Of a stretch of 57,761 nucleotides of DNA, positions 1 to 57,761 are shown in pieces (position 1 is the first letter of the stretch; each line of letters starts with the position of its first letter). The DNA lies in NCBI GenBank assembly GCA_003133745.1, contig PKZD01000038.1, positions 17,865-75,625 on the forward strand. The letters are read 5' to 3'. The notes under the pieces were generated by a model. That model was given only the letters and a program-made list of their open reading frames with translations. It had not been told where the DNA came from and searched no databases. The DNA comes from Candidatus Tyrphobacter aquilonaris. Its GTDB lineage: Bacteria > Vulcanimicrobiota > Vulcanimicrobiia > Vulcanimicrobiales > Vulcanimicrobiaceae. Position numbers and translations under genes: made by a program.

Positions 1-698
1 CGCTCGGCGATCTGCGGCAGGTCGCCGCCGACCATGGCTCGAGCGATCTCGTCGATGCTCGTCTCTTTCGTCGCCATGGCGGCGACGATTTTGCCGTGTC
101 GCATCACGGTGACGCGCGCGCTGTAGGAAACGACCTCCTGCAGCTTGTGCGTGACGATCAGGACCGCGGTTCCGCGTTGCGCAAGCGCGACGACGGTCGC
201 AAAAAACGCATCGATCTCCGCGGGTGCGAGCGCGGCGGTCGGCTCGTCGAGGAGGAGCACCGCGGGCTCGCGTTCGAGTTCGCGGAGCAACTCGACGCGC
301 TGCTGGATGCCGATGGGCAACTCGTCGACGAAGGCGTCGGGCTCGATCGCAAGATTGTTCGCCGATGCGAGCTCGCGCACGCGCTTGCGTGCCGCGCCGG
401 CGTCGATGCGCAAACCGTCACGCGGCTCGCGCCCAAGCAGAACGTTCTGCCAGACGCGCAAACGCCCGACCAACTCGAAATGCTGATGGACCAGGCCGAC
501 GCTGCCGTGTGCCTCGACCGTTCCCGCATCGGGGCGCAGCTCGCCGAATGCGATCGCCGCGAGCGTCGACTTTCCGGCGCCGTTCTCGCCGACGAGGGCG
601 TGAATCTCGCCCGCGTACAAATCGAGATCGACGCCGTCGACCGCGACGACGCCGGGAAACGTCTTGCGAATGCCTCGTAACTGCAGCGCGGGCGTCAT
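1..698 (-). CDS. ABC transporter ATP-binding protein (BMP/nucleoside-sugar type), partial, runs off left edge
   Basis: Own reverse translation: MTPALQLRGIRKTFPGVVAVDGVDLDLYAGEIHALVGENGAGKSTL (Walker A) and LLLDEPTAALAP (Walker B); absent from the ORF track because it is open at the window edge; ATGA-type overlap with the upstream BMP gene. Confidence 0.9.
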   Translation of the reverse strand, partial: MTPALQLRGIRKTFPGVVAVDGVDLDLYAGEIHALVGENGAGKSTLAAIAFGELRPDAGTVEAHGSVGLVHQHFELVGRLRVWQNVLLGREPRDGLRIDAGAARKRVRELASANNLAIEPDAFVDELPIGIQQRVELLRELEREPAVLLLDEPTAALAPAEIDAFFATVVALAQRGTAVLIVTHKLQEVVSYSARVTVMRHGKIVAAMATKETSIDEIARAMVGGDLPQIAE

Positions 699-1717
699 GG
701 CACCGGCACCGGTCTGAACGCGGCCTCACCGGGGCGCGTGTTCGGCGGCGAGATGCGCCCGTCTTCGATGGCTTGTTCGATCCTCGCCAAGCGCGCTAAT
801 CGCGACGGGCCGATCTGATCGCGCGTGTAGCGGAAATCCGTCAAGCCGATCGCGTGCTGCTTGAGCCCGAGCACGAGGTGTCCGCTGAGCGGATGCCCTT
901 CTTGTATTGCCTTGGCAACGTCGAAGACGGCGACGTCGACCTTCTTGACCATCGAGGTAAGGATCTTTCCGGGTGCCTTGCCGTCTTGATCGGAGTCGAC
1001 GCCAATCACGTAATCACCCGTGCGCGTCTTCACGGCATCGATCGAACCGAGCGTCGCCTTTCCGGCCGCGGAGTAGACGATGTCGGCGCCGCCATCGAAG
1101 AGAAGCTGCGTCAGCTCCTTTCCGGCGGCGACGTCGTCGAAGCTGCCGACGTACTTCACATCGACGCGCGTGCTCGGATCGATTTCGCGCGCGCCCGCAA
1201 CGAAACCGGCTTCGAACTTTTCGAGCAACGGGATGTCTTGGCCGCCGAGAAAGGCGATGTGGTGCGTCCGGCTCATCATCGCGGCGAGCGCTCCCGCGAG
1301 AAACGAGCCGTCTTCTTCCTTAAAGGTTACGGAAACGACGTTGGGGTCGGGAACGACGGCGTCGATGATCGCGTAGTGCTGCGTGGGATTCGCTCGCGCG
1401 ACCTCGTCGAGATCGCCGCTCATGAGGAAGCCGATCGCGTAGATCATCTCGAAGTGCAGATTCGAAAGGGCGCTCAGGTTCGGCTGGTAGTCGGGCGCCG
1501 AGCGCGATTGCAGCACCTGAATGTACGCGCCAAGTTGCGCCTGCGACGCCAGCAGCCCGCGATAGGCGGAGTCGTTGAAGGACTGGTCGCCTAGCCCGCC
1601 CACGTCGGTGACCATCCCGAGCGTTAACTGCCCCGGCTGCGGACCTCGATGGTGCATCGCGCAGCCGGCGAGGACGAACATCCCCGCGAGCGCTACAATT
1701 GCCGCCCGCCACTTCAT
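695..1717 (-). CDS. BMP family lipoprotein, ABC transporter substrate-binding protein
   Basis: MKWRAAIVALAGMFVLAGC lipobox; GQLTLGMVTDVGGLGDQSFNDSAYRGL typical of the BmpA/Med family; next to its ATPase. Confidence 0.9.
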   Translation of the reverse strand: MKWRAAIVALAGMFVLAGCAMHHRGPQPGQLTLGMVTDVGGLGDQSFNDSAYRGLLASQAQLGAYIQVLQSRSAPDYQPNLSALSNLHFEMIYAIGFLMSGDLDEVARANPTQHYAIIDAVVPDPNVVSVTFKEEDGSFLAGALAAMMSRTHHIAFLGGQDIPLLEKFEAGFVAGAREIDPSTRVDVKYVGSFDDVAAGKELTQLLFDGGADIVYSAAGKATLGSIDAVKTRTGDYVIGVDSDQDGKAPGKILTSMVKKVDVAVFDVAKAIQEGHPLSGHLVLGLKQHAIGLTDFRYTRDQIGPSRLARLARIEQAIEDGRISPPNTRPGEAAFRPVPVP

Positions 1718-1790
1718 CTGCGCGAAGTACGTCCGGGACCTCCCCGATGCCTTCGTAGGGGAATCCCGAAGGGGCGGGTAAGCGCGGCGC

Positions 1791-2267
1791 ATGGTACGCG
1801 ACCTGCGGAAGGGACCTCCGCGCCGCTGGAACGAGTCGCTTGGGCAGATTCGCTGGCTACCGAGGCTGATCGACAAGACGCGCGCGGCGCTTGCGGGACG
1901 GCTCGGCGATTATTTCTTCGGGCAGAGCCCGTTGGACCGCGAGTTGCTTCGCGCGCTGGGTATTGCGCATCGAGAGTTCGCGCGCATCGTCCGCGACGCA
2001 CCCGGCGATGCGGACGTGCTCGCGGCGCTTCAGGCGCGCTCCCCCGAAGGCGTGCGCGCGGCGCGAGCCTGGAGTGAAGCCCTGCCGCGCCGGCGCGGAC
2101 TCTTTCTCTTCGCGATCGATCTCGACGACGGATACCTCCCGGGTTGGTGGCGATGGCTCGGCGCGCCGACGCGCTGGTCCTCAGGGTTTCTCACGCGGGC
2201 GATCAAGCGCATCTGGCCCTCACGTGCCGTCGACGGATTGCGTCTCGAAGGCGAGGAGGAGCGATGA
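1791..2267 (+). CDS. DUF5069-like protein
   Basis: QIRWLPRLIDKTRAALAGRLGDYFFG N-terminal pattern; overlaps arginase start by 4 nt. Confidence 0.6.
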   Translation: MVRDLRKGPPRRWNESLGQIRWLPRLIDKTRAALAGRLGDYFFGQSPLDRELLRALGIAHREFARIVRDAPGDADVLAALQARSPEGVRAARAWSEALPRRRGLFLFAIDLDDGYLPGWWRWLGAPTRWSSGFLTRAIKRIWPSRAVDGLRLEGEEER

Positions 2268-3130
2268 AACGCGTCGACATCATCGGCGTTCCGATGGATC
2301 TGGGCGCGAGCCGTCGCGGCGTCGACATGGGACCATCGGCGGTGCGCTACGCGCGGCTGCACGAACGGCTGCAGGCGCTCGGCATTCAAGAAGTCGTCGA
2401 TCACGGCAACCTCTACGTTCCCATCCGCGAGGCGGCCGAGAGCGCCGATCAGCAGGTGCGCTACTACGACGTCATCGAGGAAGTCTGCGGGCGCCTGAGC
2501 GGCGTCGTCGAGCGCGTCGCGCGCGACGGCGGCATGCCGATCGTGCTCGGCGGAGACCACTCGATCGCCATCGGAACGCTCGCGGGTTTGCGGCGCGCCT
2601 ACGCTCAGGCTGCGGGATTGATCTGGATCGACGCGCACGCGGACATCAACAGCCCCGACAGCTCGCGGACCGGAAACGTGCACGGCATGCCGCTCTGGTT
2701 TGCGCTCGAGCGCGGCGATGCGGTCGCCGAGCAGACCGTCTTAATCGGCTTGCGAGACGTCGACGCGGCGGAGAAGCGGATTCTGCGCGAGCGAGGCGTG
2801 CGCGCCTTCTCGATGACGGACGTCGATAAGCTCGGCATGGCGCGCGTCGTCGAAGAGGCGCTGCGCATCGCCGGTGCGGACCGGCGTCCGCTGCACGTCT
2901 CGTTCGATCTCGACGGGATCGATCCAAGTGAGGCGCCCGGAACCGGAACGCCGGTCAAGGGTGGACTGAGTTATCGGGAGGCGCATCTCGCGATGGAGAT
3001 GCTCGCGGAATCGGGAAGGCTGGGATCGATCGAGATGGTCGAGATCAATCCGATCCTCGACCGTTCCAATCAAACTGCGTTGCTGGCCGTCGGGCTCATC
3101 TGCTCCGGCTTGGGGAAATCAATTCTGTGA
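2264..3130 (+). CDS. rocF: arginase
   Basis: [70 protein letters not shown] metal-binding motifs. Confidence 0.95.
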
Positions 3131-3375
3131 AAGAGACGAACATCACGCTCTATCAAGCGGAATGGTGTCCGTATTGTGCGCGCGTACGCGAGGCGATGAC
3201 GGACTTGCTCTTGGACTACAAGATCGTGAACGTGCCGCGCGCGCACTCCGAACGCACGCTGCTCACGGAGCTGTTCGGCAAGACCGGGATTCCGTCGATG
3301 ATCGACGGCGACGTAAAGATTGCCGACGACGACGACGCGATCATCAAGCATCTCAAGGGGAGGTACGGCAAGTGA
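3127..3375 (+). CDS. glutaredoxin family protein
   Basis: YQAEWCPYCARVREAM (CPYC) with thioredoxin fold GIPSMI cis-Pro; 4-nt overlap with arginase. Confidence 0.85.
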   Translation: MKETNITLYQAEWCPYCARVREAMTDLLLDYKIVNVPRAHSERTLLTELFGKTGIPSMIDGDVKIADDDDAIIKHLKGRYGK

Positions 3376-3809
3376 ACGAGACGATTTCCAGTTACGAACG
3401 CAACTGGGCGATGTGCTCGCACCTTCTCGGGCTGCTCATCTTCACGCACATCCCGTTCGCGAACGTCATCGGACCGCTCGTGCTCTACATCCAGGTTCGC
3501 GGCGAGAAGATGCCGTTCGCGACCGAACACGCGAAGGCGGCGTTGGACTTCCAGATCACCTTTTCGCTCGCGATGATCGTCTGGTTCATCGTGGGATTCG
3601 CGATCGTCGGGGCCGGCGTCGCGGCGCTCGCGGTCAACGGCGATCGCGATCCGGGGCCGCCGCTCGCTCTCATCGCCGGACTCTTCGTACTCGTCAGCTT
3701 GCTGCTGCTCGGCGTGCTCGCGAACGTCGTCTGCTGCATTCTCGGGGCGATCGCCGCGTCGGGCGGCCACCGCTTTCGCTACCCTCTCGCGATCCCGTTC
3801 GTGCGTTAG
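3372..3809 (+). CDS. DUF4870-like membrane protein
   Basis: VNETISSYERNWAMCSHLLGLLIFTHIPFANVIGPLVLYIQ...EHAKAALDFQITF; GTG start overlapping the previous stop. Confidence 0.75.
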   Translation: MNETISSYERNWAMCSHLLGLLIFTHIPFANVIGPLVLYIQVRGEKMPFATEHAKAALDFQITFSLAMIVWFIVGFAIVGAGVAALAVNGDRDPGPPLALIAGLFVLVSLLLLGVLANVVCCILGAIAASGGHRFRYPLAIPFVR

Positions 3810-3877
3810 AGATTGAGTTTCGACAGGACCTGGTCGGGGAAAAAGAGCGGAGAAGCGCTAGCTCCCGGGAGGTCACC

Positions 3878-4873
3878 GTGCTCAGACAGATCGCGCACAT
3901 CGCCTTGTACGTCGCATTCGGAAGCCTCGTGGCCGCGTGCAGCAGCAGCGGCGGCAGCGCTCCCAATCCTCCGAATCCAGGCCCCGTCCTCTCCGCGACG
4001 TTCACATCGGGGATCACGACGAACGCGTCCCTGTACGATGCCGTGAGCGGGCCCGACGGACGTATCTGGTTCACGGAGTTCTCGGCGGACAATCTCGCGG
4101 CCGTCACGACGAGCGGCACCGTGACGGAGTATCCAACCGGAGCGCTCACGCAACCCAACGGCATCGCAGTCGGGCCCGACGGCAACCTCTGGACCGGTGG
4201 CTTCGGGGCGAGCATCGAGAAGGTGACGACCTCCGGTAGCGTGACGACCTACGCGGTCGCCGGAGCGCACGTCGGGGACATCGTCTCCGGTCCCGGCGGA
4301 CTGCTCTGGTTCACGGATTACGGGAACAAGGAAATCGGCACGATCAGCACCACTGGAACGGTGCACGAGTATGTGTTGCCCGGCGGCTCGGATCCAAGCG
4401 GCATCGCCGTCGGCGCCGACGGCAATCTGTGGGTGACCGATTCCGGCAACAACGCGATCCTCAAGGTTTCACCGGCGGGATCGGTCCTCGCCTCGTATCC
4501 CAGCACGGTCTCCACCGGTGAGTCCCTGGAGTACATCGTCGCGGCGCCCGACGGCAACCTCTACTTCACGGTGTACGAAGACAACGCGTCCACGAACGAC
4601 GTCGTCGGACGCATCACGACCGGTGGAACGGTCACGAAGGCTGGAATGATCGCACCGCTCAGCTACCCCAACCGCATCATCGTCGGCAAAGACGGGAACC
4701 TCTACTTCACGGAGTACGCGACGGCGAAACTCGGCAAGGTCACGCTTGCGACGGGAACCGTCTCCGAATCATCGCCTGGAATCGCTTCCTACGGCAACTC
4801 CGCGATCGCCGCCGGATCCGATGGGCGCTTATGGGTTGGCGGAACGCAGACGATCTGGGCGCTATCCTACTAA
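3878..4873 (+). CDS. Virginiamycin B lyase-like / NHL beta-propeller lipoprotein
   Basis: GTG start, VLRQIAHIALYVAFGSLVAACSSSG lipobox; repeated PDGNLWFTE-like blades. Confidence 0.8.
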   Translation: MLRQIAHIALYVAFGSLVAACSSSGGSAPNPPNPGPVLSATFTSGITTNASLYDAVSGPDGRIWFTEFSADNLAAVTTSGTVTEYPTGALTQPNGIAVGPDGNLWTGGFGASIEKVTTSGSVTTYAVAGAHVGDIVSGPGGLLWFTDYGNKEIGTISTTGTVHEYVLPGGSDPSGIAVGADGNLWVTDSGNNAILKVSPAGSVLASYPSTVSTGESLEYIVAAPDGNLYFTVYEDNASTNDVVGRITTGGTVTKAGMIAPLSYPNRIIVGKDGNLYFTEYATAKLGKVTLATGTVSESSPGIASYGNSAIAAGSDGRLWVGGTQTIWALSY

Positions 4874-5010
4874 TCGGCTTCAGCGCCCCAGGCGTCCCAG
4901 CCGGTGACGCGCGAGCGAGCGAACAGTTCGACGCGTGACCGTTTCCCGCAGAGCGCTTCGATGCGCTTTCGAAAAATCGCCGGTTTTTCGCTGTGCGCGG
5001 CGCGCGGATC
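4870..5010 (-). pseudogene. C-terminal remnant of an MT-A70 family methyltransferase
   Basis: Reverse strand, preceded by an in-frame stop: SDPRAAHSEKPAIFRKRIEALCGKRSRVELFARSRVTGWDAWGAEAD*; hand-aligned 35/45 identical to the C-terminus of the intact MT-A70 gene at 5964-6629. Confidence 0.85.
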
Positions 5011-5031
5011 AGAACGCGCGTCCGCTCACGA

Positions 5032-5952
5032 CTAAAACAGCCACGGTAGTTCCTCGCGGCTCGCAGGATCACCATGAATTTCACCATCGATACACCAGAT
5101 GGAACCGATGTTGATTTCGCGTAGGAAGGACACCATTTCTTGCGGCACGACGACGCCGAACATCCCGTAGAGCCGAACGTCATGCTCGAACCCAGCCGTC
5201 TTCCGGTGTAGGAACCGATAGTGATAGAGCTGGGCTATGGCGCCCCGTATCTGCCGAATCAAGTCATCCTCAACGCTCTTCATCTCGAAGATGGCTCCAA
5301 AGCCATTGGTGCGGACCAACGCATCTGCGTACTTCGTGCGCGTACAGCTAAGCCCGGCAGCTTGCGCCTTTCTCTTCACTGCGACGACGAGGGCATGGTG
5401 ATTGCGCGTGCGCCGTTCGTTGGCTTGGCGGCGCGCTTCCGGGTCGCTGATGAAGTCGCCTGGGGCAGGTGCGCGAGGCGGCTCCTCCGGTATATCCGTC
5501 TCTGCCGGCGCTGCATCGTGGTCCGCTTCGTCGGATTGCAAGACGGATTCGAAGGCTTCCTCAAGCCGGGAATTAAGCTTGATTGCCTCGGCCTTGATCA
5601 CGTGCTCGTAGTTTTCGGGTACGGTTGTAGCGCCGGCTGGCAATGCGGAAAGTAGAAGCCGCCCACGCTCGGTTATGCGAAGGCGCTGTCTTGGCTGCGT
5701 CCGTTCTTTGTCTAAGCGATCGCTAGAATCGAACCACTCATTGCCATCGTATGATATCTGGAGTCTAACAAAATCTAAGTGAACGATGTTCCTGCCCGCG
5801 TCTCGATTGGACAAGACGTTCCACTGCCCGACGTCTTGGGTAAAGCGTGCCTGAACTCTCTCCCTCAAGGCGGCTGTGGTGAGGGAACCTTCGGCGCTCT
5901 CTGCAAGGGCACGTAGCGCCGGAACATCGGTGTCTCGCTCCGGAATTGCCAC
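5032..5952 (-). CDS. Putative PD-(D/E)XK-fold nuclease, candidate restriction endonuclease partner of the adjacent MT-A70
   Basis: KYADALVRTNGFGAIFEMKSVEDDLIRQIRGAIAQLYHYRF: D(x12)ExK followed by the R..IGQLYEYR-like helix seen in many PD-(D/E)XK enzymes; lies 11 nt after the methyltransferase stop; visibly lower GC. Confidence 0.6.
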   Translation of the reverse strand: MAIPERDTDVPALRALAESAEGSLTTAALRERVQARFTQDVGQWNVLSNRDAGRNIVHLDFVRLQISYDGNEWFDSSDRLDKERTQPRQRLRITERGRLLLSALPAGATTVPENYEHVIKAEAIKLNSRLEEAFESVLQSDEADHDAAPAETDIPEEPPRAPAPGDFISDPEARRQANERRTRNHHALVVAVKRKAQAAGLSCTRTKYADALVRTNGFGAIFEMKSVEDDLIRQIRGAIAQLYHYRFLHRKTAGFEHDVRLYGMFGVVVPQEMVSFLREINIGSIWCIDGEIHGDPASREELPWLF

Positions 5953-5963
5953 GAATCACGATT

Positions 5964-6629
5964 TCATTCGAGGAGCATCCCTGGATCCGCGTCGAGCTTG
6001 CCGGCCTCTGCTCCCCAGTTATCCCAGCCCGTTGCGCTGGATCTCGCAAAAAGCTCGATGCGCGGCCGATCGCCGCAGAGTTGCTCGATGCGCTTTCTAA
6101 ATACCGCCGGCTTTTCGCTATGGCTGGCGCGAGGATGAAGCACCACCTGGGGCTGAGCCAGATCAAGGATTGGGAACGGTCTTCCCGTGGGCTTGGTTGT
6201 GGCGGATAGTAACAGTTCCGTCGTTGGTTTTGTAAATGTGGGCAGAACGCCTTGACCGTTAATGATTGCGCCGCCCCGGTTGATCTTTACCCACACGTAA
6301 GCGATACCACGATAGTGAAGACCCCAGCGTGCTATGAGTTCTATTGCAAAGTCAAGGCGGGGGCATGTAGCCCACAAGAAAACAGCCGCATTCTTGTTCA
6401 AGATGCGTTGTATGTCGATTGCTGCTAGTTCGTCAAGATCCATCAATGGATAGTGCTTCGCGGCGGCAGCATCTTTTATCGGACTGCCATAATAATACCA
6501 GGGCGGATCGACGTAAGCTATATCGTAGGTGCTGGCTGGAAGCGGCGGCAACTCAACGTGCGGCTTGGCGACCGATCGCTTTGCAAGGCGCCGGAGGTGC
6601 ACGATATTCTTTGGCGACAGCGCGGTCAC
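5964..6629 (-). CDS. MT-A70 family adenine-N6 methyltransferase
   Basis: YDIAYVDPPWYYYG (DPPW motif), PLMDLDELAAIDIQRI, VFLWATCPRLDFAIELIARWG, FARSSATGWDNWGAEA; start is GTG/TTG, so ambiguous by a few codons. Confidence 0.9.
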   Translation of the reverse strand: MTALSPKNIVHLRRLAKRSVAKPHVELPPLPASTYDIAYVDPPWYYYGSPIKDAAAAKHYPLMDLDELAAIDIQRILNKNAAVFLWATCPRLDFAIELIARWGLHYRGIAYVWVKINRGGAIINGQGVLPTFTKPTTELLLSATTKPTGRPFPILDLAQPQVVLHPRASHSEKPAVFRKRIEQLCGDRPRIELFARSSATGWDNWGAEAGKLDADPGMLLE

Positions 6630-6682
6630 TGGCAACAGAATATGCGACGAGGCCGATTCAGCCCTGCAAATCTGCGCGCGCT

Positions 6683-7468
6683 TTACCAGAGGTCGGGCCA
6701 GTGCGAGGCGACGAGCAGGGCGACGGCAGCGCCGCAGAACGTCGCGAGCAGGTTCACGAGGTCGTTGTCGAACCAGCGCAGACCGCGGAACATCTTCGTC
6801 TGCGTGCCGCAGGAATGGATCTCGGTCTCGCACGGGCGCGCGCATGTCGGGCACCAGTGCAAGGCCTGCGCGCTCGCGCCGAGGATCGAGTCGAAGAGGC
6901 TGCCGGCGACGCCGCCGATTGCGACGGGCCAGAACGGCGCAAGGTGCACGTCGTATGCGACGAGCGCGATGAAGGCAGCGCCCGCGCACTGCGCGATCGT
7001 CCCCGGAAGTGAAATGCCGCCGGAGAGTCCGCTCTGCACCGGCCGAAACGTGAGAATCGAGCGGACGCCGCGCTGCGCGAGCGAGCCGATCTCGCTCGAC
7101 CACGTGTCGGCGGTGGCGGCTGCGATCGCTCCCGCGAATGCGAGCGCCAGCGGCACGTCCGTCGTTCGGCTCAAGGCGATGCACACCCCGGCGACGCCGC
7201 CGTTTGCGAAGACTTGCCAGGCGTCGCGCGGACCCTGCTTTCCAAAATCGATGAGACGGCGCTTACGGCGCGAGCCGAGGCGCGAGAGCAACGACGACGT
7301 GATGAAGAACGCGAGCAGGACCGCGGCCGCCGGCCAGCCGTCGACGCCGAAGGTGACCGTGCCGATCGCAAATGCGGCGAAGGCTCCGCTCGGCGTCAAC
7401 GCACCGAGCGCATACGCGAGCGAGACGATCCCGAGCGAGGCGATGGCTGCGATCTCGATCTGGATCAT
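6683..7468 (-). CDS. DUF92 / TMEM19 / VTE6-like family membrane protein
   Basis: ALGALTPSGAFAAFAIGTVTFG, ATADTWSSEIGSLA, GVAGSLFDSILGASAQ typical DUF92 motifs; 4-nt overlap with cobA-hemD. Confidence 0.85.
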   Translation of the reverse strand: MIQIEIAAIASLGIVSLAYALGALTPSGAFAAFAIGTVTFGVDGWPAAAVLLAFFITSSLLSRLGSRRKRRLIDFGKQGPRDAWQVFANGGVAGVCIALSRTTDVPLALAFAGAIAAATADTWSSEIGSLAQRGVRSILTFRPVQSGLSGGISLPGTIAQCAGAAFIALVAYDVHLAPFWPVAIGGVAGSLFDSILGASAQALHWCPTCARPCETEIHSCGTQTKMFRGLRWFDNDLVNLLATFCGAAVALLVASHWPDLW

Positions 7469-8979
7469 GCGCGTACGGCGAAGTGGGCGTTGAGGGCCGC
7501 GAGAAGACCTTCGGTCGTGAAATCTTCGGCGACGATGTCGACGGATAAACCAACCTCACGAACCTCGTCGGCGGTGATCGGGCCGATGCAGGCGACGATC
7601 TTCCCGAGCGCTGCTTCGACGGCCGCAGCGTTGCCGCCAAGCAGAGCCGCATAGCCGCGGACGGTACTGCCGCTCGTGAACGTCAAGACGTCGGCGCGCG
7701 CAACCTTCTGCGCGAACTGCGGATCGACGGTGACTCGCGTCGCATATGCGGCGACCGCCGTCGGCAAACGCTTCGCCTGCTCGAGCACGGATCGCAGGAT
7801 GTCGCGCCCTTCCTGCGCCGCATAGATCAGCACGGCTTCGCCTTCGCGAGTGCGTTCCAGCAGATCGTTGGCGACGTCTTCGCTCGTGAAGCGACCGGAG
7901 ACGAGGTCCGCGCGCACGCCGAACCCTTCGAGCGCTCGCGCCGTTTTCGTCCCGATGGCCGCAACGCGCGTGCTTCCAATGCGTCGCGCGTCGGCACCGA
8001 GCGCGTGCAGATTTTCGAAGAATGCTACGACGCCGCTACGCGACGTGAAGACGACCCACGCGTACTCCGCCAACTTCTCGACCGCGCGTTTCGCGGGTGT
8101 GGGGTCGTCGGGAGGGCGAATCTCGATCGTCGGGGCGAGAATCGGCTCCATGCCGCTTGCGAGCAGCGCGCGTGCGAAGCGCTCTCCTTCGTTCGCGGTG
8201 CGCGTGACCAACACGCGCTTGCCGAAGAGCGGTCCGCGATCAAACCAGCGCAGCTCTTCGCGGAGACGGACGACTTCACCGACGATTGCCACCGCCGGCG
8301 CGTGAATCTCGCAGCGTTCGGCTTCGAGCGCGATCGTCGCGAGCGTCGCGGTGACGCAGCGTTGCGTGGGGCGCGTGCCTTCTTGGATCAACGCGATCGG
8401 CGTCTGCGGATCGAGACCGTGCTCGACCAATGTGCGCGCGATCGACTCCAATCGTTCGACGCCCATGAGGAAGACGAGCGTCGACTTCGGATCGGCGAGC
8501 CGCGCCCAGTCGATTGCCGACTCCGGCTTGTTCGGATCCTCGTGGCCGGTTGCGACCGTGAACGACGATGCGTGCTCGCGGTGCGTCAGGGGAATTCCGG
8601 CATACGCCGGCGCGGCCACCGCGGACGTGATCCCGGGCAGCACCCGGAACGGAACTCCGGCTGCGCGCAGCGCCTGCGCCTCCTCCGCGCCGCGCCCGAA
8701 AACGAACGGATCGCCGCCCTTCAAGCGCACGATGCGCCGCCCTTCGCGCGCTCTACCGATCATCAAGGCTTCGATCTCGCGCTGCTCCATCGCGCGATCG
8801 CCGCCGCGCTTGCCGACGTAGATGCGCTCGCACGAGCGCGGCGCAAAGGCGACGACGGCATCGCTCGCGAGCGCATCGTAGAGCAGCACGTCGGCCTCGC
8901 GCAACGCTTGCGCCGCCCCGAGCGTGAGGAGCGCCGGATCCCCGGGGCCCGCTCCGACGAGCGCGACGCTGCCGATCAC
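7465..8979 (-). CDS. cobA-hemD: Uroporphyrinogen-III C-methyltransferase / uroporphyrinogen-III synthase fusion
   Basis: GSVALVGAGPGDPALLTLGAAQAL and VRLKGGDPFVFGRGAEE (SUMT), then C-terminal HemD domain (VLVTRTANEGERFARALLASGMEPILAPTIEI). Confidence 0.95.
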   Translation of the reverse strand: MIGSVALVGAGPGDPALLTLGAAQALREADVLLYDALASDAVVAFAPRSCERIYVGKRGGDRAMEQREIEALMIGRAREGRRIVRLKGGDPFVFGRGAEEAQALRAAGVPFRVLPGITSAVAAPAYAGIPLTHREHASSFTVATGHEDPNKPESAIDWARLADPKSTLVFLMGVERLESIARTLVEHGLDPQTPIALIQEGTRPTQRCVTATLATIALEAERCEIHAPAVAIVGEVVRLREELRWFDRGPLFGKRVLVTRTANEGERFARALLASGMEPILAPTIEIRPPDDPTPAKRAVEKLAEYAWVVFTSRSGVVAFFENLHALGADARRIGSTRVAAIGTKTARALEGFGVRADLVSGRFTSEDVANDLLERTREGEAVLIYAAQEGRDILRSVLEQAKRLPTAVAAYATRVTVDPQFAQKVARADVLTFTSGSTVRGYAALLGGNAAAVEAALGKIVACIGPITADEVREVGLSVDIVAEDFTTEGLLAALNAHFAVRA

Positions 8980-10277
8980 TTCAACTCGGCGATGCGCTGG
9001 GCGAGATTCAACTCGAAGAGTTCATCGAGCACGCGCACGTGCGAGAGCACTTCCGCCTGTTCGGCTGTCGCCTTCTCGCGAATGTTCGCGATTGCCGAGT
9101 GCAGTAACCTCGAGACGATCGTCATCGACATGCCCGTTACGAGCGTCCGCTCGCGCTCCGTCAGCTCCGGACAGCGCGCGAAGAGCCGCTCCATTTCGGC
9201 GCTCCGGATCGCTTCGGCTTTCTGCGTGAGCGAGGCGATCGCGGGCACCGCGAGCTGCGAGTGGTACCAACGCAGAAAGCGTTCGACGTAACTCGCGATG
9301 ATGCGCTCCACCTCGGGAATCGCTTCTCGCCGTACGTCGAGACGCTCGTCGATCACGGGCCGCAAGCCGTCGACATCGAGCAAATCGACGTTCGGCAGCG
9401 TGCCGACTTCGGGATCGATGTCGCGCGGAACGGCCAGATCGACGATGAGCAAGGGGCGTTGCTCTCGGTTCGCCATCGCGTCGGCGACGTCGTCGCGCGT
9501 CAGGATGAAGTGCGCAGCGCCGGTCGATGCGAAGAGCACGTCCGCATCGCGCAATGTGCCGGCGAGTGCGGGCATCTCGATCGCTTCGCCGCACCCGAGC
9601 GCCTCGACGAGAGAGCGCGCGTGCGTGAGCGTGCGGTTCGCGACGACGACGCGGCGCGCGCCTTCGTCGCGCAGACGCCGTAGCGCCGTGCGCCCCATCT
9701 TTCCCGCTCCGGCGATGACGACGCAGGCGTCTGCAAGCGTACCGCGTCGCGCCTTCACCGCTTCGATCGCAGCGGTTGCGAGTGAGAGCGACTCGCCTCC
9801 GATCCGCGTCGTCGAGCGTGCATTCTTGCCGGCGCGGAGCGCTTCCCCGAAGAGCCGGTGCAGCGTCGTGCCGATCGTGTTTGCCCGCTGCGCTTGGACG
9901 TACGCGTCCTTGACCTGCCCGAGGATCTCCGCCTCCCCGATGAGCATCGAATCGAGGCCGGTCGAAACGTGGAAGAGATGTTCGACGGCGGCGCTCCCGA
10001 GATGCGTATAGAGGTAGGATTCGAGATCGTATTCGATCGCACCGTGGCGGAAGTTCAAGAGAAACGACTTGAGCTGCGCGACGCCGGTTTCGTAGTCGTC
10101 GAGTTCCGCGTAGAACTCGATGCGGCCGCAGGTCTGCAGCATGACCGCCTCGCGCACGGCTTCGTAATCGCGAAGCGCTGCGAGCGCCTCGCCCATGCGG
10201 GAGGCCGGAAAGGCGTGACGTTCGCGCACTTCCAGCGGAGCGGTGTGGTGCGAGAGGCCAAGGCACGCGATCGGCAT
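8976..10277 (-). CDS. hemA: Glutamyl-tRNA reductase
   Basis: GLSHHTAPLEVRERHAF, LQTCGRIEFYA, LFHVSTGLDSMLIGEAEILGQVKDAY. Confidence 0.97.
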   Translation of the reverse strand: MPIACLGLSHHTAPLEVRERHAFPASRMGEALAALRDYEAVREAVMLQTCGRIEFYAELDDYETGVAQLKSFLLNFRHGAIEYDLESYLYTHLGSAAVEHLFHVSTGLDSMLIGEAEILGQVKDAYVQAQRANTIGTTLHRLFGEALRAGKNARSTTRIGGESLSLATAAIEAVKARRGTLADACVVIAGAGKMGRTALRRLRDEGARRVVVANRTLTHARSLVEALGCGEAIEMPALAGTLRDADVLFASTGAAHFILTRDDVADAMANREQRPLLIVDLAVPRDIDPEVGTLPNVDLLDVDGLRPVIDERLDVRREAIPEVERIIASYVERFLRWYHSQLAVPAIASLTQKAEAIRSAEMERLFARCPELTERERTLVTGMSMTIVSRLLHSAIANIREKATAEQAEVLSHVRVLDELFELNLAQRIAELK

Positions 10278-10951
10278 TACTCTTCGTCCTCGAATGGGCC
10301 GACGGTCAAGCGATGCGTGAGAATGGACATCTCGCCCGCGAGATCGATGTTACGCACGATGATCGGCGGCACGTTCTTGGGAACCTGCAGATGGAGCAGC
10401 GCGGGCGCGAAGTTCAAGATTGCGCGAATCCCGAGCGCCGCGAGACGCTCCGCGCTCTCCTGCGCGGCCTCCGCGGGCACCGCGAGGACGCCGATGTTGC
10501 ATTCGGCCGCGGGAAGGATGCGCGCCGCATCGGCGATGTCGTCGACGCGAATGCCCTGCCAGACTTGACCGATCACGCTTGGTGACCGATCGAAGATGGC
10601 GGCAACGCGAAAGCGCGCTTCGCGCGCGGTGATGAACGTCGCGAAGGCATGGCCGAGATAGCCGAAGCCGACGATCGCAATCTTCCAGTCGTGCTCCAAT
10701 CCCAAGACCCAGGCGAGCTGCTCGACGAGCGGATCGATCGCATAGCCGTGCCCGCGCCTGCCGAAGGGTCCGAGGGCACTGAGGTCTTTGCGAATCTGCG
10801 TCGAGGCGATCGTGTGCCCGAGCAGCGCCGCGAGCCCCTGAGAGGTGATCGTCGCCTCCCCCGCGGCTTGCGCCTGGTGCAACGCGCGATGATACGCGTA
10901 GAGGCGAGGAATCGAGACGCCGACGAGGGTTTGGGGAAGCGGCGCGATCAT
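10277..10951 (-). CDS. rex: Redox-sensing transcriptional repressor Rex
   Basis: IPRLYAYHRALHQA, TSTQIRKDLS-like wHTH (ASTQIRKDLSALGPFGRRGHGY), Rossmann IAIVGFGYLGHAF; located between hemL and hemA. Confidence 0.95.
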   Translation of the reverse strand: MIAPLPQTLVGVSIPRLYAYHRALHQAQAAGEATITSQGLAALLGHTIASTQIRKDLSALGPFGRRGHGYAIDPLVEQLAWVLGLEHDWKIAIVGFGYLGHAFATFITAREARFRVAAIFDRSPSVIGQVWQGIRVDDIADAARILPAAECNIGVLAVPAEAAQESAERLAALGIRAILNFAPALLHLQVPKNVPPIIVRNIDLAGEMSILTHRLTVGPFEDEE

Positions 10952-12249
10952 CGGGCGGTCGTCACGATCTCGGCGAGCGCGGCGTCCGCTGCAGCGAGGG
11001 TCCGCTCGATCTCCCGGGTCGTATGGGCGGTCGAGATGAAGGCAGCTTCGAACTGCGAGGGCGCGAGCGAGATGCCGCGATCGAGCATGGCATGAAAGTA
11101 CTTCGCGTAGAGGGTCGTGTCGGACCTCATGGCGGAGGCGAGATCGACGACCGGCTCCCCGGTGAAGAAGAGCCCGAACATCGAGCCCGCACGCGCGGTG
11201 CGGTGCGGAACGCCGTACTTCGTGAGGATTTCTCCGAGCCCGCTCGTCAGGAGCCCGGTCAGGACCTCGAGCCGTTCGAAAAGCGTCGAATCGTCGCGCA
11301 CGACTTTGAGCGTCGCGATCCCGGCGGCCATCGCGAGCGGGTTCCCTGAAAGCGTTCCGGCGTGGAAGACGGGACCGTCGGGGCTGAGGTAGGCCATGAT
11401 CTCCTCGCGACCGCCGAAGGCGCCGACGGGGAGGCCTCCGCCGATGACCTTGCCGAGCACCGTCAGATCGGGGCGAACGCCTTGGATTTCCTGCGCGCCG
11501 CCGCGCGCGACGCGAAAGCCGGTCATCACCTCGTCGAAGATCAGCACGGCGCGCTCGCGCGTGCATGCCTCGCGCAGGCGTCGAAGGAAGCCGACCTTCG
11601 GAAGCACGAGCCCCATGTTGCCCGCGTACGGCTCGACGATGACCGCGGCGATCTCGCCGGCATTCGCGCTGAAGGCCGCATCGACCGCGGCGGCATCGTT
11701 GTAGTCGACGACGATCGTGTCGGCTGCGGTGCCGCGCGGAACCCCGGGGGAACTCGGCACGCCGAGCGTCAACGCGCTCGAACCGGCCGCAATGAGGAAC
11801 GCGTCGGCGGCGCCGTGATAGCATCCCGCGAACTTCACGATCTTTTCGCGCCGCGTGTAACCGCGCGCAAGCCGCACCGCGTTCATCGCCGCTTCCGTGC
11901 CGCTCGACGTGAAGCGCACGCGCTCCATGCTCGGCACCATCGCGCAAATCAGTTCGGCGAGATCCGTTTCTGCCTCCGTCGGCGCGCCGAACGAACTGCC
12001 GCGCGCGGCCGCCGTTGCGATCGCCTTGACGACCGCCGGGTGGGCGTGGCCGAGTAAGAGCGGTCCCCACGAGAGCACGTAATCGACGTACTCGTGACCG
12101 TCGACGTCGCGGACGATCGCGCCGGAGCCGCTCTTCATGAAGATCGGCGAGCCGCCGACGGCCGTGAAGGCGCGTACCGAGGAGTTCACGCCGCCGGCAA
12201 TGACGTTGCGGGCGCGGCCAAAGTCGGAGATCGAGCGCTCGATGTTCAT
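10948..12249 (-). CDS. hemL: Glutamate-1-semialdehyde 2,1-aminomutase
   Basis: [80 protein letters not shown]. Confidence 0.97.
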
Positions 12250-13208
12250 CGGTTGCGCGCGGCCCACTCCTTTGCGAAATACGTGATGACGATATCGGCG
12301 CCTGCGCGCACGAACGCGATCAGCACTTCGTCGATGACGCGCTCTTCGAGCCAACCGTTTGCGATCGCAGCCTTCAGCATCGCGTACTCACCGCTGACGC
12401 TGTAGACGGCGATCGGCACCTCGAAGGCCTCGCGCGCCGCGCGCACGACGTCGAGATAGGCGAGACCCGGCTTGACCATCACGGCATCGGCGCCTTGCTC
12501 GATGTCGAGCGCGATCTCGCGCAGCGCCTCGCGCACGTTCGGCGGATCCATCTGGTAACCGCGCCGATCCCCGAACGCGGGCGCCGACTCCGCGGCCTCG
12601 CGAAACGGACCGTAAAACGCCGAGGCATACTTCGCGCTGTACGCGAGGATCGCCACGGCATCGAAACCGTGCGCGTCGAGCGCGCTGCGGATTGCCTCGA
12701 CGCGACCGTCCATCATATCCGACGGTGCGACGACGTCGACGCCGCTCTGCGCGTACGTGACGGCGATGCGCGCGAGCAACGTGACCGTCGCGTCGTTATC
12801 GACGTTTCCGTTCGCGTCGAGCACGCCGCAGTGGCCGTGCGACGCGTATTCGCAGTTACAAAGGTCGGCGATGACGAGCATATCGGGAACCGCGCTCTTG
12901 ATCGCGCGAATCGTGCGTTGCACGACGCCGTTCGGGTCGGCGTTGCTCGATCCGGTTGTGTCCTTGCCCGCGGGGATGCCGAAGAGCAGCACGGCCGGCA
13001 CGCCGAGCGCAAAGAGCTCGCGCGCCTCACCGACCGCGCCCTCGACGGTGAATCGCGAGATGCCGGGCATCGACGCGACGGCTCCCGCATCGGCGTCGCG
13101 CTCGACGACGAAGAGCGGCTGCACGAGGTGTTCGGCATGAACGTGATGCTCGCGCACGAGCGACCGAATCGCCGGCGTGCGGCGCAGACGGCGCGGCCGA
13201 ATCGTCAT
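12246..13208 (-). CDS. hemB: Delta-aminolevulinic acid dehydratase
   Basis: [63 protein letters not shown]. Confidence 0.97.
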
Positions 13209-14779
13209 CGCGCGGACTCCGCGGGCTCGGCAATGCGCGGCAATATCTGCCGCGCAAGCGCTTCTCCGAGCGCTTCGGCTTCCTCGGGCGTCGCGGCATC
13301 GCCCGTGACTCGCTCGCGCAATACGCCGCTCGAGGTCGCATAGGCCGCCTCGACGAGGATGCGGGCGCCCTCCGCGCGCGCATGGACGCCGATCGGCGCG
13401 CTGCAGCCGGCGCGTAGCGCGCGCAGGACCGCACGCTCGCAACGCACGCACCGTTCGGCCTCGGGATCGTTGACCGCCGCGCGTAACTCGCGCGAGAGCG
13501 CGGCCTCCTCGGCGCGCGTTTCGACGGCGAGCGCGCCCTGCGCCGCGGCCGGCACGACCTCGTCGACGGAGAACGGAACGACGTGCTCGGCGCGAGCGTG
13601 CAAGCGGTTCAAGCCGGCCATCGCGAGTACGATCGCGTCATATGTCCCCTCGCGCAGCTTGCGCAAACGCGTGTCGACGTTTCCGCGGAGGTCCTCGTAA
13701 CGCAGATCGGGGCGCAACGCCTCGAGCTGGCGACGGCGTCGGAGGCTCGACGTGCCGACGGTCGCGCCGGGTGGAAGCGCTTTGAAACCCTCGTACCGCT
13801 CGCTGCAAAACGCATCGCGCGGATCCTCGCGCACCGAGATCGCGGCAATCGTCATGTCGGCGGCAAGATCGCTCGGCAGATCCTTGCACGAGTGCACCGC
13901 GTAGTCCGCGCGACGCTCGCGCAGCGCGACCTCGAGCTCCTTGACGAAGACATTGATGTCGCCGAGTTCGTGGATCGGCGTGCGCTGATCTCGATCGCCG
14001 ACCGTCGTGACGTCGAGGATCTCGGTCGCCAAGCCGCGTCGTGCAACGAGCGCTGCAACGCTCCGTGCTTGCGCGGTCGCGAGCGCGCTCGCCCGCGAAG
14101 CGCACACGAGGCGGCGCGTCGGCGTCGGCGGAGCGCTCTCTCTCTCGCGTTCGATCGCGGATTCCGCGGCGTGTTCGGCTTGCGATGGATTCATCGCGGC
14201 CAGTTCCTCGACGGGCAGCTCGGCGACGAAGCGCAGAACGGATCGGCGCAGGACGTGTTCTTCGGGAAGGACTGCGCGCACGTACGTGCGCATGCGAGCG
14301 AGCGTGCGCGCCGCCGCACCGTACGCCGGGCCAAGGTACGCGTCGATCTCGTCGAGCACGCGACGCGAAAAAGAGGGCGAGGCGCCGCCCGATTCGACGG
14401 CGATCGTGAGGTCGCCGAGGCGCGACGTCGCGAGCATCGTGAAGTCTCCGCGATCCGGTGCGCCCGCATCGCAGACCGGGATACAGAGCGTGCGCGCATC
14501 GTCGACGACGCGGGCATCGACCACGTCGTTCCCCGTGGCCGCAATCGCAAGCGCCGCTCCGTTCAGGTCGCCGGATTCGTACGCACGTTCGCGCAATGCA
14601 ATCGCGGAATCGCGCGCCAGCGCACGCAGTTCGTCGAGCGGCTCGGGCGCGATGACGACGACGCGAAAACCGGCGGCGAGCACGCTGCGGGCTTTGCGAT
14701 GCGCGGCCTCACCGCCGCCCACGATGGCGACGTGACGACCCTTCGCGCGAAACGCGACCGGTAAGATGGGAGAAGACAT
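13205..14779 (-). CDS. hemC: Fusion protein: precorrin-2 dehydrogenase (SirC/CysG-N) + porphobilinogen deaminase (HemC)
   Basis: N-term [40 protein letters not shown] and [31 protein letters not shown]-term [42 protein letters not shown] (cofactor Cys); one uninterrupted frame. Confidence 0.92.
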
Positions 14780-14828
14780 GGGTCTTGGGAAGAGTTCCGC
14801 GCGCCCCCGCAAAACACCGTCCTTTAGA

Positions 14829-16478
14829 ATGAAGGAGCCCCTCCGCGCAGCGTCTATCGGTGCGGTTGTCGGCGCGCTCGCGACGCTTCCGGGCCTCGGC
14901 GCGGGGACCCTGTGGGATAACAGCGAGACCGCCTATGGCGAGGTCGCGCGGGAGATTCTTCTCACGCACGACTGGATCGTCATGCACTTGAACGGTCACC
15001 CGTGGTACACCCAGCCGCCGCTCTACTTCTGGATCGCGGCGATCTTCGCACGGCTCTTCGGCGCCACCGCGTTCGCCCTGCGACTTCCGTCGGCGCTCGC
15101 CACGATCGCGATGGGGGCTGCAATCGGCTACGCGGTTGCACGCCAAGCCGGGGAACGCGCCGGCGTCTTTGCGAGCATCATCCTCTCGAGCGCGCTCATG
15201 CAGGCGGTGATCGGCCGCCTCGCGATCATGGATGCGCTGCTCGATCTCACCGTGACCGCTGCGATCTTGTGGTGGTTTCGCGGATTGCAAACCGGACGCG
15301 ACCGCGACTACATTCTCGGCGCGGGTGCGGCGGCGCTCGGCTTTCTCGCAAAGGGACCGGTCGCTCCGGCGATCGCGTTGCTCGTCATCCTCCCGTATGC
15401 ATATTGGAGTCGCGGACGCGACGCATTGCATGCGCCGCGCGCCCGCACGTGGATATTTGCGATCGCAACCTTCGTCGTCATCGCGGTCCCTTGGTTCGCC
15501 GTGCTCGCGTCGCGGGCCGGCGCCGGGAGCGTCTTACAACTCATCGGTCACTACACGTTCGGCCGCTATACCGGCATCATCGAAAATCAGTCGGGACCGG
15601 TCTGGTATTATCTGCCGGTTCTCATCCTCGGATTCTTTCCGTGGGTCGCCTTTCTTCCGCCCGCGATCGCGTACGGGATCCGGACGCTGCGAACGAACGG
15701 CGAGCAATCGGCGGCGTTGCGTCTCGGCTTCGTGTGGATCGTCGCGCCGTTGCTGTTCTTTAGTTTCGCGCAGACGAAGCTGCCGAACTACATTGCGCTC
15801 GAGCTCCCCGGCCTTGCGCTCGTCACCGCGCTCTACTTCGACGTCGTCACGCGTAAAGGCGCGAGCCGGTCCGCGGTCGTTGCGGCGGCGATCGTGCCGC
15901 TCACGATCGGAATGTTCGCGATCGCCATTCGCATCTTCTCGCTCGAAAATCGCCTGACGACGGCGATTGCCGCCGCGATCCCCGCGCTGCTCGGCGCGGC
16001 CGCGGCGATCTTCATCGGCTCGCTCATCACGGCCGTGCTACTTGCGCGCCGTTCGAGGCTCGCCGTCGCGCCGTACGCGCTCGCCGCGGCGACGCTCGCC
16101 GCCGTCGACGTGCTCGCGGTGGCGGTGCTTCCACGCGCGGAGGCGTTCAAGCCGGTTCCACAACTCGCGCAAACGATCGAGCGCGAGCGCATGCCGCAGG
16201 ACGTCGTCGCCATCCAAGACGTCTCGGGTTCGAACGCGCTCGTCTTCTACACGCAGCCCGTCGTCGTCGTGCTCGCCTCGCCGGGAACGGCTCCGAGCAA
16301 CGGTGCGAGCGATCCGCGCCGAGTCATCTGCGGGGCGAAGCGCGTTTGGGTCGTCGCGCCGCGGATCAGGCCGGCTTTCGACCCCACCTACGGACGCAGC
16401 CGCCGCATCGTTGCGACGGCTGCGAAAGCGGCGCTGTTCTTATATGACGGTCCTACTTGCCGACCTGTGCCGCGGTGA
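14829..16478 (+). CDS. ArnT/PMT-like (GT39/GT83) glycosyltransferase, integral membrane
   Basis: NSETAYGEVAREILLTHDWIVMHLNGHPWYTQPPLYFWIAA; multiple TM segments; start could be upstream at 14766/14778. Confidence 0.85.
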   Translation: MKEPLRAASIGAVVGALATLPGLGAGTLWDNSETAYGEVAREILLTHDWIVMHLNGHPWYTQPPLYFWIAAIFARLFGATAFALRLPSALATIAMGAAIGYAVARQAGERAGVFASIILSSALMQAVIGRLAIMDALLDLTVTAAILWWFRGLQTGRDRDYILGAGAAALGFLAKGPVAPAIALLVILPYAYWSRGRDALHAPRARTWIFAIATFVVIAVPWFAVLASRAGAGSVLQLIGHYTFGRYTGIIENQSGPVWYYLPVLILGFFPWVAFLPPAIAYGIRTLRTNGEQSAALRLGFVWIVAPLLFFSFAQTKLPNYIALELPGLALVTALYFDVVTRKGASRSAVVAAAIVPLTIGMFAIAIRIFSLENRLTTAIAAAIPALLGAAAAIFIGSLITAVLLARRSRLAVAPYALAAATLAAVDVLAVAVLPRAEAFKPVPQLAQTIERERMPQDVVAIQDVSGSNALVFYTQPVVVVLASPGTAPSNGASDPRRVICGAKRVWVVAPRIRPAFDPTYGRSRRIVATAAKAALFLYDGPTCRPVPR

Positions 16479-17910
16479 CCGCGGACGCGTGGTTGTTGCC
16501 GAGGGAGGATCGGATGAACGTGATGACGTCGGCGATGTTCTGAGTCGAGAGTTGGCTCTTCCACGCGGGCATCGTCCCGTTAAAGGTTTGGCCGTTGACT
16601 GCAATCGCGCCGGTCAAGCCGTTCTTCATGATGTTGATGACGTTGTTCGGATCGCCGACGACGACCGGATTGTTCGCGAGCGGCGGGAAGGTGCCCGGCA
16701 TGCCCTGCCCTTGTGCGCCGTGACAACTCGAGCAGTTCTGCGAGAAGACGGACGCGCCGTGCGTTGCGGAAGACGCCGAGGAACTCGATGAAGCGGCCGG
16801 CGTCGCAGCCGCTTGCGCCGGCGCGAGTATCTGCGCCTCGCTGAGCGCCGGAGGGCCCGCGGCCTGCTTGCCCATGATGCTGAACTGGCTCTGCATGGAA
16901 AGCCCAACGATGACGAGGGTGACGATCGCGAGGCCCCACAGCACGCCTTTCCGCGATCCGAATGAGCGCGTCATGCTGCGATCGATCCACGGAATCGCGA
17001 GAACGACGAGGAGGAAGAGCGTCGGGATGTAGATGGTCGCGACCGTGTCGAGTTGCGGCGGAAAGAGATTCAGCAAACCGAAGAGCGAGAGAAAATACCA
17101 TGCCGGATAGGGAACGAAGAGCGCGACCGTCGGATCGGCCTTCTGATCGAGAAACGGCGGCGAGATAAACGAGAGAAAGATGATGAGCAGGAATACGAAG
17201 AACGAGGCGACCGTATCCATGAACATCTGATCCGGCCAGAAGCGCCCCGGCTTCTTCAAGGTGCGCGGATCGTCGACGACCGGACCGGCGGGCCCGTTGT
17301 GACGGAAGATCGCGAGGTGCGCGCCGACGAGCGCGACGAGCGCCGCGGGCATCAACCAAACGTGTAAGCCGAAGAAACGATTGATCGTCTCCGTCCCCAT
17401 CACGCCGCCGCCTTGAGCGAGTTGCTGGATGAACGGCCCCGCGATTGGGGCGGTGCCGGTGATGTTTAGCGAGACCTGCGAGGCGAAGTAAGCGTTCATG
17501 TCCCACGGCAGCAGGTAGCCGGTGAGTCCGAGCACGAGCGTGACCAGCAAGAGCAGGACGCCGACGACCCATTGCAGCTCGCGCGGCGACTTGTACGCTC
17601 CGAATATCGCAACCTGGAGAAGGTGCAAGAAGACGAGCGCGATCATCGCGGACGAGCCCCAGTAGTGCAGCGAGAGCACGAAATGCTGGAACGGGTTGAG
17701 GTAAATCGCGCGCGTCGATTCCCACGCGGTCGCCGCCGACGGCGCGTACCAGAAGGTAAGGAAGATTCCGGTCGTGATCTGCAGGATCATCGCGAAGAGC
17801 GTCGCGCTGCCGAAAACGTACCAATAACTTGCGCCGCCCGGAACGTCCTCGGTGAGGAAGTCCTGCGCCATCGAGATGAAGCCGGTGCGCCGTTCGATCC
17901 AGTTCAGCAT
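16453..17910 (-). CDS. Cytochrome b (full-length) - cytochrome c fusion subunit of a bc-type complex
   Basis: N-term cytochrome b with TM His pairs (HYWGSSAMIALVFLHLLQ ... FFGLHVWLMPAALVALVGAHLAIFRH), PYPAWYFL; after an Ala/Ser-rich linker, CSSCHGAQGQGMPGTFPPLA haem c site (codons at 16720-16734). Confidence 0.92.
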   Translation of the reverse strand: MLNWIERRTGFISMAQDFLTEDVPGGASYWYVFGSATLFAMILQITTGIFLTFWYAPSAATAWESTRAIYLNPFQHFVLSLHYWGSSAMIALVFLHLLQVAIFGAYKSPRELQWVVGVLLLLVTLVLGLTGYLLPWDMNAYFASQVSLNITGTAPIAGPFIQQLAQGGGVMGTETINRFFGLHVWLMPAALVALVGAHLAIFRHNGPAGPVVDDPRTLKKPGRFWPDQMFMDTVASFFVFLLIIFLSFISPPFLDQKADPTVALFVPYPAWYFLSLFGLLNLFPPQLDTVATIYIPTLFLLVVLAIPWIDRSMTRSFGSRKGVLWGLAIVTLVIVGLSMQSQFSIMGKQAAGPPALSEAQILAPAQAAATPAASSSSSASSATHGASVFSQNCSSCHGAQGQGMPGTFPPLANNPVVVGDPNNVINIMKNGLTGAIAVNGQTFNGTMPAWKSQLSTQNIADVITFIRSSLGNNHASAVTAAQVGK

Positions 17911-17920
17911 CGTGTGCCTC

Positions 17921-18574
17921 CTACGACTGATATGAGATGACGATGCGATCGGGCGTCGTGGACTTGTAACGAATCCACATCACATCCGCGGTTCCGTCTT
18001 GCTCGCGCAACGGCAGTGGATCGAGTCCGCGCGGCGCAGGACCCGCAAGGTGCGCGCCCTCGAGGTCGTACACCGAGCCGTGGCATGGGCAGAGAAAACG
18101 GCCGGTGTTCGAATCCCAGTTGTAGCGACAGCCGAGATGCGGACAGAGCGGGCTGAAGACGACGAGGCTCATGTTTGCGACTTCGTACGGCACGTCGGGC
18201 TTCTCGCCGGGTCCGTTGAAAATATCCGTACGGCTCGCGCGAAAGCGCGACGGGTCGACCTTGATGCCCCAGACGTAGTCCTGCAAGGTCTGTTCGGGCA
18301 AGTACGCATCCTTGGCGGACATTGCGAAGCTCAACTTCACGGGCTTCTGCGTCGCCGCTTCAAGCTCGGCGAACTCGGCCTTCGTGAGCGGCGACCAGGT
18401 GCCGCCGCTCCCGGATTCCTGGCTCGGGATGACGCCGCCGAGGATCGGGATTGCGAGCCCGAGGCCGATGACGCCGCTCATCGTGATGACGGCGTTGACC
18501 ATGAAGCGGCGCCGGGATATCTCCTCCGGCGTTTCCGGTTCGTCGTAGGCGCTGTGCGTGCTGTGAATCGCCAT
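17921..18574 (-). CDS. qcrA: Rieske iron-sulfur protein (ubiquinol/menaquinol-cytochrome c reductase)
   Basis: CPHLGCRYNWDSNTGRFLCPCHGSVYDLEG Rieske cluster motifs; N-term TM. Confidence 0.95.
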   Translation of the reverse strand: MAIHSTHSAYDEPETPEEISRRRFMVNAVITMSGVIGLGLAIPILGGVIPSQESGSGGTWSPLTKAEFAELEAATQKPVKLSFAMSAKDAYLPEQTLQDYVWGIKVDPSRFRASRTDIFNGPGEKPDVPYEVANMSLVVFSPLCPHLGCRYNWDSNTGRFLCPCHGSVYDLEGAHLAGPAPRGLDPLPLREQDGTADVMWIRYKSTTPDRIVISYQS

Positions 18575-18620
18575 GCTCCGCCTTTTCCGACGCCATTATA
18601 GGCTCGCCCTCTTTCTGGGA

Positions 18621-19481
18621 TCAGACCTTATAGCTGTGGAGGCCGCTGATCCAGATGTTCACGCCGAGGTAACAGAAGATGATCGAGACGAAGCCGAGGA
18701 CGCTCCACCAACTGCTGCGCAGGCCGCGCCAGGCGTTGCGCGTGTGGAGATGCATGTATGCGGCGTAGAGGATCCAAGAGGCGAGGGCGGCGGTTTCTTT
18801 CGGGTCCCACTGCCAGTACGCGCCCCACGCTTCGCGCGCCCACGCGGCACCGGTGATGACGCCGAGCGTGAGCAGCGGCAATCCGATCGCGACGGCGCGA
18901 TAGACGAGGATGTCGAGTTGCGCGAGCGACGGCATCGTCGCGAACCAGCTCGCGACCACGTCACCACCTTGCCCCGTGGCCGCAAAGCGCCGTTCCGCGT
19001 AATACCTCACGAGGTAGAGCACCGAGAAGACGAAGGAGACGAGAAAGGCACCGTACGCGGAAACCACGAGCGGCACGTGAATCTTCGCCCAGTAGGATTG
19101 GAGCGACGGGACGGCCGGCATCACGCCCTCGTTCCACGTGACGCCGTAGGCGAGAAAGAGCGCCGCGATCGCGAGCAAGAAGCCGCCTGCGAACCACAGG
19201 CGATAGCGGAAGGCGAAGCCGATGAAGATCGCAACCGACATCGCGGTGAAGAGCGAGAGCGAGCCGTAGAGGTTGAGCAGCGGCCAGACGTTCGTCTCGG
19301 CGTACCGCGCGCCGAGCTGCGCGAACTGTGCGACGCAGCCCGCGACGGCGAGCGCCGCTCCGAAGTTGCGAAGCCAATCCTCGCGCGTAAAGAAGTAGAG
19401 AACGAGGACGACCGCACCCACCCCGTAGGAGCAGAGCGCGAGAATCATCAGGACCTCGTCGAGCGACATCGCGTGCGGCAT
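18621..19481 (-). CDS. ccsA: Cytochrome c biogenesis protein CcsA/ResC
   Basis: MPHAMSLDEVLMILALCSYGVGAV...; WGAYWQWDPKETAALASWILYAAYMHLH tryptophan-rich haem-handling motif. Confidence 0.9.
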   Translation of the reverse strand: MPHAMSLDEVLMILALCSYGVGAVVLVLYFFTREDWLRNFGAALAVAGCVAQFAQLGARYAETNVWPLLNLYGSLSLFTAMSVAIFIGFAFRYRLWFAGGFLLAIAALFLAYGVTWNEGVMPAVPSLQSYWAKIHVPLVVSAYGAFLVSFVFSVLYLVRYYAERRFAATGQGGDVVASWFATMPSLAQLDILVYRAVAIGLPLLTLGVITGAAWAREAWGAYWQWDPKETAALASWILYAAYMHLHTRNAWRGLRSSWWSVLGFVSIIFCYLGVNIWISGLHSYKV

Positions 19482-19485
19482 TAGG
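19446..19485. repeat. 40-bp direct repeat copy 1 (resB stop / ccsA start junction)
   Basis: catcaggacctcgtcgagcgacatcgcgtgcggcattagg, identical to 22682-22721; flanking bases differ. Confidence 0.97.
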
Positions 19486-19866
19486 CGGTATTCTCCATAT
19501 GGCCGAGCTTTTCGGCCCAGATGCGCGGTTTCCGGTCTTGCGGGGCTCGGCCCGGCGATGTGATTCGGGGTTTGGGCCCCATTGGGGACGCAAGAGACGG
19601 GCTCACGCGCCACCGAGCGCTGGAGAAGCCGGTTTCGCGCTCATAAGGGCGAGCTCTCCCGTCGTTTGCCGTCGAACGCATGATCGCTGAACGCTCATGT
19701 CGGCACGGGAACTGGGGGCGAGCGTAGGTCGGCGATCAGCCGTAGAATCTCAGCGAAAAACGATTGCGGGATGGCGACCTCGGCGAGTAGGCGGGTAGAT
19801 GCCAAATGGAACGGCTGCGCATTCAAGAGTCGAAGCCGTGAGTACGAGACCTTCAACGACGGCAGT

Positions 19867-21597
19867 TTAGATGGCTTTGATGGGACGGTAACGCGGCTCC
19901 CACATCGCGTCGCGAATCGCTGTCTCCAAATTCGGCGGGTTGACGCGCGCGAGTTCTTCGCGAACCGCCTGCTCAGCGACGGCGATTGCGACGCGGACTG
20001 AAACCTCACGCAGGTTTGCGATCGCCGGAAGAATCGGCGTGCCGAGTTGCGACGCATTGACCATCTCGGCGATCGTGCACGCGGCGGCCATAAACATTCC
20101 GTCGCTGATCAGCCGCGCGCGGATGACGATCGTCCCCAAACCAAGGCCCGGGAAGAGCATCGCATTGTTCGCTTGGGCGATCGTGTATGTCACGCCGTTG
20201 AAGGTCACTGGACCGAAGGGACTTCCGGTAGCGATCAACGCCTTGCCGTCGGTCCATTGGATGAGGTTGGCCGGCACCGCTTCGGCGAGTTCCGTCGGGT
20301 TCGAGAGGGCTAGAATGATGGGGCGTGGGGTGCCCTTTGCCATCTGACGCACGATCGATTCATTAAACGCGCCAGAAGCGCCCGACGACCCGATGAGGAT
20401 CGTCGGTTGAATCCGACGCACGGCTTCCTCCAGGCTGATTCCGCGTTCGCCGTCGCGCGTCCACCCGGCGACGTCGGCCACCGGACGCGCGTACTGTCTT
20501 TGGAACTCGCGAAGATCCTCCATGTCGTCGACCAGCAGTCCGTGCCGGTCGACGCACCAGAATAGGCGCGCAGCAGCTTGGGCGGAGAGACCGTCGCTCA
20601 TCATCGCGTTCCGGATGAGATCAGCGATGCCGCACCCTGCGGTTCCGGCGCCGAAGACGACGATCTTTTGGTCTCGCATTCCGCCGCCGGCTACCTTAAT
20701 TGCAGCCATCACCGCAGCGAGCACGATCGAAGCCGTGCCCTGAATGTCGTCGTTGAACGTGCAGATCGACGATCGATACGTGTTGAGAATCCAACGCGCA
20801 TTGACCGCATTGACGTCTTCCCAGTGCAGTAGCGCGTTCGGGTACAGGCGTAAGGCAGTCGATATATACTTGTCGATGAAGGCTTGATACTGTTCGCCGC
20901 GGATGCGCGCATGACGATATCCAAGGTAGAGGGGATCATCGAGGAGCGATTGCCGGTCCGTTCCAACGTCGAGCATGACCGGGATGGTGCGCGACGGATC
21001 GATCCCCGCGGCAGCAGTATAAACGGCCAATTTCCCGATGCAGATGTCGATACCACCGACTCCCCAATCGCCGATCCCGAGAATCGCTTCGGCGTCTGTC
21101 GCCACGATCAGATCGATGTCGTCGGCGCCTGCCCCGGCTTCGGCGTTTAGCAGGGCTTCCTCGATTTCATCCGCGCGGTCGATCGAAAGAAAAACCCCTC
21201 GCGGCCTGCGGTACTGATGACTGTACTGCTGAATTGCTAAACCCACCGTCGGCGTATAAACGATCGGAAGCATTTCAACGACGTGCGAGGCGAGCAAATG
21301 GACGAAAAGCATCTCGTTCCGGTCCTGTAGCGCCGTCAGGAACGTGTACCTGGCCAAATCGTCCGCTTGCTTCTTAAAGAGCTCATACGCACGCTCGGCC
21401 TGTTGCTCCATCGTCAGAACCGCAGGGGGAAGCAGCCCCATCAGACCCAGCGCCCGCCGTTCCTCGAGCGTGAACGCAGTGCCTTTGTTGATTTGAGGCG
21501 TCTGCAATACATCAAAGCCCCGAGCCGAAGTTTCGAAGGCGCCGTTTTCGTCAACGCGATAAACTTTCGTGGGCTTGCGAACGCTCGTGATCGCCAT
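19867..21597 (-). CDS. maeA: NAD(P)-dependent malic enzyme
   Basis: NKGTAFTLEERRALGLMGLLPP; LPIVYTPTVGLAIQQYS; FNDDIQGTASIVLAAVMAAIK; GAGTAGCGIADLI; ALSNPTELAEAV. Confidence 0.95.
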   Translation of the reverse strand: MAITSVRKPTKVYRVDENGAFETSARGFDVLQTPQINKGTAFTLEERRALGLMGLLPPAVLTMEQQAERAYELFKKQADDLARYTFLTALQDRNEMLFVHLLASHVVEMLPIVYTPTVGLAIQQYSHQYRRPRGVFLSIDRADEIEEALLNAEAGAGADDIDLIVATDAEAILGIGDWGVGGIDICIGKLAVYTAAAGIDPSRTIPVMLDVGTDRQSLLDDPLYLGYRHARIRGEQYQAFIDKYISTALRLYPNALLHWEDVNAVNARWILNTYRSSICTFNDDIQGTASIVLAAVMAAIKVAGGGMRDQKIVVFGAGTAGCGIADLIRNAMMSDGLSAQAAARLFWCVDRHGLLVDDMEDLREFQRQYARPVADVAGWTRDGERGISLEEAVRRIQPTILIGSSGASGAFNESIVRQMAKGTPRPIILALSNPTELAEAVPANLIQWTDGKALIATGSPFGPVTFNGVTYTIAQANNAMLFPGLGLGTIVIRARLISDGMFMAAACTIAEMVNASQLGTPILPAIANLREVSVRVAIAVAEQAVREELARVNPPNLETAIRDAMWEPRYRPIKAI

Positions 21598-21849
21598 GGC
21601 ATGCCTCCCGGAGCGCACTATCTGCAAGGCTATGCTCTTTTCGATGGCGCTCGCGGCTTCCCTAGACGAGTACCATGCTCAACTGTGTAGGGAGCTAAAG
21701 CAATACGTTGATATGCCACCGGGCGCCTCTAAGGCTCACCACGAGAGACCGTCTCCCGGAATCCTCCAGTCGAGCGGATTCAAAACTGACTACTACTTTA
21801 TGGGTGATCCTTCGCACGCGAACATGATCCTCACGGTCAACGTCTTACC

Positions 21850-22072
21850 ATGAGCATGGGCATACGGAAGCTTCTTGGCTCACGAATCGTCTCCGTGAGT
21901 GCGTGGGCTGCATTCGTTTTAGGGATCGCACTTTGGCCGCAAACAGTACTTGCGCTTCCTACTCTTGCCCAGGCATATCACGTCGACTGCAGCGCGTGCC
22001 ACTCGTTTGTACCGGCGCTCAACGCATATGGGCGTTACATACAATCGACGGCATTCGGCCGCCCTGAAACGA
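21850..22072 (+). pseudogene. Truncated secreted c-type haem protein fragment
   Basis: Signal-peptide-like MSMGIRKLLGSRIVSVSAWAAFVLGIALWPQTVLA then YHVDCSACHSFVPALNAYGRYIQSTAFG (CxxCH); the rest of the frame is Arg-rich and non-protein-like, so probably truncated. Confidence 0.4.
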
Positions 22073-22330
22073 GGCCTTGCCACCAGTCGGGTGGCGAAGA
22101 GCGCTTCATGCGCAAGAAGCGGCGACGCGGCTCATGCTCGCGCCGAGGAAAACTCGGACGTCGAATACCTGATCCGTATACTTCTTCAGCGATTCCGGGA
22201 AGACGCCGTACACGGTCATTCTCTCCCAACACTGTGCCGCTTCCGCCGGGGCAGAGCGACAGCATGGCGCAATATCGAGCGTGGCTGGAAGGGCTACGCT
22301 CGGTTCCAGTTGGATCGGTCGTTCACTGAG

Positions 22331-22570
22331 CTACAGGGAGGCGGCGGGATCTCCGGAGGCGTCTTCGATATTCGTGATCTGGTCGCCACCGTGGATCAGC
22401 TCTCGCACCGGAGGTTCGCCTTTGCGGAGGGGGCCCGAGAAGACGGCATAGTGCCGGTGCCCGTGCTCGTGCTCGTCGCTGGTGCGCAGGACCCCTGCGA
22501 GAATGCGCCCGTCGGCAAGAGTCACGCGAACGGGCTTGCCGATATAGGGCTTAATTTCTTGATCGGTCAT
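22331..22570 (-). CDS. Small LSM/SH3-like hypothetical protein
   Basis: MTDQEIKPYIGKPVRVTLADGRILAGVLRTSDEHEHGHRHYAVFSG: short beta-barrel-like pattern; no homology search possible here. Confidence 0.5.
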   Translation of the reverse strand: MTDQEIKPYIGKPVRVTLADGRILAGVLRTSDEHEHGHRHYAVFSGPLRKGEPPVRELIHGGDQITNIEDASGDPAASL

Positions 22571-22681
22571 ACTCGTGAAATCGCTTCAAGGCCACCGCAA
22601 GTTTCACCCGCATGCGTCGTCCTTCCCGACAATAGGGTGTCTGGCGTATTATTTACTCTGTTTTGCTGGCGGCCTTCTTAA

Positions 22682-22721
22682 CATCAGGACCTCGTCGAGC
22701 GACATCGCGTGCGGCATTAGG
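22682..22721. repeat. 40-bp direct repeat copy 2 (end of resB plus 12-codon ccsA stub)
   Basis: Identical to 19446-19485; encodes the resB terminal TAA then MPHAMSLDEVLM stub on the minus strand. Confidence 0.97.
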
Positions 22722-24054
22722 AGACCTCGGATTCCAGATGGGCGACGAGTTCGCGAAATTGCGTCTCGAAGATATCGTAGCCTTTGACGGTCGTTGCCGC
22801 GAGCCCCACCGTGGAGCTGCCGTCTGCCGCGGGATCGACGCGCACGTGCAGGCGAGCGGGCAAGAAGTAAAAGGAAATCACAAGGCCGACGAGCAGGAGC
22901 ACGGCGCCGACCGCGACCAACGGCACGCCCGGATCGTAGCGATACTGAAAGCCGCTGTAGATGACGTCGCGCTGCGGCACGATGCGCCAACCGCCGCCGA
23001 CGTCGAGTGAGGAGCGCAGCGGTACGAGCACGCTGCCGATCGGCGATCCCGCATCCGCGATCGTCAGGACGACCGCCGGATCCGTGACGCGTGGATCGGC
23101 CGACGGCGCGCCGGTTCGCCGGTCGAGCGTCGGAACGAAACGCTCGTAGACGATGCTGCGCGACGTTCCGGGAAGGTCGAGCGCATCGCCCTCCATGAGC
23201 GTGCGGTCGGAGAGTGCCGGAGTCGCTCTGCCGTCGTGCGTGAGTGCGAAGCGCATGCCGAAGCCGTAACTTGCCTGATAGAGCAGCGTTCCGTCGAGAT
23301 CGATCGGATGGTTGACGCGCACGACCATCGGCGTCGGAACGCCGTCGCGCCGCGTGACCGAGACATGCGAGACGTAGTCGATCGGCTGATAGACCACGCC
23401 GCTCTTCGTCATGATCGGTTGAATTCGGTATGCGAACCCGTCGAGGCGCACGATGTCACGCGTCTGCGGCATCTGGGCCGCTTGTCCGGTGAGGATCGCC
23501 GTTTCGCCGGAGAATCCGCGCGCCCAATAGACGATCGTGCCCGCGGCAATGATCAAGATAGCGAGGTGATTGACGAGGACGCCGACGCGAGCCCAGTTGA
23601 AGCGATCGGCGAAGGACCATTCCGTTCCGTCGAAGTCGCGCCGCCGGACCTCGAAGCCATGTTTTTTAAAGAACGCCTCGACGCGATCCCGCACCGATGC
23701 CGGATCACCCTTGACGTTGACGTTCACATGGAGCGGAATGGCGTCGATCTTCACCGGGCGATAGGGCGGGAGCCGTCGCGGGATCACTTTCGTAAAGGTC
23801 GCGGTCGTCATCGACACGAGCACGAGCCCGATCGACGCCAGATACCAGACGCTGTGGTAAATGTCGTCGAAGTTCATTCGCAGAATCGCCCGCGCGATCG
23901 GCGCCGGATACGCGGCAAAATACGCGTCGGAACCCTGGTTCTGCTCGACGACGACGCCGATCAGCGTCAGGACGCCCCAGAGCGCGAGCAGCGAAACGCC
24001 AAAGGGAATGTTGCCGAAGGTTCGCAGGAACTTCGAAGGGAGCGAGTCGGTCAC
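22717..24054 (-). CDS. resB: Cytochrome c biogenesis protein ResB/Ccs1
   Basis: LPSKFLRTFGNIPFGVSLLALWGVLTLIGVVVEQNQ; WARVGVLVNHLAILIIAAGTIV; GTG start at 24054 overlapping tatC stop (ORF also open to 24081). Confidence 0.9.
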   Translation of the reverse strand: MTDSLPSKFLRTFGNIPFGVSLLALWGVLTLIGVVVEQNQGSDAYFAAYPAPIARAILRMNFDDIYHSVWYLASIGLVLVSMTTATFTKVIPRRLPPYRPVKIDAIPLHVNVNVKGDPASVRDRVEAFFKKHGFEVRRRDFDGTEWSFADRFNWARVGVLVNHLAILIIAAGTIVYWARGFSGETAILTGQAAQMPQTRDIVRLDGFAYRIQPIMTKSGVVYQPIDYVSHVSVTRRDGVPTPMVVRVNHPIDLDGTLLYQASYGFGMRFALTHDGRATPALSDRTLMEGDALDLPGTSRSIVYERFVPTLDRRTGAPSADPRVTDPAVVLTIADAGSPIGSVLVPLRSSLDVGGGWRIVPQRDVIYSGFQYRYDPGVPLVAVGAVLLLVGLVISFYFLPARLHVRVDPAADGSSTVGLAATTVKGYDIFETQFRELVAHLESEVS

Positions 24055-24821
24055 GTCGCGGTGCGATTGCGGGCGTGCCACGACCGCTCGAGCACGAAGA
24101 TCAGCCAGATCGAGATCTCATAGAGTGCGTACATCGGCAGCGCGATGAGCGCCATCGTCATCGGATTGCCGTCGGGCGCCGCGATGCCGCCGACGATGAA
24201 GAAGCCGAAGAAGGCATGGCGCCGGTACTGCCGGAGCGACTTCGAGCTCACGATGCCGAGGCGCGCGAGTCCGATCAACACGATCGGCATTTGGAAGATG
24301 ATCGCGAAAACGCCGAGCAAGATGAGAACGAAGTTGATCGTCGGACCGACGCCGAAGGTCGGGGTTGCCACCGCGTTCGTGATCGCGAGCAGCGCGTGGA
24401 CGACGCGCGGAATCACGAGAAAGTGCGCGAAGGCGAGCCCGGCGAGGGCGAGCAGGATCGACGGCACGATGTATCCGTAGACCATGCGGCGCGTGTGTGG
24501 ATGGATCGCGGGAACCACGAACATCCAGAGTTGATAGAGCAGCATCGGCAGCCCGACGACGATGCCCCCGATGATGGAGAACTTGAACTCGGCGAAGATG
24601 ACGTCCGCCGGCCCGAATGCGTGCAGTTGAATGCCCGCAAAGTACGTTCGCGTCATCCAGGTGATGACGTCCTTCGATGGGATGAAGAGGACGACGGCGA
24701 TGGCCCCGACGGTGGCGATCGAAACCAAGAGCCGCATCCGCAGCTCCCGCAGGTGCTCGGTGAACGGCATCTCCTTCTGATCCCACGGGTTTTCCACCGG
24801 GGGCTCGTCTACGATGCGCAA
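24051..24821 (-). CDS. tatC: Sec-independent protein translocase TatC
   Basis: MPFTEHLRELRMRLLVSIATVGA; FAHFLVIPRVVHALL; FQMPIVLIGLARLGIV. Confidence 0.95.
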   Translation of the reverse strand: MRIVDEPPVENPWDQKEMPFTEHLRELRMRLLVSIATVGAIAVVLFIPSKDVITWMTRTYFAGIQLHAFGPADVIFAEFKFSIIGGIVVGLPMLLYQLWMFVVPAIHPHTRRMVYGYIVPSILLALAGLAFAHFLVIPRVVHALLAITNAVATPTFGVGPTINFVLILLGVFAIIFQMPIVLIGLARLGIVSSKSLRQYRRHAFFGFFIVGGIAAPDGNPMTMALIALPMYALYEISIWLIFVLERSWHARNRTAT

Positions 24822-24841
24822 CGGTTCCTAGAGAACGCGCG

Positions 24842-25141
24842 CTAGGCGCTCGGAGTGCCCTTGTCGGTCGGGGGAGGGACTGCTTCGCCGCCGACCGAGC
24901 CGGCCTCCACGCCGTCCATCACGTCGCTGTGCTCGGCTTCGAGGCGGCGCCGGGCCTCCTCGCGAGCGCGGAGCGTAGCCTCGTCGGCCTCGACCTGCCC
25001 CATCATGAACTCTTTCTTCGCCTGACCCGCGCTGCGCGCGAGCTTCGGCAGCTTCTCGGCGCCGAAGAGCAGCGCGCCGATGACGAGGATGCCGATGATG
25101 ATCGGCGCGTCGATGAGGGCAAACATGGGATGAAACATCAT
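24842..25141 (-). CDS. tatA: Twin-arginine translocase TatA/TatB-like subunit
   Basis: APIIIGILVIGALLFGAEKLPKLARSAGQAKKEF. Confidence 0.9.
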   Translation of the reverse strand: MMFHPMFALIDAPIIIGILVIGALLFGAEKLPKLARSAGQAKKEFMMGQVEADEATLRAREEARRRLEAEHSDVMDGVEAGSVGGEAVPPPTDKGTPSA

Positions 25142-25148
25142 AGGTATC

Positions 25149-26099
25149 CTATTCTAGCAGCGCATCGGCAAGGCCGCCCAGCCTCTCCTTCGCCTCGCTC
25201 GGTGCCAACGGCTGCAACGCCGCCTTTGCCTCTCGCACGAATGCGGCGATCTGCTCCCGCGTCCCCGCCAGGCCGCCCTGCCGCTCGATCGCTTCGACGA
25301 TCGGCGCAACCGGCGCGTTTTCGTCTGCGAAGAGCCTCTCGACGGCGTCGTGAAAGCCGGCGTCGCCGCGAGCAAGTGCGAGGACGAGCGGGATCGTCAT
25401 CTTTCGTTCGAGCAGATCGTTGCCCACGGGTTTTCCGATCGCGGCGCTATCGGCCGTGAGATCGAGCAGGTCGTCGAGCATCTGAAACGCGATGCCGTAT
25501 CGCTCGCCGAAACCGCGCAGCGCGGCGATCTGCTCGGGGCTTCCGCCGCCGGCGCGCGCGCCGCATTCCGCCGCGGATGCAAAGAGCGAGGCCGTCTTCT
25601 TGCGCGCAATCTCGACGTACGCGTCGCGCGTCGTCGAAAGGTCGCCGAGCGCGCGCAACTGCAACACCTCGCCATCGCAGATCTCGGCGAGCGTCGCGGA
25701 GAGCAGGTGCGGAATCGGAGGCGGATACTTCGCGGTGACGTTCTTGAATATCCACGCGAAGAGGTAATCGCCGGCGAGCACGCTGACTCGGTTACCGAAA
25801 TCAACTGCCGTCGCGTTCACGCCCCGGCGCGTCGCCGCGTTGTCGACGACGTCGTCGTGAATGAGCGTCGCGACGTGGATCAACTCCATGTAGGCTGCCA
25901 AGTGCAGGCTGCTCGCCGCGTCGCCGCCGCAGGCTTGGACCGCGAGCAGCGTCACGCGCGGTCGCAGCCGCTTGCCGCCGGCTGCGAGCATCCGGCGAAC
26001 GGCTTCGGTGATGATCGCGTTTTCGGTCGTGAAGCTCGTGCGGAAATAACGCTCGATCAGCTCTTGCAGCGCGGACTCCTCGGCAAGCTCGTCGATCAC
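25149..26099 (-). CDS. Polyprenyl diphosphate synthase
   Basis: GGKRLRPRVTLLAVQA, LIHDDVVDNAATRRG (first Asp-rich motif), QMLDDLLDLTAD (second). Confidence 0.93.
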   Translation of the reverse strand: MIDELAEESALQELIERYFRTSFTTENAIITEAVRRMLAAGGKRLRPRVTLLAVQACGGDAASSLHLAAYMELIHVATLIHDDVVDNAATRRGVNATAVDFGNRVSVLAGDYLFAWIFKNVTAKYPPPIPHLLSATLAEICDGEVLQLRALGDLSTTRDAYVEIARKKTASLFASAAECGARAGGGSPEQIAALRGFGERYGIAFQMLDDLLDLTADSAAIGKPVGNDLLERKMTIPLVLALARGDAGFHDAVERLFADENAPVAPIVEAIERQGGLAGTREQIAAFVREAKAALQPLAPSEAKERLGGLADALLE

Positions 26100-26833
26100 G
26101 CGGCCCTCGCCTTCGGCTTCGTGCCGATATGGATCGAGATCGCGCCGCCCATGAGCGGGACGTAGCGAGGTTCCACGAAGCCGGCGCGCTCGAATCGGTC
26201 GCGCAGATGCGGCGCGTCGGGATGGTGCGTGAGCGAACTGGGAAGATACGCGTACGCCTGGCGCGATCCGCCGACGAGGCCGCCTAGCAGCGGCACGACG
26301 CCGTAGAAGTAGAGGCCGAAGAGGCGGCGCCAGAGCCGGTTCTGCGGCTTGCCCACGTCGAGGTTGACGAAGCGCGCGCCGGGCTTCAGCACCCGAAGCA
26401 CCTCGCGAAGCACGCCGTCGAGATCGACGACGTTGCGCAGGCTGAACCCCATCGTCGCGCCGTCGAAGGCGTCGTCGTCGAAGGGAAGCGAGGTCACGTC
26501 GCCCTCGAGGAATTCCGGCGTGGCGCGCGCCTCTTTCGCGGCGCGGGCGCGCGCCGCTTCGAGCATCGGCACGCAGAAATCGATCCCCGTCACGCGCAGC
26601 GTCGGATCGGTGCGCAATAGATGAAAGACGACGTCGCCCGTGCCGCAGCAGAGGTCGAGGATGCGCCCGCCCTTCGGCGGCGCGAGCAGCGCGATCGCGC
26701 GGCGGCGCCAGGCCTCATCCATCCCGGCGGTGAGCACGCGGTTCGTGGCGTCATAGCGCGGCGCGATGCGCGCGAACATCTCACGGACGTACGTTGCGCG
26801 GTCACCGGCTCGCGTGGAGGGGGCTGAGTGCAC
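26096..26833 (-). CDS. menG: Demethylmenaquinone methyltransferase
   Basis: GTG start; VREMFARIAPRYDATNRVLTAGMDEAWRRRAIALL, ILDLCCGTGDVVFHLL, MGFSLRNVVDLDGVLREVLRVLKPG. Confidence 0.9.
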   Translation of the reverse strand: MHSAPSTRAGDRATYVREMFARIAPRYDATNRVLTAGMDEAWRRRAIALLAPPKGGRILDLCCGTGDVVFHLLRTDPTLRVTGIDFCVPMLEAARARAAKEARATPEFLEGDVTSLPFDDDAFDGATMGFSLRNVVDLDGVLREVLRVLKPGARFVNLDVGKPQNRLWRRLFGLYFYGVVPLLGGLVGGSRQAYAYLPSSLTHHPDAPHLRDRFERAGFVEPRYVPLMGGAISIHIGTKPKARAA

Positions 26834-26885
26834 GTCGCCCCCTTCCACCCTTGCCGGAGGCGCCCTTCGTCGGGATGGAGGGACG

Positions 26886-27743
26886 ATGGTACGTTTGGCG
26901 TCGCAGAGCGCGATGACGGCGGCGTTGGAGCGCGCGCACGATGTGACGCTCGTCGCGTACCTCTTGCCCCATGGGCCGGTCTTCGATGCGCTCGCGGCGG
27001 CCTCGCGCAGAGGCGCGCACGTGACCGTCAGGCTCGAAGGGAATCCGTACCTCGACACGCGCGGCGGAATCCGCCGGCTGAACCGGTCTTCCGTCGACGA
27101 GCTCGTGCGCGACGGCGCCGATGCGCGCCTCGTCGATGCCGACAGCAAGGCTGAGTCGTTGCACGCGAAGGCCGCGCTCATCGACGGTGTGCTCTACGTG
27201 GATGATGTCAACTTCTCGAATGGCGATTCGGGGACGTTGCTTCGTGACGATTCGCGCCGCGATGCTCGCGCGTTGCGCGACGCAGTCGCCGACCGCATCG
27301 ATCCGCCAGGCCGGGAGTTCGCGTGGAGAAAGCGCGACGCGCTCGCGCTCGAGGCGCGACTGCTCGCCGATGCGCGATGCGGCGACGACGTGATCGCCGA
27401 GAGCGAGTCGGTCGGCAGCCGCAATGCCGTCTACTCGCGGCTCGAGCGCCTCGGCCGCGCCGGGCGTTCCCCGCGTCTCTTGGTCTCCCGTCAGGCGGTT
27501 ACCGGCAAAGAGCGCGCGTTGTTCTCACGTCTGGCCGCAAACGGCGTGCGCGTTCGCATCTGCCACTCAAATGAAAAGTTCGCGCTCGCCGGCGATCGGG
27601 CGTGGGTCGGCTCCGCCAACGCGACGTCGGCGTTTCTCAATCCGAATGAACTCGATTGGGGCGCCTGCACGCGCAACCGCGCCATCGCCGCGCACCTCCG
27701 CGCTCGCTTCGAAGCACGGTGGCAAACCGCACGGGAAACTTAG
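26886..27743 (+). CDS. Phospholipase D-like domain protein
   Basis: HAKAALIDGVLYVDDVNFS (HxK(x4)D) and second half-site HSNEKFALAGDRAWVGSANATSAFLN. Confidence 0.7.
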   Translation: MVRLASQSAMTAALERAHDVTLVAYLLPHGPVFDALAAASRRGAHVTVRLEGNPYLDTRGGIRRLNRSSVDELVRDGADARLVDADSKAESLHAKAALIDGVLYVDDVNFSNGDSGTLLRDDSRRDARALRDAVADRIDPPGREFAWRKRDALALEARLLADARCGDDVIAESESVGSRNAVYSRLERLGRAGRSPRLLVSRQAVTGKERALFSRLAANGVRVRICHSNEKFALAGDRAWVGSANATSAFLNPNELDWGACTRNRAIAAHLRARFEARWQTARET

Positions 27744-28504
27744 CGGATAACGAAGAGTGAGTTGGCGGTTTGCGTAGTTGAGGCGATGACCGTTGCCCGG
27801 TCTATCCCGAGCGTCTGAGCGATCCGCTCGAGCGTGTGGGTCATGAATGCGGGCTCGTTGCGTTTTCCACGCATGGGGATCGGCGCGAGATAGGGGCAAT
27901 CCGTTTCCAGCAGCAGCGGTTCGAGGCCGACGCTCTTCACGGCGTCGCGGAGCGCCTCGGCGGTCTTGAAAGTCAGCACGCCGCCGATTCCAAGGAAGAG
28001 GTTGAACTCGTCCACGTAGATGCGCGCCTCGTCCACATTACCGGTGAAGCAGTGCACGACGCCGCGCATTCCGGCGACGAACTCTTCGCGCAAGACCTCG
28101 ACGAAGCGCTCGTGCGCGTCGCGAACGTGGAAGATCAATGGCAGATCCCGTTCGCGCGCGATGCGGATCTGCGCGCGCAACACACGCTCCTGCACCTCGT
28201 GCGGACTATGGTCGTAGTAGAAATCCAAGCCCGTCTCGCCGATCGCGACGACCCCGCGCTCCTTCAGCAGCGGTGCGAAGGCCGTCGCGACGTCTTCGGG
28301 GGCATCCTTCGCCTCGTGCGGATGAATGCCGACCGATGCAGCGATGCCGTACCTCTGTGCCGCTTCGATCGCGCGCTTGCTATCCGCGAGATCGCATCCC
28401 ACGGTGATCAGCATCTCGACACCCGCCTCGCGCGCCCTCGCCATCACCGCGTCGCGATCGGCGTCGAAGGTCTTATCGTGAACGTGCGCGTGGCTGTCGA
28501 TCAT
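27740..28504 (-). CDS. tatD: TatD family deoxyribonuclease
   Basis: MIDSHAHVHDKTFDADRDAVMARA; GETGLDFYYD; VVHCFTGN; ETDCPYLAP. Confidence 0.95.
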   Translation of the reverse strand: MIDSHAHVHDKTFDADRDAVMARAREAGVEMLITVGCDLADSKRAIEAAQRYGIAASVGIHPHEAKDAPEDVATAFAPLLKERGVVAIGETGLDFYYDHSPHEVQERVLRAQIRIARERDLPLIFHVRDAHERFVEVLREEFVAGMRGVVHCFTGNVDEARIYVDEFNLFLGIGGVLTFKTAEALRDAVKSVGLEPLLLETDCPYLAPIPMRGKRNEPAFMTHTLERIAQTLGIDRATVIASTTQTANSLFVIR

Positions 28505-30021
28505 TTGGGCGCGAGTTCGATGCGCGGAAAGAGCGGCTCGCCAAGCGACGTGCGCGTACTCGGCGCGATGCCCGCGCCCGCGACAAGCGATTGCGTCCAT
28601 GGCGCGCCGATCTCGCCGCCGGCGCCGAGGCGGCGCCACAGCTCCTCCATTCGCTCGGGGCAAACCGGGTGCAGCAGGATCGCCAGGCGGCGCAGCCCTT
28701 CGCAGAGCTCGTAGAGCAGCGCGTCCAACTCCTCGGCGCGGCATTCCTTTTCTAATGCCCACGGTTTGCGCTCTTCGACCGCCCGGTTGAGCGCCGTGAC
28801 CATCTCCCACACCGCTTCGAGCGCATCGCGGAATCGTAGATCGAGGATCGCGATGCGCACGCGCTCGGGAAGTTCGTCGAACTGCGCCAGCAGCGGCAGC
28901 GATGCCGGGGCCGCCGGAACGACGCCTTCGCGGTATCGCTGGAGCATCGAAAGCGTGCGGTGCGCGAGGTTGCCGAGATCGTTGCCGAGGTCGCTGTTGT
29001 GCCGCTGCGCGATCTTCTCTTCGGAATACGAAAAGTCGCTGCCGAACGGCGCTTCGCGCAGGAGAAAATAGCGCAGCGAATCGGCGCCGAAGCGTTGCGC
29101 GAGCGCGAACGGATCGACCGCATTGCCGAGGCTCTTCCCGACTTTCTGCCCCTCCACCGTAATCCAGCCGTGCGCGAAGACGAGCTCCGGCGCTTCGAGC
29201 CCGAGCGCCCAGAGGATTGCGGGCCAGATGATCGTGTGGAAACGCGCGATCTCTTTGCCGACGAGTTGCACGGATGCCGGCCAGAACGTTTGAAACTTCG
29301 CGTCGTCCTGCTCCCAACCGATTCCCGAGATGTAGTTGAGCAGCGCGTCGAACCACACGTAGATGACGCCGCTTCCGTCCGGAACCGGAATGCCCCAATC
29401 GAAGTTCGTGCGCGAGATCGAGAGGTCGTCGAGCCCTTCTTCGAGGATCGCCATCATCTCGTTGTAGACGCTGCGCGTGCGAACCCATTGCGGATGCGCG
29501 CGGAAATGCTCGATGAGGCGATCGCGGTAAGCCGAGAGCCGGAAAAACCAGTCGTCCTCGGAGAGCCACTGCACCTCGCGCCCGCAGGTCGGGCACTTTC
29601 CGTCGACGAGCTTCGATTCGAGCCAAAACGTCTCGTCGGGAACGCAGTACCAGCCTTCGTATTTTCCGAGGTAGACGTCGCCGTTCTCTCGCAAGCGTTC
29701 GAAGACGCGCTGCACGACGCGTTCGTGCCGCGGCTGCGTCGTGCGGATGAAATCGTCGTAGGCGACGTGATAGGTTTGGAAAAGCGATTGCCAGCGCGGA
29801 ACGAGTTCGTCGCACCATTGCTGCGGCGACTTGCCCGCCTCCGCGGCGGCGTTCGCGACCTTCTGGCCGTGCTCGTCGGTCCCGGTGAGAAAGAAGGTCG
29901 GGCCCGCGGTGCGAGCCGTACGCGCGAGCACGTCGGCGACGACCGTCGTGTAGACGTGTCCGATGTGCGGGTTGCCGCTGATATAGTAGATCGGCGTCGT
30001 GACGTAAAAGGCGCGCGTCAT
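28501..30021 (-). CDS. metG: Methionyl-tRNA synthetase
   Basis: FYVTTPIYYISGNPHIGHVYTTVVADVLAR; VGKSLGNAVDP (KMSKS-equivalent). Confidence 0.96.
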   Translation of the reverse strand: MTRAFYVTTPIYYISGNPHIGHVYTTVVADVLARTARTAGPTFFLTGTDEHGQKVANAAAEAGKSPQQWCDELVPRWQSLFQTYHVAYDDFIRTTQPRHERVVQRVFERLRENGDVYLGKYEGWYCVPDETFWLESKLVDGKCPTCGREVQWLSEDDWFFRLSAYRDRLIEHFRAHPQWVRTRSVYNEMMAILEEGLDDLSISRTNFDWGIPVPDGSGVIYVWFDALLNYISGIGWEQDDAKFQTFWPASVQLVGKEIARFHTIIWPAILWALGLEAPELVFAHGWITVEGQKVGKSLGNAVDPFALAQRFGADSLRYFLLREAPFGSDFSYSEEKIAQRHNSDLGNDLGNLAHRTLSMLQRYREGVVPAAPASLPLLAQFDELPERVRIAILDLRFRDALEAVWEMVTALNRAVEERKPWALEKECRAEELDALLYELCEGLRRLAILLHPVCPERMEELWRRLGAGGEIGAPWTQSLVAGAGIAPSTRTSLGEPLFPRIELAPK

Positions 30022-30875
30022 CGCGGCTTCCTTTCGGGGCGCGCGCGCCGAGCCTTCCCGCGCGCCGCCGCGCGCGCGTAGAGATCGCGCCGAAGGCCGT
30101 AGCCGCGCTCGGCGAGCGTTTTCGCGATCGCCGAAACGGGGGCACCCTTCGCGAGCAGCGCGTCGATCGCCGCATCGACGACCGTGCTCTCGGGTTCGGG
30201 CGCGGCGTCCGGTGGAGTCGCCGCGACGACGAGCACGATCTCGCCGCGCACCGGCCTCTCGAGCGCGCTCACAACCGCTGCGGGTGTTCCGAGAAGCTGC
30301 TGCTCGTGCAGCTTCGTGTACTCGCGCAGCAAGAAGACTCGTGCGTTCGGTGCGATCGCTTCGAGGTCTGCGAGCGCGGAGCAGATGCGTTTCGGCGACT
30401 CGTACCACACGCTCGTCGCACCCGAATCGATCGCGCGAGCGAACGCCTTGCGACGCGCGGCGCTCGCACGCGGCGCGAAGCCTTCAAAGAGAAAGCGTCG
30501 CAAGGGAAAACCCGAGAGCGCTGCCGCGCCGATGAGCGCGCTTGGCCCGGGGAGGACTTCGATCGCGATGCCCGCCGCGCGCGCGGCCGCGATGAGATCG
30601 GCGCCGGGATCGGAGATGCCGGGCATGCCGGCGTCCGTCGTCAGCGCGACGCGTTGCGTGCGCGCGAGTTCGAGGATGCCCGGCGTCGCCGAGGCGGCAT
30701 TGTGCTCGCGATAGCTCCCGATCCGTTTGCTCGGCAGTCCCAAGGCTCCGAGCAGCTTGCGCGCGACGCGCGAATCCTCCGCGACGAGCACGTCGCAGTC
30801 GCGTAACACGTCGAGCGCGCGAAGCGTGATGTCCCGAAGGTTGCCGAGCGGCGTGGGCACGACGATGAGCGGCAT
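30018..30875 (-). CDS. rsmI: 16S rRNA (cytidine(1402)-2'-O)-methyltransferase
   Basis: LIVVPTPLGNLRDITLRALDVLRDCDVLVAEDSRVARKLL; TDAGMPGISDPGADLI. Confidence 0.95.
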   Translation of the reverse strand: MPLIVVPTPLGNLRDITLRALDVLRDCDVLVAEDSRVARKLLGALGLPSKRIGSYREHNAASATPGILELARTQRVALTTDAGMPGISDPGADLIAAARAAGIAIEVLPGPSALIGAAALSGFPLRRFLFEGFAPRASAARRKAFARAIDSGATSVWYESPKRICSALADLEAIAPNARVFLLREYTKLHEQQLLGTPAAVVSALERPVRGEIVLVVAATPPDAAPEPESTVVDAAIDALLAKGAPVSAIAKTLAERGYGLRRDLYARAAARGKARRARPERKPR

Positions 30876-30936
30876 CGCGGACGACTTCGCCGCACCGTGC
30901 AGGGGCTCCACTACTGCGCCGCGTACGGGAGCGACA

Positions 30937-32775
30937 GTGCCGGCAGTTCGCGCCGTGGACGTCTCGTCTCTGCGTACCGCCGCCTCGGGCGAGTGCGTCG
31001 ATACTTCACCCGCTTCCGCCATTCGCTGCACGATCTCCGTTCTTCGCAAGGAGTTGCGCCGCATCGTCCTGCGCGCGCACGTCGTCAATGATACGGAGGA
31101 GCCGGTGCGCTGCGCACCCGGCGCGAAGCGGGACTCGATCGCGGTGCTGCAGACCGATCTCGATCTCATCTGCGATCCGCATGCGGAGTTGGGCTTTCTC
31201 TTCGCGATCCCGCGCTTCGGCCGAACGCGCTCCGCATTCGTTCGCGTCAGCGGCACGACGTTCGCCTGCGGATTCGAAGGCGAGATCGCCGAGGAGCAAA
31301 CCCGTACCGTCGCGCTCTCAATCGGCGTCGCCGCGGTGTTGATCGGCGTTCTCATCGGCGTCGTTCTGTACGAACGTCACCGTCGCGCGCCGCCGAAACG
31401 CCCGGCCGCCGAGCCCCCGCTGCGCGCGGAGCCCGTGGTCGGCGAGATCGTCGAGCCCGCATCGCTGCCGGCCGTGTTGCCGGAGCCGGTGCGCGGTTTG
31501 CAGTCGCGCGGATTCGCTGCGGTGCTCGACGAGCAACGGGCCGTCATGGGTGCGCTCGAGTGCGCGCAGCGTCGCTTTGCCTCATCGGAGTTCGTCGCAA
31601 AGGTCGTCAATCAAGCGGCGGAGCCGCTCCTCTGCTCGATGAGCGGCCGCACGCGGCGCGGCACGGCGTTCGTCACCCCAAGTTCGTTCTGGGTTCATCC
31701 GCAGTCGGCGGCGGCCGTGCCCGTCGAGGCGCCGTTGCGTTTTCCATGGCGGCTGCGCTCGCTCACGTTACAGATGGAAACGTCGTCGTTGCGCGCGAGC
31801 GCTCAGGCCGACGTTCCCGTTCCGCCGCTCCTGCGCATCGCGTCGATCGTGACTGCGCTCGCCGCGCTTAGCGGAATCGGGATGCTTGCGTTCGTTATCA
31901 CTCGACCCACGATCCAAGCCTTCGCGTTGCCCTCGCAGGTGCTCGCCGGAAAACCTGCGACCGCGAGTTACGCACTCTCCGGACTCGGCACGGGTCGATA
32001 CAACGTCTCGTTCGCGGGCAAGACGATCGCAAGCGGCACCGTGCCGGCGGGCAACGGATCCTTCACCTTCACGACCTCACCGAGTCCCGGAAGCTATCGC
32101 GTCACGCTCGATCTCGCCGGACCGCTGGGGCGAGCGCAGGAATCGCTTGCCGTCGCTTCGGTCTCGCATCTCGCTCCCATGACCGCGGCCGTCGACGCGC
32201 TCGAAGTCGAGCCCGGCGTCGCGGCGGCGGGCGCGCCCGTCAACGTGCGGTACGTCGCGCATGCGGATGCCGGAAGCGTCGCGCTCGTCGATGCCGCGCA
32301 AATCCCGCTGCAGCGCGTGCCGTACCGCACGCAGGGGCTTTCGGTGCTCATCGCACCGCCGGTCGAGATGCCGACGCAGTATCAAATCGTGCTCGATGTG
32401 ACGCGAGGAACGTCGTCCGCGCGCGCCTCCGTGGGCTTGCTCGTCATTCCGAAGGACCTCGCGACGCCGGGGGCCGGCATCGCGCCGTCCGGCGTGCTCA
32501 CCGCGTCGGAGCTTCTTCGCGTCGCGCCCGCGCACGTGCTATCGGCGCATCCCTTCGTCGTGAAGTTGCTCTCGCATCCGGAGAATCTGCACCTCACGCT
32601 TCAGGACGATCGCGGCAACGCGGTTGCCGCGCAGTCGGTCGCAGTGAACGCCGCGGGGGCCGAGTTTCGCGCGCCGTACGTCGCGAGCGACCGGCGCTTC
32701 GTCATGGTTGCGTCGTTCACGCGCGGCACGGCGGATCAGGTGATCTTAGTGCCGATCACCGTCTACGCGCACTAA
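30937..32775 (+). CDS. Large hypothetical membrane protein with Ig-like repeats
   Basis: Two TM segments (VALSIGVAAVLIGVLIGVVLYERHRR; LRIASIVTALAALSGIGMLAFVIT) then beta-rich repeats; GTG start at 30937 or 30955. Confidence 0.6.
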   Translation: MPAVRAVDVSSLRTAASGECVDTSPASAIRCTISVLRKELRRIVLRAHVVNDTEEPVRCAPGAKRDSIAVLQTDLDLICDPHAELGFLFAIPRFGRTRSAFVRVSGTTFACGFEGEIAEEQTRTVALSIGVAAVLIGVLIGVVLYERHRRAPPKRPAAEPPLRAEPVVGEIVEPASLPAVLPEPVRGLQSRGFAAVLDEQRAVMGALECAQRRFASSEFVAKVVNQAAEPLLCSMSGRTRRGTAFVTPSSFWVHPQSAAAVPVEAPLRFPWRLRSLTLQMETSSLRASAQADVPVPPLLRIASIVTALAALSGIGMLAFVITRPTIQAFALPSQVLAGKPATASYALSGLGTGRYNVSFAGKTIASGTVPAGNGSFTFTTSPSPGSYRVTLDLAGPLGRAQESLAVASVSHLAPMTAAVDALEVEPGVAAAGAPVNVRYVAHADAGSVALVDAAQIPLQRVPYRTQGLSVLIAPPVEMPTQYQIVLDVTRGTSSARASVGLLVIPKDLATPGAGIAPSGVLTASELLRVAPAHVLSAHPFVVKLLSHPENLHLTLQDDRGNAVAAQSVAVNAAGAEFRAPYVASDRRFVMVASFTRGTADQVILVPITVYAH

Positions 32776-33452
32776 CACCCGGTCGCGAGCGAGAGCGTCG
32801 CCGTGTTCGGAGAGTCCGGCAGCGGCGTCGGTGCGGAGCTCGCGTTGATCGCCTCGCGCTCGAGTGAGCGCTCGACGGCCGAGCCGAGATCCGAGTAGCA
32901 GTTCAAGATCGTCCGTACGTCGGGGCCGTCGAAGAAGTTTTGACTCGCGGTGAGATGTTGCGTCGTGCCGAGGAGGCTTTGCAGATACCCGGGCACGGTC
33001 ACGCCGGTCGTGATGTTCGATTGCGTGTGCACGAAGAGCATCGGCGACGACATCGTGCCGCCGGAGAGGTGCGTGGCGCCGGGCGTGCAGGTTCCCGACG
33101 TCGTTCCGCTCGGCTGGAAGAACGGCGGCGACTTCGGCCCCGGGAAGTAACCGTTGCTCGGATCGTTTTGCAGCGCGTCGGGCGTCGGAGCGACGCACGT
33201 ATACGTCTCCGCGCCCGCGACGTCGGGGAGGCCGTCGTAGAGTGCGCCGAGGCTGTACTGCTTGTAGGGATTTGCTTCATCCGACACGAGGCCGCTGAAG
33301 CGCACGGCGATCTGTGCGCGCTCGCTCAGGACAGACGACTGCACGGTCCAGATGACGCCGAAGAGTACGAGCAGGAAGGCCGGCAGAAAGACTGCGGTTT
33401 CCACCGTCGCCTGGCCGCGCTGAGAATGCAGGCGCTTGCGCTTCAGTGACAC
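32772..33452 (-). CDS. TadE-like pseudopilin
   Basis: RLHSQRGQATVETAVFLPAFLLVLFGVIW. Confidence 0.75.
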   Translation of the reverse strand: MSLKRKRLHSQRGQATVETAVFLPAFLLVLFGVIWTVQSSVLSERAQIAVRFSGLVSDEANPYKQYSLGALYDGLPDVAGAETYTCVAPTPDALQNDPSNGYFPGPKSPPFFQPSGTTSGTCTPGATHLSGGTMSSPMLFVHTQSNITTGVTVPGYLQSLLGTTQHLTASQNFFDGPDVRTILNCYSDLGSAVERSLEREAINASSAPTPLPDSPNTATLSLATGC

Positions 33453-34495
33453 GTGTAGCTCGTTCCCGCCGTGAGATTTCCGGAGAACGGCTTGATCGTC
33501 ATCGTGCTCCACCAGCCGTCGGCCACGTAGAGGCCGGGCAGGGATGCCGAGTAGGTGAAGCCGCCGCTGCCGTCAGACGTCGACGGGTTTCCTGTGTTGT
33601 ACGTGTTGTTCGGGTTGCCGCCGAAGTCGATTCGATAGTATTGGTCGTTGTCCGCGAACCCCGTCGTCTGATTCGTTGAACTCTCCGGATACTCCGACGC
33701 TTGGAAGACGGCGCTGCTCACGCTCGTGGGATTGACGAGCGATCCGACCCACATGAACTCTTGCGTGTCCATGATCGAAGTTGACGCCGCGCGCCCGACG
33801 ACGTTGAACGTCGCGACGTTCCAGTTCCAGAAGTTCGGGATCCAAGGCGTGACCTTCGCACATGCGACGATCTCGATCTCCATCGGCGTGAGGTCGAGCT
33901 TCGGGTTGCCGCTCGTGCCGCCGCCCACGACGTCGTTGCAGCAGTCGGCGTAGACGTCTTCCAGATACGTCGTGGGACGCGGCGTCGCGGCGACGAGCGT
34001 ATAGTTGAAGGCACAGTCACCGCCGCTGCTCGTTCCGCAGTTCGCTTGATACTGCGCGAGGGCGGACTGGATCATCGTGACTTGGTTGGCGAAGGTCGGG
34101 GTCGATACTCTGCCGAGTACGGCGACATCGTTCGTGTAGCGCGTGAGCGAGTCAAAATAGTTCTGGCGCAGGCTCGCATAGAGTGCCGAGCAACTCGGCG
34201 TCGTCGCAGCGGTGCAGCCGCCGTTTCCACGGATCACCTGAAGCATATCGTTCATGATGACGCGCAGCCGATACTCTTCCACCGCCGAGGCATGGAGCGC
34301 CGCTTCGGTTTCGTTCCACTGCGTCGTCTGCACGGAGAGCATACCTCGCGCCGCGGCATCGGCCGCGTTCATCGCGCGCATCTGCCACGTGATCATCTGT
34401 CCGTAGCTCATCGCGAGCGCGAGCATCGTGAGCACGGTGAGCGTGCCGAATGCCCAGATCGGAAACGTTTGTCCGCGCTGCGAGTGCAAGCTCAT
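33443..34495 (-). CDS. TadG-like Flp pilus assembly protein
   Basis: MSLHSQRGQTFPIWAFGTLTVLTMLALAMSYGQMITWQMRAMNAADAAARG. Confidence 0.7.
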   Translation of the reverse strand: MSLHSQRGQTFPIWAFGTLTVLTMLALAMSYGQMITWQMRAMNAADAAARGMLSVQTTQWNETEAALHASAVEEYRLRVIMNDMLQVIRGNGGCTAATTPSCSALYASLRQNYFDSLTRYTNDVAVLGRVSTPTFANQVTMIQSALAQYQANCGTSSGGDCAFNYTLVAATPRPTTYLEDVYADCCNDVVGGGTSGNPKLDLTPMEIEIVACAKVTPWIPNFWNWNVATFNVVGRAASTSIMDTQEFMWVGSLVNPTSVSSAVFQASEYPESSTNQTTGFADNDQYYRIDFGGNPNNTYNTGNPSTSDGSGGFTYSASLPGLYVADGWWSTMTIKPFSGNLTAGTSYTCH

Positions 34496-35496
34496 GCGCC
34501 GGGGCCGCCCGAGGTGCAGCCATAGGTCGGGTTGACTGGGAATCCGTTCGCGAACGTCTTACTGCCCGGCGATTCGCCGTGAGTGCCTTGAACGTCCCAG
34601 GTGTATACCATGCGGAACGAAGCGCCGTTGTATGCAGCAACCGTCGCCGGCCCGCTCGTCGTCTCGTCCCAATTGGAACCCGCGGCCGGGGACGGCGCCG
34701 GCATGACCGCTGGAAACGCGGCTGCGAGATCGGCGTAGATGCGCTGGTGGCATGCCATCGTTTGGAAAGTACCGTTTTGTCCGATGCCGTCCGCGCTCGT
34801 GTTGTAGTTTCCGGCTTCCCCGGTCTGATCGTCCTTGAGGTACTCGGCAAGGCCGATCGAGCGCAGCCCACCGCCGGTGTCCCAACTCGAGCAAGACGCG
34901 CCGTACTGGAAGGTCGTGCAATAGTTGATGTATCCGAACGTGAAGTAATACGGCGGCACGTTCTGGTCGTCTCCGGTCAACGGATTGACGAGCGTGTTGT
35001 AGACCGTCTGAGTGTTGTAGCCCGCGCCCTGCGCATCGTCGTCGTGGTTGCCGACCATCGCTTCACCTTCGACGTTTCCCGCGGAGAGCGTGATCGAGTT
35101 GCCGAGAACCGAGAGGCCGTTCACCGTCATCGAGGTCTGCGTTTGGATCAGTTGGTTCCGGATGATGGACGCGCCGCCGAAGCGCTCGGTCAAACTCCCC
35201 CACTGCGTGAAGTTTGGGAGCGTCGTCAAGTCCGTGCTGAGCGGGTTCGCGGCTCCCTCCGTCAGCGTGGGCATATCGGGGAATATCGGGCTGAGCGCGC
35301 TCGAGAGTGCGGCGTTGTTCGTCGAGCCGTTCGCGTACGAGTGCGAGTACATGAACGTCGCGCCGTCGAGCTGCGTCTGATAAAAGCCGATCAGCGCGAT
35401 CTGCATCGCGCCGAAGATTACGAGGAGCGTGAAGCTCATGACGATTGCGGTCTCGGCGAGGGCGCCCCCGAGAACGCGATGGCGTGCTCTGCTCAT
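34492..35496 (-). CDS. TadE-like pseudopilin
   Basis: LGGALAETAIVMSFTLLVIFGAMQIALIGFYQTQLDGA. Confidence 0.75.
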   Translation of the reverse strand: MSRARHRVLGGALAETAIVMSFTLLVIFGAMQIALIGFYQTQLDGATFMYSHSYANGSTNNAALSSALSPIFPDMPTLTEGAANPLSTDLTTLPNFTQWGSLTERFGGASIIRNQLIQTQTSMTVNGLSVLGNSITLSAGNVEGEAMVGNHDDDAQGAGYNTQTVYNTLVNPLTGDDQNVPPYYFTFGYINYCTTFQYGASCSSWDTGGGLRSIGLAEYLKDDQTGEAGNYNTSADGIGQNGTFQTMACHQRIYADLAAAFPAVMPAPSPAAGSNWDETTSGPATVAAYNGASFRMVYTWDVQGTHGESPGSKTFANGFPVNPTYGCTSGGPGA

Positions 35497-35679
35497 GGCG
35501 GAGCGCTCGCCGTGAAGGTTTGCATCGCGGTCGTCGTGTTGCCGAACGCGACGCTGCAGGCCACGGCAACTCCCGCGAGTGCCGTCGCCGCGCCGAGCGA
35601 GATGAGCGCAAGCGCGAGCGCGTACTCCGGAAACGCGACGCCGCGTTCGTCCGATAGCAACGCTCGCACGAGGCGCATC
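35493..35679 (-). CDS. Flp-like type IVb pilin, divergent
   Basis: MRLVRALLSDERGVAFPEYALALALISLGAATALAGVAVA: short, G/xxxxEY processing motif and hydrophobic stretch. Confidence 0.75.
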
Positions 35680-37132
35680 ACTGAGAGACGATCTCCGGCG
35701 TTAGGATGAAGACCACGTCGGTCTCGGAGTTCTGATAGTTCGTCGACTGGAAGAGCCTGCCGATGATCGGAAGCGCCGACAGGAGCGGAATCTTCGAGAT
35801 CGTGCGCTGGTTCACGCGATTGAGCAAGCCGCCCATGATGATCGATTCGCCGGGCTGCGTGATGATGTCGGTCGAGAGCCGGCTCTCCTTGAGCGCCGGG
35901 ATGTAGAAGCCATTGAGCTGGACCGCGTCCTGGTAATCGAGGTTCGAAACATCCGGCGTAATGTTGCTCTCGATGCTGCCGTTGGGCAAGAGCGTCGGCG
36001 TGACGTTCAATTGAACGCCGTAGTTCTTCCAATCGACCGACGTTTGGCCGATGCCGGTCGAGAAGACGTACGGGATCTCGCCTCCGACGAGGAACGTCGC
36101 TTGATTTCCCGGGACGGTCACGAGGTTCGGTGCGGAAAGCATGCGCGCGTGGCCGCTCTGCATCACGAGGTTGAGCGTCGGCGCGAGGCGCACCGTCCGG
36201 AAGAACGGAGCGATGTTCAGCGCCTTGCCGAGCATGCCCGCCGCGCCGCCTTCGAAGATCGGGAACGAAGGCTGCTCGAGTTGGATCGAGTTCGGATTGC
36301 TCGGATCCGGAACGCCGGCTTGCAGTTCGAGGCCGAGGTTACCGAGGCCGGTCGCGTCGATCTCGAGCACGTAGACTCGGATGCTGATCTGGCTCGTGCG
36401 CATGAGCTCGAGACGATCGATGACTTTTCCGTCCGCCGCCAAGTAGGGTCCGGCGAGCGTCCTGGCGCGTGCGACGACCTGCTCTTCCTCGACTTGGTCA
36501 CGCACGTAGCCGCTGACGATGATGTTTCCCTTGCCGTCGGGCTCCATGCGGAGCTCGTGTGCCGTCGATGAGCGCGCGAAGTTTTGCTGGAGCGAGTCGA
36601 GCGATTGCGTAACCGCGACCGCATCGACGACGTGATACTTCTGTTCTTTGGCGATGACCACGAAGCTTTGGACGATGTTGTTCTGGTTGACCCACTGTGC
36701 CATGTCGGGCACCGTGCCGCTCACCAAGATGTTCGTGCCGTAGCTCGTGACGCGAATGCCCGGGTTGTTGAGCGCGGCCTGGATCATCTGCGCGAAGTTG
36801 TCGAGGAACTCGTCGGTGACGCTCACGACGTACGTCAGGCGCGTTCCGCCTGCCCATACGAAGAGCGACGTCGTCCCCGGGTCCTTTCCATTAATGATCA
36901 ACTGGCTCGTGCCGATGGGCACGACGCCCGCGATGTGTCCGTCGCCGATCGCCACACGAGTGATGCCCGAAATGTGCATGAGCGTGGAGTGACCGCTTTG
37001 GAGCCTGATCACGTCCGGATGGGCGAACGCGTGTGCGCTCGGCCACAGGACGGCGATCGTCATGAGTAGCACGCAGAGCGTGCGCCGGCGTATCGTCTCG
37101 TTGATCAAAACAAAAACTCCTGTAGTAGGCAT
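35678..37132 (-). CDS. cpaC: Tad pilus secretin CpaC/RcpA
   Basis: VIRLQSGHSTLMHISGITRVAIGDGHIAGV; secretin domain ALNIAPFFRTVRLAPTLNLVMQSGHARMLSAPNLVTVPGNQATFLVGGEIPY; start uncertain (TTG at 37108 with AGGAG also plausible). Confidence 0.92.
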   Translation of the reverse strand: MPTTGVFVLINETIRRRTLCVLLMTIAVLWPSAHAFAHPDVIRLQSGHSTLMHISGITRVAIGDGHIAGVVPIGTSQLIINGKDPGTTSLFVWAGGTRLTYVVSVTDEFLDNFAQMIQAALNNPGIRVTSYGTNILVSGTVPDMAQWVNQNNIVQSFVVIAKEQKYHVVDAVAVTQSLDSLQQNFARSSTAHELRMEPDGKGNIIVSGYVRDQVEEEQVVARARTLAGPYLAADGKVIDRLELMRTSQISIRVYVLEIDATGLGNLGLELQAGVPDPSNPNSIQLEQPSFPIFEGGAAGMLGKALNIAPFFRTVRLAPTLNLVMQSGHARMLSAPNLVTVPGNQATFLVGGEIPYVFSTGIGQTSVDWKNYGVQLNVTPTLLPNGSIESNITPDVSNLDYQDAVQLNGFYIPALKESRLSTDIITQPGESIIMGGLLNRVNQRTISKIPLLSALPIIGRLFQSTNYQNSETDVVFILTPEIVSQ

Positions 37133-37271
37133 CGGAGGCCATTATGCCATGGGGTCTCGCGGTTGCGGCATAAACGCACCGTTTGCTTTGTGTAAAGCTT
37201 CGGGAAGTAGCATTTCCAGAGTGTGCCGCCCTCGTCTATGATCGTGCCACGTTCACGGAAAGGAGAACGGC

Positions 37272-37883
37272 ATGTTGTTTCGATCGTTCACGTCGTCTGC
37301 AGCGGCAGCGTCAATCATCATGGCTCTGGGAGGTTCGGCTTCGGCCTACGGCCTAGGGTCGACGGCGTCGCAGGCGCAGCACCACTGGGTAGGTGCGAAC
37401 GGGACTGCAGCGGCCGTTTCATCGGTCTATCCGGGCCATGGGTTCTCGGCCCCGGAGCGACCGTCGTCTGACGCAGGCGGCGCGGGGTCACAGACTCCCG
37501 CCGCCGGCGCGACGCCGGCACTCATCGGGCAGTCACCTATCTCCGGAGCGATCGCGTTCTCCGTCCGCCAACACGGCGGAGCGGAGGCGATCGATGTTAC
37601 CGGGACCGCACCGCCGGGGACGTCCGTCGAGATCACGGCTCGGGCTAGGATCTCGATCGACTTACCGGTCGTCCTCCTCAATCGCAGCACTGCGATTGCG
37701 GACGCCGCCGGTGCGTTTGCGGTAACCCTTCCGATCGCCCCCGATTACATTCCGGGCACCGAAATCGTGATTCTCGCGGAGGCGCCGGGCAGTACCTCGG
37801 CCACCGCGCGCTTCATCGTCGGCGCTCCGAGTTCCGGGCCACCGATCCAAAGCACGGACGTGGATAACGACCACGGTCCGTAG
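37272..37883 (+). CDS. Secreted hypothetical protein, C-terminal Ig-like/beta domain
   Basis: MLFRSFTSSAAAASIIMALGGSASAYG signal peptide; DVTGTAPPGTSVEITARARISIDLPVVLL; AGGAGAA-like RBS. Confidence 0.65.
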   Translation: MLFRSFTSSAAAASIIMALGGSASAYGLGSTASQAQHHWVGANGTAAAVSSVYPGHGFSAPERPSSDAGGAGSQTPAAGATPALIGQSPISGAIAFSVRQHGGAEAIDVTGTAPPGTSVEITARARISIDLPVVLLNRSTAIADAAGAFAVTLPIAPDYIPGTEIVILAEAPGSTSATARFIVGAPSSGPPIQSTDVDNDHGP

Positions 37884-37929
37884 TCCATCGACACCCTACA
37901 ACAACCATAGTGAGGAGAAACCTAATACC

Positions 37930-38091
37930 ATGATTTCCGCAGTGAAGAACCTCGTGAAGGATGATAGCGGTGCGACGCTGGTCGAGTACGGCCTGTTGCT
38001 CGCGCTGGTCGCCATCGCGGCAGTCGCCGCCATGTCGACGCTCGGAGGCAAGGTCTCCAGCCTGTTCACCAACGCTTCCAACGATCTCTAA
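37930..38091 (+). CDS. flp: Flp pilin 1
   Basis: MISAVKNLVKDDSGATLVEYGLLLALVAIAAVAAMSTLGGKVSSLFTNASNDL*; classic Flp prepilin processing site G/ATLVEYG; too short for the ORF track. Confidence 0.95.
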   Translation: MISAVKNLVKDDSGATLVEYGLLLALVAIAAVAAMSTLGGKVSSLFTNASNDL

Positions 38092-38109
38092 TTCCAAGAA
38101 AAGCAACCT

Positions 38110-38160
38110 CCGGCACGAGCGGGCTCCATGGCATCGGCCTGCGAGCCCGCTCTAAGCCGG
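38110..38160. promoter_or_regulatory. Intercistronic stem-loop between Flp pilin 1 and 2
   Basis: gagcgggctc (38117-38126) / gagcccgctc (38143-38152) perfect 10-bp arms plus outer ccggc/gccgg arms; no following T-run. Confidence 0.75.
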
Positions 38161-38186
38161 ATCAACAACGACGGAGGGTAGACACA

Positions 38187-38348
38187 ATGAAGTACGCGAT
38201 CGCGAACCTCTTCCGCGACGAGCGTGGTGCGACGCTGGTCGAGTACGGCTTGCTGCTTCTGCTCATTGTCGTGGTCGTCGTCGCCGTGCTCGGCACGATC
38301 GGCGGCCAGGTTTCAGCGATGTATTCCAATACGAGCAATGATTTTTGA
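38187..38348 (+). CDS. flp: Flp pilin 2
   Basis: MKYAIANLFRDERGATLVEYGLLLLLIVVVVVAVLGTIGGQVSAMYSNTSNDF*. Confidence 0.95.
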   Translation: MKYAIANLFRDERGATLVEYGLLLLLIVVVVVAVLGTIGGQVSAMYSNTSNDF

Positions 38349-38355
38349 GGATCGC

Positions 38356-38907
38356 ATGATGTCACCGGCGCATACCACCGCGTTCGCGCTCGCCGGCACC
38401 GCCTGCGGCCTTGCCGCCGGAACGGACCTCGCGTGGCGTCGAGTGCCGAACACCTTGACGCTCCCGCTTCTTGCGGCGGCGCCGCTGCTCGCTGCCTTCG
38501 ACGGCGCCCACGCCGCATTGATCGCGGCAGGCATCGTTGCCGGAGGGCTCGTGCTCGGCACGTTCGTGCACGCCTTGGGCGTGCTCGGCGGCGGCGACGT
38601 GAAGCTGCTCGCGGGCGTCGGTGCGCTCGCCGGATTTCCAGCCTGTATCAACGTCGCGCTCTACTCCGCCCTCTGCGGCGGTGTTCTCGCGATCGCCGTT
38701 TCGGCGGCGCGCGGTGAACTCGGCGGCGTCGTCGGGCGAATGCGCTTCGGCCTCACCGGCGCGATCGCAGGGCGCTCGCTCACAGCCGCGGTGGCTGCCG
38801 TCGATGCGCGCGGTACGCGCATTCCCTATGCAGTGGCGATCGGCGCGGGCTTCGCGATCGCGATGCTGGCGCAGAGCGCCATTCCCGTCCTGAGGATTGT
38901 CCATTGA
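38356..38907 (+). CDS. cpaA: Prepilin peptidase TadV/CpaA (A24)
   Basis: GLAAGTDLAWRRVPNTLTLPLL and LGGGDVKLLAGVGAL (GxGD-type). Confidence 0.9.
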   Translation: MMSPAHTTAFALAGTACGLAAGTDLAWRRVPNTLTLPLLAAAPLLAAFDGAHAALIAAGIVAGGLVLGTFVHALGVLGGGDVKLLAGVGALAGFPACINVALYSALCGGVLAIAVSAARGELGGVVGRMRFGLTGAIAGRSLTAAVAAVDARGTRIPYAVAIGAGFAIAMLAQSAIPVLRIVH

Positions 38908-39758
38908 ACAAACGCAATACGCTGCTCGTCGTCGCCGCGATTCTCGCGGCCGGTGCGGGCCTTCTAACCTTTAACTACCTCTCGGCGGCGAATAAGCGCG
39001 TCGCGACCTCCCCGCCACGCCCGGTGCTCGTTGCCGTGGCCGACATTCCGGCGCACTCGTCGATCAACAGTACGATGGTGAACGTCGTGATGCGTCCGAG
39101 CAGCGACGTCGACCCCAGCGCACTCTCCTCGCCGACCGACCTGAGCGGCGACATTGCGCTCGGACCGATTCCGGCCGGTGCGACGATCACTTCGTCGAAC
39201 ACGAGCAAGGACGAAGGGCCCGCGGTAGCGCTGCACTTGATCCGCGGCATGCGCGCGCTCTCGATTCCGGTCGATGAAGTCCGCGACGTCTCCGGCCTCA
39301 TTCAGCCCGGCGACAAAGTCGACGTGATCGCGGTTCCGCCGCGCGTCGGCAGCGCAGCGCCTTCGGCCTCGATCATTTTGCGTGACATCACGGTCTTTGC
39401 GGTCGGCGGCGCCGTCGAGCCGCAAACGACGGGGACGCCGCCGCCGCCCGGAACGCCGCCGACGCCGAACGTTCCGAGATCGGTGACGCTCGAAGTGACG
39501 CCAAGCCAGGCAGACCTGCTCGCGATGGCCGATCTCAACGCCACGTTGCGCTTGGCGCTTCGGGCGAAGGGCGATCGCTCCGGCACCACGCAGGACCTCG
39601 TCTTTTCGACCCAGACCTTTGCCGCGCCGCCGCCCGCCGCACCAGCGGCCCCGGCAGCACCGGCGGCGCATCCAGCTCGGCCCACATGGTCCTCGCCGGT
39701 GCAAATCATCGACGGTGATCAGATCGGCGAACCCGACAACTCCGGCTCGACGCGGTAG
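38904..39758 (+). CDS. cpaB: Flp pilus assembly protein CpaB
   Basis: PRPVLVAVADIPAHSSINSTMVNVV (SAF domain), IRGMRALSIPVDEVRDVSGLIQPGDKVDVIAV. Confidence 0.93.
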   Translation: MNKRNTLLVVAAILAAGAGLLTFNYLSAANKRVATSPPRPVLVAVADIPAHSSINSTMVNVVMRPSSDVDPSALSSPTDLSGDIALGPIPAGATITSSNTSKDEGPAVALHLIRGMRALSIPVDEVRDVSGLIQPGDKVDVIAVPPRVGSAAPSASIILRDITVFAVGGAVEPQTTGTPPPPGTPPTPNVPRSVTLEVTPSQADLLAMADLNATLRLALRAKGDRSGTTQDLVFSTQTFAAPPPAAPAAPAAPAAHPARPTWSSPVQIIDGDQIGEPDNSGSTR

Positions 39759-39763
39759 CGGCG

Positions 39764-41845
39764 ATGCCCGAAATCTTTTTCGTCATCGGCTCCAAAGGCG
39801 GAGTCGGGGCGACCACCATCGCAACGCATCTCGCGACGAAGTTCGCGCAGACGCGTCCGACGTTGCTCGTCGACGGCGATCTTTCGGGCAGGCGCGCCGG
39901 CGCCGTCGTCTTCAACGCGATTGCGAAAATCGACGCGCGACGCGCGCAGGACGATTTTGCGATCGCCGAGATTGCGCCGAACCTGACGCTCTTCGAGATG
40001 GCGGGGTCGATTCACGACGGCTTCACGATCAAACCCGATAAAGTCGAGCAGTTCCTGCGTTCGATCGCGGATACGACGAAGACGGTCGTCGTCGATGCCT
40101 CGCAGCCCTTCGCGGCGGCGGTTCGGCCGTTCGCCGTTCGAGCTACGCAGTTCTTGCTGGTGGTCGAGCCCTCGATGCTCGGCGTGACCGGCGCACGCGT
40201 CATGCAACTCGAGCTTCTGAAGTTCGGCGTTCCAGACTCGCGTCTGAGCGCGGTGATCAGCGTGCGCGACCCGCGCAGCCGCGTGCCGTCTTCCGAGATC
40301 GAGCGCGCGCTCAAGTTGAAAGTTACGGGCGAGATCCCTCCCGTCGACGACAAGCGCTTCGAGAAGGGCATCGTCTCCCTCTCGGAGTGTCTCGAGAGCG
40401 GTCCGCAAGCAGCGGATCTGCTCGTCCTTCAGCCCTCGGCGGCGACGCCGCTCGGCGAGCGGCGCATGAACGACCGAACGAAAGGCAACGGCGTCTCCGC
40501 GAACGCGCCGTCGGCGCTTCGCTCCGAAGACACGATGACGGATCGGCAGAAGTCCGAGCGTTCGGACTTGAAAGCAGAGATCCACCGCGAACTCTCGCGG
40601 CGCATCGACTTCGCTGCGATCGGCTCGAACGCCGATCAGCTGCGGCTCGAAGAGCTGCGCGCGGAGGTCGACAACACGGTCGCGGAGATCGTTGCGCGTC
40701 GCCCCTCGATCGGCTCCGCCGAAGAAGTGGCGCGCCTTCGCCAAGAGATCATCCACGAGTCGCTCGGGCTCGGGCCGCTCGAGGACTTGATGAGCGATCC
40801 CGAGGTCTCCGAAATCATGGTCAACGGTCCAGAGAGCATCTATGTGGAGCGTCGCGGCCGGATCGAGCACACGGCGATGCGATTCAACGATGCGCATCAG
40901 TTGCGCTTGGTCATCGAGCGCATCATCTCGCCGATCGGGCGCCACATCGACGAAGCGGTCCCGATGGTCGATGCGCGTCTCATGGACGGCTCGCGTGTCA
41001 ACGCCACGATCGAACCCCTCTCCATCGACTATCCGACGATCACGATCCGCCGCTTCGCGAAGAACCGCTTGACCATCGACGATCTCGTCTCGAAGGCGTC
41101 GTTGACGCCGGAGATATCCGATCTGCTGCGCGCCTGCGTCGAATCGCGACTGAACATCGTCATCTCCGGCGGCACCGGTTCCGGTAAGACGACGCTGCTC
41201 AACGTGCTCTCGAGCTTCATTCCGACGACCGAACGAATCATCACGATCGAAGACGCCGCCGAACTCCAACTCCACCAAGACCATGTCGTTCGCATGGAGG
41301 CACGCCCGGCGAACGTCGAGGGTCGCGGCGAAATTCGTATTCGCGACCTCGTGCGCAACTCACTGCGCATGCGCCCGGATCGCATCGTCGTCGGCGAGTG
41401 CCGCGGCGGTGAGGCGCTCGACATGTTGCAGGCAATGAACACCGGTCACGACGGATCGTTGACCACCGTCCATGCGAACACGCCACGCGACTGCCTCGCG
41501 CGCATCGAAACGATGGTGCTCATGGCCGGATTCGACATTCCGGTGCGCGCAATCCGCGAACAGGTCTCGGGCGCGGTCGATGTCATCGTGCAGACCTCGC
41601 GTCTGCGCGACGGAAGCCGGAAGGTCACCTCGGTCAGCGAGGTCGTCGGAATGGAAGGCGACGTCGTCACGACCCAGGAGATCGTGCGGTTCGACCAGCA
41701 CGGCCTCGACAAGGAAGGCAAGCTCGCCGGCAACTTCGTCTACACGGGCGTGCAGCCGAACTTCCTGCACCGCTTCGAAGAGTACGGGATCAGCTTCGAA
41801 GTCGAGAAACTGTCGCAGATGCAGCTCTCGGTCGCCGCGTGGTGA
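39764..41845 (+). CDS. Fusion: CpaE/TadZ-like ATPase + CpaF/TadA secretion ATPase
   Basis: N-term FVIGSKGGVGATTIATHLATKF deviant Walker A; C-term VSEIMVNGPESIYVERRGRIE, ISGGTGSGKTTLLNVLSSFI, RMRPDRIVVGECRGGEALDMLQAMNTGHDGSLTTVHAN; single frame of 693 codons. Confidence 0.92.
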   Translation: MPEIFFVIGSKGGVGATTIATHLATKFAQTRPTLLVDGDLSGRRAGAVVFNAIAKIDARRAQDDFAIAEIAPNLTLFEMAGSIHDGFTIKPDKVEQFLRSIADTTKTVVVDASQPFAAAVRPFAVRATQFLLVVEPSMLGVTGARVMQLELLKFGVPDSRLSAVISVRDPRSRVPSSEIERALKLKVTGEIPPVDDKRFEKGIVSLSECLESGPQAADLLVLQPSAATPLGERRMNDRTKGNGVSANAPSALRSEDTMTDRQKSERSDLKAEIHRELSRRIDFAAIGSNADQLRLEELRAEVDNTVAEIVARRPSIGSAEEVARLRQEIIHESLGLGPLEDLMSDPEVSEIMVNGPESIYVERRGRIEHTAMRFNDAHQLRLVIERIISPIGRHIDEAVPMVDARLMDGSRVNATIEPLSIDYPTITIRRFAKNRLTIDDLVSKASLTPEISDLLRACVESRLNIVISGGTGSGKTTLLNVLSSFIPTTERIITIEDAAELQLHQDHVVRMEARPANVEGRGEIRIRDLVRNSLRMRPDRIVVGECRGGEALDMLQAMNTGHDGSLTTVHANTPRDCLARIETMVLMAGFDIPVRAIREQVSGAVDVIVQTSRLRDGSRKVTSVSEVVGMEGDVVTTQEIVRFDQHGLDKEGKLAGNFVYTGVQPNFLHRFEEYGISFEVEKLSQMQLSVAAW

Positions 41846-41849
41846 TTGC

Positions 41850-42710
41850 ATGACCTCTGCGGCGCCGTTCATCGTTTTCTTCGGCGTCGCCGGCGCCGTG
41901 GCGCTGGCGTGCTTCGCGTTTTGGGATCGCGTGCTCGTTTGGGTCGCGACGCGCGTCGAGCCGTATCGCAAACTGCTCGAACGCGCCGCCATCCCGATCA
42001 AAGCCGAGGAGCTCGCGCTCATGGTGATCGCCGCCGCGATCATCCCGTGGGGTCTCCTTGCCGCGCTGCTCAAACCGTCGCCGCTCGTCGGCGTCGTCAT
42101 GCTCGCAGGCACGTCGCTCATGGCGTTTTTCGGCTGCCGTGCCTACATCAACTATCGAGTCGCCAAACGGCTCGCCCAGTTTAACAATCAGATGGAGCTC
42201 GTGCTGCGTCTCATCACCGGCGCGCTGCGCGTCGGCCTCGGCTTGCGCCAGGCGATGGTCACCGTCGTCAGCGACATGCCGGATCCCGCGCGCATCGAGT
42301 TCTCACGCGTGCTCAGCCAGACTCAAATCGGCGTGGGCATCCACGACGCGCTCGACCAACTTGCGGACCGCATGCCGTCGGGCGAGATGTCGATGATGAC
42401 GCGCGCGATTCGCATTCAAAGTACGACCGGCGGCAATCTCGGCAAGGTCTTGGAGAATCTCGCCGAGACGATCAAGCAACGTCGCCGGATCAACCGCAAG
42501 ATCGCGGCGCTCACCGCCGAGGCGAAGTTCAGCAAGTACATCATCTCGGCGCTGCCGATCTGCGTCGGTGCATTCATCATGACGTTCGAGCCCGACATGC
42601 GCACCGGGCTGCTCTTCACGCTCATCGGGAACATCTGCTTGGGCGTCGTCGTCGGCTTGATTGCCATCGGCTGGATCGTGTTCGGCCGGCTCTCGAGGCT
42701 CGACATATGA
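41850..42710 (+). CDS. tadB: Tad inner-membrane platform protein TadB
   Basis: FNNQMELVLRLITGALRVGLGLRQAMVTVVSDMPDPARIEFSRVL (T2SSF). Confidence 0.92.
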   Translation: MTSAAPFIVFFGVAGAVALACFAFWDRVLVWVATRVEPYRKLLERAAIPIKAEELALMVIAAAIIPWGLLAALLKPSPLVGVVMLAGTSLMAFFGCRAYINYRVAKRLAQFNNQMELVLRLITGALRVGLGLRQAMVTVVSDMPDPARIEFSRVLSQTQIGVGIHDALDQLADRMPSGEMSMMTRAIRIQSTTGGNLGKVLENLAETIKQRRRINRKIAALTAEAKFSKYIISALPICVGAFIMTFEPDMRTGLLFTLIGNICLGVVVGLIAIGWIVFGRLSRLDI

Positions 42711-43555
42711 TGCTCTTCCTCGTTCCGATGCTCGTCGTCGGGGCCATCGGCGTCATCGTCTACGCCGTCACGAGTTCGAACAGCGAAGTAAAGGGGCGTC
42801 TCGCTGCGATTAACGCATCCGCAGGGTTGGGCGGAGCCGACGACGCGGCAACGCTCTTCCAGCGCTTGCTCGACGATCAGCGCCGTGACCGTCTCGAAGT
42901 GCGCCTACAGGAAGCCGGATGGTATCACACGACGCCGGCCAAACTCTTCGCGCGCTCCGGCGTGTACGGTGCGATCGGCGCGGGCATCGGCCTCCTTCTC
43001 ATGCTCATCCTGCACCTCTTTACGCCGGTCATGATGGCCGGCATCGCCGCCCTCGCGGGTTTTGGCGCTTACCGTCCTTACGGGCAGCTTGCCGGCGCGA
43101 TCAAAGAGCGCAAACTCCAAGTGCATCGGACCCTGCCGGATTTTCTCGACCTTCTTTCCACGACGATCGAAGCCGGCGTCGCGCTCAACGCGGCGATCTC
43201 GGTTGCCGCCGAGGGGCTGAAGGGCGCGCTTGGCGAGGAGCTGCGCGCCGCGCTGCAAGACGTTCGGCTGGGACGCTCGCGCGCCGAGGCCCTCCTCGCG
43301 ATGGCCGCGCGCGTCCGCGAGCCGGACCTCACGACCGTCGTGACCGCGCTCGTGCAATCGGAGCGCGTCGGCGCCTCGCTCACGCACGTCGTCGACGAGT
43401 TGGCCGCCGACTCTCGCGATCGCCGCATCATGCGCGCGGAAGAACTCGCAGCCGCTCTTTCGAACAAACTGATTTTCCCAATGGCACTCTGCATGCTGCC
43501 GGCGCTCTTCATCATGATCTTCGGCGGCGTCTTCGCGAGGTATCTGCACCACTAA
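42707..43555 (+). CDS. tadC: Tad inner-membrane platform protein TadC
   Basis: TLPDFLDLLSTTIEAGVALNAAISVAAEGLKGALGEELRAALQDVRLGRSRAEAL; MALCMLPALFIMIFGG. Confidence 0.92.
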   Translation: MMLFLVPMLVVGAIGVIVYAVTSSNSEVKGRLAAINASAGLGGADDAATLFQRLLDDQRRDRLEVRLQEAGWYHTTPAKLFARSGVYGAIGAGIGLLLMLILHLFTPVMMAGIAALAGFGAYRPYGQLAGAIKERKLQVHRTLPDFLDLLSTTIEAGVALNAAISVAAEGLKGALGEELRAALQDVRLGRSRAEALLAMAARVREPDLTTVVTALVQSERVGASLTHVVDELAADSRDRRIMRAEELAAALSNKLIFPMALCMLPALFIMIFGGVFARYLHH

Positions 43556-44163
43556 TGATCGCGCTGCTCGCCTGGGGTTTCATCTACGCTTGTGCGGCAA
43601 TGTGCGGCATCGTGGTCGCGCACTTCGTGTGCTCTCGTTTCGCGGGGCATGAAGACGGTCCGCCGGGAATCCGCCTTCACCCCGCGGTTCCGATCGTGTT
43701 CTTCGCGTTGCTCGGCATCGTCGTCGCGGCACGCGGCGGCGACGTCACGCAGCTTGGAACGATCGCTCTGCTCGGCGTTCCGCTTGTCGGCGCCTGGTAC
43801 AGCGACGCGCGTACCGGCATCGTGCCCGATGTCTTCACGCTCGCTCCGCTCGGCATCATCGCGATCGGCGTCTTGCTTCACCACACCTGGTGGATCGCGA
43901 TCTCCGGGATCGTCATCTTCGCCGCCTTCGCGCTCGCCGCGACGCTGTCGCGAGGCCGCGGCATGGGGTGGGGCGATGCGAAGCTCGCGATGTTGAGCGG
44001 CGCGGCACTCGGTCTTCCCGTTTCGCTCCTGACCCTCTCGGTCGCATGCTTTGCGGCGACCGTCGTGTCGGTGATCCGAACGCGCGGTACGCAACCGATC
44101 GCCTTCGCCCCGTACATCGTGATCGCAATGTTCCTTGCGTTCGGGGTGAGCATCCATGGCTAG
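43555..44163 (+). CDS. Second A24-type prepilin peptidase
   Basis: AWYSDARTGIVPDVFTL and GMGWGDAKLAMLSGAAL; ATG overlaps tadC stop. Confidence 0.85.
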   Translation: MIALLAWGFIYACAAMCGIVVAHFVCSRFAGHEDGPPGIRLHPAVPIVFFALLGIVVAARGGDVTQLGTIALLGVPLVGAWYSDARTGIVPDVFTLAPLGIIAIGVLLHHTWWIAISGIVIFAAFALAATLSRGRGMGWGDAKLAMLSGAALGLPVSLLTLSVACFAATVVSVIRTRGTQPIAFAPYIVIAMFLAFGVSIHG

Positions 44164-44533
44164 CTCCGCGACGCTCGACGTCACGCCGGCCGAGTCGCTC
44201 TGGCAGCGCACGATCGGCCTCATCGGCCGCACGCGCTTGGACGACGACGAAGCAATGCTGTTCGAGCGCTGCGCCTCGATTCACACGTTTTTCATGCGCA
44301 TGCCGATCGACGTCGTCTTTCTCGACGCCGACCAGCGCGTCATCCGCACGGTGCCGAATGTTGCGCCGTGGCGGCCAATTGTCGGCTGCAAGTCCGCACA
44401 CGCAGTGCTGGAACTTGCAGCGGGTGCGATCCAACGCCGAAGCATTCGGCTCGGCGATGTTCTCCGGCTCCGGACCCCTGCTACGAGCGATGTGCTCGAA
44501 TACCTAGAGAAAGGAAAGCCTGAAAAAACGTAG
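44156..44533 (+). CDS. DUF192 family protein
   Basis: SLWQRTIGLIGRTRLDDDEAMLFERC...HTFFMRMPIDVVFLDADQRVIRTVPNVAPWR. Confidence 0.85.
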   Translation: MASSATLDVTPAESLWQRTIGLIGRTRLDDDEAMLFERCASIHTFFMRMPIDVVFLDADQRVIRTVPNVAPWRPIVGCKSAHAVLELAAGAIQRRSIRLGDVLRLRTPATSDVLEYLEKGKPEKT

Positions 44534-44554
44534 AGGAAAGGGGGAACTGATCCA

Positions 44555-44713
44555 ATGATTTCCGTGACGAACCTGATTAAGGATGCCGGCGGCGCGACGC
44601 TGGTCGAATACGGCCTGTTGCTCGCACTCGTTGCCATCGCGGCGGTTGCCGCAATGTCGACGCTCGGGGGCACGATCTCCAGCCTGTTCACGAACGCTTC
44701 GAACGATCTCTAA
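44555..44713 (+). CDS. flp: Flp pilin 3
   Basis: MISVTNLIKDAGGATLVEYGLLLALVAIAAVAAMSTLGGTISSLFTNASNDL*; close paralogue of Flp pilin 1. Confidence 0.95.
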   Translation: MISVTNLIKDAGGATLVEYGLLLALVAIAAVAAMSTLGGTISSLFTNASNDL

Positions 44714-46230
44714 GCCGAAACCACGATCTCCGAAACGGTGCGGGCGCTCGTCGCCGGTCGCAGCGGCACGACGTCCGCACCGAGTCGGCGCAACGCCGTG
44801 AGATGACGCTGGACTTCGTTGAAACTCTCATCCACCTCCCGGGCCAGCGCTTCGTGCGCGGGCGTCGGGGGATCGACGATGAGCGGCCCGCGGTAAAGCG
44901 CGCGCGCCGCCTCGTATGCTTCGACGGCACGATCGAGCCGCTGCTCCGTCATGGCTTCGCGCGCCGCGCCGACGTGCGCGAGGAAGCGAGTCAGATCCGT
45001 GACGGCGAGGTCGTTGCGTAGCTTCACGTCGCGGCCGTCGGCTTGAAAGTAGAGGTCGACCCGTGAATCAGGAAGACAGCGACGCAGTGCCGATCGAACG
45101 TTGCTGCACGTCGTGCGCAGATTCTGCGCCGCTTGCTGCCGGTCGTGCGTCGGCCAAAACACCTCGCACAACTCGGCCCGCGACGCTCGCCCGAGCGGTT
45201 CGAGCAAGAGATACTTGAAGAGGAGCGCGTCCTTGCGGCGCACCCATTCGACGCGACGGCCTGCGATCCGAACCTCGAACTCGCCGAGCATCTGGGCGAA
45301 GATCGGCGCCGCGTCGGGAAGCGTGGAAAGATCGGCTGCATCGCCGTGCACGTCGAATGCGGCGGCGGCGACTCGCAAGAGTCCGTAGCCGTTCTCGGTC
45401 CGTCGAACAAACAATCCGGCGCGCTCGAGTGCGTGCATCTCGTCGATCGAGACCAACCCATCGGAAGAACAGAGGCGAAGCAAGACTGGGCCGAGTTCGC
45501 ACGCGGCGGCATCGGCGACGATCATCTCGCGGAAAGCAGCTCCGCGCTGCACGCTCCAGCGGCGCACCGCGTCGTTGAGGTTCCGTTCCGCTTCGGAGGC
45601 GACCCGAATCGCGCCGGCGACGACGAGCGGCCAGCCCTCGCTCTCGCGCAGAAGCTGCGCGATCTGCGCATCCCCCGCTTCGACGGCGGCGAGATCGCAC
45701 AACTCGGCGGCCTCTGAAGCCGTGAAGGCGAGTTGGGAAGCATCGAGTATCGCGGTCGTGCCGTCGAGAAGGCGGCGCGGATCGCCGATCGTCGTGCGCG
45801 AGCGGGAAGCGAGGATGATGCCGACGTGAGGCGGCGCCTGCAGAACGATCATGGCGAGCGCATCGAGGTCGTCGGGGCGCAGCGCGTCGACTTCGTCGAT
45901 TGCAATTTCGCATTGCGGGAGTGCGTCGAGTGCGGCGATCGCGGCCTCCACGGAACGCCCGGATTCGAGCGGCAGACCCAAGCGCTCGCAGAGCACCATC
46001 GGGAGCCGATCGGTGACGCGGCGGATTCGGCCGATCGAAGCGTAGCGGCAGTTCGGATGTCGCGACGCATACTGCTCGAGCAGCGTGGTCTTGCCGAAGC
46101 CGGCGGGAGCGATGAGCGCTCGCAACGGCATGGTGTCGTGGCGTTCGAGCCACGTGAGAAGTCGCTCTCGAGCTAGAATCTGAGTCGGCTTCTTGGGTGT
46201 CCGCGCTGGGCCCGGGACCCCAGTTGACAT
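44710..46230 (-). CDS. P-loop (MalT-like) ATPase with C-terminal wHTH-BTAD transcriptional regulator
   Basis: RALIAPAGFGKTTLLEQYA Walker A, CEIAIDEVDAL Walker B; C-term MLGEFEVRIAGRRVEWVRRKDALLFKYLLLEPLGRASRAELCEVFWP...AQNLRTTCSNVRSALR. Confidence 0.85.
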   Translation of the reverse strand: MSTGVPGPARTPKKPTQILARERLLTWLERHDTMPLRALIAPAGFGKTTLLEQYASRHPNCRYASIGRIRRVTDRLPMVLCERLGLPLESGRSVEAAIAALDALPQCEIAIDEVDALRPDDLDALAMIVLQAPPHVGIILASRSRTTIGDPRRLLDGTTAILDASQLAFTASEAAELCDLAAVEAGDAQIAQLLRESEGWPLVVAGAIRVASEAERNLNDAVRRWSVQRGAAFREMIVADAAACELGPVLLRLCSSDGLVSIDEMHALERAGLFVRRTENGYGLLRVAAAAFDVHGDAADLSTLPDAAPIFAQMLGEFEVRIAGRRVEWVRRKDALLFKYLLLEPLGRASRAELCEVFWPTHDRQQAAQNLRTTCSNVRSALRRCLPDSRVDLYFQADGRDVKLRNDLAVTDLTRFLAHVGAAREAMTEQRLDRAVEAYEAARALYRGPLIVDPPTPAHEALAREVDESFNEVQRHLTALRRLGADVVPLRPATSARTVSEIVVSA

Positions 46231-46239
46231 TGGATCCTC

Positions 46240-46266
46240 CGTTTACTGTACCGTTTACTGTACCGT
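46240..46266. repeat. Tandem 12-bp direct repeat upstream of the BTAD regulator
   Basis: cgtttactgtac-cgtttactgtac-cgt, ending ~10 nt from the regulator start on the minus strand. Confidence 0.9.
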
Positions 46267-46350
46267 CGTCACACCTGCCCTCATTGAATCGACCGCGCGG
46301 AGGAGATGGTTTAGGGTAGGCAACCGTTCCGGCACGCTTTTACGCAGACT

Positions 46351-47571
46351 TTACGAATGGATGCCCACGATCGTGCGCACGACCTGGCGCAACGTCGGAG
46401 CGCGCCCGTAGAGCAACATGCCGACGCGATAGAGCCGGCCGCCGGCGAGAGCGAAGAGTACGACGCAGAGGGTATCGATGAGCGCCGCCGCGAGCAGTTG
46501 CGCCGCGGGAACCGTCGAGACCGCAATGCGCGCGAACATCACGAACGGCGAGAGGATCGGGACGAAGCTGCCGACGATGACATACGGCGCATCCGGATTC
46601 GTCAGCGCCACGATCGCGACGATGAACGCGATGATCACCGGTAGAAAGAGCGGCCCGCTCACCGCGCCGAGATCCTCCGTGCGATTGACGAGGGCGCCGA
46701 CGCCTGCGAAGAGCACGGCCATCTGCAAGAAGCCGAGTACGAAGAATGCGAGGAATCCGATGATCGTCGCGAGTGGGATCGCGCTGAGCGACGCGGCGTC
46801 AAAGCCCGTCGTCGACGTGCCGGAACCGCCGCTGGAGAGCGCTGCGCCGATGATCATCCAGACGCCCATCTGCAAAACGGCAAGGAACGTCGATGCGACG
46901 ATCTTTCCCGCGAGCAGCGTCGTCAGATCGACCGACGCAACCAACAGTTCCGCAATTCGGCTCGTCTTCTCTTCGGCGACCGACGTGAGCACGAGCTGGC
47001 TGTTGAAGACGATGAGCATGTAGAGAAGGACGAGCAGAAGGTACGCGATTCCATGTGCCGCCTCCGATTGCGCGGCGTTTTGAAAGCGTGCAACGCTGCG
47101 AACCTCGACCGGAAAGTTCAGGTCTTCGCGGAGTTGCATCGGCGGCCGGTGCGCGCTGAGCGAGACGTCGAGTGGGAGCAACGGTCCGCGAACGGCCGAA
47201 AGCTCGATCGTCGAAGGATCCGCGGCATAAATGACCACGCGCAGGCGATTGCCGTCGCGGGAGAGGCGCAGCAGCGAGCCGACGTGCCACGCGCGGAGCA
47301 TCGCCGCACTCGGGGGCTGCGCCGGTGCCGGCACGATGCGCGCGTCAAGGTCGCCGTCCCTCTCGAGCAACGCCTTCGCGGGTTCCGTCAAGGCGGCGGG
47401 GCCGGCGAGCGCGACCTCATGCATCTGGCTGAAGCTCATCGACGCGAGGACTGCGGGCAGCCGCGTGACGAGCGCGATGCCGAGGCTTCCGAAGATCAGG
47501 CCGACGACGAATGCGCGCGAGCGTAAGCGTCGCATCAGTTCCGTTGAGAGGACGGTGACAAATGCGTTCAT
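46351..47571 (-). CDS. ABC-2 type (NatB-like) permease
   Basis: MNAFVTVLSTELMRRLRSRAFVVGLIFG; EEKTSRIAELLVASVDLTTLLAGKIVASTFLAVLQMGVWMIIG. Confidence 0.9.
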   Translation of the reverse strand: MNAFVTVLSTELMRRLRSRAFVVGLIFGSLGIALVTRLPAVLASMSFSQMHEVALAGPAALTEPAKALLERDGDLDARIVPAPAQPPSAAMLRAWHVGSLLRLSRDGNRLRVVIYAADPSTIELSAVRGPLLPLDVSLSAHRPPMQLREDLNFPVEVRSVARFQNAAQSEAAHGIAYLLLVLLYMLIVFNSQLVLTSVAEEKTSRIAELLVASVDLTTLLAGKIVASTFLAVLQMGVWMIIGAALSSGGSGTSTTGFDAASLSAIPLATIIGFLAFFVLGFLQMAVLFAGVGALVNRTEDLGAVSGPLFLPVIIAFIVAIVALTNPDAPYVIVGSFVPILSPFVMFARIAVSTVPAAQLLAAALIDTLCVVLFALAGGRLYRVGMLLYGRAPTLRQVVRTIVGIHS

Positions 47572-48470
47572 CGGTGCGAACTCTCGATGATGCGAAGGTA
47601 GAGATCGCGCAGCGACGGCTCGACCGGCTCGAAAGCGGCGATCGATTCGACGGCCACGAGCGAGCGCAGAAGCGCGGAACCGTCCGTCGCCGGCGGCAGA
47701 TCGAAGGTCACGCAGCGATCGTCGCGCTCGACTTGACGCGCGCCGTCGATCGCCTCGAGGACTTGCAGCACGGGCGCGGTTCCGGGAGTGATGCGCACGC
47801 GGTGGACGGGCCAGCCGCGCCGCAGGTCGGCGAGCGTTCCCGCGGCGAGGTTACGCCCCTCCGCGACGATGCAGAAGTCGGTGCAGAGCCGCTCGAGCTG
47901 CCACATTTCGTGGCTCGAAAGCACGAGCGTCGTTCCGCCGCGGCGCAGATCGCCGAGAACCGCGAGCAGCATCTCGGCGTTGACCGGATCGAGCCCGGAG
48001 AACGGCTCGTCGAGGATGAGCAGCTCCGGACGGTGCACGGCCGCACACGCGACTTGCACCTTCTGTTGATTTCCCTTCGAGAGTTCCGCGCAGGGTCGAT
48101 CTTCGTACCCCTGCAATGCAAGGCGTTCGATCCATCCGGCCGTCCGGCGGGAGATCTCGGGCTCGGTGATGCCGCGCAAGCGTCCAAAGTATGCGATGTG
48201 GTCGCGGACGCGCATCTTACCGTAGAGCCCGCGCTCCTCTGGGAGGTAACCGAAGATGCGGCGTGTCCGTGCATCGACGTGCGCACCGTTCCACGTGATC
48301 GTTCCCCCATCCGGCGTCAGAATGCCGAGGATCATGCGCATCGTCGTCGTCTTCCCGGCGCCGTTGGGTCCGAGCAATCCAAACGTCGTTCCGTCCGCGA
48401 TCGAAAAGCTCACCTCGGCAACCGCACGGACCTTCCCGAAGTCTTTGCGGGCTTTCTCGACGAGCAGCAC
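47568..48470 (-). CDS. ABC transporter ATP-binding protein (NatA-like)
   Basis: TFGLLGPNGAGKTTTMRMILGILTPDGGTITWNG; LSKGNQQKVQVACAAVHRPELLILDEPFSGLDPVN. Confidence 0.95.
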   Translation of the reverse strand: MLLVEKARKDFGKVRAVAEVSFSIADGTTFGLLGPNGAGKTTTMRMILGILTPDGGTITWNGAHVDARTRRIFGYLPEERGLYGKMRVRDHIAYFGRLRGITEPEISRRTAGWIERLALQGYEDRPCAELSKGNQQKVQVACAAVHRPELLILDEPFSGLDPVNAEMLLAVLGDLRRGGTTLVLSSHEMWQLERLCTDFCIVAEGRNLAAGTLADLRRGWPVHRVRITPGTAPVLQVLEAIDGARQVERDDRCVTFDLPPATDGSALLRSLVAVESIAAFEPVEPSLRDLYLRIIESSHR

Positions 48471-48482
48471 CGGAACGGCGAT

Positions 48483-49862
48483 CTATTCTGCTGCGACGGC
48501 GCGCGCGTCGAAGCGGAGGAGGACGGCCATCGCGATCGCCGCCGTCAGAAAGCCGACGAAGTACGAAAGGTCACCGAGTTGCGGATAGGCGCGCGCGACC
48601 GGTCCCGCAAGCCACGCTTGATTCCAGAACGGCGCCGATGCGAGCAAACCGACGATCCATGCGATGAAGCCCGGACGCCAGGGTGCGACCCTCTGCGGAT
48701 CGGCGGGTGCATTGCGGCGCATCCACCATTCGACGAGCACGACGCCCGCCCACGGCGAAGCCCAATACGAAAGCAGCAGCAGAAAGTTCGTGTAGAAGAT
48801 TGCCATCTGTTGCCAATGGCCGCCGAGCGTCGCGAGCACGGCGCCGATGACGCCGACCACGAGCGCGGCGAGCGCGCGCTTCGTGTGAACGTTGAAGGCG
48901 ACGAGCGCCGCGAGCGCGCCGGAATAGAGGTTCATGCAGTTCGCCGTGAGCGTTCCGAGCACGACCGCGAGGAGGACGACCTTCGCGATCCAGCCGGCGC
49001 CGAGCAGCACGGATACCGCTTGCGTCGGCAACGCCGTCGTGAAGTCGACGCTTCGCGCCGCCGTCACCGAGGCGGCGCCCATGATCTCGAGGACGATGCA
49101 CGGCAGAGCGCAGCCGACAAAGGAGTACCACCAAATGGCACGCGGATTCGTCGCGCTCGGGAGATAGCGTGAATAGTCCGAGGCGCAGGGCACCCACCCA
49201 AGCGCGTACGAGAACGCGAGCGCCGCGCCGAAGATGAAGCCCGCAAGCGGGCCGCCCGCCGCGGCCGGCGCGTGCGCGTTGAACGGTGCAAGCCACTGCG
49301 TGCGATGAAACGTCACGATCGCGAGCGCGAGGAAGCCAAGAGCCAAGAGCACGACGCTCGCGCGCTCGAAGAGGTGGATGAGATTGTAGCCGTACACGGC
49401 GAGCGCGATCTGAAGAACGAGCATGATCGCGAGTGCGATCATGTACGGAAGGCCGGCGATCGTCTGCAACGCGTAGGCACCGAATACCGTGTTGATCGCA
49501 AACCAGCCGACGCCCGCGAGAAAACTCAACGCCGCGGGCGGGATGTTCCCGTACTGCCCGAAGGCGAGGCGCCCGGCAACCATCTGCGGCACGCCGTAGC
49601 GCGGGCCCAGCGTCGCGAGGATGCCGAGCACCGCAAAGCCGACGAGGTTTCCGAGCGCGATCCCGATCGCGGCGCTGCGCAGATCCGTCCCGTAGAAAGC
49701 GGTGACCGTCAACCCGACCATCCAGGTCGCGATCTCGGCATTGGCCGAGAACCACACGCCGAAGAGATGCCACGCTTTACCGTGGCGCTGCTCCTCCGCG
49801 ACGGTTTCAATGCCCGTCGGCTCGACCTCGAGAACTTGATCCTTGTAGACGTGCTCGCTCAC
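48483..49862 (-). CDS. NCS1-family permease (purine/cytosine/vitamin type)
   Basis: GVWFSANAEIATWMVGLTVTAFYGTDLRSAAIGIALGNLVGFAVLGILATLGPRYGVPQMVAGRLAFGQYGN; GTG start. Confidence 0.88.
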   Translation of the reverse strand: MSEHVYKDQVLEVEPTGIETVAEEQRHGKAWHLFGVWFSANAEIATWMVGLTVTAFYGTDLRSAAIGIALGNLVGFAVLGILATLGPRYGVPQMVAGRLAFGQYGNIPPAALSFLAGVGWFAINTVFGAYALQTIAGLPYMIALAIMLVLQIALAVYGYNLIHLFERASVVLLALGFLALAIVTFHRTQWLAPFNAHAPAAAGGPLAGFIFGAALAFSYALGWVPCASDYSRYLPSATNPRAIWWYSFVGCALPCIVLEIMGAASVTAARSVDFTTALPTQAVSVLLGAGWIAKVVLLAVVLGTLTANCMNLYSGALAALVAFNVHTKRALAALVVGVIGAVLATLGGHWQQMAIFYTNFLLLLSYWASPWAGVVLVEWWMRRNAPADPQRVAPWRPGFIAWIVGLLASAPFWNQAWLAGPVARAYPQLGDLSYFVGFLTAAIAMAVLLRFDARAVAAE

Positions 49863-50464
49863 GACGCTTCCGCATTCGGCATCAGAGCGCGTGATTCCAC
49901 GAACTGCACGCCGTGCTCGCGCATCGCGTCGAAGGCGCGCTGCTCGTCGCCCGGCGTCGCGTTGATCGCGGCGATTGCATCGGTGAGCACGATGGCCTGG
50001 AAGCCGGCTTCGACGGCGTCGATCGTCGTCGATTTCACGCAGTAGTCCGTCGCAATTCCCGCGATGAAGACGCGCCGGATCCCGCGCGCGCGCAAGCGCT
50101 GCGCGAGGTCCGTCCCCGCGAACGCGCTGTACCCGTCGGTCTGCGGGTCGGTACCCTTGTCGACGATCTCGTCGATCTGCTCCGCCCGCAGGAGCGAAGA
50201 GAACTCCGCGCCCGGCGTTCCTGCGAGACAATGCCACGGCCACGGGCCGCCGTTGGCTTGAAAGAACGCGTGATTACGCGGATGCCAATCTCGTGAAGCG
50301 ACGACGTAGCCGAATTTCGGCATGAGGCTATTAACCGGCTCGAAGATGCGGTTGCCCTCCGGGACCGCGAGCGTCCCGCCGGGGAGGAAATCGTTCTGAG
50401 GGTCGACGACGAGAAGCGCGTCGGTCGGCTCGATGATTTGCGTGCTCGTGCTCATCCCGGACAT
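49859..50464 (-). CDS. pncA: Nicotinamidase / pyrazinamidase
   Basis: DALLVVDPQNDFLPGGTLAVPEG; SRDWHPRNHAFF; GIATDYCVKSTTIDA (catalytic Cys). Confidence 0.93.
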   Translation of the reverse strand: MSGMSTSTQIIEPTDALLVVDPQNDFLPGGTLAVPEGNRIFEPVNSLMPKFGYVVASRDWHPRNHAFFQANGGPWPWHCLAGTPGAEFSSLLRAEQIDEIVDKGTDPQTDGYSAFAGTDLAQRLRARGIRRVFIAGIATDYCVKSTTIDAVEAGFQAIVLTDAIAAINATPGDEQRAFDAMREHGVQFVESRALMPNAEAS

Positions 50465-50593
50465 AAAAGGCAGTAATCAACGCGAGTGGATGCGCTCCTT
50501 CCCGAGGGCAAAGGAGCGGCCGAGCGCCGAGCGAACGGCCTCTTCAACGGCCGCGCATTCTCCGCGGCTCATGATAGCCTAGGAGGTCGACTC

Positions 50594-50884
50594 GTGGACA
50601 ACTCTCAGGATGTAAGCAGCACCGGCGCCGCTGGCGCGGCGCTGATGGGCACCTTCATGGTCGTTTGGCTGCTCTTCGTCTGCGCGATCATCGCGGTGAG
50701 CATCTGGCTCTACTGGCGCATTCTGACGAAGGCCGGCTTCAACGGCGCTCTCGCGCTCCTCATGCTCATTCCGGGCATCGGCGGCCTCATCATCATCTTG
50801 ATGCTGGCCTTCGGCGAGTGGCCGGCGCTTCAAGGTCGCACGCCCGTTCAGACCGGCTACATCCCGCCCGCGCCGACGACTTAA
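50594..50884 (+). CDS. Small hypothetical membrane protein
   Basis: GTG start after aggaggtcgactc; two TM segments, DNSQDVSSTGAAGAALMGTFMVVWLLFVCAIIAVSIWLYWRILTKAGF. Confidence 0.65.
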   Translation: MDNSQDVSSTGAAGAALMGTFMVVWLLFVCAIIAVSIWLYWRILTKAGFNGALALLMLIPGIGGLIIILMLAFGEWPALQGRTPVQTGYIPPAPTT

Positions 50885-52323
50885 ACGGCTTTTTCCCGCA
50901 TCCAAGCCTCGACCGCGGAAGCGGAGGAGGGAAGGATCGCCGAGAGGTTGTCGGGCGCCCCGTTCGTGACGACGACGTCGTCTTCGATGCGGACGCCGAT
51001 GCCGCGCAGTTCCTGCGGAACCGTCGCGTCGTCGGGCTGGAAGTAGAGGCCGGGCTCGACGGTGAGCACCATGCCCGCCTCGAGCGTCCCGTATCGGTAC
51101 GCTTGCGCGCGGGCGCGCGCGCAGTCGTGGACGTCCAATCCCAGCATGTGGCTCACGTTATGCAGCGTGTAGCGCCGGTAGAGTTGGCGATCTTGATCGA
51201 GCGCCTCGTCGAGCGAGCACCGTAACACGTTCATCTCGATGAGCCCCTGTGCGAGAACTTGCATCGCGCGTCGATTCGGTTCGAGGAAATCGTTGCCGGG
51301 AACGCACGCCTCGATGCCCGCTCGCTGCGCCTCGAAAACGAGATCGTACACGGCGCGCTGCTGCGGGGAAAATGCTCCCCCGATCGGCAGCGTCCGCGTG
51401 ACGTCCGCGGTGTAGAGGGAGTCGCACTCGACGCCGGCGTCGAGCAGCAGCAGTTCGCCCCGCCGAAGGCCGCCGTCGTTGCGGGTCCAGTGCAGGGTGC
51501 AGGCGTGCTCGCCCGCGGCGGCGATCGTCAGGTAGCCGACGTCGTTTGCTTCCATGCGTGCTCGGCGCCAAAACGCCGCCTCGATCTCGCGTTCGCTTTG
51601 CGCCGTTGGAAGCACCGCGAGCACGTCCTCAAAACCGCGTTTCGTGATCTCGACTGCCTTGCGCAGTTCCGCGATCTCGTACTCGTCCTTGCACAAGCGC
51701 ATCTCCGAGAGATGCGTCGCAAACTCGGTATCCGCGTCGCTCGTCTCGAAACGCGCATCGATTGCGGCATTGACGCCGCGCAGCAGCCGCATCGGCGGAC
51801 TCTGAACGCGCAGGTCGTCGAGGTAGCCGTCGATCTGCGAAATCGGATCGCAGCGGTCGACGCCGTAGTAGGCACGACTCTCGTCGACGCCGCGATGCGT
51901 ACCGACCCACAGTTCGCCGTGCTGGCGATCGGTGAAAGCAGCCGCGGTGCCGCGGTTGTGCGCCGGCACGAAGAGGCGCGTCCGGTGCCGCGCGCCGTCG
52001 GGTTCGAAGACGAGCAACGTGTCCGCCTCGCCCCCGCCCATGAAGTACGAGAACTCACTCGACGGGCGAAAGCGGAAGAACGTGTCGTTCGAGCGCACTT
52101 GCTCGCAGCCCGCGGGCAGCAGCAGCAGCATGCCCGGAAAGGCGCGCGAGAGCGCCTCGCGTCGCGCGCGCAATCGATCCAACTGTGGATGCGCGCGCCT
52201 GTCCAACGGTCGCTCGATCCAGTCGCGCGACATGAAAGCGACGAGCGCCTCCGGCGGCTGCGTGTCGTGGCCCACTTTGGCGGACGAGCTCTGCTCGAGT
52301 GCTTCGGAATCCATCGGGGTCAT
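50881..52323 (-). CDS. pepP: Aminopeptidase P (Xaa-Pro, M24B)
   Basis: PAGCEQVRSNDTFFRFRPSSEFSYFMGG; LLLLDAGVECDSLYTADVTRTLPIGGAFSPQQRAVY; HNVSHMLGLDVHD. Confidence 0.95.
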   Translation of the reverse strand: MTPMDSEALEQSSSAKVGHDTQPPEALVAFMSRDWIERPLDRRAHPQLDRLRARREALSRAFPGMLLLLPAGCEQVRSNDTFFRFRPSSEFSYFMGGGEADTLLVFEPDGARHRTRLFVPAHNRGTAAAFTDRQHGELWVGTHRGVDESRAYYGVDRCDPISQIDGYLDDLRVQSPPMRLLRGVNAAIDARFETSDADTEFATHLSEMRLCKDEYEIAELRKAVEITKRGFEDVLAVLPTAQSEREIEAAFWRRARMEANDVGYLTIAAAGEHACTLHWTRNDGGLRRGELLLLDAGVECDSLYTADVTRTLPIGGAFSPQQRAVYDLVFEAQRAGIEACVPGNDFLEPNRRAMQVLAQGLIEMNVLRCSLDEALDQDRQLYRRYTLHNVSHMLGLDVHDCARARAQAYRYGTLEAGMVLTVEPGLYFQPDDATVPQELRGIGVRIEDDVVVTNGAPDNLSAILPSSASAVEAWMREKAV

Positions 52324-52325
52324 GA

Positions 52326-52440
52326 TTAGGGAAGCGTCGCGAGAAATCCCGTGATCGCCGCATGGAGGGCCGCAGGCTGCTCGAGCATGGCAAAGTGCCG
52401 GGCGGCTTGGCGGGGCCTCGCCAAGGCCCAACACACGGAT
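52326..52440 (-). pseudogene. C-terminal remnant of an alpha/beta-hydrolase
   Basis: Reverse strand frame distinct from pepP: ALARPRQAARHFAMLEQPAALHAAITGFLATLP*, resembling the catalytic-His C-terminus of alpha/beta-hydrolases; no room for the rest of the gene. Confidence 0.5.
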
Positions 52441-52484
52441 GAAAGTCATGTTCACTTCGTCCGAACTGGGGTACCGTGAGGAGT

Positions 52485-53039
52485 ATGCTAGCTCAAGTTG
52501 GTAAACCGGCTCCCGATTTCAAGTTGCCCAGCACGAAGGGCGCGACCGGCGCGAAGGACCTCGGAAAAGAGGTCGCGCTTTCGGGGTATCGCGGGAAGTG
52601 GCTGGTCTTCTTTTTCTATCCGCTCGATTTCACGTTTGTCTGTCCCACCGAGATCACCGCGCTCTCCGACCACTCCGACGAGTTCAGAGAGTTCGATACG
52701 GAGATTCTCGGCTGTTCCACCGATTCGGTGCATAGCCACTGGGCGTGGCTGAACACGCCGCGCGAGAAGAACGGCATCGCGGGCACGAAGTATCCGCTCG
52801 TTTCCGATTTCACGAAGGAAACCGCGCGCGCGTACGGCGTGCTCGATGAAAAGAGCGGTGCGGCGCAACGCGGGCTCTTCATCATCGATCCCGAGGGCGT
52901 GCTGAAGTACGCGGTCGTTACCGACGACAACGTTGGACGCAGCGTTGCGGAGACGCTGCGCGTGCTGCAGGCGCTGCAGACGGGCGGCCTGTGTCCGGCC
53001 GAGTGGAAACCCGGCGCGGCATTGCTCCAGAAGACTTAA
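52485..53039 (+). CDS. Peroxiredoxin (AhpC/TSA)
   Basis: MLAQVGKPAPDFKLPS; FFFYPLDFTFVCPTEITALSD; GGLCPAEWKPG resolving Cys. Confidence 0.95.
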   Translation: MLAQVGKPAPDFKLPSTKGATGAKDLGKEVALSGYRGKWLVFFFYPLDFTFVCPTEITALSDHSDEFREFDTEILGCSTDSVHSHWAWLNTPREKNGIAGTKYPLVSDFTKETARAYGVLDEKSGAAQRGLFIIDPEGVLKYAVVTDDNVGRSVAETLRVLQALQTGGLCPAEWKPGAALLQKT

Positions 53040-53044
53040 AAGCA

Positions 53045-53533
53045 GTGGCGTTGCGCATGCGCAGCCCGCTTCCGTCGCTGGAGGGAGCCGCTGCGTGGGT
53101 CGATGGAGGCGTGAGCGCGGAGGAACTGCGGGAGCGCCCCGTCGTGGTTTCGTTTTGGTCGATCTCGTGCCACCTCTGTCACGAGTCCGCAGAACTCGTC
53201 GCGGCGTGGCGCGAAAAGTTTGCGCAACGCGGCGTGGCGTTCGTCGCCGTGCATCAGCCGCGTTCCGCCGACGAACTCGACATCGATGCGGTACGCCGCG
53301 ACGCCATCGACGTTATGGGTTTGAAACAACCATGCGCGATCGACAACAGCCACGCGATCGTCGATCGCTTCCAGAACGAATTTGTGCCCGCGTTCTACAT
53401 CTTCAACGGCAAGCACGAGCTGCGTCACTTTCAGGCCGGCGGTAAGGGATTCGAGCGCATCGAAGCCGCACTCGAACGCATCCTCGACGAGCGGGACGAC
53501 GAGGGCGAATCGAGCGAAGCCGGCACGCTTTAA
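53045..53533 (+). CDS. Thioredoxin-like (TlpA family) protein
   Basis: VVVSFWSISCHLCHESAELVAAWREKF (CHLC); GTG start inferred. Confidence 0.75.
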   Translation: MALRMRSPLPSLEGAAAWVDGGVSAEELRERPVVVSFWSISCHLCHESAELVAAWREKFAQRGVAFVAVHQPRSADELDIDAVRRDAIDVMGLKQPCAIDNSHAIVDRFQNEFVPAFYIFNGKHELRHFQAGGKGFERIEAALERILDERDDEGESSEAGTL

Positions 53534-56500
53534 TCCGGCGGCGCGCTGCGCGCGCGGCGGTGCGTCGCCGACGGCACTTTCGTTCGCAGCGGCGCGAGTT
53601 TCGCACGGGTGAGTTGTGCGTTCATCGCCGCGAGGCCGGTCGTGAAGAGCGCCTTCGTGCGCGCGTCCACTTGGTCGGATTGCGTCGCGTAGCGGTCGAT
53701 GAGCGCTTGTTGCGCCTGTGTCGGTGGGCCCAGATAGAGCGGCAGAAGATGCCGCAAGTACGCGATCTGATCGACGAGTGCGGCGGCATGCTTGTAGCCG
53801 CTGTTCTGGCTGCCGTTGCCGTTGCGAAGCGCATCGGCGGCTGCATCGAGATCGCGCCCATACGCCGAGAGCGCGCGGCTGAGCGGCGCATCGCCGGCGT
53901 GGCGCCGGCGCGCCGCGATCTGTGCGTCGAGTGTTGCGATGACGCTGAGCTCGATCTCTCCGCGTTCCTGTAGTTGCGCCAACCGTTCGAGCGCGTCGTA
54001 CTGTGCTTGCAGCCCGGATGCGGAAGCGTGCGCCTCCGGATCGAGCGGCACCTCGAGCGGAGCTTCGAACGAGAAATCGTTTACTGTGGGCCTTGCGTGC
54101 AGCTGGACGTGCAGTTGGATCGTGTACGTCCCCGGCAGCACCTCGGGTCCCGAGATGTCCAGCGGATAGAAGACGTAGAAATCTCGCGGGTCCTGCACCG
54201 CGCCTTTGCCGCCGGGCGGGTCGGCGTCGAGATCCCACGCGACGCGGTTGATGCCCGCGCTCGTCGTCGCGTCGAGCGTGCGCACGAGACCGCCCTTCGC
54301 ATCGAAGATCCGCAGCGTCACCTTCGGAGCGCGCGCCTTGCGCGGACGCGCGGGCAGGTAGTACGAGATGACGGCACCGTACGACTTGTTGTCGGAGACG
54401 AAGGCACCGCGTCCCGGTTCGTACGTCGGTCGCGGCTCGTAACGATACGCGGGCATGGGTGCAAAGAGTGCGGGGTTCCCGGCGGGAGCTTCGGCGATCT
54501 GCTCGAGCGGCGTTAGATCGTCGAGAACGTAGAAGCCGCGGCCGTGTGTTCCGAGGATGAGATCGTCGAAGACGGGCTGGATCTTTGCATCGTAGACCGG
54601 GACGGCAGGCATGCCGAGCATGAGGCCGATCCAATGGCGTCCCCGATCGAAGGATGCCGAGATGCCTTGCTCCGTTCCCGCGAAGAGCAGGTTCGTCTGC
54701 CGAGGATCCTCGCGCACGACGTGAACGTAGCTTGGCAGTCCGCGAGAGATGTCGTTCCACGTCTGCCCGTAGTCGGTCGTGTCATACACATACGGGCGCG
54801 GATCGCCCAGAGCGTGGCGGTCGAAGGAGACATACGCAACGCCCGGCGTCGTACGTGACGCATCGATCGACGATATCTCCGCATTCGCGGGGAGGTGCGG
54901 AACTCTGGCCTCGACGTTCGTCCAATGCGCGCCGCCGTCGCGTGTAACCCACAAGTTGCCGTCATCGGTGCCGACCCAGAGCGTCTGCGGGTCCGCCGCA
55001 TCCTCGGAGATCGCGTAGATCGTGCAGTAGGCTTCGGCGTTCGTGTCGTCGCTCGATATTGGGCCGCCGCTGCGTCCGAGGCGACTCGCGTCGCAGGGCT
55101 GCCCGAGGTCGGGGCTGACGACGCTCCAACTCGTACCGCCGTCGGTCGTCTTGAAGAGCACGTTGCCGCCGAAGTAGAGCACGTTCGGATCGTGCGGTGA
55201 GATGTAGAGCGGCGCGCTCCAATTGAAGCGGTACGGATAAGCGCCCGCGCCGGTGCCGAAGGTCATCATCGGCTGCGGCGAGATATTGCGCGCCTCGCCG
55301 GTGCGCAAGTTGCGTTGCACGAGATCGCCGAAATGCGTATCCTCGTAAATGATATCCGGGTCGCGCGGATCGGCCATCGCATACTGCCCGTCGCCCCAGT
55401 CGGAGATGTTGCGCCACGCGCCGCCCGGGACTCCGCCGTACTCCCCATCGTTCCAGAGCGTATTCGGCCCCCACCATACCTCGTGGTCCTGCAAGCCGCC
55501 CATGATGTGGTACGGTACCGCGAGATCATAGCCGACGCGATAGACTTGCCCGAAGGGAACGGTGTCGACGTAATCCCACGTCGCGCCGCCGTTGACGGAG
55601 AGCTCGAAGCCCATGTCGCTGCCCGCGAGCATTCGCTGCGGATCGGAAGGGTCGATCCACAGGTCGTGGTTGTCGCCGCCGCCGCCGAAGCGCGCGAACG
55701 TCTTGCCGCCGTCGCTCGATACCTGATTCTCGCCGGTGATGACGTAGACGCGATTTGGATTTTTCGGATCAACGCGCACCTGCGAGAAGTAGAAGGGGCG
55801 AAAGTCCAGTTCTTGATTCGCGTTCACGGAGGTCCAATGCGCGCCGCCGTCGTTCGACCGATAGAGCAAGCCCGTTCTCGTCGGGACGAGCGCGTAGACG
55901 ACGTTCGGGTGCGCGTAACACAGCGCAACGCCGACGCGGTTGATGATGCCGCCCGGCAGCCCGTCGCGCAGCGCGGGATCGGTCAAACGCTGCCACGTGC
56001 GGCCGTTGTCGGTGGATTTGTAGAGGCCGCTTCCCGTGCCGCCGCCGCGAAAGTTCCACGGCTGCCGCAGGAAGTCGAACGTTCCCGCATAGACGGTCTG
56101 CGGATCTTGCGGGTCGAAGGCGACGTCGCTGCCGCCGGTCGTCGGATTGACGTAGAGCACGCGCTGCCACGACTTGCCGCCATCCTGCGTTCGAAAGATG
56201 CCGCGGTCTCCGCCGGGCGACCACTCGCGCCCGAGTGCCGCGACGATCGCGACGTTGGGATCGCGCGGATCGATTGCGATCTTTGCGACGTGTTCGCTGT
56301 TTCGGAGGCCGACGAACGCCCACGACTTCCCCGCATTCGTCGATTTGAAAACGCCGTCGCCGGGTGAGGCGGTGTTGCGCGGGACGCCCTCGCCGGTGCC
56401 GACATAGAGGACATTCGGGTTCGACACCGCGACGGCAAGCGCGCCGATCGCCGTCGACGTTCCCGCGCTGAAGATCGATGTGAAGGTGAGACCGGCATCG

Positions 56501-56736
56501 GTCGATTTGTAAAGACCGCCGGAGGAGTGGCCGAGATAGATGATGCGCGGATCACCCGGTATGCCCGCGACCACGTCGAGACGGCCGCCCATCTGTGCCG
56601 GCCCGATCCAACGCCAACGGAGTGCGCCGAGATCGCGCTCCCCGACCGGACGCGCGGGAGGTTGGGACGGCTGCGGCGCGCGAGCGCATGCGGCAAGCGA
56701 GCATGCGAGGAACGCGAACGCGAGGGAACGCCTCAT
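53530..56736 (-). CDS. Large BNR/sortilin-like beta-propeller lipoprotein
   Basis: MRRSLAFAFLACSLAACARAP lipobox; repeated YKSTDNGRTWQRL / FKSTNAGKSWAFV / FKTTDGGTSWSVV BNR motifs. Confidence 0.85.
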   Translation of the reverse strand: MRRSLAFAFLACSLAACARAPQPSQPPARPVGERDLGALRWRWIGPAQMGGRLDVVAGIPGDPRIIYLGHSSGGLYKSTDAGLTFTSIFSAGTSTAIGALAVAVSNPNVLYVGTGEGVPRNTASPGDGVFKSTNAGKSWAFVGLRNSEHVAKIAIDPRDPNVAIVAALGREWSPGGDRGIFRTQDGGKSWQRVLYVNPTTGGSDVAFDPQDPQTVYAGTFDFLRQPWNFRGGGTGSGLYKSTDNGRTWQRLTDPALRDGLPGGIINRVGVALCYAHPNVVYALVPTRTGLLYRSNDGGAHWTSVNANQELDFRPFYFSQVRVDPKNPNRVYVITGENQVSSDGGKTFARFGGGGDNHDLWIDPSDPQRMLAGSDMGFELSVNGGATWDYVDTVPFGQVYRVGYDLAVPYHIMGGLQDHEVWWGPNTLWNDGEYGGVPGGAWRNISDWGDGQYAMADPRDPDIIYEDTHFGDLVQRNLRTGEARNISPQPMMTFGTGAGAYPYRFNWSAPLYISPHDPNVLYFGGNVLFKTTDGGTSWSVVSPDLGQPCDASRLGRSGGPISSDDTNAEAYCTIYAISEDAADPQTLWVGTDDGNLWVTRDGGAHWTNVEARVPHLPANAEISSIDASRTTPGVAYVSFDRHALGDPRPYVYDTTDYGQTWNDISRGLPSYVHVVREDPRQTNLLFAGTEQGISASFDRGRHWIGLMLGMPAVPVYDAKIQPVFDDLILGTHGRGFYVLDDLTPLEQIAEAPAGNPALFAPMPAYRYEPRPTYEPGRGAFVSDNKSYGAVISYYLPARPRKARAPKVTLRIFDAKGGLVRTLDATTSAGINRVAWDLDADPPGGKGAVQDPRDFYVFYPLDISGPEVLPGTYTIQLHVQLHARPTVNDFSFEAPLEVPLDPEAHASASGLQAQYDALERLAQLQERGEIELSVIATLDAQIAARRRHAGDAPLSRALSAYGRDLDAAADALRNGNGSQNSGYKHAAALVDQIAYLRHLLPLYLGPPTQAQQALIDRYATQSDQVDARTKALFTTGLAAMNAQLTRAKLAPLRTKVPSATHRRARSAPPD

Positions 56737-56815
56737 GAACGGGACTGCGTTTTGGGCCCGGCCTTCTCCTATGCAGCAAGCGGAGCCCGGCGCCTCGCCG
56801 TGCAACATGACAAGC

Positions 56816-57349
56816 ATGGCAAAGAGATATATCGGCGCGGCGCTGGCCGCGATCGTGGTATTCGGGTTCTCGGGCGCGCGCACGCTCGCAGACGATGCGG
56901 CTCTGACGGCTCGCGTGCAAGCGGCGTACGACGGCCAGTGCGCAGACATCATGCGCGGCGACTTCGCGGCCTTCCAGCAGACCTTGAGCCCGAGTTTCAG
57001 CGCGACCATGAACGGACGCACGGTGACGCGCGACGACGTCGTGAACGCGTTGAAGTCGTCGGCGGCGCAGGTGACGCTGACAAAATGTACGACGACGATC
57101 GATTCGGTGGCGGCGAGCGGTACTGCGGTGATCGCATTCGTACATCAAGTCGTCGATGGAACGGCGAGCGGCCCGCAAGGCACGGCTCCCATCGAAATAT
57201 TGGCGGCAAAACGCGACATGTGGGCGAGCGCCGGCAACGGCTTGATCCAATCGTCGTCGATGCCGATCTGGTCGACGACGAGCGTGAACGGCGAGATCGT
57301 GCAGCAGAGCGGCACGCCGCCCTCGCCGAGCGCGTCGCCCCAGCCATGA
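56816..57349 (+). CDS. Secreted NTF2/SnoaL (DUF4440)-like protein
   Basis: MAKRYIGAALAAIVVFGFSGARTLA signal; AYDGQCADIMRGDFAAFQQTLSPSFSATMNGRTVTRDDVV. Confidence 0.6.
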   Translation: MAKRYIGAALAAIVVFGFSGARTLADDAALTARVQAAYDGQCADIMRGDFAAFQQTLSPSFSATMNGRTVTRDDVVNALKSSAAQVTLTKCTTTIDSVAASGTAVIAFVHQVVDGTASGPQGTAPIEILAAKRDMWASAGNGLIQSSSMPIWSTTSVNGEIVQQSGTPPSPSASPQP

Positions 57350-57761
57350 TGCGCGCGCTCTTCCCGAACGTCGTGCGCGGCCGCGCCGCGCTCGGCATCT
57401 TCGCGATCCGCGCGATCGTCGGTCTCGGATTCATCTTCCACGGCTACCAGAAGATGCACGATCCTCTCGGATGGATGGGCCCGCACGGTTTCGCGCCGCC
57501 GTGGCTGCAGGCGATCGTTGCCTTCGCCGAGTTCTTCGGCGGCTTCGCGCTCATTCTCGGCCTCTTGACGCCGCTGATCGCCGCGGTGCTTTCCATCGAC
57601 ATGATCACGGCGATATTCAAATTTCACATTCCGGCGGGGGGACATTTCGTCGGCGGACGCGGCTCGTTTGAAATACCCCTGCTCTACCTCGTCGTGATGA
57701 TCGCACTGCTGCTCGCCGGTCCCGGCGAATACTCGATCGACAGCAAGATATTCAAGCGCTA
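57346..57761 (+). CDS. DoxX family membrane protein, last stop base cut by window edge
   Basis: ALGIFAIRAIVGLGFIFHGYQKMHDPLGWMG...FAEFFGGFALILGLLTPLIAAVLSIDMITAI. Confidence 0.85.
   Translation, partial: MMRALFPNVVRGRAALGIFAIRAIVGLGFIFHGYQKMHDPLGWMGPHGFAPPWLQAIVAFAEFFGGFALILGLLTPLIAAVLSIDMITAIFKFHIPAGGHFVGGRGSFEIPLLYLVVMIALLLAGPGEYSIDSKIFKR

Follow-up and report, generated by a model that had tools for sequence, protein, structure and literature searches.

Probable scar of an in-place methylase replacement between glutaredoxin and DUF92 genes in Candidatus Tyrphobacter aquilonaris

Within the 57,761-nucleotide stretch of DNA analyzed here (the window), from the soil bacterium Candidatus Tyrphobacter aquilonaris, an intact MT-A70 adenine methyltransferase gene and a putative nuclease gene, paired on the same strand, are followed by the C-terminal end of a second MT-A70 gene, called the fossil below (Table 1). 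The intact methylase scores 85.7 bits against the Pfam family PF05063, and its catalytic motif is present as YVDPPW. The small membrane protein on the left has a homologue in genome G003 that also lies behind the glutaredoxin gene. The Vgb-like gene, with a host-like GC3 of 0.82, was acquired separately. Its best relatives, 62-65% identical, are in genomes G001, G037 and G039, at other places. No Rfam elements or terminator-like sites were found in the window, and it carries no recombinase gene between the site flanks.

Table 1. Features of the methylase-nuclease locus (window coordinates)
Feature	Position	Strand	Remark
Glutaredoxin-like gene	3127..3375	(+)	Borders the empty site of relatives on the left
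Small membrane protein	3372..3809	(+)	Homologue lies between the glutaredoxin and methylase genes in G004 and G007
Vgb-like (virginiamycin B lyase family) gene	3878..4873	(+)	Stop overlaps the fossil stop; absent here in relatives
MT-A70 methyltransferase fossil (C-terminal quarter)	4861..5028	(-)	From sequence reading, genome search, Pfam and alignment
Putative nuclease, 306 aa, GTG start	5032..5952	(-)	Starts 11 bp downstream of the methylase; PD-(D/E)XK domain at the C-terminus
Intact MT-A70 adenine methyltransferase, 221 aa, DPPW motif	5964..6629	(-)	GC3 0.59 versus 0.83 in neighbours
Fossil-homologous segment of the intact gene	6002..6136	(-)	73% DNA identity
DUF92 membrane protein, right flank	6683..7468	(-)	Genus type up to the last residue

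The fossil starts immediately downstream of the nuclease stop codon. It retains an intact reading frame (4873-5010, minus strand) encoding DPRAAHSEKPAIFRKRIEALCGKRSRVELFARSRVTGWDAWGAEAD and a stop, and its upstream part, up to about 5028, is ruined. The initial annotation had reported that 35 of the 45 encoded residues are identical to those of the intact MT-A70 C-terminus, that an in-frame TGA precedes this frame and that its stop codon overlaps that of the convergent Vgb-like gene; all three statements are borne out, and the nuclease's own TAG lies six bases farther up from the TGA. At the DNA level, the fossil and the corresponding segment of the intact gene align in frame over 135 nt with 0 gaps and 73% identity, forming an imperfect direct repeat on the same strand, 1.1 kb apart, that flanks the nuclease gene; no direct repeats longer than these methylase ends were found. 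The alignment score is 126, compared to a best score of 38 among 100 shuffles. With the intact methylase as query, a genome-wide search returned two places only, the gene itself and the fossil (E 7.8e-20, residues 159-214, with internal stops). The 45 amino acids of the fossil alone match PF05063 (E 5.6e-7, 30.1 bits), and both copies are above the curated cut-off of this family, 23.9 bits. The fossil is a real remnant of a second MT-A70 gene. Read by eye, its homology fades toward 5028 and a base appears to have been lost ahead of the DPR codons, i.e., it may additionally be frameshifted.

The fossil differs from the intact copy by 36 bases, mostly synonymously, and 9 aligned codons alter the amino acid. 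When 36 random changes were applied to the intact sequence in a neutral simulation of 20,000 runs, the mean number of amino-acid changes was 22.3 and the minimum over all runs was 14, compared to the 9 observed. Synonymous divergence amounts to 0.68 per site, close to saturation. The small number of amino-acid changes combined with near-saturated synonymous sites indicates that the two methylases split long ago and that both have been functional for most of the time since. Judging from this substitution pattern, the fossil was a separate working methylase under purifying selection until recently, and it died recently.

The initial annotation had contrasted a host-like GC content of the fossil with a lower one of the intact copy. 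The contrast holds for the gene body (0.66-0.67 for the fossil versus 0.56 for the whole intact methylase), but not for the homologous 45 codons, where GC3 is 0.71 in the fossil and 0.62 in the intact copy (p=0.5). The base composition of both the methylase and the nuclease is foreign: their GC3 values are 0.59 and 0.64, compared to 0.83 in the neighbours (p<1e-11). Along the intact methylase, the first 30 codons have a host-like GC3 of about 0.75-0.77, followed after about codon 30, at the DPPW motif, by a fall to 0.53 that most relatives do not show; codons 31-150 are foreign in composition. It should be noted that a somewhat low GC content is frequent among MT-A70 genes of the genus, although the window copy is the lowest, in its middle part.

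The partner protein has a putative nuclease fold with catalytic residues. Its C-terminal domain is predicted with good model confidence and has a PD-(D/E)XK-like order of secondary-structure elements; D210, E223 and K225 are invariant in four relatives, and Foldseek matches of moderate score include XisH, the R.BspD6I small subunit, PspGI and McrC. The N-terminal 140 amino acids are modelled with low confidence, and no domain could be named there. Searches of Pfam, NCBIfam, PADLOC, PHROGs, plasmids and phages returned no match for this protein, and it has no profile match to the MunI endonuclease family PF11407. A scan of genome contigs revealed no close relative and three distant ones, 36-43% identical over the C-terminal half, all in Ca. 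Eremiobacterota, none adjoining an MT-A70 gene and one fused to MrcB_N; a second pair of such a nuclease with MT-A70 was not found in other genomes. The nuclease belongs to an undescribed, unnamed PD-(D/E)XK group. In genome G070, a relative and a neighbouring gene of 225 aa lie between two serine recombinase genes (L122:2507-8027), which is likely to be a mobile island.

We compared the site with that of other Ca. Eremiobacterota genomes. The following states were found: (i) an empty site, seen in 13 genomes from other genera in which this MT-A70 is missing, with the glutaredoxin and DUF92 genes adjacent, facing each other and mostly less than 100 bp apart; (ii) one MT-A70 gene between glutaredoxin and DUF92 in 29 genomes, representing the genus of the window and several other genera, with an agmatinase/arginase-like gene and hemDX-hemA as outer flanks. 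At the occupied site MT-A70 is nearly always solitary, without a nuclease. All 7 of the 7 genus mates have a single MT-A70 there (one copy cut by a contig end), and neither the window's nuclease nor the fossil was present at the site in any relative examined, in keeping with the earlier proposal that a resident methylase was displaced in place by a methylase-nuclease module. The open reading frames in the inspected gaps encode phospholipase-like, TonB-like, acetyltransferase and PIN-type proteins, and no restriction-type nuclease was found in them except for a MunI-like one in genome G002.

In G002, this nuclease of 178 aa lies behind the methylase in a 604-bp insert that is missing in the sister genome G005, an independent case of gain or loss of a nuclease partner. 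A related MunI-like nuclease is found beside MT-A70 in G033, at another place. Both endonuclease genes, L022:9278-9811(-) in G002 and L033:8026-8595(+) in G033, are convergent with MT-A70. Pfam recognizes the two proteins weakly (E 0.025 and 0.0016, respectively), and a two-sequence profile built from them matches MunI (1d02) with E 2.8e-5; in this match the ExK and GNAxER motifs line up. The hexamer CAATTG, the MunI site, is not clearly depleted in the window, with 5 occurrences versus 6.6 expected, the window being short for such counts.

Selfish or defence genes of various kinds have accumulated at the site. Genome G007 has a toxin-antitoxin-like pair, a PIN-type protein and a small antitoxin-like protein, between DUF92 and MT-A70 (L026:11243-12012), and G002 has a PIN protein upstream of MT-A70 (L022:8098-8523). 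In G080 and G082, a phospholipase-C-like gene of 587 aa lies between glutaredoxin and MT-A70 (L127:3663-5426 and L130:5766-7529).

The window copies and those of the genus differ in lineage and orientation. The six complete genus copies are all convergent with DUF92 and make up a single group, which has E/DHSRKP close to the C-terminus, whereas the intact copy and the fossil of the window are in tandem with DUF92 and have the SHSEKP/AHSEKP form of another clade (clade A), which is common in genus g46, always in tandem orientation. Placement of the intact copy in the genus group is rejected by the AU test (p=8e-5); for the fossil, with 45 amino acids, the rejection is weak (p=0.03). The test does not reject the two as sisters (p=0.28), and they may be each other's nearest known relatives. 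The nearest genes to the intact copy, with weak support, are those of G071, G086 and G072, from another genus, and relatives in IMG/VR reach at most 55% identity. The initial annotation had expected relatives to carry a single methylase ending like the fossil against the Vgb-like gene. The single MT-A70 was found, but in opposite orientation and with C-termini that are not the closest to the fossil (57-67% identity over 46 aa for genus mates, compared to 64-76% for clade-A genes; G003, with a contig ending after codon 39, is left out), and no genus mate has an MT-A70 gene adjoining a Vgb-like gene at the site. Given the mismatch in clade and the opposite orientation, the fossil is not the standard resident copy of the genus. 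In the species tree the window falls within the genus, branching between G007 and the remaining members; the genus mates are all of the convergent type except G003, which is the one further genome of the genus to carry a tandem copy. It follows that the genus-type gene had already given way to a tandem gene of clade A when the fossil arose, or did so in that very event; there were either two successive replacements or the import of a composite block. The start of the tandem MT-A70 of G003 (L028:1-105) overlaps the DUF92 stop, and its sister G004 is of the convergent type; thus, orientation was switched between sister species.

We consider it probable that the locus is the scar of an in-place replacement, in which a clade-A MT-A70 gene was overwritten by a foreign operon of MT-A70 and putative nuclease. 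The spot between glutaredoxin and DUF92 would be an old landing site for MT-A70 in the family, and the former resident a functional clade-A gene in DUF92 direction that ended on the stop of the Vgb-like gene. The newcomer would be a two-gene operon (MT-A70, 11 bp, PD-(D/E)XK nuclease), a putative Type II restriction-modification system that, by its gene content, is predicted to restrict DNA. The left joint would lie just behind the DUF92 stop or within the first codons of the methylase or after about its codon 30. The DUF92 protein is genus-type to its last residue, which places the beginning of the import behind it; the fall in GC3 may point to a joint after about codon 30. The right joint would fall within the old gene, immediately after the nuclease stop, leaving the last 45 codons of that gene.

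The earlier proposal of recombination through the conserved 3' end is unlikely. The longest identical run between the two methylase 3' ends is 13 bp, and a double crossover through both ends would yield a chimeric methylase without the nuclease instead of leaving it between the copies. Thirteen identical bases are too few for efficient homologous recombination. A one-sided joining, homology-facilitated on one side and illegitimate on the other, fits better, and a single such step would give the observed order. Post-segregational killing perhaps keeps the newcomer in place; it is established that restriction-modification modules resist replacement by killing (PMC3031569).

Several observations count against this replacement reading: no genome among those compared was found to show the earlier arrangement that this reading predicts (DUF92, clade-A methylase, Vgb-like gene), the sisterhood of fossil and intact copy is not rejected, the distant relatives of the nuclease are not beside methylases, and the low GC content is shared in part by the genus. 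The strongest alternative is that this genome received the block of Vgb-like gene, fossil, nuclease and methylase as a finished composite, the replacement having taken place earlier in an unsampled relative. The genus mates, with another clade, another orientation and no Vgb-like gene at this spot, argue for such an import, as at least two changes are needed otherwise. However, the block is not uniform, the host-like Vgb-like gene standing beside a foreign methylase and nuclease, and no such block was found in 149 genomes of the phylum; we regard this history as rather unlikely, with an appreciable chance nonetheless.

Target duplication deserves less credence. Here a DNA circle with a methylase 3' end and the nuclease would enter the resident gene by a single crossover, giving a methylase with a resident 5' end and a foreign 3' end, and the fossil would be the displaced resident 3' end. 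The direct repeats around the nuclease and the host-like start of the intact gene (GC3 0.77 in the first 30 codons), with its drop at the DPPW motif unlike most relatives, suit this scheme, but the foreign part includes codons 31-150, well beyond the 3' end, and the repeats share at most 13 identical consecutive bases. It is very improbable that an ancestral methylase-nuclease-methylase module, comparable to restriction systems with two methylases, lost its second methylase by decay: the long functional divergence of the two copies and their common strand and order would agree with it, but only a 3' end remains, broken directly behind the nuclease stop, no relative has the triple, and single clade-A genes at the site suffice. 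Decay after a tandem duplication of the present methylase, the competing explanation named by the initial annotation, matches the common strand and the 1.1 kb spacing but is hardly credible, given that a recent duplication is excluded by the purifying-selection pattern and that the DNA of the fossil is no nearer to its neighbour (73%) than to the genes of G083, G070 and G020 (75-76%).

New here are the site, the nuclease group and, on the replacement reading, the scar of a methylase-for-methylase displacement. Replacement of restriction-modification systems is usually inferred from strain comparisons, whereas here the newcomer and the readable end of the loser would be present in one genome. 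The empty site, the solo methylase and the independent gain or loss of nucleases are visible in relatives, so the order of events (methylase first, nuclease later) can be tested, and the nuclease group may supply the endonuclease of a new restriction system. Such scars allow reconstruction of defence-gene swaps at a fixed chromosomal spot. A speculative extension, to which we give little weight, is that the site is a methylase-centred exchange slot, where an MT-A70 gene persists at all times but its lineage, its orientation and its restriction partner are exchanged, and that the fossil 3' end would permit excision of the nuclease by recombination, with restoration of a full-length methylase, so that the nuclease is shed without killing the cell.

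Among known systems, MunI is represented in these genomes by the endonucleases of G002 and G033, which lie beside the same kind of MT-A70; the window nuclease is not MunI-like. In Vibrio cholerae T6SS effector-immunity modules, a newcomer displaces the resident, the 3' part of which is pushed downstream, and homology-facilitated illegitimate recombination was proposed (PMC5361080); unlike there, the modules here are methylase-nuclease, and what is left over is the end of a dead gene instead of a functional immunity gene. Insertion of restriction-modification systems with long target duplication, as Nobusato et al. (2000) are cited in PMC3031569, places the insert between direct repeats. The window insert is also flanked by direct repeats, but these are 73% identical homologues, not a fresh target copy. 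The minimal mobile elements of Neisseria, in the account of Saunders and Snyder (2002) given in PMC3898611, are varied whole-gene cassettes between the same two conserved genes. The present site resembles them in that two conserved genes enclose alternative cassettes, or here also nothing at all, without mobility genes or terminal repeats; this likeness is one of gene content and order. Unlike in Neisseria, one family, MT-A70, is kept here across genera, and it is the lineage, the orientation and the nuclease partner that vary.
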